Source: Actinomycetota bacterium
GTDB taxonomy: Bacteria; Actinomycetota; Actinomycetes; JACCUZ01
DNA length: 37,736 bases
Assembly: GCA_030841035.1 (NCBI GenBank)
Contig: JAVEDI010000090.1
Coordinates: 1 to 37,736 of the forward strand
Reading direction: 5' to 3'
Shown here: piece after piece, positions 1 through 37,736 of the stretch
Position numbering within the stretch: position 1 is the stretch's first letter
How the letters are laid out: each line of letters begins with the position of its first letter
The notes under the pieces: generated by a model
Databases searched by the model: none
Seen by the model: only the letters and a program-made list of their open reading frames with translations
What the model was told of the DNA's origin: nothing
Made by a program: the position numbers and the translations under genes

Positions 1-1
1 C

Positions 2-1276
2 GAGCCGGAGGAGACCGAGCCGGACACGTCCCTGCGCGACGAGCTGGCCGAGACGGCCCGGGCCCGGCGCGGCGGCGAGGTCGAGGCCCGGCTCGCCGTA
101 CGAACGGGGGAGGAGCGCGCCCGCGCCCTCTCCGGCCGGGCCGACTCCCTGTCCCGGGCCGCAGCCGAGCAGCGAGCGGCACGGGCCCGGCAGATCGAGC
201 GGCGCGAGCGCCGGGCCCGCGAGGCCGCGGTGGCGCGCGAGGTCGTGCTGGCCGCGCAGACCGCGCTCGGCCAGCTCGAGCACTCCATCGCGTTGGCGAC
301 GACCGATCGCGAGCAGGCCGAGAGCCTGCGCGCCGAGCGCGACGCCGAGCGTGCCGCGCTGCGGGGCCGGACCCGCGAGCTGTCGACCGAGCTGGACCGG
401 CTGACCGACAGCGTGCACCGCGACGAGGTGGCGCGTGCCGAGCAGCGGCTGCGCATCGAGGCGCTGCAGCAGAAGGCCCTCGAGGACCTCGGTGTCGAGT
501 CCGACGCGCTGCTGGCCGACTACGGCCCCGAGCAGCTGGTGCCGCCCTCGTTGAGCGCGCCGGGCGACGAGGAGGTCGACCCCGAGGCGCCCGAGAGCCG
601 GCCGCGACCCTACGTCCGCGCCGAGCAGGAGAAGCGGCTGCGCGCCGCGGAGCGCGCCCTCGCCCTGCTCGGCCGGGTCAACCCGCTGGCGCTGGAGGAG
701 TACGCCGCGCTCGAGGAACGCCACCAGTTCCTCGCCGAGCAGCTGGAGGACCTCAAGGCGACGCGGCGCGACCTGCTCGACATCATCCGCGAGGTCGACG
801 AGCGGGTGGAGCAGGTCTTCACCGCCGCCTACCACGACACGGCCCGCGAGTTCGAGGGGGTCTTCGCCCGGCTGTTCCCCGGCGGGGAGGGCCGACTGGT
901 GCTCACCGAGCCCTCCGACATGCTCGCGACCGGCATCGAGGTCGAGGCCCGACCGCCCGGCAAGAAGGTCAAGCGGCTCTCGCTGCTCTCCGGTGGCGAG
1001 CGCTCCCTGACCGCCGTGGCGCTGCTGGTGGCGATCTTCAAGGCGCGCCCGAGTCCCTTCTACGTCATGGACGAGGTGGAGGCCGCGCTGGACGACGTCA
1101 ACCTGGGCCGGTTGATCGCGCTCCTGGAGGAGCTGCGGGAGGCCTCCCAGCTGATCGTGATCACCCACCAGAAGCGCACCATGGAGATCGCCGATGCGCT
1201 GTACGGCGTGTCCATGCGCGGCGACGGCGTCACCGGCGTGATCGGTCAGCGGCTGCGCGAGGCCGAGCCGGCCTGA
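2..1276 (+). CDS. smc: Chromosome segregation protein SMC, 3' part
   Basis: This is the C-terminal 424 residues of the SMC ATPase; the reading frame is open from base 2, so the gene starts before the window. Full-length SMC is usually about 1,150-1,200 residues. The first ~250 residues are Glu/Arg/Ala-rich coiled coil. The C-terminal head has the ABC signature LLSGGERSLTAVAL (about 985-1026), a Walker B FYVMDEVEAALDD (about 1059-1097) and the switch-region ITHQKRTM. SMC dimers with ScpA/ScpB organise and segregate the chromosome. The smc then ftsY order is common in actinobacteria. The end of the gene is clear (TGA at 1274-1276). Confidence 0.96.
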   Translation, partial: EPEETEPDTSLRDELAETARARRGGEVEARLAVRTGEERARALSGRADSLSRAAAEQRAARARQIERRERRAREAAVAREVVLAAQTALGQLEHSIALATTDREQAESLRAERDAERAALRGRTRELSTELDRLTDSVHRDEVARAEQRLRIEALQQKALEDLGVESDALLADYGPEQLVPPSLSAPGDEEVDPEAPESRPRPYVRAEQEKRLRAAERALALLGRVNPLALEEYAALEERHQFLAEQLEDLKATRRDLLDIIREVDERVEQVFTAAYHDTAREFEGVFARLFPGGEGRLVLTEPSDMLATGIEVEARPPGKKVKRLSLLSGGERSLTAVALLVAIFKARPSPFYVMDEVEAALDDVNLGRLIALLEELREASQLIVITHQKRTMEIADALYGVSMRGDGVTGVIGQRLREAEPA

Positions 1277-1284
1277 GCGCGCCC

Positions 1285-1306
1285 GGTCAAGGCAGGCGCC
1301 CTGACC
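1285..1306 (+). terminator. Possible smc hairpin terminator
   Basis: An inverted repeat starts 8 bases after the smc stop: GGTCA at 1285-1289 pairs with TGACC at 1302-1306, and an inner GG/CC pair follows one mismatch. There is no T-run, as is common in high-GC actinobacteria. The stem is short, so this is only a candidate. Confidence 0.25.
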
Positions 1307-1372
1307 AGGCGCGGCACGCGGGACCGGCGCGTGGCGGTGCGGCTGTTTGGCTGGCCCGATCAGGGAGACTCT

Positions 1373-1663
1373 GTGGATATGCGCGCTTTTCTGATCGCAG
1401 ACCTGGTCATCGGAGTCGTGGCCGCGCTCGTCGTGGCCTTCGTCGCCTTCCCCTATCGCGGCCGGACCGTGCCCAAGGCAGGACGGCTCTGTGACGCCGT
1501 CGCGGCGGTCGCGGACAAGGTCGACCCCGGGCCCGCACCGGTGCACGGCGTACTGAGCACGCCGGAGAAGTCCCGGCGGATGTCGCGCCGCTTCGAGCGC
1601 GTCGAGCGGGCGGTGCGGCACCCGAGCCGGGCGCTGGCCGCCGCCGGCCGCGGACGCGGCTGA
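1373..1663 (+). CDS. Small single-pass membrane protein, unknown function
   Basis: A 96-residue protein with one N-terminal membrane segment (FLIADLVIGVVAALVVAFVA, about residues 5-24), followed by a basic cytoplasmic tail rich in Arg. I chose the GTG at 1373 because GGGAG (1363-1367) lies 5 bases upstream. The ATG at 1379 and a GTG at 1331 are alternatives. It sits between smc and ftsY, about 44 bases before ftsY, but I do not recognise a family and cannot give a function. Codon use and GC match the neighbours. Confidence 0.6.
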   Translation: MDMRAFLIADLVIGVVAALVVAFVAFPYRGRTVPKAGRLCDAVAAVADKVDPGPAPVHGVLSTPEKSRRMSRRFERVERAVRHPSRALAAAGRGRG

Positions 1664-1707
1664 GGCGCCCGGCGGCCGGCGCCCGGGCCGCCTGAAAGAC
1701 TGACCGG

Positions 1708-2826
1708 ATGGACCCGCTCACTCTGCTCGTCGTGGCTCTCGCCCTGCTCGGGGTGGCTGCCGTGGCCTCGCTCGCGCTCGTCCGCGGCCGCGGCCGCCGG
1801 GCCCCGCTGCCGCCGCCCAGCGAGGCCGGGCCGGGGCCGGTCGAGCCGGACGTCGAGCCGGGGCTGGTCGAGCCGGGGCTGGTCGAGCCGGAGGTCGAGG
1901 CTCCCGAGCCCACCGCGGGGCGCCTGGCCCGGCTGCGCTCGCGCCTCGCGCGCTCGCAGAGCGCCATGGGCCGCGGGTTGTTGGCCCTGCTCTCGCGCGA
2001 CACGCTCGACGAGGCGACGTGGGAGGAGATCGAGGACACCCTGCTGAGCGCCGACGTGGGCGTCGGACCGACCCAGCAGCTGGTCGAACGGCTGCGCGCC
2101 CGGGTCTCGGCGCTGCCCGAGCGGGCTGCCGAGGACATGCGCCAGGCGCTGCGCGCCGAGCTGCTCGAGCTGATCGGCACCGAGGTCGACCGGTCGCTCG
2201 CCACGACGCAGGCCGGGCGTCCCGCGGTGGTCCTCGTGGTGGGCGTCAACGGCACAGGGAAGACGACCACGGTCGGCAAGCTGGCCCGGGTCCTGGTCGC
2301 CGACGGCCGCACCGTCCTGCTCGGGGCGGCGGACACGTTCCGCGCGGCTGCGGCCGACCAGCTCGCGACGTGGGGCGACCGGGTGGGTGCCCCGGTCGTG
2401 CGCGGGCCGGAGGCCGGCGACCCGGCGAGCGTGGCCTTCGACGCGGTGAAGCAGGGCATCGAGGGCGGGTACGACGTCGTGCTGCTGGACACCGCCGGGC
2501 GGCTGCAGAACAAGGTCGGGCTGATGGACGAGCTCGGCAAGGTCAAGCGGGTGGTGGAGAGGCACGGGCCGGTCGACGAGGTGCTGCTGGTGCTCGACGC
2601 GACCACGGGCCAGAACGGCCTGCTGCAGGCCCGCGTGTTCAGCGAGGTGGTCGACGTCACGGGCATCGTGCTGACCAAGCTGGACGGCACCGCCAAGGGC
2701 GGCATCGTCGTCGCGGTGCAGCGCGAGCTCGGCGTGCCGGTCAAGCTGGTCGGTCTCGGTGAGGGGCCCGACGACCTGGCTCCCTTCGAGCCCGAGGCCT
2801 TCGTCGACGCGTTGATCGACGGCTGA
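1708..2826 (+). CDS. ftsY: Signal recognition particle receptor FtsY
   Basis: A 372-residue SRP GTPase that docks SRP-ribosome complexes at the membrane. It starts with a membrane-like segment (LTLLVVALALLGVAAVASLAL), then an acidic linker built from repeated VEPGL/EPEVE units (about residues 45-70). The NG domain follows, with the P-loop GVNGTGKTTT (179-188), DTAGRL (261-266) and TKLDGTAKGG (323 onward). The N-terminal membrane anchor plus acidic linker is usual for actinobacterial FtsY. Its partner ffh lies 8 kb downstream at 10352. The start ATG has only a weak ribosome-binding site (GAAAG). Confidence 0.97.
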   Translation: MDPLTLLVVALALLGVAAVASLALVRGRGRRAPLPPPSEAGPGPVEPDVEPGLVEPGLVEPEVEAPEPTAGRLARLRSRLARSQSAMGRGLLALLSRDTLDEATWEEIEDTLLSADVGVGPTQQLVERLRARVSALPERAAEDMRQALRAELLELIGTEVDRSLATTQAGRPAVVLVVGVNGTGKTTTVGKLARVLVADGRTVLLGAADTFRAAAADQLATWGDRVGAPVVRGPEAGDPASVAFDAVKQGIEGGYDVVLLDTAGRLQNKVGLMDELGKVKRVVERHGPVDEVLLVLDATTGQNGLLQARVFSEVVDVTGIVLTKLDGTAKGGIVVAVQRELGVPVKLVGLGEGPDDLAPFEPEAFVDALIDG

Positions 2827-2841
2827 GGCAGGCGCGCACCG

Positions 2842-4317
2842 ATGTCCGACGCTGCCCGCACGGGCGATCTTGAGGCGGCGCTGCGCGCGGTGGTGCCCGC
2901 CCTCGATGCCCACCTCGCGGCCCCCGCGACCGGCACCGCCTCCGGCGCCGATGCGTCGTGGCGCCCGCTGCTCGACACCCCGGTTCCTCAGCTCGGCGCG
3001 GGCGACGTCGAGACGCTGCGCGTGCTGGCCGAGACGGTCGTGCCCGACGCGATGCGGATGACCGCGCCCGGGTTCCTCGGGTGGATCACGACCGGGTCGA
3101 CCGTCGTGCCGGCCGTGGCCCGGCTGGTCGCGACGCTGGCCGGCACGCAGCGCTACCTCGGCCACACGACCGGGCTGCTCGAGTCGGTCGCGCTGCGCTG
3201 GCTGGCCGAGACCTGCCAGCTGCCCCCGGAGATGGAGGGCGTCTTCTCCAGCAGCGGGTCGGTGGCCAACCTGCTGGCGATCGGGGCTGCTCGCCAGCGC
3301 GCCTACACGCGGCTCGGCCACGATGTGGCACGCGACGGCGTGCGCGACGTACCTCCCGGCCGCATCTACGCCAGCGTCGAGGTGCACCACTGCGTGCTGA
3401 AGGCAGCGGCCGTGCTCGGCCTCGGTCGCGACGCGGTGGCGCTGCTGCCCGTCGACGGGTCGCAACGGGTCGACCTCTCGGCGGTGCGCGCGGCGCTGTC
3501 GGCCGACGCGCGCACCGGGGTCGTGCCGGTCGCGGTGCTCGGCATCGCCGGCACGACCAACACGGGCGCGATCGACGACCTCGACGGTCTCGCCGACCTG
3601 GCGCAGGAGTTCGGCACGTGGCTGCACGTCGACGGCGCCTACGGCCTGTTCGGACGGCTCGACCCGCGGCTCGAGGCCCGCTACACAGGCGTCGATCGCG
3701 CCGACTCGGTGGTCGTCGACGCGCACAAGTGGCTGTGCGTGCCCACCGGCATCGGTGCCACGTTCCTGCGTGACCGCGCGGCGTTGGGCCAGACGTTCAC
3801 CAGCGACCCCAGCGACTACCTCGAGGGGGCGTTCGAGGAGGCCGGCGATACCTCGTGGGCCACCTCGCCGTGGGAGGCGATGGGGCCGCCCTTCCACGAC
3901 TGGACGCTCGACCTGTCCGCACCCGCACGCGGACTGGTGGTGTGGTCGGCGCTGCACGAGATCGGCGTCGAGGGGCTGCGGGCGCGGATCGTGCGCGACA
4001 ACGACTACGCCCGCTCGCTGGCCGAGCTGGTCCGCGCCGATCCCTGCCTCGAGCTGCTGGCCGAGCCCGAGCTGTCGATCTGCTGCTTCCGCTATCGCGC
4101 TCACGGGCTGGACGAGGCCACCCTCGACGCACTCAACCGAGACATCGTGCGGCGCTTGCACGGCTCGACGCCGTACGTCCCCAGCCCGACCCTGGTCGAC
4201 GGGCACTACGCCATCCGGCCCTGCTTCATCAACCCCCGGACCGAGCAGCGCGACGTGAGCGCGCTCGCCGCGACGGTGCGCCGCCTCGGCGACGCACTCG
4301 TGGCGGGGGCCGGCTGA
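2842..4317 (+). CDS. Pyridoxal-phosphate-dependent group II decarboxylase
   Basis: A 491-residue fold-type I PLP enzyme of the aromatic-L-amino-acid/glutamate decarboxylase family. The PLP lysine is K296 in DAHKW, and the cofactor aspartate is D264 in HVDGAYG (most relatives have HVDAA at this place). SSSGSVANL (about residues 137-145) matches the phosphate-cup region and TTNTGAIDD follows the usual TTxxGAxD motif. The substrate cannot be read from the sequence; aromatic amino acid, glutamate or aspartate decarboxylation are all possible. The gene starts 15 bases after ftsY with GAGGCAGG as a ribosome-binding site, so the two may be co-transcribed. Confidence 0.88.
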   Translation: MSDAARTGDLEAALRAVVPALDAHLAAPATGTASGADASWRPLLDTPVPQLGAGDVETLRVLAETVVPDAMRMTAPGFLGWITTGSTVVPAVARLVATLAGTQRYLGHTTGLLESVALRWLAETCQLPPEMEGVFSSSGSVANLLAIGAARQRAYTRLGHDVARDGVRDVPPGRIYASVEVHHCVLKAAAVLGLGRDAVALLPVDGSQRVDLSAVRAALSADARTGVVPVAVLGIAGTTNTGAIDDLDGLADLAQEFGTWLHVDGAYGLFGRLDPRLEARYTGVDRADSVVVDAHKWLCVPTGIGATFLRDRAALGQTFTSDPSDYLEGAFEEAGDTSWATSPWEAMGPPFHDWTLDLSAPARGLVVWSALHEIGVEGLRARIVRDNDYARSLAELVRADPCLELLAEPELSICCFRYRAHGLDEATLDALNRDIVRRLHGSTPYVPSPTLVDGHYAIRPCFINPRTEQRDVSALAATVRRLGDALVAGAG

Positions 4318-4368
4318 CCCACCGGCGCCGGCCCTGCGTCCGTGCCGCGATCGGTGCAGGATGGGCAG

Positions 4369-4668
4369 ATGGCCGAGCGCGACGAGCCCACCGACATCGA
4401 CAAGCTGCTGGCCGAGGTCGACGGCATGCTCGGCGACCGCGCACCAGCCCGACCGGCGGCCCGAGCGCCGGCCGCCAGGGCCGCGAGCGACGCGGACGAG
4501 CCCGCGGGCGTCGTACGCCGGGTCCGCGCCGCTGCGGTCTCCGGTGCGCTCGCCGCGGGCGTCGTCTGGGTGGCGTTCGCGCTGCTGCCGTTCCTGCGCG
4601 CGACCAGCGGGGCGGCCGGCGCCTTCCTCGCGGCCTTCGTCGCGGTGCTCGTGCTGCGTCGCCGCTGA
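4369..4668 (+). CDS. Small two-helix membrane protein, unknown function
   Basis: A 99-residue protein. An acidic, Ala/Pro/Arg-rich N-terminus (residues 1-50) is followed by two hydrophobic helices (about 56-73 and 80-95) ending in RRR. The ATG at 4369 is preferred because GCAGGA lies 7 bases upstream; an in-frame upstream ATG at 4342 lacks this. I do not recognise a characterised family. The gene lies upstream of the amtB operon but is separated from it by a hairpin and the GlnR-type boxes, so it is probably a separate unit. Confidence 0.65.
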   Translation: MAERDEPTDIDKLLAEVDGMLGDRAPARPAARAPAARAASDADEPAGVVRRVRAAAVSGALAAGVVWVAFALLPFLRATSGAAGAFLAAFVAVLVLRRR

Positions 4669-4685
4669 CGGCCGGTCTCGTGATG

Positions 4686-4703
4686 CGGACGGACTCCCGT
4701 CCG
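4686..4703 (+). terminator. Hairpin between small membrane gene and amtB
   Basis: A perfect 7-bp stem with a 4-base loop: CGGACGG (4686-4692), ACTC, CCGTCCG (4697-4703). It sits 17 bases after the upstream stop codon and directly abuts the first GlnR-type box. No T-run follows. It may insulate the amtB promoter from the upstream gene. Confidence 0.4.
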
Positions 4704-4750
4704 GTTACGCACCCGTAACGCCACCTGGCGAATCGTCACCTGCGCGAAAC
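4704..4750 (+). promoter_or_regulatory. Two GlnR-type boxes upstream of amtB
   Basis: Two sites fit the actinobacterial GlnR pattern gTnAC-n6-GaAAC. Site 1 is GTTAC (4704-4708), six bases, GTAAC (4715-4719), a perfect inverted repeat. Site 2 is GTCAC (4735-4739), six bases, GAAAC (4746-4750). The sites are 31 bp apart from start to start, more than the 22 bp of the classic tandem arrangement. They lie 65-111 bases before the amtB start. GlnR activates amtB-glnK-glnD under nitrogen limitation in Streptomyces; that it does so here is inference. Confidence 0.7.
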
Positions 4751-4814
4751 ACTCGTGCGTGGCGAGCGAAACGTGGCCTCCCTAGCGTCACCGCAGACAT
4801 CGAAGGGAGGGCCC

Positions 4815-8834
<4,020 letters not shown>

Positions 8835-8837
<3 letters not shown>

Positions 8838-8859
8838 CCCGGCGGGCCCGGGCCGGTCA
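8835..8859. terminator. Hairpin between convergent glnD and MFS gene
   Basis: Only 19 bases separate the two convergent stop codons. The sequence forms TGA plus CCGGC (8835-8843) against GCCGG plus TCA (8852-8859) with one bulged C and an 8-base GC-rich loop. It overlaps both stop codons and could end transcription in both directions. There is no T-run. Confidence 0.35.
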
Positions 8860-10158
8860 GGCGGGGAGGGGTCGGGAGGCCCGCACGGGACCGCGGCGCA
8901 GCAGCTGGAGCGAGAAGACTGCCGCGAGGAAGCAGAGGCCGCCGGCGACGTACCAGGCCGGGGTGTAGGTGCCGAGGTGGTCGCGGGTGAGGCCGGCCGC
9001 GGTCGCAGCGACCGCGGCACCGACCTGGTGCGCGGCGAACACCCAGCCGAACACGACCGGGCCGGCGTCGCCGTAGTACTCGCGGCACAGCGCGACCGTC
9101 GGTGGCACCGTGGCGACCCAGTCGAGGCCGTAGAAGATGACGAAGACCAGCATGCTGGGGTGCGGGGACGCGGCGAACAGCTGCGAGACGACCAGCAGTG
9201 ACAGGCCGCGCAGCGCGTAGTAGACGCCGAGCAGGAACCGCGAGTCGACGCGGTCGGTGAGCCAGCCGGAGAAGATCGTGCCGGCGATGTCGAAGAGCCC
9301 CACGAGCGCGAGCAGTCCCGCGGCCGTCGTCGTGGCCATGCCGTGGTCGTGGGCAGCCGGGATGAAGTGGGTGCCCACCAGGCCGTTGGTGGTGGCGCCG
9401 CAGATCGCGAAGCCGCCGGCAAGCAGCCAGAACGGCCGGGTCCGTGCTGCCCGGGTCAGGCCCAGCAGCGCCGTGCGCGCGGCGGCGGGGGCCGGTGGCG
9501 GCGGGGGCAGCACGGCGTCGCCGCCGTAGGGCGCGAGGCCGAGGTCGGCGGGGTACTCCTTGAGCAGCAGCAAGGCCAACGGCGCCACCACCAGCGCGCC
9601 GCCCGCGACGAGGAGCGCGGCGCTGCGCCACCCGTGCGACTGCGAGAGCCAGGCGACCACGGGCAGGAACACCAGCTGACCGGTCGCACCCGCCGCCGTG
9701 AGCACGCCGGTCACCAGCCCGCGCTGCCGCACGAACCAGCGGCCGGTGATGGTGGCGACGAAAGCGAGCGCCATCGAACCGGTGCCGAGCCCGACCAGGA
9801 CCCCCCACAGCAGCACCAGCTGCCAGCTCGCGGTCATGAAGACGGTCAACCCGCTCCCGGCGGCGACCAGCAGCAGTGCGCCGGTCACCACCCGCCGGAC
9901 CCCGAACCGGTTCATCAGGGCCGCCGCGAACGGGGCGGTGAGCCCGTAGAGCAGCAGGTTCACCGAGACGGCCAGCGAGATCGCGCCGCGCGACCACCCG
10001 AACTCGCCCCGCAGCGGGTCGATCAGCGCCCCGGGCGTCGCCCGGAAGCCTGCCGCGCCGAGCAGTGCGACGAAGGCGATGCCGGCGACCAGCCAGGCGC
10101 GGTGCAGCCCCGCAGTGCGTGGCTGCTGGGTGCCCGTGCTCGGTGCGCGGCTGGTCAC
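8857..10158 (-). CDS. MFS transporter, oxalate/formate or monocarboxylate type
   Basis: A 433-residue, 12-helix major facilitator. The segments FGWSRGAISLAVSVNLLLYG and RWFVRQRGLVTGVLTAAG resemble the OFA/monocarboxylate-type families, with a central hydrophilic loop rich in Pro and Ala (about residues 215-235). I chose the GTG at 10158 (V-T-S-R-A-P) because the frame upstream is Arg-rich and non-hydrophobic, unlike a transporter N-terminus. The ribosome-binding site is weak. The substrate cannot be predicted. It is transcribed away from ffh, across a 193-bp gap that should hold both promoters. Confidence 0.83.
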   Translation of the reverse strand: MTSRAPSTGTQQPRTAGLHRAWLVAGIAFVALLGAAGFRATPGALIDPLRGEFGWSRGAISLAVSVNLLLYGLTAPFAAALMNRFGVRRVVTGALLLVAAGSGLTVFMTASWQLVLLWGVLVGLGTGSMALAFVATITGRWFVRQRGLVTGVLTAAGATGQLVFLPVVAWLSQSHGWRSAALLVAGGALVVAPLALLLLKEYPADLGLAPYGGDAVLPPPPPAPAAARTALLGLTRAARTRPFWLLAGGFAICGATTNGLVGTHFIPAAHDHGMATTTAAGLLALVGLFDIAGTIFSGWLTDRVDSRFLLGVYYALRGLSLLVVSQLFAASPHPSMLVFVIFYGLDWVATVPPTVALCREYYGDAGPVVFGWVFAAHQVGAAVAATAAGLTRDHLGTYTPAWYVAGGLCFLAAVFSLQLLRRGPVRASRPLPA

Positions 10159-10351
10159 AGCGCACCAGCCTGCGACACGGCCAGCCCGGACGCCAGTGCG
10201 GGGGGTCCGGCGCGAGGAGGGGCGGCTCGCGGCCGCACGTCGCGGCCGCACGACGCGGCGCACGACGCGGGCCACCGGTCGCGCGGGGCCCGGATAGGCT
10301 GGCGAGAGGCCATCGGCCGCCGTACAGCGTCTTCTCCCGCGAAGGACCCGC

Positions 10352-11905
10352 GTGTTCGCCACCCTCCAGGACCGCCTCGCCGCCACGTTCAAGAACCTGC
10401 GCGGCAAGGGCCGGCTGACTGACGCCGACATCGACGCGACCGCCCGGGAGATCCGGGTCGCCCTGCTCGAGGCCGACGTCGCGCTGCCGGTGGTCAAGGA
10501 CTTCATCGAGGCGGTCCGGGCCCGTGCCAAGGGCGCCGAGGTGCATCAGGCGCTGAACCCGGCGCAGCAGATCATCAAGATCGTCAACGACGAGCTGGTC
10601 GAGATCCTCGGTGGCGAGACGCGCCGCCTGCGGTTCGCCAAGAACCCGCCGAGCGTGATCATGCTGGCCGGCCTGCAGGGGTCCGGCAAGACGACCCTGG
10701 CCGGCAAGCTGGCCCACTGGCTCAAGGGCCAGGGCCACCAGCCGGTGCTCGTGGCGGCCGACCTGCAGCGGCCCAACGCCGTGAACCAGCTGCAGATCGT
10801 CGGTGAGCGCGCCGGTGTCCCGGTCTTCGCGCCGGAGCCGGGCAACGGCGTGGGCGATCCCGTCGATGTGGCTCGGCGATCGATGGAGCACGCGAGGCAG
10901 AAGCTCTACGACATCGTGATCGTCGACACCGCCGGGCGGCTGGGGATCGACCAGGAGCTCATGCAGCAGGCCGCCGACATCCGCGACGCCGTGCAGCCCG
11001 ACGAGACGCTGTTCGTCGTCGACGCGATGATCGGCCAGGACGCCGTCAACACGGCGCAGGCGTTCCTCGACGGCGTCGGGTTCGACGGGGTCGTGCTCAC
11101 CAAGCTCGACGGTGACGCCCGCGGTGGTGCGGCGCTGTCGGTCGCGAAGGTCACCGGCCGCCAGGTGATGTTCGCCTCGAACGGCGAGCAGCTCACCGAC
11201 TTCGACACCTTCCACCCCGATCGGATGGCGTCGCGCATCCTGGGCATGGGTGACGTCCTGACCTTGATCGAGGCGGCCGAGAAGGCCTTCGACAAGGGCC
11301 AGGCCGAGGAGATGGCCGGCAAGTTCGGCCGCGGCGAGGACTTCACCTTCGAGGACTTCCTCGCGCAGATGGAGTCGATGCGCAAGATGGGCTCGATGTC
11401 CAAGCTGCTCGGGATGCTGCCCGGCATGGGGCAGATGCGCGAGCAGATAGAGAACATCGACGAGCGCGAGATCGACCGGGTCACGGCGATCATCCAGTCG
11501 ATGACCCCCCAGGAGAGGCGCGACCACCGCATCCTCAACGGCTCGCGGCGCTCGCGCATCGCCCGCGGTTCCGGCTCGTCGGTGAGCGCGGTCAACGGGC
11601 TGGTCGAGCGGTTCGTCGAGGCGCAGAAAATGATGCGCCAGCTCGCCGCCGGTGGCGTCCCCGGGATGCCTGGCCTGCCGGGGCTCCCCGGCATGGGCCG
11701 CGGCAAGAAGGCCAAGGGCAAGGCGGCGGCCAAGGGCGGCGGGAAGAAGGCCAAGGGAGCCCGGTCGGGCAACCCCGCCAAGCGCGCGCAGCAGGAGGAG
11801 GCCTGGGCCGCCCGGCAGGCCGGTGAGGGCGGGCCCCTCGACGTACCGGAGAACTTCGAGCTGCCCGACCAGCTGAAGAACCTGCTGCCCCCCGGCCAGC
11901 GCTGA
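10352..11905 (+). CDS. ffh: Signal recognition particle protein Ffh
   Basis: A 517-residue SRP54 GTPase that binds signal sequences and 4.5S RNA. The N and G domains hold GLQGSGKTT (107-115), DTAGRL (192-197) and TKLDGDARGG (250 onward). The Met-rich M domain (about 300-440) contains MGSMSKLLGMLPGMGQM and SRRSRIARGSG. The C-terminal ~80 residues are a low-complexity Gly/Pro/Met then Lys/Gly-rich tail, typical of actinobacterial Ffh but long. The GTG start has AAGGA about 8 bases upstream. No 4.5S RNA gene was seen here. Confidence 0.97.
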   Translation: MFATLQDRLAATFKNLRGKGRLTDADIDATAREIRVALLEADVALPVVKDFIEAVRARAKGAEVHQALNPAQQIIKIVNDELVEILGGETRRLRFAKNPPSVIMLAGLQGSGKTTLAGKLAHWLKGQGHQPVLVAADLQRPNAVNQLQIVGERAGVPVFAPEPGNGVGDPVDVARRSMEHARQKLYDIVIVDTAGRLGIDQELMQQAADIRDAVQPDETLFVVDAMIGQDAVNTAQAFLDGVGFDGVVLTKLDGDARGGAALSVAKVTGRQVMFASNGEQLTDFDTFHPDRMASRILGMGDVLTLIEAAEKAFDKGQAEEMAGKFGRGEDFTFEDFLAQMESMRKMGSMSKLLGMLPGMGQMREQIENIDEREIDRVTAIIQSMTPQERRDHRILNGSRRSRIARGSGSSVSAVNGLVERFVEAQKMMRQLAAGGVPGMPGLPGLPGMGRGKKAKGKAAAKGGGKKAKGARSGNPAKRAQQEEAWAARQAGEGGPLDVPENFELPDQLKNLLPPGQR

Positions 11906-12022
11906 CGCTCCCACCGCCGCGCCGCTCCCCCCGCCGCGCCGCCCCCCGGGCGCCCGCCCCCCCGCCCCGGTGCCCACCGCCCCCCGCTCCCGGCCCGGCC
12001 CCCCCGTGCCCCCGCCCCCCCG

Positions 12023-12078
12023 CCCCGGTGCCCCGGTGCCCCGGTGCCCCGGTGCCCCGGTGCCCCGGTGCCCCGGTG
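12023..12078 (+). repeat. Seven tandem CCCCGGTG units
   Basis: Seven perfect head-to-tail copies of the 8-mer CCCCGGTG. The last copy runs into the left arm of the first palindromic element: its GGTG forms the start of GGTGATCGTGAGG. The array probably varies in copy number between strains through slippage. Confidence 0.95.
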
Positions 12079-12129
12079 ATCGTGAGGGGAATCGGCGCGG
12101 ATCGGGTGCCGGTCCTCCTCACGATCACC
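12075..12129. repeat. Palindromic intergenic element, copy 1
   Basis: A 13-bp perfect stem: GGTGATCGTGAGG (12075-12087) pairs with CCTCACGATCACC (12117-12129), around a 29-base loop containing two ATCGG motifs. Three further C-G pairs extend the stem outward. Copy 2 follows 83 bp later with one base different. It resembles REP-type palindromic elements, or could act as a transcription terminator after ffh. Confidence 0.9.
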
Positions 12130-12158
12130 GGGAGGCGGGGGCGGGTGGCTGGCCTGTG

Positions 12159-12211
12159 GTGATCGTGAGGGGAATCGGCACGGATCGGGTGCCGGTCCTC
12201 CTCACGATCAC
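12159..12211. repeat. Palindromic intergenic element, copy 2
   Basis: A 12-bp perfect stem, GTGATCGTGAGG (12159-12170) with CCTCACGATCAC (12200-12211). Sequence and loop match copy 1 except for G to A in the loop. Both copies are in the same orientation and both are followed by GGGAGGCGGGGGC-like DNA, so the duplicated unit is larger than the palindrome. Confidence 0.9.
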
Positions 12212-12254
12212 GGGGAGGCGGGGGCAGGCGGGGGCAGGCGGGGGTGCGGGTGGC

Positions 12255-12352
12255 GGGCCTGGGCCGGGACCAGGGCCTGGGCCGGGACCAGGGCACGGCG
12301 GCGGGGATCAGCGGCACGGCGGCGGGGATCAGGGCACGGCGGCGGGGATCAG
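12255..12352 (+). repeat. Two short minisatellites before the amidohydrolase
   Basis: Two perfect 18-bp copies of GGGCCTGGGCCGGGACCA (12255-12290) are followed by three copies of CACGGCGGCGGGGATCAG at 12294, 12315 and 12335, separated by 2-3 bases. They end 38 bases before the amidohydrolase start. Confidence 0.9.
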
Positions 12353-12389
12353 CGGCAGGGCGGCGCGCGACCATGGGAAGGTGGCACGC

Positions 12390-13487
12390 ATGAGCGTGAC
12401 TGCACTGCATCTGCGCGGGCTCGTGCTGCCCGACGACGACGAGCGTGACCTGTGGGTCGACGCCGACGGGCTGCTCCGCTACGACGCCGTGCCCGACGCG
12501 GTCACGATCGGGCAGCGCGCGTTCGTCCTACCGGGGCTGGTCGACGCGCACTGCCACGTGGGGCTCGACGAGGCCGGAGGGGTCGAGCAGGCCGAGCAGG
12601 AGCGGCAGATCATCGCCGACCGTGACATGGGCACCTTGCTCATCCGCGACGCGGGCGTGCCGGTCGACACCCGCTGGATCGACGAGCGCGACGACCTGCC
12701 ACGCGTCGTGCGCGCCGGACGGCACATCGCGCGCAGCAAGCGCTACATCCGCAACTACGGTGCCGAGGTCGAGCCGGAGGAGCTGGTCGCCGAGGTCGAG
12801 CGGCAGGCCCGCCGCGGTGACGGATGGGTCAAGCTGGTGGGCGACTGGATCGACCGCGACGCGGGCGACCTCACGCCGTCCTGGCCGGCTGACGTGGCCG
12901 CAGCGGCGATCGCCCGGGCACACGAGCTCGGGGTGCGGGTCACCGCCCACTGCTTCGGGGAGCAGTCCGTCGCGCAGCTCGTCGCCGCCGGGATCGACTG
13001 CATCGAGCACGGCACCGGACTCACCGACGAGGTCATCGCCGCGATGGTCGAGCGGGGCACCGCGCTGGTGCCCACGCGGGTGCAGCTGGACAACTTCCCG
13101 ACGTACGCCGCGGCCGGCGAGGCCAGGTTCCCGCGCTACGCGCGGCACATGCGCGACCTGCACGCCCGTGCGGACCAGACCCTGCGGTCGGCGTACGAGG
13201 CCGGTGTCGCGCTGTACGCCGGCACCGACGCGGGCGGTGTGCTCCCGCACGGCCTGATCGGCCGCGAGGTGCTGGCGCTGCACGAGCAGGTCGGCCTGTC
13301 CGCGGACGCCGCACTCGGTGCGGCCTCGTGGCGGGCACGGGACTGGCTGGGCCGCCCCAGCATGGCCGAGGGGGAGTCGGCCGACCTGGTCGTCTACGAC
13401 CACGATCCGCGCGCCGAGCCGCAGGTCCTGCTCAGCCCCCGCGCGGTGGTGCTGCGCGGCCGGATCGTCGCCGGAGACCTCCGCTGA
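12390..13487 (+). CDS. Metal-dependent amidohydrolase (imidazolonepropionase-like)
   Basis: A 365-residue amidohydrolase-superfamily enzyme. Metal ligands are visible: H54 and H56 (DAHCHVG), K148 (WVKLVGDW, candidate carboxylated lysine), H187 (TAHCFGE), H207 (IEHGT) and D280 (GTDAGG). The C-terminus has the usual ADLVVYDHDP closing strand. The ATG at 12390 follows GGGAAGGTGG and matches where similarity to the family should begin. The substrate is unknown; cyclic amides, dipeptides or Xaa-Pro peptides are all hydrolysed by relatives. It is followed by a hairpin and then the rpsP leader. Confidence 0.88.
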   Translation: MSVTALHLRGLVLPDDDERDLWVDADGLLRYDAVPDAVTIGQRAFVLPGLVDAHCHVGLDEAGGVEQAEQERQIIADRDMGTLLIRDAGVPVDTRWIDERDDLPRVVRAGRHIARSKRYIRNYGAEVEPEELVAEVERQARRGDGWVKLVGDWIDRDAGDLTPSWPADVAAAAIARAHELGVRVTAHCFGEQSVAQLVAAGIDCIEHGTGLTDEVIAAMVERGTALVPTRVQLDNFPTYAAAGEARFPRYARHMRDLHARADQTLRSAYEAGVALYAGTDAGGVLPHGLIGREVLALHEQVGLSADAALGAASWRARDWLGRPSMAEGESADLVVYDHDPRAEPQVLLSPRAVVLRGRIVAGDLR

Positions 13488-13497
13488 GCGCGCCGGC

Positions 13498-13514
13498 ACC
13501 GGCTCTTCGCCGGT
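13498..13514 (+). terminator. Possible terminator after the amidohydrolase
   Basis: ACCGGC (13498-13503), loop TCTTC, GCCGGT (13509-13514): a 6-bp perfect stem starting 11 bases after the stop codon. No T-run. The following ~170 bases to rpsP are the probable promoter and leader of the ribosomal operon; no convincing promoter hexamers were seen. Confidence 0.35.
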
Positions 13515-13688
13515 CCCTGAGCGCGCGATTCGGCCGGCTGGCGGGTTGTCTGGCATGATGGCCGGCTGTACACGGCGTACGGCGGTCCCTCTCAACCCCC
13601 GCGTGCCGTGTCCCTCGGCCGGCTACGACCGCACCCCCACGCGGGTCGGGCCGCCACCCGCATGCGAGCAGCAGGAGCTTCAACAACC

Positions 13689-14345
13689 GTGGCAGTCAAG
13701 ATCAAGCTGATGCGCATGGGCAAGATCCGTGCGCCGTACTACCGCATCGTCGTCGCCGACGCCCGGACCAAGCGGGACGGTCGCGCGATCGAGGAGATCG
13801 GCAAGTACCACCCGACCGAGGAGCCCTCGGTCATCGAGGTCGACTCCGAGCGCGCCCAGTACTGGCTCGGCGTGGGCGCGCAGCCCACCGAGCCGGTTGC
13901 CGCGATCCTCAAGGTCACCGGCGACTGGCAGAAGTTCAAGGGCCTCCCCGGCGCCGAGGGCACCCTGCGTGTGGCCGGCGAGAAGACGGACAAGAAGGCC
14001 GTCTTCGAGGCTGCCGCCAAGGAGGGCGGCGGTGGCGACGCCGGCAAGGACGGTGCGACCACGCCGCGCAAGCGAGCTGCCAAGAAGGTGGCGGCCGAGG
14101 CGGCCGAGGGCACGCCGGCCGCCCGGCCGACCGCCGACGAGGCCGCGGCCCAGGGTGACGAGCGCGTCGCCGGGTCGGACACCGAGGCGCGCCCGCCCAC
14201 CGATGCCACGGTCACCGAGGAGCCCAAGACAGAGGCGGGCTCCGACGACGCCGCGAAGGCCGACGTCGGCACCGCCCAGGGCGCGCCGGCGATCGAGCAG
14301 ACCACGCCGGTGACCGACACGGACACCGCCAAGGACGAGGCCTAG
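13689..14345 (+). CDS. rpsP: 30S ribosomal protein S16 with long acidic tail
   Basis: A 218-residue S16. Residues 1-90 are the canonical protein ([20 protein letters not shown], then [12 protein letters not shown]). The remaining ~125 residues are an Ala/Glu/Asp/Thr-rich disordered extension with a short basic patch ([10 protein letters not shown]). E. coli S16 has 82 residues; actinobacterial ones are often longer, but this tail is large. The GTG at 13689 is preferred because similarity starts there; AGGAG lies 11 bases upstream. It opens the rpsP-khpA-rimM-trmD operon. Confidence 0.95.
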
Positions 14346-14348
14346 CCG

Positions 14349-14588
14349 ATGCTCGAGGAGGCCCTCGAGCATCTGGTGCGGGGGATCGTCGACCACCCGG
14401 ACGACGTGCAGGTGCGCGACCGCAACAACCGTCGCGGTCGCATCCTCGAGGTGCGCGTGCACCCCGAGGACCTCGGCAAGGTCATCGGCCGCGGCGGACG
14501 CACCGCCAAGGCCCTGCGCACCGTGATCGGTGCCCTGGGCCCCGGTCACAATGTCCGCGTCGACTTCCTCGACGTCGACGAGCGCTAG
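14349..14588 (+). CDS. khpA: KH-domain RNA-binding protein KhpA
   Basis: A 79-residue protein consisting of one KH domain, with the RNA-binding GxxG loop in KVIGRGGRTAKALR. Its place between rpsP and rimM is conserved across actinobacteria and Firmicutes. Relatives (KhpA/YlqC) form a complex with KhpB and bind small RNAs and mRNAs. It starts 3 bases after the rpsP stop. Confidence 0.95.
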   Translation: MLEEALEHLVRGIVDHPDDVQVRDRNNRRGRILEVRVHPEDLGKVIGRGGRTAKALRTVIGALGPGHNVRVDFLDVDER

Positions 14589-14607
14589 CCCGCGCCCGGG
14601 AGTCGGC

Positions 14608-15150
14608 ATGGCGGACGACCGCACGGTGGAGGTCATCGTCGGCCGGCTCGGCCGGCCGCACGGCCTCAGGGGCGAGGTGTCGGTCGAGGTCCGCACCGAC
14701 GACCCGGAGGGACGCCTCGCGCCGGGCGCCGTGCTGCGTACCGATCCGGCCGCGGCCGGTCCGCTGACCATCGCGACGGGACGCGTGCACGGTGGTCGCC
14801 TGATGCTGCGCTTCGAGGGCTACGACGACCGCCGCGACGCCGAGCGGCTGCGCGGCGTGCTGCTCGTGGTCGATGTGGATGTCGACGAGCGGCCCGAGGA
14901 CCCCGAGGAGTTCTACGACCGCCAGCTCGTCGGGCTGGCGGTGGTCACCGCGGGCGGTGAGCCCGTCGGCGCGCTGCACGAGGTGCTGCACCTGCCCGGC
15001 CAGGACGTGCTGGCCGTCCGGGGCGACGACGGCCGGGAGACGCTCATTCCGTTCGTGCACGAGTTCGTGCCCGAGGTCGACCTGGACGGCGGGCGCATCG
15101 TCGTCGAGCCGCCCCCGGGCCTGCTCGACGAGCCCGCGGCCGAGAGCTGA
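14608..15150 (+). CDS. rimM: Ribosome maturation factor RimM
   Basis: A 180-residue 16S rRNA-processing factor that binds S19 and helps 30S head assembly. The N-terminal motif VGRLGRPHGLRGEVSVEV is at about residues 11-28, and the PRC-barrel half is in the second part (EEFYDRQLVGL... LIPFVHEFV). The ATG at 14608 is chosen because the family's N-terminus starts here; a longer frame upstream overlaps khpA without similarity. It is followed after 3 bases by trmD. Confidence 0.95.
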   Translation: MADDRTVEVIVGRLGRPHGLRGEVSVEVRTDDPEGRLAPGAVLRTDPAAAGPLTIATGRVHGGRLMLRFEGYDDRRDAERLRGVLLVVDVDVDERPEDPEEFYDRQLVGLAVVTAGGEPVGALHEVLHLPGQDVLAVRGDDGRETLIPFVHEFVPEVDLDGGRIVVEPPPGLLDEPAAES

Positions 15151-15153
15151 CCC

Positions 15154-15951
15154 GTGCGGGTCGACGTCCTCACGATCTTCCCCGACTATCTGGCGCCGCT
15201 GCGGCTCTCGCTGATCGGTCGCGCCATCGACGAGGGGCGGATCGACGTGCGGGTGCACGACCTGCGCGACTGGACCACCGACCGGCACCGCACGGTCGAC
15301 GACAGCCCCTACGGCGGCGGCGCCGGCATGCTGATGCGCCCCGAGCCGTGGGGCGCCGCGCTGGATGCCGTCCTCGGCGAGGAGCCTGACGTACGGGTGG
15401 TGGTCCCGACGCCGAGCGGAGAGCCCTTCACCCAGGCGTTGGCCCACGAGCTGGCGGCGCAGCCGCGGCTGGTGTTCGTGTGTGGCCGCTACGAAGGCAT
15501 CGACCAGCGGGTCCTCGACGAGGTCGGCGAGCGCGCTCGGGTGACCGAGGTCTCGCTCGGTGACTACGTCCTGAACGGAGGCGAGGTCGCGGTGCTCGTC
15601 GTCGTCGAGGCGGTGGCGCGGCTGGTGCCCGGCGTGATCGGGAACGCCACCTCGCTGGTGCACGAGTCGTTCGCCGACGGCCTGCTCGAGGGACCGGCGT
15701 ACACCAAGCCGTCCGTGTGGCGCGAGCGCGCCGTCCCCGACGTGCTCCTCTCCGGCCATCACGGCCAGATCGCCCGGTGGCAGCGCGACGAGGCGCTGCG
15801 ACGTACGTCGGCGCGCCGACCCGACCTGGTCGCCGCGCTCGTGCCGGCGACGCTCGACCGCCGCGACCTGGAGGTCCTCGAGGCGTGCGGGTGGCGGCCG
15901 ACGGCCGACGGCGCTCGATTGGAACGCAGCGCCGCGCCTGTGGCAGACTGA
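15154..15951 (+). CDS. trmD: tRNA (guanine-37-N1)-methyltransferase TrmD
   Basis: A 265-residue SPOUT methyltransferase that makes m1G37 in tRNAs and so prevents frameshifting. The N-terminus has [40 protein letters not shown] (about 110-121) and [13 protein letters not shown] form the knotted SAM site. The GTG start at 15154 is 3 bases after rimM. The family is usually 230-260 residues, so the length is normal. Confidence 0.96.
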
Positions 15952-15977
15952 GCGGCTGTTGCCCTGGCCGACCGGCG

Positions 15978-15992
15978 CCCCTGCCACAGGGG
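15978..15992 (+). promoter_or_regulatory. Hairpin in the rplS leader
   Basis: CCCCTG (15978-15983), loop CCA, CAGGGG (15987-15992): a perfect 6-bp stem in the 133-base gap between trmD and rplS. It could end trmD transcription, or act as a leader structure for rplS. No T-run follows, so its role is open. Confidence 0.4.
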
Positions 15993-16084
15993 AGGCGCAG
16001 TACTTCGGCCGAACCGGCACGCACGCCGACAACACAACCACGACCGACGTGGGTGACCTGTGGCACCGCGAGAGATGAGTCCCC

Positions 16085-16444
16085 ATGCAGATCTTGGACG
16101 CCTTCGACGCCGCCTCGCTGCGCGACGACATCCCGGCGTTCCGGCCCGGCGACACCCTGAAGGTGCACGTCAAGGTCGTCGAGGGGACCCGCTCTCGCGT
16201 GCAGGTCTTCCAGGGCGTCGTCATCCGCCGCCAGGGCGACGGGGTCCGCGAGACCTTCACCGTCCGCAAGGTCAGCTTCGGTGTCGGCGTCGAGCGGACC
16301 TTCCCCGTGCACACTCCGGTGATCGACAAGATCGAGGTCGTGACCCGCGGTGACGTCCGCCGGGCGAAGCTGTACTACCTGCGCGACCTGCGCGGCAAGG
16401 CAGCCAAGATCAAGGAGCGCCGCGACCCCATCACCGGTCGCTGA
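16085..16444 (+). CDS. rplS: 50S ribosomal protein L19
   Basis: A 119-residue L19, at the 30S-50S interface. Motifs include [50 protein letters not shown] and [17 protein letters not shown]. Length is normal (E. coli 115). The 133-base gap before it suggests its own promoter, apart from rpsP-trmD. The ribosome-binding site before the ATG at 16085 is weak (GAGAG). Confidence 0.97.
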
Positions 16445-16565
16445 CGCCTGCCTCTCGCCGGACCCACTCGGGGCCAGCGGCACGTAGGCTTGTGACATGG
16501 CGTCGCGTGCCTGTGCGTGATGCGTGGGTGGCCCACCGCCACCCGGGGACGGAGGAACGCACACG

Positions 16566-17498
16566 ATGACGAGCGACGACGGTCCGCGCTCGTCGGCACG
16601 GACGGGGGTCACCCCACCCGTCGCCGACACCGGGCCTGCTGTGCCCTCGTCCGACGAGCAGCCCGCCGCTGACCGGCAGCCGGCCCCCGACGGGGACCCG
16701 GCGGCGACCGCAGCAGGGGAGCAGGTGCCCGCCACACCGCCCGCTGACCGGCCGTCCGAGCGCGCGTCGGCCGCCGGACCTGCGTCCCGCACCGGCACCG
16801 GCAAGGACGCCGAGGCGCACAAGAAGTCGTTCCTGCGCGAGCTGCCCGGCATCGTGATCACGGCGCTGGTCATCTCGGTGCTCATCAAGACCTTCCTGGT
16901 GCAGGCGTTCTACATCCCGTCGGGCTCCATGGAGAACACCCTGCTCGTCAACGACCGCGTCCTGGTCAACAAGCTGGCCGACAAGCCCGACGAGGTCCGC
17001 CGCGGTGACGTCATCGTCTTCCGCGACCCGGGGGGCTGGCTGTCCGGTCCCGGCGAGATCGCCCAGAGCGGCGGGCTGCTCGCCACGGTCCGCAAGGGCC
17101 TGGTGTTCGTCGGGCTGGCCCCCGCCGCGGGCGAGGAGGACCTCATCAAGCGGGTCATCGGCGTGGGCGGCGACCGGGTCGACTCCAACGGCAGACACGC
17201 CATCACCGTCAACGGCGTGCCGCTCAAGGAGCCCTACCTGTACCCGACCGACCTCGACGTGCCCTCGGCCGAGCCGTTCTCGGTGGTCGTGCCGAAGGGT
17301 GAGCTGTGGGTCATGGGGGACCACCGCTCGGTCTCCGAGGACAGCCGGGCCCACCAGGGGCAGCCCGGGGGAGGGTTCGTGCCGGTCAAGGACGTCATCG
17401 GTCGCGCGTTCACGATCGTGTGGCCGGTCAACCGGGCCAAGCTGCTGCACCGGCCGGCCACGTTCGACCAGCCCAAGCTGACGTCGTCGTCGCGCTGA
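16566..17498 (+). CDS. lepB: Signal peptidase I (LepB)
   Basis: A 310-residue bacterial-type S26A signal peptidase that cleaves Sec/Tat signal peptides. After ~85 disordered Pro/Ala-rich residues comes one membrane helix (about 94-113), then the catalytic serine S121 in YIPSGSMENTL and the general base lysine K195 in LIKRVIGVGGDRV; GELWVMGDHRSVSEDSRAH is the C-terminal box. The ATG at 16566 has GGAGGA 9 bases upstream. This Ser/Lys enzyme contrasts with the Ser/His SipW-like enzyme at 21904-23439. Placement between rplS and rnhB is the usual actinobacterial order. Confidence 0.95.
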   Translation: MTSDDGPRSSARTGVTPPVADTGPAVPSSDEQPAADRQPAPDGDPAATAAGEQVPATPPADRPSERASAAGPASRTGTGKDAEAHKKSFLRELPGIVITALVISVLIKTFLVQAFYIPSGSMENTLLVNDRVLVNKLADKPDEVRRGDVIVFRDPGGWLSGPGEIAQSGGLLATVRKGLVFVGLAPAAGEEDLIKRVIGVGGDRVDSNGRHAITVNGVPLKEPYLYPTDLDVPSAEPFSVVVPKGELWVMGDHRSVSEDSRAHQGQPGGGFVPVKDVIGRAFTIVWPVNRAKLLHRPATFDQPKLTSSSR

Positions 17499-17518
17499 CC
17501 CGTCGTACGCTGCTGGCC

Positions 17519-18337
17519 ATGAGCACGGTCCCTCCCCTGCGCACCGTGCGGCGCGGGACCCCCGTGCAGGCGGTGCTGCCCCGCCCGCTGCCGCGCTTCG
17601 TCGTACGTCGCGAGGCCGGCTTGTACGCCTACGAGAAGGTCCTGTCGCGCGCCGGCCTCACGCCGGTCGCCGGGGCCGACGAGGCGGGCCGGGGCGCCTG
17701 CGCGGGGCCACTGGTGGTGGCCGCGGTGGTGCTGCCGGGCGGTGCCCGCGGCCGGGTGCCGGAGCTGGCCGACTCCAAGCTGCTCACCCCGGCGGCCCGG
17801 GAGCGGGTCTACGAGCAGGTCGTACGCCGCGCGGTCAGCTGGGCCGCCGTGGTGGTCCCCCCGGGTGAGGTCGACCGCATCGGGCTGCACGTCGCGAACG
17901 TGCAGGGCATGCGACGGGCGCTGGCCCGGCTGACGGTCACGCCCGCCTACGTGCTGACCGACGGCTTTCCCATCGCCGGGCTCGCCGCCCCGGGTCTCGC
18001 CGTCTGGAAGGGCGACCGGGTCAGCGCCTCGATCGCTGCCGCCTCCGTCGTCGCGAAGGTCACACGCGACCGCATCATGGCCCGCCTGCACGAGCGCTTC
18101 CCGACGTACGACTTCGCGGGGCACAAGGGCTACGTCACCGCGGTGCACAACGCCGCCCTCGACGCGCAGGGGCCCTGCCCGGAGCACCGGTTCTCCTACG
18201 TCAACGTGGCGCGGCGGGCGCCGGGCGACGCGCGTATCCCGACCCGCACGCTGCTGCGGGTCGCGGCCGGGGAGGACGACAGCGTCGTCGAGCTGGACAT
18301 CGCTGACACCACGTCTTTCGAGGAGGTCGCCCGATGA
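17519..18337 (+). CDS. rnhB: Ribonuclease HII
   Basis: A 272-residue RNase HII that removes ribonucleotides from DNA. Motifs: GADEAGRGACAGPL with catalytic D54/E55, DSKLL, LTDGFPI, and KGDRVSASIAAASVVAKVTRD. About 45 residues precede the catalytic core, and a C-terminal extension of ~40 residues follows. The ATG at 17519 fits the N-terminus. The stop overlaps the next gene by 4 bases (ATGA). Confidence 0.95.
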   Translation: MSTVPPLRTVRRGTPVQAVLPRPLPRFVVRREAGLYAYEKVLSRAGLTPVAGADEAGRGACAGPLVVAAVVLPGGARGRVPELADSKLLTPAARERVYEQVVRRAVSWAAVVVPPGEVDRIGLHVANVQGMRRALARLTVTPAYVLTDGFPIAGLAAPGLAVWKGDRVSASIAAASVVAKVTRDRIMARLHERFPTYDFAGHKGYVTAVHNAALDAQGPCPEHRFSYVNVARRAPGDARIPTRTLLRVAAGEDDSVVELDIADTTSFEEVAR

Positions 18338-18660
18338 GCGCCGAGGACCTCGAGAAGTACGAGTCCGAGATGGAGCTGCAGCTCTATCGCGAGTACCGCG
18401 ACGTGGTGGGGCTGTTCACCTACGTCGTCGAGACCGAGCGGCGGTTCTACCTGACCAACTCCGTCGACGTGCAGCCGCGCAGCACCGACAACGGCGAGGT
18501 GTGGTTCGAGGTCACCATGGCCGACGCGTGGGTCTGGGACATGTACCGGCCGGCCCGGTTCGTGAAGAACGTGCGCGTGCTGACGTTCAAGGACGTCAAC
18601 GTCGAGGAGCTGTCGCGCAGCGACCTCGAGCTGCCCAAGGACCAGGGCTTCTCGACCTAG
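18334..18660 (+). CDS. DUF2469 family protein
   Basis: A 108-residue protein of the actinobacterial DUF2469 family: [20 protein letters not shown], then [13 protein letters not shown] and [20 protein letters not shown]. The family is strongly conserved next to rnhB in actinobacteria, but its function is not known to me. It is soluble, acidic and has no signal peptide. Translation is coupled to rnhB by the ATGA overlap. Confidence 0.93.
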
Positions 18661-18679
18661 CAGCGCCGACCGCCGCGCC

Positions 18680-18718
18680 GTCCACAGGCCGCCCGCTCTC
18701 GGGCGTCGTCCACAGATG
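18680..18718 (+). repeat. 39-bp element: paired GTCCACAG around a hairpin, copy A
   Basis: GTCCACAGGC at 18680-18689 and GTCCACAGATG at 18708-18718 flank a hairpin, CGCCCG (18690-18695), CTCT, CGGGCG (18700-18705). Copy B on the other strand at 28780-28818 has the same ends and spacing but different middle bases. The two sites differ from the DnaA-box form TTGTCCACA by one or two bases. It lies between the DUF2469 gene and yraN. Confidence 0.75.
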
Positions 18719-18778
18719 ACGCCGCGCCCGGCGCGCGGCGCCCCGGCTCGTCCACCCTGGATCCGGAGGTGGTGGGCG

Positions 18779-19138
18779 ATGCGGGCCAGTGACGCTCTGG
18801 GTTCCTATGGCGAGCGGATGGCGGCCGAGCACCTGGTCGCCGCCGGCCTGACGATCCTCGAACGCAACTGGCGCTGCGAGCTCGGCGAGATCGACATCGT
18901 GGCACGCGACGGGGACACCCTCGTGGTCTGCGAGGTCAAGACCCGGGCCGGCCTGGGGTTCGGCTCACCGCTGGAGGCGGTCACCCCGGCCAAGGCGGCG
19001 AGGTTGCGCCGGCTCGCGGCCCGCTGGATCGAGGAGCGCGCCGTGCACCCGCCCGAGGTGCGCATCGACCTCGTGGCGGTGCTGCGACCGCGCCGCGGCC
19101 CTACCGAGGTCGAGCACGTGGCTGGCGTGGTCCGGTGA
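18779..19138 (+). CDS. yraN: YraN family (UPF0102) nuclease-fold protein
   Basis: A 119-residue protein with the restriction-endonuclease-like fold. The core motif is [21 protein letters not shown], where the Asp and Glu-x-Lys form a PD-(D/E)xK-type site. The ATG at 18779 has GGAGGT 8 bases upstream; a longer frame from 18716 lacks similarity. It overlaps yifB by 4 bases. The yraN-yifB-dprA order is conserved and suggests a DNA-processing role, which is not proven for the family. Confidence 0.93.
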
Positions 19139-20697
19139 CGCTGGCCCGGACCCGGTGCATCGCGCTGGTCGGCGTCGCCGGGCACCTGGTGGACGTCGAG
19201 GCGGACCTGAGCCCGGGTGTGCCGTCCTACGTTCTGGTAGGGCTGCCGGACGCGTCCCTCTCGGAGTCGCGCGACCGGGTGCGGGCGGCACTGGTGAACA
19301 GCCGCCAGCGCTGGCCCTCCACGACCCGGCGGCTCACCGTCAACCTGTCGCCGGCGAGCCTGCCCAAGCGTGGCTCGGGCTTCGACCTCGCGATCGCGAT
19401 GGCCGTGCTCGCCGCGGACGGGGTGGTGCCCTGCTCGGTCGTGGCCGGCGCGGTGCTGCTGGGCGAGCTCGGGCTCGACGGGCGGGTCCGCGGGGTGCGC
19501 GGCGTCCTGCCCTCGGTGCTCGCGGCGGTGGAAGCGGGGGTGGAACGGGTCGTCGTGCCGGCGGACAACGCGAAGGAGGCCGCGCTGGTGCCCGGCGTGC
19601 ACGTGACGGGCGTGCGGTCGCTGGCCGAGCTCATCGCGCTCGCGCGCGACGAGCGGCCGCCCGAGGACGTCCTGGACGTCCCGGACACGCAGCCCGACGT
19701 GGCGCCGGCGGTGCCACCCGAGCCACTGCGGCGGTTGGACCTGGCCGACGTGCTGGGCCAGGCGCTGGCTCGTGCGGTGCTCGAGGTGGCCGCCGCGGGC
19801 GGGCACCACCTGCTCATGCTCGGGCCCCCCGGCGCGGGCAAGACCATGCTGGCCGAGCGGCTGCCGGGCATCCTGCCGGGACTGGACACCGCCGCGGCGC
19901 TCGAGGTGACCGCCGTGCACTCGGTCGCCGGCACGTTGCCGGCGGGGGAACCGCTGGTCACCCGCCCACCGTTCCAGGCGCCGCACCACACGGCGTCCGT
20001 GGCAGCCATCGTCGGGGGCGGCTCGGCGCACGTACGACCGGGTGCGGCCTCGCTCGCGCATCGCGGCGTGCTGTTCATGGACGAGGCGCCCGAGTTCGCG
20101 CCGGCCGTGCTCGATGCGTTGCGCGAGCCGCTGGAGTCGGGGGAGATCTGCGTCTCCCGGTTGGCCGCCCAGGTGCGCTTCCCGGCCCGCTTCCAGCTGG
20201 TGCTGGCCGCCAACCCGTGCCCGTGCGGCCAGTCGATCGGCAAGGGGCTGGCGTGCACCTGCTCACCGATGGCCAAGCTGCGCTATTTCGGGCGGCTCTC
20301 GGGCCCGCTGCTGGATCGGGTGGACCTGCGCCACGAGATGGGGCCGCCCACTCGCAGCGAGCTGCTGGCCGACCAGGGTCGCGCCGAGCCCAGCGCCGTG
20401 GTGGCCGAGCGGGTGGCCCTGGCCCGCGAGCGGATGGCCGCCCGGCTGCGGGACACGCAGTGGCGGGCCAACAGCGAGGTGCCCGGTCACGTGTTGCGCC
20501 GTGACTGGCCGCTGCCGTGGGACGTGGTGGCGCCGGCCGAGCGAGCGCTCGACCGCGGGGAGCTGACCGCGCGTGGGGTCGATCGTGTCCTGCGGGTGGC
20601 GTGGACCCTCGCCGACCTGGTCGGGCTCGACCGGCCGGGCACCGCCCAGGTGGCGGCGGCGCTGCGCTACCGCGGCGTGCGGGACCGGGCGGCATGA
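19135..20697 (+). CDS. yifB: YifB family Mg-chelatase-like AAA ATPase (ComM-like)
   Basis: A 520-residue protein: an N-terminal Lon-protease-like fold ([26 protein letters not shown]), a central AAA+ Mg-chelatase domain with Walker A GPPGAGKT (230-237) and Walker [11 protein letters not shown], and a C-terminal lid. A Cys cluster, [17 protein letters not shown], is family-typical. The relative ComM is a hexameric helicase that aids branch migration in natural transformation. The GTG start overlaps yraN; the stop overlaps dprA (ATGA). Confidence 0.94.
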
Positions 20698-21866
20698 CCA
20701 CGGTCCCCGACCCCGAGGTGTGGGCCCGGGCCGCGCTGAGCCGGCTGGCCGAGCCTGACGACGTCTCGCTGGGCGCACAGGTCGACGACCGGGGGGCGGC
20801 CCAGGTGCTGGCCGAGATCCGCGAGGGCAGCTACCAGTCCGCGCGCATCGGCTCCTACCGAGCCCGGCTGGCGACCCTCGACGTCGCCGCCGACCTGGCC
20901 CGCGTGCGGGGGCTCGGCGGCCGGCTGGTCACACCCGGCGCTCTCGAGTGGCCCGGCTGTCTCGACGATCTCGGCCCGCGCCGCCCGCTGATCCTCTGGG
21001 TGACCGGTGAGGGCGACCTGTCGCTGCTGACCCGCCGCGCCGTCGCGGTCGTCGGCGCGCGGGCCTGCAGCAGCTACGGCGAGCACGTCGCGGTCGACCT
21101 GGGGGCCGGGCTCGCCCAGCGCGGCTGGACGGTCGTGTCCGGGGCCGCCTTCGGCATCGACGTGGCGGCCCACCGCGGCGCGCTGGCGACCGAGGGCGGC
21201 ACCGTCGCCGTGCTGGCCTGTGGTGTCGACATCGTCTATCCCAGCGCGCACGGGAGGCTGCTGTCCGCCGTGCGGCGCGGCGGGGTCGTGATCTCTGAGG
21301 TGCCGCCGGGCGCCCGGCCGACCAAGAGCCGGTTCCTCGCCCGCAACCGGGTGATCGCCGCCCTCAGCCGGGGAACGGTGGTGGTCGAGGCGGCGATCCG
21401 CAGCGGTGCCCGCAACACCGCCGGGCACGCGGAGAGCCTGTCGCGCCCCGTGATGGCGGTCCCGGGTCCCGTCACCTCGCCCATGTCCGCGGGCTGCCAC
21501 GAGCTCATCCGGCTGGGCGCGTCGATGGTGACCGACAGCGCCGACGTCATCGAGCTCGTCGGGGCTCTGGGCGACGACGCGGCCCCGGAGCGCCGCGGCG
21601 AGCAGCGGGCCCACGACGGCCTCGACGAACCCACCCTGCGGGTGCTCGACGCGCTCCCGGTCCGGCAGTACGCCGGCCTGTCCAGCATCGCCCGGGTCGC
21701 CGGTCTCGACGATCCGACCGTGCTGCAGGCGCTCGCGCTGCTCACCGTGCGTGACCTCGCGGTCGAGCGCAGCGGCACCTGGCGGCGCGCGCTCGAGCAC
21801 GGCCAGCCCCAGGTCCCGCCACGCGGCGGTGCTGCTTGCCACGGTGCGTCGGGGCCCGCGCAGTAG
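20694..21866 (+). CDS. dprA: DNA-processing protein DprA
   Basis: A 390-residue DprA/Smf protein that loads RecA on incoming single-stranded DNA. The Rossmann core has AVVGARACSSYGEHVA, SGAAFGIDVAAHRGAL, CGVDIVYPSAH, ISEVPPGARPTKSRFLARNRVIAAL and PGPVTSPMSAG. A C-terminal winged-helix domain (about 310-370) follows. The last ~27 residues, after TWRR, are Gly/Pro/Ala-rich and lie in the ~100-bp repeat that flanks the downstream island. Compared with the other repeat copy at 24110 there is a 1-base indel, so this tail may be frameshifted. Confidence 0.94.
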   Translation: MTTVPDPEVWARAALSRLAEPDDVSLGAQVDDRGAAQVLAEIREGSYQSARIGSYRARLATLDVAADLARVRGLGGRLVTPGALEWPGCLDDLGPRRPLILWVTGEGDLSLLTRRAVAVVGARACSSYGEHVAVDLGAGLAQRGWTVVSGAAFGIDVAAHRGALATEGGTVAVLACGVDIVYPSAHGRLLSAVRRGGVVISEVPPGARPTKSRFLARNRVIAALSRGTVVVEAAIRSGARNTAGHAESLSRPVMAVPGPVTSPMSAGCHELIRLGASMVTDSADVIELVGALGDDAAPERRGEQRAHDGLDEPTLRVLDALPVRQYAGLSSIARVAGLDDPTVLQALALLTVRDLAVERSGTWRRALEHGQPQVPPRGGAACHGASGPAQ

Positions 21867-21878
21867 GCCCGTGACGGG
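21779..21878 (+). repeat. Imperfect direct repeat, left copy (dprA 3' end)
   Basis: About 100 bp that match 24110-24208. The first 19 bases agree at 18 positions (CTGGCGGCGCGCG then TCGAG); a diverged 17-base stretch follows (16 in the other copy); then 64 bases align without gaps with 53 identities. The left copy covers the last 88 coding bases of dprA (through its stop) and 12 bases beyond. The two copies bracket the 2.3-kb riboswitch/SipW island. Confidence 0.8.
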
Positions 21879-21903
21879 TGAGTGGACCCTGCCGCCGGGA
21901 CGG

Positions 21904-23439
21904 TCAGACGCCGGCGCTGACGGTCGCGCTGCTCTCGCCCTGCGGCGCCCGCGTGCTGTATCGGTAGGTCACGCCCTCATCCTGCACGATGTAGGTGTCC
22001 ACTCCGCTGCGCGACCAGTGCAGGACGAGCAGGCCGTAGCGCTCGGCGAGGCGGACGAGCATGGGGAACTCGCTGACGTCGACGACCGGGCGCCCGGGCG
22101 CGGCGGCCACCGGCTGGACGGACAGCAGCAACTGACCGTGCTGGCGGCGGATCCGCTCGGACTCGGCGAGCGGCTGCGACCGACGGGCGATCAGGGCAAG
22201 CAGTCCGGCGATGACCGCGGCCAGGCCCACGGCTGCGGCCGAGACCTTCCGGGCCAGCGCCCCGGTCATCGAACGGCCCGTGAAGGTCAGCCGGCTCGCC
22301 GCCTGTCGGGTCGAGGTGACGGGGGTCGATTCCTTGATGGTCAGCTTGGCGCCGTCGCCGTCGGTCAACCGCAGCGCGGTCGGGTCGAGCTGGAAGCTGA
22401 GCGTGGGCTCGAACGGTTGGGTGGTGCCGGGAGTGCTCACCGTCGGGGCGATGGTGACGCTGACGGCGCCGGCCGGGATGCCGGTCGCCTTCCCCGCCGC
22501 GTCGGCGCGCCGCTGCAGAGCACTCAGGTCGAGGCTGACCCTGCCGTCGTACCTGCCGCCGTCGAACGTCTCCCGACCGGAGAGCGGGACGGTTGAGCGC
22601 CACCCGCTGGACGTGGCCAGCTTCGCCGCCACCGAGACGGTGCCGTGGCCGCCCGGCGACGCGCCGGTGAATCGCAGGCGGAGCGTGACGTTGTCCGTCA
22701 GCCGGCGGAACACGGGCTCCGGGGCGGTAACGGTGGTTCCGTCGTATGCCGGCGACTGCGGGACCGTCGCGGTGTAGGAGAACTGCATCCGCGAGGTGGC
22801 CTGAGTCGACGCCGCGGTGGCGTGCTCGACCGGTCGCGTCCAGGCCACGAGTCCCAGGGCCGACCCCGCAATGCCGAGCGCCGCGGCGACCGCAGCCGTG
22901 GAACGCAACGCGGGCGGCAGGGCTGGCGCCCCCGTCGCGAGCCGCGTTCTAGGAGGTGCGGCATGGCGGGACACGTTGCGTTCCTTCCTGCGGCGGCGAC
23001 GGGTGCGGGTGAAAGCGGGGCCGCCGGTTGCGAACAGCGCGAACGCGGCGAGACCCAGTCCGCCAGGACTGGCGGCGCGCTTGAGCCAGAGTCCGCCCTG
23101 CGGGACGTGGAGGAGCGCCTTGCCGATCAGCTGGCTGTGCGTCGGCTTCTCCGGGTCTAGCCACGAGTTGTTGTCGCCCTTGAAGACGTACCGATCGCCT
23201 TCGATTGCCACGATGCGGTGCAGGACGACGGTGTTGAGCATCGGTGAGTCGTAGGCCGTAACGTCGCCGACCGCGTATGACGTCGCGGGACGAACGACGA
23301 CGAGGTCCCCAGGGCTGAACCGCGGCTGCATGGAGACGCCATGCGTCACCACGGCTCGGGGCACCTGGTCGACAAGCAGGACGAACGGGAGCACGGCGAC
23401 ACACAGCCCTAGCGCCCATAGCGCTCTGGCACGCCGCAT
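21904..23439 (-). CDS. SipW-like signal peptidase fused to a DUF5305-type domain
   Basis: A 511-residue membrane protein. Residues 1-145 are an S26B (SipW/archaeal/ER-type) signal peptidase: a membrane helix (7-24), S36 in THGVSMQP, H74 in VVLHRIV and D89 in FKGDNNSWLDP, so the general base is His and not Lys as in the LepB at 16566. A basic loop (RTRRRRRKER) follows, a second helix (about 181-200), and a large external beta-rich region (FSYTATVPQSPAYDGTTV onward) of the DUF5305 type. A last helix near residues 405-428 precedes a C-terminal tail containing LVLHWSRSGVDTYIVQDEG. The ATG at 23439 has GGGAG 7 bases upstream. Its substrate is probably the small protein encoded 44 bases upstream. 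The DUF5305 name is from memory of the family. Confidence 0.85.
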   Translation of the reverse strand: MRRARALWALGLCVAVLPFVLLVDQVPRAVVTHGVSMQPRFSPGDLVVVRPATSYAVGDVTAYDSPMLNTVVLHRIVAIEGDRYVFKGDNNSWLDPEKPTHSQLIGKALLHVPQGGLWLKRAASPGGLGLAAFALFATGGPAFTRTRRRRRKERNVSRHAAPPRTRLATGAPALPPALRSTAAVAAALGIAGSALGLVAWTRPVEHATAASTQATSRMQFSYTATVPQSPAYDGTTVTAPEPVFRRLTDNVTLRLRFTGASPGGHGTVSVAAKLATSSGWRSTVPLSGRETFDGGRYDGRVSLDLSALQRRADAAGKATGIPAGAVSVTIAPTVSTPGTTQPFEPTLSFQLDPTALRLTDGDGAKLTIKESTPVTSTRQAASRLTFTGRSMTGALARKVSAAAVGLAAVIAGLLALIARRSQPLAESERIRRQHGQLLLSVQPVAAAPGRPVVDVSEFPMLVRLAERYGLLVLHWSRSGVDTYIVQDEGVTYRYSTRAPQGESSATVSAGV

Positions 23440-23483
23440 CACCGCGCTCCCGTCCGACCGTTGGGTGACGCCAGCCCTTCCCG

Positions 23484-23858
23484 CTAGTTGGCGACGAGCG
23501 CGAACTTGGTCGCGCCACCCACGGGCTGATTGACCGCACAGGTGTACGTCGTCTGCGAGGTCGCGTCGTACGTGCCGGCGTCGGAGCAGGTCGCGGGTGC
23601 CGCATCGTTGAAGGCAACCTGGATCGTCTTGCCAGTGGTGTCCGTGGCCAGGGTGAGCCCGACCGAAGTGATCGTGTCACCGGCAGCGTTGGTGTTGTAG
23701 GTGATGGCCGAAGCGGTCACCCCGGTGATGGTCTGGGACCCGTACCCCTTGACCACGCTCGGGGTGGGCACCTCGTTGCTGGCGGTGAAGGCGGAGCCGG
23801 CTGTGGCGATGACGCCGGCGATCGCGAGCGCTCCGAGGAGCTTGCTCTTGTGGTGCAT
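23484..23858 (-). CDS. Small secreted fibre-like protein with SipW-type signal peptide
   Basis: A 124-residue exported protein. The signal peptide is MHHKSKLLGALAIAGVIATA followed by GSAFTASN, the pattern seen in SipW-processed camelysin/TasA-like proteins. The mature part (about 100 residues) is rich in Thr, Ser, Ala and Gly with alternating beta-strand character (SQTITGVTASAITYNTNAAG) and two cysteines (C91, C107) that could form a disulfide. I chose the ATG at 23858: AAAGGA lies about 11 bases upstream and the frame before it is the riboswitch. It probably forms a surface filament or matrix protein; that is inference from the family resemblance and the adjacent SipW gene. Confidence 0.82.
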   Translation of the reverse strand: MHHKSKLLGALAIAGVIATAGSAFTASNEVPTPSVVKGYGSQTITGVTASAITYNTNAAGDTITSVGLTLATDTTGKTIQVAFNDAAPATCSDAGTYDATSQTTYTCAVNQPVGGATKFALVAN

Positions 23859-23879
23859 GGGTGGTGGCGTTCCTTTCAT

Positions 23880-23951
23880 TCGGTAGCCCGGCCGACCGCG
23901 TGGGTCCCGTGGCTTTGCGCCCCCGGCTCGCACCGGGTTTGCCCTTGTCTT
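23880..23951 (-). promoter_or_regulatory. Cyclic-di-GMP-I riboswitch (GEMM-I) in the fibre operon leader
   Basis: Read on the minus strand, the leader contains GGGCAAACC, a 6-bp P2 stem CCCGGU/GCCGGG capped by the GNRA tetraloop GCGA (plus-strand 23922-23937), GGCGCAAAGCCACGGG (the conserved CGCAAAGCC plus P3 side and tetraloop receptor), and GCCGGGCUACCG at the 3' end (plus 23881-23892). These are the conserved blocks of the GEMM-I aptamer, in order and at normal spacing. The aptamer ends 7 bases before AAAGGA, the ribosome-binding site of the fibre gene, so control of translation is likely, although whether c-di-GMP turns it on or off cannot be read. Confidence 0.92.
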
Positions 23952-24109
23952 GACGACCCTCTTGTCGTCCCCCCCGCCGATCACTTGACCGGTACACCCG
24001 ATTTTGAGGCGGAGCTACCAGAACATGTGGGTTGTCGGTGGCAGGTGAGCTGGTGAGGGGGGAGCAGATCCAGGTAGCTCTCCCTATCTAGTCCTCGCCC
24101 GGACAACCG

Positions 24110-24208
24110 CTGGCGGCGCGCGGTCGAGGGAAGCAGCGCCGAGCCCCGCCACGCAGCGGTGGTGCTTGCAACGGTGGCTGCGGGCCCGCACGGTAGGCGC
24201 GTGACGGT
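24110..24208 (+). repeat. Imperfect direct repeat, right copy (before xerC)
   Basis: Partner of 21779-21878, ending 5 bases before the xerC start. Read in the frame WRRAVEGSS...RHAAVVLATVAAGPHGRR it is open, and the matching frame of the left copy (RHAAVLLATVRRGPRSRP) is not the one dprA now uses. This looks like a remnant of an older dprA 3' end. Confidence 0.75.
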
Positions 24209-24213
24209 GGCCC

Positions 24214-25164
24214 ATGACTGACACGCCGGGCGAGCCCGACGGCGGTGGCGAGCTGCCGGCGGCGCTCGCCGGCGTCCTCGCCGACTACGAGCGCCACCTG
24301 CGATCGGAGCGTGGCCTGTCCCCGCACTCGGTACGGGCCTACGCCGGCGACGTGGGTTCGCTGCTCGAGCACGCCGCGCGGATGCGGCGTACGACGCCGG
24401 AGTCCCTCGACCTTGCGGTGCTGCGCAGCTGGCTGGCCCGGCAGGCCAGCTCCGGTCGGGCCCGCAGCACGCTGGCCCGCCGGGCCGCGGCCGCGCGGAC
24501 CTTCACCGGCTGGCTGGCCCGCACCGGGCGAGCACCCACCGACGCAGGGGCCCTGCTGGGCACGCCGCGGGGCGGCCGGACGCTGCCCGGCGTCCTGCGT
24601 CAGGACGAGGCCGGCGCCCTGCTCGACGTCGCCGCCGTCGCGGCCGACGACGACTCCCCCCTGGGGTTGCGCGACGTCGCGATGCTGGAGGTCCTCTACG
24701 CCACGGGCTGCCGGGTGGGCGAGCTGTGCGGCCTCGAGGACGACGACGTGGACTGGTCGCGGCGGGTCGTCCGCGTGCTGGGGAAGGGTGCGAAGGAGCG
24801 GGTGGTGCCCCTCGGTGTTCCCGCCGTGCGGGCCCTCGAGGCGTGGCTGGCGAGGGGCCGTCCCCAGCTGCGGGAAGCGAACAGCGGTTCAGCGTTGTTC
24901 CTGGGGGCACGAGGTAAACGTGTCGATCCGCGTACCGTGCGCCGAGTGGTCCACCGCCTGCTGGCGCACGTCGCGGGCGCCCCTGACCTGGGACCACACG
25001 GCCTCCGGCACTCCGCGGCGACCCACCTGCTCGAGGGAGGAGCCGACCTGAGAACCGTTCAAGAGCTTCTCGGCCACGCTACGCTCGCAACGACCCAGAT
25101 CTACACCCACGTGTCCGTTGACCGGCTGAAGGCGACATATGACCAAGCGCACCCACGGGCGTGA
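24214..25164 (+). CDS. xerC: Tyrosine recombinase XerC
   Basis: A 316-residue Xer recombinase that resolves chromosome dimers at dif with XerD. The N-terminal SAM-like domain ([20 protein letters not shown]) is intact. Catalytic residues: R167 (GCRVGEL), K191 (GKGAKERV), H262 and R265 (HGLRHS), H288 ([13 protein letters not shown]) and nucleophile Y297. All are present. Its place between dprA and whiG is the usual one in several actinobacteria, so it is the housekeeping recombinase and not an integrase of the adjacent island. No clear ribosome-binding site was seen before the ATG at 24214. Confidence 0.93.
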
Positions 25165-25204
25165 CGGCACATCTGCCGCCGCGGCGCCGAGGGGAGGGGG
25201 TGCT

Positions 25205-26020
25205 GTGAGCGCGGTGCGAACGGCCGACGGGGAGCCTGCCGCCGAGAAGACCGCGGCGGAGGCCGCTCTGCGGGAGCTGTGGCAGGGATTCAAGAAGTCC
25301 GCTGACCCGGCCCTGCGCGAGCGACTGATCCTGCACTACTCACCGCTCGTCAAGTACGTCGCCGGCCGCGTCGGCGTCGGGCTGCCGCCCAACATCGAGC
25401 AGGCGGACCTCGTCTCCTACGGCATCTTCGGGTTGATCGACGCCATCGAGAAGTTCGACCTCGAGCGCGCGATCAAGTTCGAGACCTACGCGATCAGCCG
25501 CATCCGCGGCGCCATCATCGACGAGCTGCGCGCGATCGACTGGATCCCGCGCTCGGTGCGCTACAAGGCGCGCGAGGTCGAGAAGGCCTACGCGGCCCTG
25601 GAGGCGCAGCTGCACCGCACGCCCACGGAGGCGGAGGTCGCGGCCGAGATGGGCATCAAGCTCGACGACCTGCACCAGATCTTCAACCAGGTCTCGTTCG
25701 TCAACGTCGTGGCGCTCGACGAGCTGCTCAGCGTCGGTGGGGAGAAGGGCGACAAGCTCAGCCTCGTCGACACCCTGGAGGACACCAAGGCCGAGGACCC
25801 GGTGCTCGCCTTCGAGTCCGAGGAGACCAAGTTCCTGCTCGCGAAGGCGATCAACACGCTGCCCGAGCGGGAGAAGATCGTCGTGACGCTCTACTACTAC
25901 GAGGGCCTCACGCTGGCCGAGATCGGCCAGGTGCTCGGGGTGACCGAGAGCCGTATCTGCCAGATGCACACCAAGGCCGTGCTCCAGCTGCGCGGCAAGC
26001 TGGCCGAGGGCCACGACTGA
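25205..26020 (+). CDS. whiG: WhiG/FliA-family RNA polymerase sigma factor
   Basis: A sigma-28-type factor of 271 residues from the GTG at 25205, preceded by a strong GGGGAGGGGG (about 25191-25200). An ATG at 25139, overlapping xerC by 26 bases, would give 293 residues. Regions 2-4 are complete: [50 protein letters not shown], and the C-terminal [35 protein letters not shown]. It closely resembles Streptomyces WhiG, which is bound by the anti-sigma factor RsiG armed with c-di-GMP. In motile actinobacteria the equivalent factor drives flagellar genes. Which process it controls here is unknown. No rsiG was seen in the window. Confidence 0.92.
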
Positions 26021-26044
26021 GTCCGAGGGTCAGGACCGCCCGGC

Positions 26045-26815
26045 TCACACGGAGTCGATCACCGACGTCGGTGCCATCACGATGCGCGGGTGGGCGACCG
26101 GGTCCAGCCAGCGCAGCAGCGCTCGCATGCCCGCTCTGCTGACCGAGACGCACCCGGCGGTCGGGTGGGGCGCGCTGACGTGCAGAAAGATGCCCCCGCC
26201 CGCGCCGGTGTCCGCCGTCCGGGTCGCGTACCGTTCGGCCCCGGCCCGGTAGACGCCTCCCGGCAGGTTGTAGTCGATCACCACGCTGTAGGCGTACTGG
26301 TCGCGGAAGTCCCACAGGCGCTCGGCGAGCCGCGGCCGCCACCGCGCCGTGTCGGTGCGGGTGAACTGGTAGACGTTGTAGGTGCGGGGGTCGCGACGGT
26401 CGTAGGGCCACCAGTCGTCGCGGTCGAAGCGCCGGAAGGGCAGCGCCGTGCCGGGGTCGGCGGCCGAGCCGAAGGCCCAGCGCAGCAGGTAGGTGCCCGA
26501 CGGCGTCTCGCCGCTGTGCTGGCGCCGTCTGCCCGGCGCGGCGAATCCGTGACTGCCCAGCCGGGCCCGCATCGGCGAGAACTGCTCGTGCCAGCGTCCC
26601 GTCGCGTCGCGGCGGAAGGTTCGCAGGGTCGCCCACGTCGTCGTGAAGGAGCCCGCGGTCACGACCACGACCTGGCGCGCATCACCGAGGTGGGTCAACC
26701 GGCTCGGGTGCCAGGCCGGGACGGCGCCGTCGACCGCCTGTGCACGGCCGAGCAGCCCGACGACGAGCGCCGCGCTCAGCACGGCGACCATCCCCAGCCG
26801 CGGTCCCTTGCGCAT
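26045..26815 (-). CDS. Exported L,D-transpeptidase-like (YkuD) protein
   Basis: A 256-residue secreted protein. Signal peptide MRKGPRLGMVAVLSAALVVG then LLGRAQA. The C-terminal half resembles YkuD/ErfK domains, with H212 in FLHVSAPHPTAGCVSVS and nucleophile C222; the usual SHGC(I/V)R motif is replaced by TAGCVS, as in a divergent subgroup. The preceding GETPSGTYLL fits the TPxGxF/Y motif. Such enzymes make 3-3 crosslinks in peptidoglycan or attach proteins to it. ATG at 26815 follows GGGAGGGATC. It is convergent with whiG, 24 bases apart. Confidence 0.82.
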   Translation of the reverse strand: MRKGPRLGMVAVLSAALVVGLLGRAQAVDGAVPAWHPSRLTHLGDARQVVVVTAGSFTTTWATLRTFRRDATGRWHEQFSPMRARLGSHGFAAPGRRRQHSGETPSGTYLLRWAFGSAADPGTALPFRRFDRDDWWPYDRRDPRTYNVYQFTRTDTARWRPRLAERLWDFRDQYAYSVVIDYNLPGGVYRAGAERYATRTADTGAGGGIFLHVSAPHPTAGCVSVSRAGMRALLRWLDPVAHPRIVMAPTSVIDSV

Positions 26816-26899
26816 CTGGTGATCCCTCCCGGGGTGTGACCCCGGCATTCTGCCCGTTCCGGCGCCGTCGGGGCGGTGGCCCGCCGCTAGGCTCGTCGG

Positions 26900-28087
26900 G
26901 TGTCGACCCGGCCGCTGACGGAGCAGCCCAACCCGCTCTGGGGCGAGGACTGGCCCCAGGTGCGCGAGCTGTGGCCGCTCGAGTCGACGGTCGTCCACCT
27001 CAACCACGGGGCGTTCGGTGCCGTGCCGACGGTGGTGCTGCAGGAGCAGCAGTCCTGGCGTGCCCGGATGGAGTCGAACCCGGTGCGGTTCTTCCTGCGG
27101 GAGCTGTCGCAGGCCCTGGGGCAGGCCCGCGCGGAGGTCGCGCGGTTCTTCGCCACCGACAGCGACTCGATCGCCTTCGTGCGCAACGCGACCACAGCGG
27201 TCAGCACCGTGCTGGCGACCCGCCGGCTGCAGCCCGGCGACGAGATCCTGCTGACCGACCACGCCTACGGCGCGGTCCTGATCGCCGCGCGCCGGTGGGC
27301 CGCGCTCTCGGGCGCCAGGGTCGTGATCGCGCCGGTACCGCTGCAGGGCGGCGACGACGAGGTGAGCGAGGCCGTCCTCGGCTGCGTCAACGGCCGCACC
27401 AAGCTGGCGATCATCGACCAGGTCAGCTCCCCGACCGCGCGCCGGATGCCGCTCGTCTCCCTCGTGCCGGCGCTGCAGGAGCGTGGCGTGCTGGTCATGG
27501 TCGACGGCGCGCACGCGGCGGGCATGCTCGCGGTCGAGCCGGACCGGCTCGGGACGGACTTCTGGACCGGCAACCTGCACAAGTGGTGCTGCGCACCGCG
27601 CGGCACGGCGGTCCTGCACGTCGCCGCGCCCCACCGGGCGTCGGTGCGTCCCCTCGTCGCGTCCTGGGCCGAGCCCGACGGCTTTCCCGAGGCCTTCAGC
27701 GTCGTCGGCTCCGACGACCTGACCGCTTGGCTGGCCGCCCCGCGTGCCCTGCGGCTGCTGGACCAGCTCGACCTCGCGCGGCTGCGCCGGCACAACGTCG
27801 AGCTCGCGGTGCTCGGGCAGCACACCGTGGCGGAGGCCCTGGGGCTCGAACGCTCGGCGTTGCCCCGGGACCCGGCGGTGAGCATGCAGCTGGTGCCGCT
27901 GCCGGCGGGCCTCGCGACCGACCCGGCCGCTGCTGCGGCCCTGCAGGCACGCATCGGCGAGCAGGCGGCTGTCGAGGTCGGCGTGACGACCTGGAACGGG
28001 CAGGGGTTCGTGCGCCTCTCCGCCCAGGCCTACAACGCGCCCTCGGACTACGAGCGGCTGGCCGCGCACCTGCCGTCCCTGCTCTGA
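26900..28087 (+). CDS. Class V aminotransferase, isopenicillin-N-epimerase-like
   Basis: A 395-residue fold-type I PLP enzyme. D202 in MVDGAHAAGM and the PLP-lysine K228 in GNLHKWCCAPRG are clear; LNHGAFGAVP near the N-terminus is characteristic of the CefD-like branch. This branch covers epimerases, cysteine desulfurase-like and C-S lyases, so the reaction is unknown. The GTG start at 26900 is divergent from the L,D-transpeptidase gene with an 84-base gap. Confidence 0.87.
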   Translation: MSTRPLTEQPNPLWGEDWPQVRELWPLESTVVHLNHGAFGAVPTVVLQEQQSWRARMESNPVRFFLRELSQALGQARAEVARFFATDSDSIAFVRNATTAVSTVLATRRLQPGDEILLTDHAYGAVLIAARRWAALSGARVVIAPVPLQGGDDEVSEAVLGCVNGRTKLAIIDQVSSPTARRMPLVSLVPALQERGVLVMVDGAHAAGMLAVEPDRLGTDFWTGNLHKWCCAPRGTAVLHVAAPHRASVRPLVASWAEPDGFPEAFSVVGSDDLTAWLAAPRALRLLDQLDLARLRRHNVELAVLGQHTVAEALGLERSALPRDPAVSMQLVPLPAGLATDPAAAAALQARIGEQAAVEVGVTTWNGQGFVRLSAQAYNAPSDYERLAAHLPSLL

Positions 28088-28132
28088 CGCGGGGCTGGCC
28101 GCGACCGGTCACCGGAGAGGGGGTCCGGGACA

Positions 28133-28732
28133 TCACGGGCCCCAGATCGGCAGCAGGCGGACCCGCAGGTCCACGCCCAGCAGGCTCAGCGGGTCGAGGT
28201 AGGTCTCGCCCCGGCGCAGCCCCCAGTGCAGGCAGGCCTCCGGCGCGCAGTGACTACCCGCCGCGGACAGCCGGCCCAGCAGCTGCCCGCGACGTACGTC
28301 GGCGCCGCGCCGCACGACCGCGACCACGGGTTGGTAGGTCGTGCGCAGGCCGCCCGGGTGGTCGACGGACACGGCAGGCAGTCCGGCGACCGCGCCGGCG
28401 AACGCGACCACCCCCTCGCCGGCCGCGAGGACCGGGGTGCCGGGCCCGGCGCGCAGGTCCGCGCCGCGGTGGCCGGGCAGCCAGGGCGCGGGGGGCGGCT
28501 GGAACGGGCGAGCGATCGGTGGCCGGCCGGGCACCGGCCAGGTCCAGCGCCCCGGCGCCTGGGTCGTGGCCTCGACGGAGCCCGCCGTGACCGTCGGTGC
28601 ACGGTCACCCGCCCTCACCCCCTCGGCGGGCCCGACCGGCGCCATCGCCGTGGCCGGCGCCGCGAGCGGGAGCAGCCACGCGAGGGCGGCCACGGTGGCC
28701 GGCAGCAGGCGGCGAGCCGCACAACGGGTCAT
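28133..28732 (-). CDS. Exported M23-family peptidase-like protein, altered HxH
   Basis: A 199-residue secreted protein. The signal peptide (about 1-30) ends near APATAMA. The M23/LytM domain has H88 and D92 (GHRGADLRAG), the first metal motif. The second motif, normally HxH, reads C167-L-H169 (EACLHWGLRRG), with Cys in place of the first His, so metal or catalysis may be altered. M23 enzymes cut peptidoglycan cross-bridges; degenerate LytM proteins activate amidases instead. The ATG at 28732 has a poor ribosome-binding site. It is convergent with the aminotransferase (45-base gap). Confidence 0.82.
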   Translation of the reverse strand: MTRCAARRLLPATVAALAWLLPLAAPATAMAPVGPAEGVRAGDRAPTVTAGSVEATTQAPGRWTWPVPGRPPIARPFQPPPAPWLPGHRGADLRAGPGTPVLAAGEGVVAFAGAVAGLPAVSVDHPGGLRTTYQPVVAVVRRGADVRRGQLLGRLSAAGSHCAPEACLHWGLRRGETYLDPLSLLGVDLRVRLLPIWGP

Positions 28733-29104
28733 CCACCCAGGATGGGTGGCGGCGGGCCGCGCCGCCCCGTCCGCGCCAGCATCTGTGGACCGCGGCCCCA
28801 CGCGGAGCGCCTGTGGACGACCGGCCCGGCGGGCGCCGGCCTCGCCGCGATTTCGGGCCGGTGGTCGCCGCGTCGTACACTGCCCGAAGCGATCCACCGT
28901 TGTGGGTCGACTTCGCACGCCCGCATCCGCCCTCCCGGCTCGTCCGGGGGCGGGGGCGCGCTCACCGGTCCGCCCGACCCGCGATGGTGACGGCGGCGAG
29001 CGCGCTCGTCGGGCGTCAGGAGCGGACGGCCGGCCGGTCGTCCGCGACGAACCGAGCGCGGCCGCACCGCCGAAGCAGCGTGGCGCCGCAAGGAGAGGCT
29101 AGGC
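28733..29104. other. Gap between M23 gene and rpsB: repeat element and S2 leader
   Basis: This 372-bp gap has divergent promoters for the M23 gene (minus) and rpsB (plus). It contains the 39-bp paired element (28780-28818) and a candidate -10 TACACT (28876-28881) for rpsB without a clear -35. That would give a leader of about 215 bases. The leader is GC-rich and ends in AAGGAGAGG, a strong ribosome-binding site for rpsB. I did not recognise a known S2 leader structure. Confidence 0.55.
28780..28818 (-). repeat. 39-bp element: paired GTCCACAG around a hairpin, copy B
   Basis: Minus-strand copy of the architecture at 18680-18718: GTCCACAGGC (28818-28809) and GTCCACAGATG (28790-28780), same 28-bp spacing. 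The middle 18 bases differ in sequence but still form a hairpin (CCGCG/CGCGG). The conserved ends with changed but still pairing centre suggest selection on the structure. Confidence 0.75.
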
Positions 29105-30097
29105 ATGGCAGCGTCCGCCACGACGACCCAACAGGTCGTCAGCATGAAGCAGCTGCTCGAGAGCGGCGTGCACTTCGGTCACCAGACGCGTCGGTGGAAC
29201 CCGAAGATGAAGCGCTTCATCTTCACCGAGCGCAACGGCATCTACATCATCGACCTGCAGCAGTCGCTGTCCTACATCGACCGCGCCTACGAGTTCATCA
29301 AGGAGACCGTCTCGCACGGCGGCTCGGTGATGTTCGTGGGCACCAAGAAGCAGGCCCAGGAGGCGATCGCCGAGCAGGCGACGCGCGTCGGCATGCCCTA
29401 CGTCAACCAGCGCTGGCTGGGCGGCATGCTCACGAACTTCCAGACCGTGCACGGTCGCCTGCAGCGGCTCAAGGAGCTCGAGCAGCTCGACTTCGACGAC
29501 GTGCCGGGTTCGGGCATGACCAAGAAGGAGCTGCTCGTCCTCAAGCGGGAGAAGGACAAGCTCGAGAAGACCCTGGGCGGCATCCGCGACATGTCGCGCA
29601 TCCCCAGCGCTGTCTGGATCATCGACACCAAGAAGGAGCACATCGCCGTCGGTGAGGCCCACAAGCTGAACATCCCGGTCGTCGCGATCCTCGACACCAA
29701 CTGCGACCCCGACGAGGTCGACTACAAGATCCCGGGCAACGACGACGCCATCCGCTCGGTCACCCTGCTGACCAGGGTCGTCGCCGACGCCGTGGCCGAC
29801 GGCCTGATGGCGCGGGCCAGAGCCGGACAGGACGCCGACGAGAAGCCCACCGACGGTCAGCTGGCCACCGACGAGCCGCTCGCCGCCTGGGAGCAGGAGC
29901 TCCTGCAGCGCGGTACGGCGAGCGAGGGCACCCCGGCCGACGGCGAGACGATCGAGGGAGCCGGCGCCGAGGCCTCGGCGTCCGAGACCGCCGCCCCCGA
30001 CACCGCCGCCCCCGACACCACGGCCCCCGACACCACGGCCCCCGACACCACGGCACCGGAGGCCCAGACGGCCCCGGCGCCCGAGGCCCAGTCCTAA
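29105..30097 (+). CDS. rpsB: 30S ribosomal protein S2 with long repeat tail
   Basis: A 330-residue S2. Residues 1-240 are canonical ([60 protein letters not shown]). The last ~85 residues are an acidic disordered tail with four 5-residue repeats ([10 protein letters not shown]) from tandem 15-bp units at 29999-30058. E. coli S2 is 241 residues. The ATG at 29105 has AAGGAG 9 bases upstream. It opens the rpsB-tsf operon. Confidence 0.96.
29999..30058 (+). repeat. Four 15-bp tandem units in the rpsB tail
   Basis: Units of GACACC(A/G)C(C/G)GCCCCC encode D-T-x-A-P. Copies 2 and 3 are identical and the ends vary slightly. Because the unit is in frame, copy-number changes would lengthen or shorten the S2 tail without frameshift. 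Confidence 0.9.
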
Positions 30098-30116
30098 GAC
30101 ACGAAGAGAGCGAGAG

Positions 30117-30938
30117 ATGGCGAACATCACCGCGGCCGAGGTCAAGAAGCTGCGCGACGCCACGGGCGCCGGGATGATGGCGGCCAAGCGGGCGCTGGAG
30201 GAGTCCGACGGCGACTTCGCGAAGGCCACCGAGGTCCTGCGGATCAAGGGCGAGACCAAGGTCAAGGAGCGGGGCGCCGAGCGCACCGCCAGCAACGGCC
30301 TGGTCGCCGCCGCGGAGGGCGCGATGATCCGGCTCAGCTGCGAGACGGACTTCGTGGCCAAGAACGAGCAGTTCCAGCAGCTCGCCGCCGACATCGTGGC
30401 TCACGCCGCCAAGTCGGGCACCGGCGACGTGGCGACGCTGTTGGGTCAGACGCTGGCCGACGGGCGCACGGTAGCCGACAACATCGACTCGGTCGCCGCG
30501 GTCATCGGCGAGAAGATCGAGCTGTCCGACGCGGTCGTGCTCGACGGCCAGGTGGCGTCGTACATGCACCGGCGCAGCTCGGACCTGCCCCCGCAGGTGG
30601 GTGTCCTCGTCGAGTTCGAGGGCAGCGACCTGGAGACGGCCCGCGGCACCGCGATGCAGATCGCGGCGATGCGCCCGCAGTTCGTCTCCCGTGACGAGGT
30701 GCCCGCCGACGTGGTCGAGAACGAGCGACGCATCGCCGAGGCGACCGCGCGGGAGGAGGGCAAGCCCGAGCAGGCGCTTGCCCGCATCGTGGACGGGCGG
30801 GTCAACGGCTTCTTCAAGGACGTCGCGCTGCTCGAGCAGGCCTCCGTGCTGGACGGCAAGAAGACCGTGCAGGCCATGCTGGACGAGGCGGGAGTGACGG
30901 TGAAGCGGTTCGCTCGCTTCGAGGTCGGCCGGACCTGA
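30117..30938 (+). CDS. tsf: Translation elongation factor Ts
   Basis: A 273-residue EF-Ts, the nucleotide exchange factor of EF-Tu. The N-terminal UBA-like domain [26 protein letters not shown] and the TDFVAKN motif ([13 protein letters not shown]) are present. It starts 19 bases after rpsB with a GAGAGCGAGAG-type ribosome-binding site. Length is normal. Confidence 0.97.
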
Positions 30939-31021
30939 GCCCGGCTGGCACACTGCGAGACGAGCAGGACAGGACAAGGCGCCCAGGCGCACCGTCGTAC
31001 GACGCCGAGGAGGCCGCCGCC

Positions 31022-31795
31022 GTGCAGGGAGCCACCCAGGAAACCGAGCGGCTGCCCGCGGCCGCGTCCATCAGCAGCCGGCCGCGCGGTCGCCGAGTCG
31101 TCCTCAAGCTCTCGGGCGAGGCGTTCGGCGGCGGGCGGGTCGGCGTCGACCCCGACGTGGTGGCCGACATGGCCCGGCAGATCGCCGAGGTGGTGCGATC
31201 GGGCGTCCAGGTCGCCATCGTGGTCGGCGGTGGCAACTTCTTCCGCGGCCTCGAGCTCTCGCAGCGGGGCATGGACCGGGCCCGCGCCGACTACATGGGC
31301 ATGTTGGGCACCGTCATGAACTGCCTGGCACTGCAGGACTTCCTCGAGAAGCAGGGCGTCGACACGCGAGTGCAGACGGCCATCACCATGGGCCAGGTCG
31401 CCGAGCCCTACATCCCGCGACGTGCGATACGGCACCTCGAGAAGGGCCGGGTCGTGATCTTCGGCGCCGGCGCCGGCCTGCCGTACTTCTCGACCGACAC
31501 CGTCGCCGCCCAGCGGGCGCTCGAGATCGGCGCCCAGGCGCTGCTGATGGGCAAGAACGGCGTCGACGGCGTCTACGACGCCGACCCCAAGTCGAACGCC
31601 GACGCGGTCAAGTACGACGAGATCTCCTACAACGAGTTCCTGTCGCGGGGGCTGAAGGTGGCCGACGGCACCGCCATCACCCTCTGCCGTGACAACGGTC
31701 TGCCGATCATCGTCTTCAGTCTCTCCGGCGAGGGCAATCTCGCCCGGGCGGTGCAGGGAGCCAAGATCGGCACGCTCATCGGGCCCGACGCGTGA
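31022..31795 (+). CDS. pyrH: UMP kinase PyrH
   Basis: A 257-residue UMP kinase of the amino-acid-kinase fold, which makes UDP. The core begins at [24 protein letters not shown] and [13 protein letters not shown] follow. A ~20-residue N-terminal extension precedes the core. The GTG at 31022 has GAGGAGG about 10 bases upstream (31005-31011). It is 83 bases after tsf. Confidence 0.95.
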
Positions 31796-31853
31796 GCGCG
31801 ACCCGGCCAGCACAGCAGGACCGACCGACCAGCGACGGACAACGGAGCGCACA

Positions 31854-32411
31854 GTGATCGACGACACGCTGCTCGAGGCCGAGGAGAAGATGGAGAAGGC
31901 CGTCTCCGTGGCCAAGGAGGACTTCGGCACCATCCGCACCGGCCGGGCCAACCCGTCGATGTTCGCCAAGATCGTCGTGGACTACTACGGCGCACCCACG
32001 CCGGTGAACCAGGTCGCGTCCTTCCACGTGGCCGACGCCCGCATGCTCACGCTGACGCCCTACGACAAGACCGCGCTGGGCGCCATCGAGCGAGCCATCC
32101 GTGACTCCGACCTGGGGGTCAACCCGACCAACGACGGCGCGATCATCCGGGTCGTGTTCCCGCAGCTGACCGAGGAGCGCCGCAAGGAGTTCATCAAGGT
32201 GGCGCGGCACAAGGCGGAGGACTCGCGGGTCTCCATCCGCAACGTGCGCCGGCACGCGAAGGACACCCTCGACAAGCTGGTCAAGGACGGCGAGGTCGGT
32301 GAGGACGACGTCGCACGTGCGGAGAAGGAGCTCGAGAAGGTGACGCACAAGTACGTCGCCGCCATCGACGACCTGCTCAGGCACAAGGAGTCCGAGCTCC
32401 TCGAGGTCTGA
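31854..32411 (+). CDS. frr: Ribosome recycling factor
   Basis: A 185-residue RRF, the normal length, which splits post-termination ribosomes with EF-G. Motifs: [14 protein letters not shown] near the N-terminus, and [12 protein letters not shown] with [20 protein letters not shown] in the C-terminal helix. The GTG at 31854 is preferred because it gives the exact family length; a longer frame from 31689 overlaps pyrH and lacks similarity. GGAG lies 7 bases upstream. Confidence 0.96.
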
Positions 32412-32425
32412 GGCGCTGGGTGCCG

Positions 32426-33448
32426 ATGAGCCACGAACCCGCCACTGAGGAGCCGGACCGACCGGAGATCACGATCTCCGGTGCGCGCCCGCCCCACGGT
32501 CGGCACGCGCGCGGCGACGTACGACCCGAGGTCGCCACCTCGGACCCGCCCCCCGACCGCACGGCCCTGCCGGAGGAGGGCGAGAGCTCCTCGCCCATGG
32601 AGCCGGTGCCGATGGAGCCGGTGGCTCCGCCGCAGCGCCGGAGCCGGGCGGGCCGCAACCTCAGCGCCGCGATCGGCGTCGGTCTCGGCCTCGGCGCGCT
32701 CATCCTGCTCTCCCTCTACCTGGTCAAGGGCGTCTTCCTCGGCGTGGTCGCCCTCGCCGTCCTGCTGGGCCTGTGGGAGCTCTCGAACGCGTTGGGCTCC
32801 GGGCAGGTGCGCGTCCCGCTCGTCCCCGTGGGCGTGGGCGCGGTGGCCATCCTCGTCGCGGCGTACGCCGGTGGGCCTGAGGCGATGACGGCCGCGCTCG
32901 CCCTGACCCTGCTGGCCACCATGGTGTGGCGGCTTCCCGAGCACCCGTCGGGCTACATCCGCGACACCACGGCGGGCGTGTTCGTCACGATGTACGTGCC
33001 GTTCCTCGCCGGCTTCGCCGCGCTGCTGCTGCGCTCCGACGACGGCGCCGACCGCGTGGTGACCTTCATCGTCCTCGTGGTGCTCAGCGACGTCGGGGGG
33101 TACGCCGCCGGCGTGCTGTTCGGCCGCCACCCGATGGCTCCGACGGTCAGCCCGAAGAAGTCCTGGGAGGGGTTCGCAGGGTCCGGGCTGTTCTCCGCGG
33201 TGGGCGGCGCGATCATGCTGCCGGTGCTGCTCGACGGCCCGGCGGCCGCCGGCGCGCTGATCGGCCTGGCGGTCATGCTCACCGCGACGCTGGGCGACCT
33301 CGGGGAGTCGATGATCAAACGCGACCTCGGCATCAAGGACATGGGCAGCCTGCTGCCCGGCCACGGCGGCATCATGGACCGGCTCGACTCGCTGCTGCCC
33401 GCAGCCCCCGTCACCTACCTGCTCCTCGCCTGGATCGTGGGCCCCTGA
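32426..33448 (+). CDS. cdsA: Phosphatidate cytidylyltransferase CdsA
   Basis: A 340-residue membrane enzyme that makes CDP-diacylglycerol for phospholipid synthesis. A ~75-residue disordered, Pro/Glu-rich cytoplasmic N-terminus is followed by about 8 hydrophobic helices. The CDP-DAG synthase signature is at the C-terminus ([19 protein letters not shown] then MDRLDSLL). The ATG at 32426 is preferred over a GTG at 32420 because of the GAGG spacing upstream. Confidence 0.94.
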
Positions 33449-33476
33449 GGGTTCACCTGCCACAATGGGAGCCGTC

Positions 33477-34586
33477 ATGCCTGCCCCCGGAGAGCTCGTG
33501 TTCGCCAGCCCGCGCCGGGCCAAGCCGCCGCGCCACCTCGCCGACCTCGCACCCGGCGACCGAGCGGGCGCGGTCGTCGAGCTCGGCGAGCCTGCCTTCC
33601 GCGCCCGGCAGCTCTCGATGCACTACTTCGGTCACCACAGCGCCGACCCCGACGCGATGACCGACCTGCCCAAGGCGTCGCGGGCGGCGCTCGCGCAGGC
33701 GTTGCTCCCGCCGCTGTTGACTGCGGTGCGCCACCTGGACTGTGACGGCGGTGCGACCCGCAAGTCGGTATGGCGGCTCTTCGACGGCGCCACCGTCGAG
33801 AGCGTGCTGATGCGCTACCCCCAGCGCGTGACCGTGTGCGTCTCGTCGCAGGCGGGATGCGGGATGAACTGCCCGTTCTGCGCGACCGGCCAGGCCGGTC
33901 TGACCCGCAACATGTCGGCGGCCGAGATCGTCGACCAGGTCGTCGCCGCGGCGCGGACCCTCGAGGAGGGTGCGGTCGGCGACGGACCCGCGCGGGTGTC
34001 CAACGTGGTCTTCATGGGCATGGGCGAGCCCCTCGCCAACTACCGCGCGGTGGTGGGCGCCGTACGCCGGCTCACCGACCCGGTGCCCGACGGCTTCGGC
34101 ATGTCCCAGCGCAACGTCACCGTGTCCACGGTCGGGCTGGTCCCGGCCATCGACCGCCTCGCCGACGAGGGCCTGTCGGTCACCCTGGCGGTCTCGCTGC
34201 ACGCACCCGACGACGAGCTGCGCGACACGCTCGTGCCGGTCAACACGAGGTGGAAGGTCGGCGAGGTCCTCGACGCGGCCTGGCGCTACGCCGAGCGCAC
34301 CGGAAGACGGGTCTCGATCGAGTACGCGATGATCCGCGACGTGAACGACCAGGCCTGGCGCGCCGACCTGCTCGGCACGCTGCTGAGGGGACGCCTGGTG
34401 CATGTGAACCTCATCCCCCTGAACCCGACCCCCGGCTCGAAGTGGACCGCCTCGCGGCCCCGCGACGAGAGCGAGTTCGTGCGCCGGCTGGAAGGGCACG
34501 GCGTCGCGGTGACGGTGCGCGACACCCGCGGCCGGGAGATCGACGGCGCCTGCGGGCAGCTCGCGGCGGTGACCGTTCCGGCATGA
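33477..34586 (+). CDS. rlmN: 23S rRNA (adenine-2503-C2)-methyltransferase RlmN
   Basis: A 369-residue radical-SAM methyltransferase acting on A2503 of 23S rRNA and A37 of tRNAs. The CxxxCxxC cluster is C128, C132, C135 ([12 protein letters not shown]). C359 in DGACGQL is the catalytic cysteine. GEPLANY and VSLHAPDD are also typical. ATG at 33477 has GGGAG 5 bases upstream; another in-frame ATG is at 33465. The string CACAAT before it may be a -10 site. The stop overlaps the next gene (ATGA). Confidence 0.95.
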
Positions 34587-35215
34587 GCAGGCACCGGATG
34601 TTCCCGCGGGCCAGCCGGCTGCGCCGCGGCTACCACTGCAGGCAGGTCGAGCGGTTCCTGGCCGATGTGGAGCTGTCCTACACCGGTGCCCACCCACCGG
34701 TCACCGCGACCGACGTACGCCGCGCGGGGTTCGAGCTGGTGCACCACGGCTACGACCCCGGTGCCGTCGACAGCCGTCTCGACGAGCTCGAGGAGCGGCT
34801 GCTCGCCCTGCGCAGCGCGTCGGGCGGCGGCCGTCGCGGGCGCGACGACCCGAGCAGCGACCTGCTCTTCCTGCGCGAGGAGCTGGTCTCGCCCTACATG
34901 CGCCGCTTTGCACGGGCGGGCGCCTTGCGTCGGGGCTACGACATGGACGACGTCGACGACTTCATCGACCAGGTGGCCGACACCCTCGCCGGCGGCGACG
35001 CTCAGCTCACCGTCGACGACGTACGTCGCGTCACGTTCCGCCCCAGGCGCGGCGGCTACGACGAGCTCGCGGTGGACGAGACGCTCGACCGGGTCGTCGA
35101 GGCGCTGCTGATGCTGCGACGGCCGGACCCGGCGGGGGCGCGAACGCAGGAGGTGAGCTCCCCGGACTCCTTGGCGCCGCACCTGCCCAGAGGCGAGGAT
35201 GCCGTCCATGGGTGA
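34583..35215 (+). CDS. DivIVA-domain-like protein with internal duplication
   Basis: A 210-residue soluble protein with two copies of a DivIVA/Wag31 N-terminal-type module. Copy 1 is residues 7-74 ([20 protein letters not shown], then [29 protein letters not shown]). Copy 2 is 109-178 ([20 protein letters not shown], then [25 protein letters not shown]). A charged linker joins them. It lacks a long coiled coil, so it is not a standard DivIVA. It is translationally coupled to rlmN and its end overlaps the acyl-CoA synthetase gene. The function is unknown to me; DivIVA relatives bind curved polar membranes. Confidence 0.8.
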
Positions 35216-37088
35216 CTACCGGGCCAGCTTCGAGCGCAGCCTCACCGACCCCGACCAGTTCTGGCGGGAGGCCGCAGGGGCCGTGACCTGGCGGCGCGCG
35301 CCCGAGCAGGTGCTGGACGCGAGCAACGCGCCCTTCTACCGGTGGTTCCCCGACGCCACGCTCAACACGAGCGAGAACGCCCTCGACCGTCATGTGCAGG
35401 CCGGTCACGGCGACCGGCTGGCGCTGGTGCACGACAGCCCGGTCACCGGCACGCAGACGTCGCTCACCTACGCCGAGCTGCTCGACCAGGTCGCTCGCTT
35501 CGCCGGCGCGTTGCGCGCGCTGGGTGTCGAGAAGGGTGACCGGGTCATCGTCTACCTGCCCATGGTGGCGGAGGCAGTCATCGCGATGCTCGCCTGCGCG
35601 CGCCTCGGTGCCGTGCACTCTGTGGTGTTCGGGGGGTTCGCGCCGGCCGAGCTCGCCGCCCGCATCGACGACGCCCGCCCCACCGTGGTCGTCACCGCAT
35701 CGTGCGGCGTCGAGGTCGCGCGGGTCATCGAGTACAAGCCGCTGGTCGACCGGGCGATCGACCTCGCGTCGCACAAGCCGAACCACTGTGTCGTGCTGCA
35801 GCGACCGCAGGTCCGGGCCAGCCTGCAACCTGGCCGCGACGTGGACTGGGCGACGGTGCTCGCCGAGGCCGAGCCTGCCGGACCGGTCGCGGTGAAGGCG
35901 ACCGATCCGCTCTACATCCTCTACACCTCGGGCACTACAGCGAAGCCGAAGGGCGTCGTACGCGACAACGGTGGCCACGCCGTCGCACTGACGTGGAGCA
36001 TGGCGAACATCTACGACATCGGCCCGGGCGACGTGTGGTGGACCGCGTCCGACGTCGGCTGGGTGGTCGGCCACTCCTACATCGTCTACGCCCCGTTGCT
36101 CGTCGGCGCGACCTCGGTGATGTACGAGGGCAAGCCGGTCGGCACGCCCGACGCCGGCGCCTTCTGGCGGGTCATCGCCGACCACGGGGTCACGGCCCTG
36201 TTCACCGCCCCGACGGCCTTGCGGGCCATCAAGAAGGAGGACCCGCAGGGGTCGTTCCTCGAGAAGTACGACGTGAGCTCCCTGCGTACCCTGTTCCTGG
36301 CCGGCGAGCGGCTCGACCCCGACACCTGGGAGTGGGCGACCGATCGGCTCGACGTCCCGGTCATCGACCACTGGTGGCAGACCGAGACCGGCTGGCCGAT
36401 CGTCGCCAACCCGGTGGGCATCGAGCTGCTGCCGGTCAAGCCCGGCTCGCCCACGGTGCCGCTGCCCGGCTGGGACGTGCAGGTCCTCGGCACCGACGGC
36501 AAGCCCGTCGAGGCGGGCGCGGACGGCGCGATCGTCGTCAAGCTGCCGATGCCGCCCGGCTCCCTGCCCACGCTGTGGAACGACGACGAGCGGTTCGTCA
36601 GCTCCTACATGTCCGCCTTCGAGGGCTACTACCTCACCGGCGACGGCGGGCGGATCGACGAGGACGGCTACGTCTACGTCATGGGCCGCACCGACGACGT
36701 GATCAACGTGGCCGGCCACCGCCTGTCCACGGGCGGGATGGAGGAGGTCCTCGCCGGCCACCCCGACGTGGCCGAGTGCGCCGTGATCGGCGTGGCGGAC
36801 GCGATGAAGGGGCAGGTCCCGCGCGGCTTCGTCGTGCTCAAGTCCGGCGTGGACCGCGACGAGGAGACGCTGCGGGCCGAGCTCGTGCAGCTCGTCCGCG
36901 ACCAGATCGGGGCCGTGGCGTCGCTCAAGGATGTGGCTGTCGTGGTCGGGCTGCCCAAGACCCGCAGCGGCAAGATCCTGCGCAAGACCATGCGCGGTAT
37001 CGCCGACGGCCTGGACGAGCCGGTGCCCGGCACGATCGAGAACGCGGCGGTGCTGGACGACCTGCGCCCGGTGCTCCGACGGTCGTAG
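35208..37088 (+). CDS. Propionyl/acetyl-CoA synthetase (AMP-forming)
   Basis: A 626-residue acyl-AMP ligase that activates a short-chain acid to its CoA thioester. N-terminal YRASFERSLTDPDQFW and WRRAPEQVLDASNAPFYRWFPDATLN match the PrpE (propionate-CoA ligase) branch. The AMP-binding motif YILYTSGTTAKPKG is at about residues 238-251, then WWQTETGWPI, YYLTGDGGRIDEDGYVYVMG and the acetylatable lysine K589 in RSGKILRK. The ATG at 35208 is chosen because GAGG is 9 bases upstream. It overlaps the preceding gene by 8 bases. Acetate or propionate as the main substrate cannot be separated. Confidence 0.88.
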   Translation: MGDYRASFERSLTDPDQFWREAAGAVTWRRAPEQVLDASNAPFYRWFPDATLNTSENALDRHVQAGHGDRLALVHDSPVTGTQTSLTYAELLDQVARFAGALRALGVEKGDRVIVYLPMVAEAVIAMLACARLGAVHSVVFGGFAPAELAARIDDARPTVVVTASCGVEVARVIEYKPLVDRAIDLASHKPNHCVVLQRPQVRASLQPGRDVDWATVLAEAEPAGPVAVKATDPLYILYTSGTTAKPKGVVRDNGGHAVALTWSMANIYDIGPGDVWWTASDVGWVVGHSYIVYAPLLVGATSVMYEGKPVGTPDAGAFWRVIADHGVTALFTAPTALRAIKKEDPQGSFLEKYDVSSLRTLFLAGERLDPDTWEWATDRLDVPVIDHWWQTETGWPIVANPVGIELLPVKPGSPTVPLPGWDVQVLGTDGKPVEAGADGAIVVKLPMPPGSLPTLWNDDERFVSSYMSAFEGYYLTGDGGRIDEDGYVYVMGRTDDVINVAGHRLSTGGMEEVLAGHPDVAECAVIGVADAMKGQVPRGFVVLKSGVDRDEETLRAELVQLVRDQIGAVASLKDVAVVVGLPKTRSGKILRKTMRGIADGLDEPVPGTIENAAVLDDLRPVLRRS

Positions 37089-37142
37089 CGGTCCGCGGCC
37101 GAACGGCCCAACCTGTCACGAGGGAGTAACGGGGGACGCTCG

Positions 37143-37176
37143 GGGGGAGATGGTCGGGGCAGGCCGGCGCTCCCCC
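37143..37176 (+). terminator. Possible terminator after the CoA ligase
   Basis: GGGGGAG (37143-37149) pairs with CTCCCCC (37170-37176) around a 20-base loop, 55 bases after the stop codon. No T-run. It lies before the small exported protein gene. Confidence 0.35.
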
Positions 37177-37210
37177 TCGGCGGCCGCTCCGCGAGAGGAT
37201 CCCCGCTCTC

Positions 37211-37405
37211 ATGTCCGTCACCCGTCCCACCCTGCTGGCGGTCGCCGCCGCCACCATCAGCGCCGCGTGCGTCGTCGCCATGGCCGGCGCCGCAGCCGCC
37301 CTGGACGTCTCCCCGTCCCCGACCGGCGCGGCGACCACCACGGCACCCGCGCCCGTCTCGCCGAGCCGGGCGGTGGCCACGACCCCGGCCTTCGCACCGG
37401 GTTAG
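37211..37405 (+). CDS. Small exported Pro/Thr-rich protein
   Basis: A 64-residue protein: a signal-peptide-like N-terminus (MSVTRPTLLAVAAATISAAC and onward to GAAAAL) followed by a Pro/Thr/Ser/Ala-rich tail of ~30 residues. GAGAGGA (37193-37199) lies 11 bases upstream of the ATG. I recognise no family. A short mature part and low complexity make this uncertain; it might instead be a chance frame. Confidence 0.45.
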   Translation: MSVTRPTLLAVAAATISAACVVAMAGAAAALDVSPSPTGAATTTAPAPVSPSRAVATTPAFAPG

Positions 37406-37454
37406 GCCGACCTGAGTGCTGCGGTCCGCGGCCGCGCGGTGCACCATGCCGTCC

Positions 37455-37649
37455 ATGAAGGTCGTGGTCGATTTCGATCTGTGCGAGTCCAACGCCATCT
37501 GCATGGGCATCGTCCCGGAGGTGTTCGAGGTGAGGGACGACGACTTCCTCTACATCCTCGACGAGAACCCGGCCGAGGCGCTGCGCCCGAAGCTGGAGGA
37601 GGCCGTCGCCTCCTGCCCGCGGGCGGCGATCAAGCTCGTCGAGGACTAG
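37455..37649 (+). CDS. 3Fe-4S ferredoxin
   Basis: A 64-residue single-cluster ferredoxin. Cysteines C10, C16 and C54 (C-x5-C, then C-P) match the 3Fe-4S type that feeds electrons to cytochrome P450s in actinobacteria. The family's N-terminus (MKVVVDFDLCESN) begins at the ATG at 37455; an ATG at 37446 would add three residues. No good ribosome-binding site is seen. No P450 or reductase is visible before the window ends 87 bases later. Confidence 0.85.
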   Translation: MKVVVDFDLCESNAICMGIVPEVFEVRDDDFLYILDENPAEALRPKLEEAVASCPRAAIKLVED

Positions 37650-37673
37650 GAGCGCACGCCTGCTAACACCGGG

Positions 37674-37697
37674 TGCCCCGCCGCGATAGTCGGGGCA
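37674..37697 (+). terminator. Possible terminator after the ferredoxin gene
   Basis: TGCCCCG (37674-37680) pairs with CGGGGCA (37691-37697) around a 10-base loop, 25 bases after the stop. There is no T-run. Confidence 0.35.
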
Positions 37698-37736
37698 GGT
37701 GGTCGCGCGTCCCTGGGCGATCCCGCATCGTCGAGA

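Follow-up and report, generated by a model that had tools for sequence, protein, structure and literature searches.

A signal peptidase fused to DUF5305 and its small secreted neighbor: a candidate c-di-GMP-controlled operon of Actinomycetota and Chloroflexota

Introduction

Why would a bacterium with an ordinary signal peptidase encode another one that is fused to a large extracytoplasmic domain and placed next to the gene of a small secreted protein? This question is raised by a stretch of 37,736 nucleotides from an Actinomycetota bacterium (assembly GCA_030841035.1, contig JAVEDI010000090.1), which we will refer to as the window. A preliminary description of the sequence had pictured the fusion as a SipW-like peptidase carrying an assembly or scaffold module, by which processing of a subunit could be coupled to its assembly on the cell surface.

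Our best explanation of the whole, which we regard as fairly probable, is a transferable two-gene operon that is controlled by a c-di-GMP riboswitch and encodes a dedicated peptidase together with its client(s), the product probably being a surface structure. As far as we found, none of the present members has been characterized experimentally; they are placed here from sequence and models. We will discuss the fusion protein and its family, the insertion that probably brought it, its putative clients, and the riboswitch, and then weigh the alternatives. The riboswitch, the RTX gene of the Chloroflexota loci, and the insertion site with its repeat did not figure in the preliminary description.

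Architecture of the fusion protein

The fusion gene (21904–23439, minus strand) is a single uninterrupted frame of 511 amino acids, with its ATG at 23439 and its stop at 21904. Residues 14–122 (23074–23400, minus strand) form an endoplasmic reticulum (ER)-type (S26B) peptidase domain matching NCBIfam TIGR02228 with 57.4 bits (cutoff 51.85; 60.4 bits in the genome-wide search), and residues 280–494 match Pfam PF17231 (DUF5305) with 41.4 bits (cutoff 29) over profile positions 1–217 of 217. Both profile searches that had been suggested as a check thus bear out the fusion of a Ser/His signal peptidase to DUF5305. The proposed active-site positions (Ser36, His74, and Asp89) hold as well and are, together with Asp95, invariant in all 80 aligned fusions.

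Among solved structures, the best sequence matches of the peptidase part are SEC11A/C. In fold comparisons, it superposes on SipA of Streptococcus pyogenes over 87 residues with an rmsd of 2.0 (Z 10.3) and on human SEC11C over 126 with an rmsd of 5.8 (Z 10.1). The label SipW-like is apt in as far as it denotes an ER-type Ser/His peptidase but not as a statement of orthology, since the SipW equivalog model NF046067 gives the window fusion only 21.8 bits against a cutoff of 190. The host genome contains a single DUF5305, a single member of the small-protein family, and no signal peptidase above the TIGR02228 cutoff other than the fusion. The LepB at 16566 is indeed a separate enzyme of the ordinary bacterial type, with Ser and Lys boxes and 129.5 bits to TIGR02227.

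The AlphaFold model of the fusion (80-row alignment, mean pLDDT 86.7) contains four helices (2–22, 125–139, 176–201, and 393–421), a beta-rich ectodomain (205–392), and an alpha/beta tail (426–495). The second and third of these helices span the membrane and, with a basic loop between them, make up the fusion joint (22837–23067, minus strand). The ectodomain, which is the extracytoplasmic Ig-like beta domain of DUF5305 (22264–22827, minus strand), is mostly modeled with a pLDDT >90, and the C-terminal cytoplasmic domain (21955–22164, minus strand) coincides with conserved alignment columns. Basic stretches occur at the N-terminus and around residues 145–155. Taken with the four helices, they are compatible with an N-in topology in which the peptidase is out, the loop in, the ectodomain out, and the tail in, in agreement with the external beta-rich region and cytoplasmic tail described before.

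The fold matches of the ectodomain are Ig/FnIII-like (Z 8–9) and include transglutaminase 3 (Z 9.0, rmsd 2.6 over 108), RbmA of Vibrio cholerae (Z 8.9, rmsd 2.4 over 98), and a subunit of the TRAP translocon (Z 8.0, rmsd 3.3 over 108). As modeled, this is a widespread type of fold, and such matches say nothing about function.

Spread and variants of the fusion family

Relatives were collected by scanning genome contigs with a profile of eight fusions, which gave 166 confirmed members, the best 80 of which were analyzed. Peptidase and DUF5305 share a single frame in 79 of these 80 loci (best 80 of 166), and the remaining one is truncated by the end of its contig; the fusion is a genuine protein family and not an artifact. 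Among the 80 aligned members (window included), Pfam recognizes a Peptidase_S24-like domain in 79 and, at E 0.01, DUF5305 in 65. The carriers among the best 80 of 166 belong to the Actinomycetota (44 loci) and the Chloroflexota (36 loci) and include named isolates of Blastococcus, Actinoplanes, and Arthrobacter, as well as Tepidiforma flava. In a quick tree, the two phyla mostly form groups of their own; a Rubrobacteraceae member (L044) is placed within the Chloroflexota, and Arthrobacter and Marmoricola are found among Frankiales-like rows.

Some members deviate from the common layout. In one genome (G029) the peptidase and DUF5305 parts are separate overlapping genes, split at the fusion joint. 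Peptidase and DUF5305 genes overlapping by 11 nt, with a small gene upstream, were seen at L013 (1340–3269, minus strand), either as an unfused form or as a frameshift in a metagenome bin. Another variant (L119, genome G350; 360–1463, minus strand) has the peptidase, the helices, and the C-terminal cytoplasmic domain without the ectodomain, and is preceded by a different small secreted gene (1487–1951, minus strand) that the small-protein profile does not detect. Since L119 keeps peptidase, tail, and a small neighbor, the ectodomain is not strictly needed.

Viral contigs gave 27 pattern matches, none of which was confirmed, and a plasmid search with the DUF5305 part of L044 had no match at E 1. 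Weak matches to DUF5305 were set aside as chance in two genomes, G624 (where the protein is a LepB) and G539. Three haloarchaeal megaplasmids (L109, L110, and L111) match the peptidase part only, and vWA proteins adjoin. At two of the three, proteins annotated with a "SipW-dependent-type signal peptide" and unnamed secreted proteins lie near the ER-type signal peptidase; Pfam detects no DUF5305 among the 10 proteins scanned from these neighborhoods. The megaplasmid loci are perhaps an archaeal analog lacking DUF5305.

Insertion between dprA and xerC

In the window, the two-gene unit lies between two host genes, namely dprA on the left (20694–21866, plus strand; DNA_processg_A match) and a xerC/xerD-type tyrosine recombinase gene on the right (24214–25164, plus strand; Phage_integrase and SAM-like N-terminal domain). 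A 74-nt direct repeat (plus strand) flanks the unit on both sides, one copy covering the 3′ end of dprA (21804–21877) and the other standing just ahead of xerC (24134–24207). The copies are 81% identical (60 of 74 nt), and elsewhere in the window no 74-nt match exceeds 41 of 74.

Of seven family-level relatives searched, six contain dprA, and in all six xerC follows directly and the two-gene unit is absent. One of these six is a genome of the same genus, which has one stretch related to the repeat before xerC. From these unit-free relatives and the bracketing repeat, we read the unit as gained by insertion. The sequence difference between the copies suggests either that the event is old or that dissimilar copies recombined. 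At 89 other loci, neither dprA nor xerC was found in the flanking DNA examined.

The small secreted protein as probable main client

The neighbor of the fusion gene (23484–23858, minus strand) encodes 124 amino acids, comprising a signal peptide with a conserved AFTASN..P tail and an Ig-like core (45–124) with Cys91 and Cys107. It stops 44 bases ahead of the ATG of the fusion gene, exactly the spacing first described for this likely substrate. In most cases this small protein is the sole neighbor that recurs. In 77 of the 80 loci (best 80 of 166), the gene immediately upstream encodes, in the same orientation, a homolog of it; the three exceptions (L027, L044, and L048) have at most ~270 nt of upstream DNA, which leaves no room for the gene. 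Two or three small genes stand in tandem at L050, L070, L078, L086, and L093, which suggests several subunit types; L070 (887–2974) and L078 (3585–4829) each have three tandem paralogs ahead of one fusion gene.

The co-occurrence survey proposed at the outset was extended to 393 genomes of the class, ranked by profiles made from linked pairs. The DUF part was found in eight, the small gene in seven, and both in six. In one of the two DUF-only genomes (G021) the locus is cut off by a contig edge, and the other is the L119 variant described above. The lone match to the small gene only (G310) lies in a 582-aa open frame that seems to hold the substrate-binding protein of a transporter, and we count it as probable chance. 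Where both proteins are present, their distances correlate over 73 loci (Mantel r 0.73), a value that none of 2000 permutations reached.

Conservation in the small protein (n = 80) is concentrated around the end of the signal peptide and the early mature part: A or G at position 23 (78), F24 (75), A26 (71), N28 (73), G38 (80), and G46 (79), with Cys91 and Cys107 at 79 each. The early mature tail thereby reads AF[TA]A.NTVP. Signal peptidase I prefers small residues at its cut site (the small-residue rule), and for this reason Ala23 is our choice for the residue preceding the cut and Phe24 for the one following it; the predicted site is thus approximately Ala23–Phe24.

In the AlphaFold model, the beta core (45–124) is confident and residues 18–43 are unplaced (pLDDT <50). 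The core is Ig-like with middling fold matches, the best one being VIA (Z 6.8), and Foldseek returned no match at E 0.001. Archaellins also appear (Z 5.5–5.6), which according to the tool possibly reflects just a common arrangement; TasA, TapA, and donor-strand archaeal pilins are not among the 50 fold matches listed. No sequence in the PDB is related to the small protein, and it belongs to no Pfam or NCBIfam family. None of the 80 small proteins gave a Pfam match to Peptidase_M73 (TasA/camelysin) at E 0.1, and the 22 NCBIfam families listed for them at the same threshold include none named for SipW-cognate signal peptides. A shared ancestry of the small protein and the ectodomain was considered and found unsupported (hhalign probability 0.2%).

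An RTX protein as probable second client in Chloroflexota

A secreted RTX-repeat gene follows the fusion directly in all 34 Chloroflexota loci with enough downstream DNA and in 1 of the 44 Actinomycetota loci (L087). All six downstream proteins that were scanned match PF00353 (30.9 to 65.9 bits, cutoff 23). Small RTX proteins are encoded downstream at, for example, L053 (6716–7102) and L080 (7378–7860).

The N-terminus of the RTX protein bears the block of the small protein in the form A-[ILV]-A-A-[TA]-N-T-[VI]-P, with mostly I/V/L instead of F at the aromatic position. Of 8984 stop-to-stop frames, 54 contain a strict form of the client motif, and all 54 are members of the two client families, 50 being among the listed members and four being small-family members of additional loci. 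Within the families, 33 of the 84 upstream proteins and 17 of the 30 downstream ones have the motif in full. A common block at the N-terminus of otherwise unrelated mature domains is what one shared dedicated peptidase is expected to demand.

A c-di-GMP riboswitch ahead of the operon

The 5′ leader of the small gene in the window contains a c-di-GMP-I type riboswitch aptamer (23878–23952, minus strand), 19 nt before the ATG. It matches RF03167 (c-di-GMP-I-GGC) over its full length with 61.9 bits (gathering score 59, E 2e-12). Our own model R1, built from 25 aptamer sequences, gives 75.1 bits, the window sequence being part of the model. In the helices of these 25 sequences, 7 of 16 pairs show two-sided changes, and none of 500 shuffles is as high. 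The ligand predicted for the window aptamer is c-di-GMP, its best-scoring model being the GGC variant RF03167.

All 80 loci were searched with Rfam, and c-di-GMP aptamers were found ahead of the small gene in 27 of them (9 Actinomycetota and 18 Chloroflexota). The models matched at these loci or in the window are RF01051, RF03167, RF01786, and RF03169, which cover both c-di-GMP-I and c-di-GMP-II. Class II aptamers occupy the place of class I at L102 (4406–4488) and L069 (4197–4281), i.e., a structurally unrelated RNA precedes the same operon. The only other Rfam match in the 80 loci is a 16S rRNA (L058). Model R1 adds three loci from outside its alignment (L024, L134 in G028, and L019 in G656), all at E 4e-7 or better and each before the small gene, and over 888,144 bases it gives no further match below E 0.04. 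At the gathering score 53 of the 80 loci have no riboswitch, including all 22 of the Geodermatophilaceae clade. A limited search of the literature turned up no paper that ties c-di-GMP riboswitches to such a signal peptidase operon.

How the switch acts seems to differ between the phyla. A terminator-like hairpin follows the aptamer in 13 of 18 Chloroflexota leaders (0.6 expected from shuffles), whereas none was seen in 10 Actinomycetota leaders, where the gene starts 14–35 nt past the aptamer; the window leader shows no terminator. Hence, the Chloroflexota switches probably act on transcription and the Actinomycetota switches on translation.

The sign of the switch is suggested by two hints that point in opposite directions. 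In 12 of the 13 Chloroflexota hairpin loci, the 3′ strand of the aptamer can pair over 7–8 nt with the 5′ arm of the hairpin (only 4 at L096), which would make c-di-GMP an OFF signal there; in those 12 loci, 0.5 to 15.5% of shuffled arms reach the same pairing. In the window leader, the fold of minimum energy differs from the aptamer and does not exceed shuffled sequences in stability (z −0.74); this fold pairs the start codon with the aptamer, which hints at ON. Whatever its sign may be, we hold control of the window operon by c-di-GMP to be very likely.

Comparison with known systems

The closest parallel is offered by SipW–TasA–TapA of the Bacillus biofilm matrix fibers, in which an ER-type peptidase gene likewise stands beside one or more secreted beta-rich clients (PMC10269814, PMC9674648, and PMC10151520) and an aromatic residue lies right behind the expected cut. 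In TasA, a Phe just after the cut (P2′) goes along with poor cleavage by LepB, and processing is performed by SipW (as described in PMC10269814). A second, regulatory role of Bacillus subtilis SipW is stated in PMC13082335. On the other hand, SipW is not described with a DUF5305 fusion, and the present client is of another family, with mature domains of ~100 amino acids and no TasA/camelysin Pfam match. Control differs as well, by the SinR repressor in the accounts of the Bacillus system that we drew on and by a c-di-GMP riboswitch in the other phyla considered here. Judged by the sequence tests made, the present system would work like SipW–TasA, yet its proteins are orthologs of neither SipW nor TasA.

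Many Pfam members of DUF5305 are archaeal proteins, and the window fusion matches the full profile above its cutoff. Our literature searches found no paper on DUF5305 and no description of the present system. Archaeal bundling pili and threads are built of Sec-secreted beta-domain subunits that are cut by a signal peptidase I and assembled by donor strand (for the threads, PMC9715654). This resemblance concerns the type of subunit and its cleavage; no sequence link to the present system was found. That donor-strand exchange occurs here too is our guess, drawn from the conserved N-terminal tail (residues 18–43) that the model leaves unplaced.

SipA serves sortase-type pili, which sets it apart, and the present fusions differ from it in having intact catalytic residues. 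They share the peptidase fold, and SipA is, as the title of its report has it, a signal peptidase homolog needed for pilus polymerization.

Proposed function and alternatives

In the mechanism that we propose, the fused membrane protein would be a dedicated ER-type (Ser/His) signal peptidase, with the small protein of the preceding gene as its main client and, in Chloroflexota, the RTX-repeat protein of the following gene as a second one. A cut near Ala23–Phe24 would leave a conserved mature N-terminal tail of approximately FTASN..P. By analogy, the aromatic residue behind the cut would fit the case of TasA, in which poor cleavage by LepB makes a special peptidase necessary. Client processing by the fusion is strongly supported, and we are highly confident that the small protein has its dedicated peptidase in the fusion; the cleavage of these particular clients and its exact site are what we infer.

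The mature clients, with their compact beta domains, would probably form a surface structure (a fiber or matrix). The Ig-like ectodomain would hold or hand on the newly cut subunit, and the cytoplasmic tail would tie the complex to the cell interior. We put forward only tentatively that the product is a fiber or matrix built with the help of the ectodomain. The coupling of processing to assembly that had been proposed for the fusion thus stands as regards a linked, likely substrate; the assembly module itself stays conjectural, given a common Ig-like fold and a variant (L119) that does without it.

A bolder version, which we consider speculative, is that of a hitherto unrecognized class of surface filament or matrix in Actinomycetota and Chloroflexota. 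It would be a c-di-GMP-switched cassette, spread between the two phyla, in which peptidase, extracytoplasmic assembly chaperone, and cytoplasmic adaptor are united in one protein, small Ig-like subunits are joined via their newly cut, handed-over N-terminal strand, and a calcium-binding RTX protein is the second component in Chloroflexota.

Could the pair function without any assembly, the fusion merely cleaving and releasing a small secreted effector or adhesin, and the ectodomain just binding the client for cleavage? We think this unlikely, though it accounts for the linkage, the catalytic residues, and the shared client motif, and draws strength from L119 and from the lack of support for polymerization of the small protein. 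However, it leaves unexplained why the mature tail past the cut is conserved (G38 in 80/80, G46 in 79/80, and N28 in 73/80) and why an RTX partner is present at all testable Chloroflexota loci.

It is quite improbable that the protein is mainly a sensor or regulator, with peptidase and ectodomain sensing either the client or the surface while signals pass inward through the cytoplasmic tail. The regulatory role reported for B. subtilis SipW (PMC13082335) and the retention of the conserved cytoplasmic domain in L119 despite loss of the ectodomain speak for it. The catalytic residues are nevertheless invariant in 80/80 members, meaning that cleavage is kept, and a rough gene list shows no recurring regulator gene next door.

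Finally, a merger of two adjacent genes by sequencing error can practically be dismissed: the separate overlapping genes of G029 and the GTG with upstream AAGGAA at the window joint would suit it, but the in-frame fusion in 79 of 80 records (best 80 of 166) from two phyla refutes it for the family.

Significance

If our preferred reading of a dedicated peptidase with its client(s) and a probable surface structure is right, its meaning reaches beyond this locus. Biofilm matrix fibers that have a signal peptidase to themselves are known in detail chiefly from Bacillus, and the present system would be a second, independent-looking one in two other phyla. New are the client family, which has no name as yet, and a peptidase with a putative assembly module of its own; a function is thereby on offer for DUF5305. 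The c-di-GMP riboswitch provides a direct regulatory handle that predicts when the product is made, and thus a testable tie between second-messenger signaling and a surface structure in Actinomycetota and Anaerolineae. Owing to the named isolates among the carriers, the system is open to such testing.

Follow-up and report, generated by a model that had tools for sequence, protein, structure and literature searches.

The minus-strand leader of a two-gene operon carries a class-I c-di-GMP (c-di-GMP-I, or GEMM-I) riboswitch aptamer at 23878–23952, directly ahead of the ribosome-binding site. The operon, which lies in the 37,736-nt stretch of DNA from an uncultured actinobacterium analysed here (the window), encodes a small secreted protein and a signal peptidase of the SipW/archaeal type. 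We consider it rather probable that the leader is a functional class-I c-di-GMP riboswitch, most likely acting on translation initiation of the operon and in the ON direction. The riboswitch class is known and the aptamer is standard; what is new is the type of operon controlled, apparently an undescribed target, and our literature search found no paper tying c-di-GMP riboswitches to SipW operons.

Identity of the aptamer

A direct search with RF01051 scored 61.7 bits against a cut-off (GA) of 35, with an E value of 1.7e-11 across the whole 3.95-Mb genome, while the same model returned zero matches in 14 control genomes. The first-pass annotation of this DNA had proposed a GEMM-I riboswitch and named this search as its check; the result lies far beyond chance. 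All the GEMM-I blocks that it had listed were found on the minus strand, namely GGGCAAACC (23936–23944), a P2 stem capped by a GNRA tetraloop (GCGA), GGCGCAAAGCCACGGG and GCCGGGCUACCG, the last reaching to 23881. The P1 stem is weak, the equivalent of G14-C93 being its sole pair. The class assignment is borne out by the score, by the diagnostic residues described below and by the position of the aptamer, which is kept in relatives.

The ligand is contacted in Vc2 by G20, A47 and C92, equivalent to G12, A39 and C104 of Vc1, and an interhelical pair (C36-G90 in Vc1) is universally conserved (PMC4744006). Counterparts of the three contacts and of the interhelical pair (C44-G83 in Vc2) are all present on the minus strand of the window: G at 23943 (G20), A at 23916 (A47), C at 23883 (C92) and C at 23919 (C44), with distances from the G20 equivalent of 24 nt to C44, as from G12 to C36 in Vc1, and of 27 nt to A47, an exact match to the spacing in Vc2 and Vc1. 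The partner of the C44 equivalent is the G at 23892, 9 nt ahead of the C92 equivalent, which we take to correspond to Vc2 G83.

Annotation of the window with cmscan placed RF03167 (c-di-GMP-I-GGC) on top, with 61.9 bits (GA 59, E 2e-12 in the window) over the span 23878–23952; clan competition in this program leaves out the lower-scoring clan member. The lead of 0.2 bits over RF01051 speaks for an RNA of the GGC variant, with altered ligand specificity. However, the A47-equivalent residue, which we assume to be what distinguishes RF03167, is an A in the window (CGCAAAG), whereas the RF03167 consensus has a G (CGCGAAG). Moreover, the aptamers L035, L039 and L042 receive the RF03167 label too, yet contain CGCAAAG, and the RF01051 score is well above its own cut-off. 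The variant identity was rejected on this residue, and an altered specificity seems very unlikely; since the RF03167 consensus is unmatched at the A47 equivalent, canonical c-di-GMP recognition is the better reading of the sequence. A still weaker case can be made for a chance resemblance, or for a coding N-terminal extension of the small protein, given that a longer GTG-initiated open reading frame (23984–23484) crosses the aptamer. The E value of the RF01051 match argues against it, the homologs of the protein share the same MHHK/MRKS-type start, and in the genome G028 that ATG is the first start codon past an upstream stop. We rejected the longer frame as the gene on account of this homologous start, and score and homologs together already refute this explanation in practice.

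As a side observation, Rfam clan competition tags canonical actinobacterial c-di-GMP-I aptamers (that of the window, L035, L039 and L042) as the GGC variant, and automatic annotation will probably mislabel such aptamers in the same way.

Leader architecture and mode of control

The aptamer lies upstream of the small-protein gene (23484–23858), within the wide span named in the first-pass annotation, with about 20 nt between it and the start codon. The Shine-Dalgarno (SD) sequence AAAGGA occupies 23871–23876 on the minus strand, 12 nt ahead of the ATG, and the covariance models end at 23878 (RF03167) or 23879 (RF01051), leaving a gap of 1–2 nt. The distance of 7 bases to the ribosome-binding site given in the first-pass annotation needs a small correction: we measured 1–2 nt, or 4 nt when counting starts at the end of the final block. 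On the 5' side the aptamer adjoins a hairpin (GACGAC-AAGAGG-GUCGUC, 23952–23969, minus strand), seen in the sequence and in minimum-free-energy folds, whose stem pairs perfectly over 6 bp. A scan of 23440–24240 for sigma-70-like promoters and intrinsic terminators found none.

Translational control is favoured because the aptamer ends 1–2 nt from the SD with no terminator between them, and a preference for the translational type has been described for riboswitches of Actinomycetota (PMC12452182). The leader is predicted to bind c-di-GMP and to act on translation. In the proposed mechanism, the aptamer would govern how translation of the operon's two genes starts, with high c-di-GMP most likely altering ribosome access; the output of a presumed surface or matrix protein would then rise with c-di-GMP, and the operon's own peptidase would mature the product.

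In folding predictions the accessibility of the SD stayed at about 0.7 with the aptamer fold enforced or left free, and no anti-SD or alternative fold stronger than shuffled controls was found. Two candidates were rejected. Sequestration of the SD by the 5' flank did not exceed that of shuffled flanks over the set of aptamers (0.58 vs 0.48) and was 0.00 in the window, while pairing between the aptamer core and the start region was likewise not above shuffles over the set, 39% of the shuffles at least equalling the value of the window. As no switching structure was found, the direction has to be inferred; by analogy with the c-di-GMP riboswitches that control pili and adhesins, ON seems somewhat the likelier.

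The opposite direction, in which the ligand-stabilised aptamer would block the adjacent ribosome-binding site, draws on the same 1–2 nt distance, and some relatives (G003, G006, G079) have a 5' flank able to pair with the SD while the aptamer stays intact. Against this stand the failure of such pairing to exceed shuffled flanks and its absence from the window, as well as the fact that surface or matrix targets are more usually raised by c-di-GMP, so that we regard OFF as the less likely direction. Less likely still is an intact aptamer fold that regulates transcription, by early termination or processing. Many GEMM-I switches do use terminators, and the hairpin adjoining the aptamer could be read in this sense, but 23440–24240 contains no terminator-like site and only about 20 nt are available between aptamer and start codon. 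An ON switch of translation initiation remains our preferred reading.

The two-gene operon

The first gene encodes a 124-aa small secreted protein, with a signal peptide ending in ...GSAFTASN, and has homologs in G028, G056, G062, G390 and G029 (27–40% identity in the first four). The second (21904–23442, minus strand) begins 41 nt past its end and encodes a 512-aa signal peptidase of the SipW/archaeal type fused to a DUF5305-like region. The peptidase part matches TIGR02228 with 57.4 bits (cut-off 51.85) and the DUF5305-like region matches PF17231 with 41.4 bits (cut-off 29). The SM and HR motifs are invariant across five homologs, making the enzyme of the Ser-His rather than the Ser-Lys kind, and the model for the Bacillus SipW equivalog, NF046067, gave 21.8 bits on it, under a cut-off of 190.

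The first-pass annotation had described the small protein as fibre-like and processed by SipW. The SipW link is supported by the neighbouring gene, which encodes a SipW/archaeal-type peptidase (TIGR02228) in all six operons of this kind; the small protein itself matched no signal-peptide family model. We consider it the probable substrate of the peptidase. Its fibre-like nature found no support, the only family match being a sub-threshold one of 15 bits and the low-confidence structural model being unlike TasA structures. The protein had no match in Pfam, and its predicted structure (pLDDT 63, β-rich) gave no informative PDB match, the best (E 0.05) not being TasA. A scan of the protein over the genome contigs matched the G028 record only, and a broader alignment yielded no usable stretch.

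Distribution of the operon and its link with aptamers

Six of the 394 genomes of the class contain the operon (that of the window, G000, with G028, G056, G062, G390 and G029), a count that excludes weaker small-protein matches in other genomes. In each of the six, the following gene encodes a peptidase of this type accompanied by a DUF5305-like region, which scores below the Pfam cut-off in some and occupies a separate frame in G029. Half of the six operons have an aptamer: besides the window, G028 (66.6 bits) and G056 (37.7 bits), both from other families, carry one 16 nt ahead of the homologous gene, while the operons of G062, G390 and G029 have none.

A different SipW operon follows a 70.8-bit aptamer in G004, a member of the window genome's family. 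It starts with the gene for a 122-aa secreted protein and continues, about 180 nt further on, with one for a protein resembling camelysin/TasA (PF12389, E 0.0024, under the cut-off); next come a SipW-type peptidase, scoring 78.8 bits with TIGR02228, and another small secreted protein. Across 60 relatives, which hold 29 SipW-type loci and 31 aptamers, 4 of these loci are located no more than about 1.3 kb downstream of an aptamer, where 0.012 would be expected. As three of these four coincidences involve one homologous operon, the safer count takes it once, which gives two independent events (P about 8e-5). The association between aptamers and SipW operons is therefore recurrent.

Other c-di-GMP-I aptamers of the class

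By sequence and distance to the start codon, the aptamers of the class fall into three settings. Those ahead of type IV pilins, at about 45–90 nt, include the second aptamer of the window genome (42 bits; L002:1501-1579, minus strand, contig G000:C77), located between pilC-like and type IV pilin genes, and those ahead of CAP-domain secreted proteins stand at about 60–85 nt. The third setting, to which the window aptamer belongs, combines a short distance (12–20 nt) with the blocks GGCAAACC and GACGCAAAGCCACGGG; its targets are small SipW-type proteins, WxL-like surface proteins (identified by eye), a glycoside hydrolase and a response regulator in G257. The genes behind aptamers at 12–20 nt mostly encode exported proteins.

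Several of these aptamers deserve mention in their own right. In several actinobacterial genomes, a distinct group with GGCACACCG...GCCGCAAAGGCA (L096, L097, L101, L104, L105 and others) stands ahead of genes for CAP-domain secreted proteins. L086 (G257) and L087 (G297) stand shortly ahead of response-regulator-like genes, a signalling rather than a surface target. In the window genome's family, L040 (G003) and L041/L113 (G006) precede genes for WxL-like surface proteins, again recognised by eye; the protein from G003 had no Pfam match.

Physiological context and known systems

The genome encodes 25 GGDEF and 18 EAL domains of c-di-GMP enzymes, and a search of it for a flagellin gene gave no match. 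The link to a sessile/motile state suggested in the first-pass annotation is accordingly unsupported in its flagellar sense, and the genome is more in keeping with a programme for surface structures or pili than with a switch of flagellar motility.

The window aptamer shares with the Vibrio cholerae RNAs Vc2 and Vc1 (RF01051) the P2/P3 architecture, the GNRA loop, the G20/A47/C92 contacts and their spacing; unlike them, it sits directly ahead of the SD of a SipW-type operon, with a weak P1 and no recognisable expression platform. Second-messenger RNA control of pili and adhesins is known from the pilA1 and adhesin switches of Clostridioides difficile (PMC6366702), and the second aptamer of the window genome likewise precedes a pilin, but the C. 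difficile switches differ in using class II aptamers and transcription termination and in their target proteins. The operon resembles the sipW-tasA and calY matrix operons of Bacillus (PMC4292775, PMC10269814) in placing a secreted substrate beside a dedicated archaeal-like signal peptidase. In contrast to these, its substrate has no TasA homology by the tests run, and its peptidase is fused to a DUF5305-like region.

For uncharacterised SipW operons with DUF5305-like regions, the link to an aptamer would offer a clue to function. Accounts of c-di-GMP control in actinobacteria usually centre on proteins, BldD and RsiG-WhiG among them; if SipW-processed secreted proteins and type IV pilins were recurrently controlled by RNA, this would be a second branch, open to direct testing.

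An accessory cassette between dprA and xerC

In the window, dprA and xerC are 2.35 kb apart, and the interval (21867–24213) is taken up by the riboswitch and the two genes of the operon; comparison with relatives identifies this insert as an accessory cassette. In six of seven relatives from the family (G001–G005 and G007, the same genus included) dprA and xerC adjoin with a short, empty gap; the contig of the seventh, G006, starts inside xerC, making it uninformative here. The two genes also adjoin without the cassette in G028 and G056. Since the gap is short in relatives, leader and operon look like one unit acquired together by the window genome. More tentatively, a mobile cassette of the Actinomycetia may be involved, in which a c-di-GMP-I riboswitch adjacent to the ribosome-binding site would gate a TasA-like, SipW-processed matrix by RNA alone; such a coupling would then have more than one origin, involving two unrelated SipW operons.

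Close to the cassette lies the gene for the sigma factor WhiG (whiG, 25139–26020, plus strand). The WhiG of Streptomyces is itself controlled by c-di-GMP via RsiG, but relatives without the cassette have whiG at the same position.
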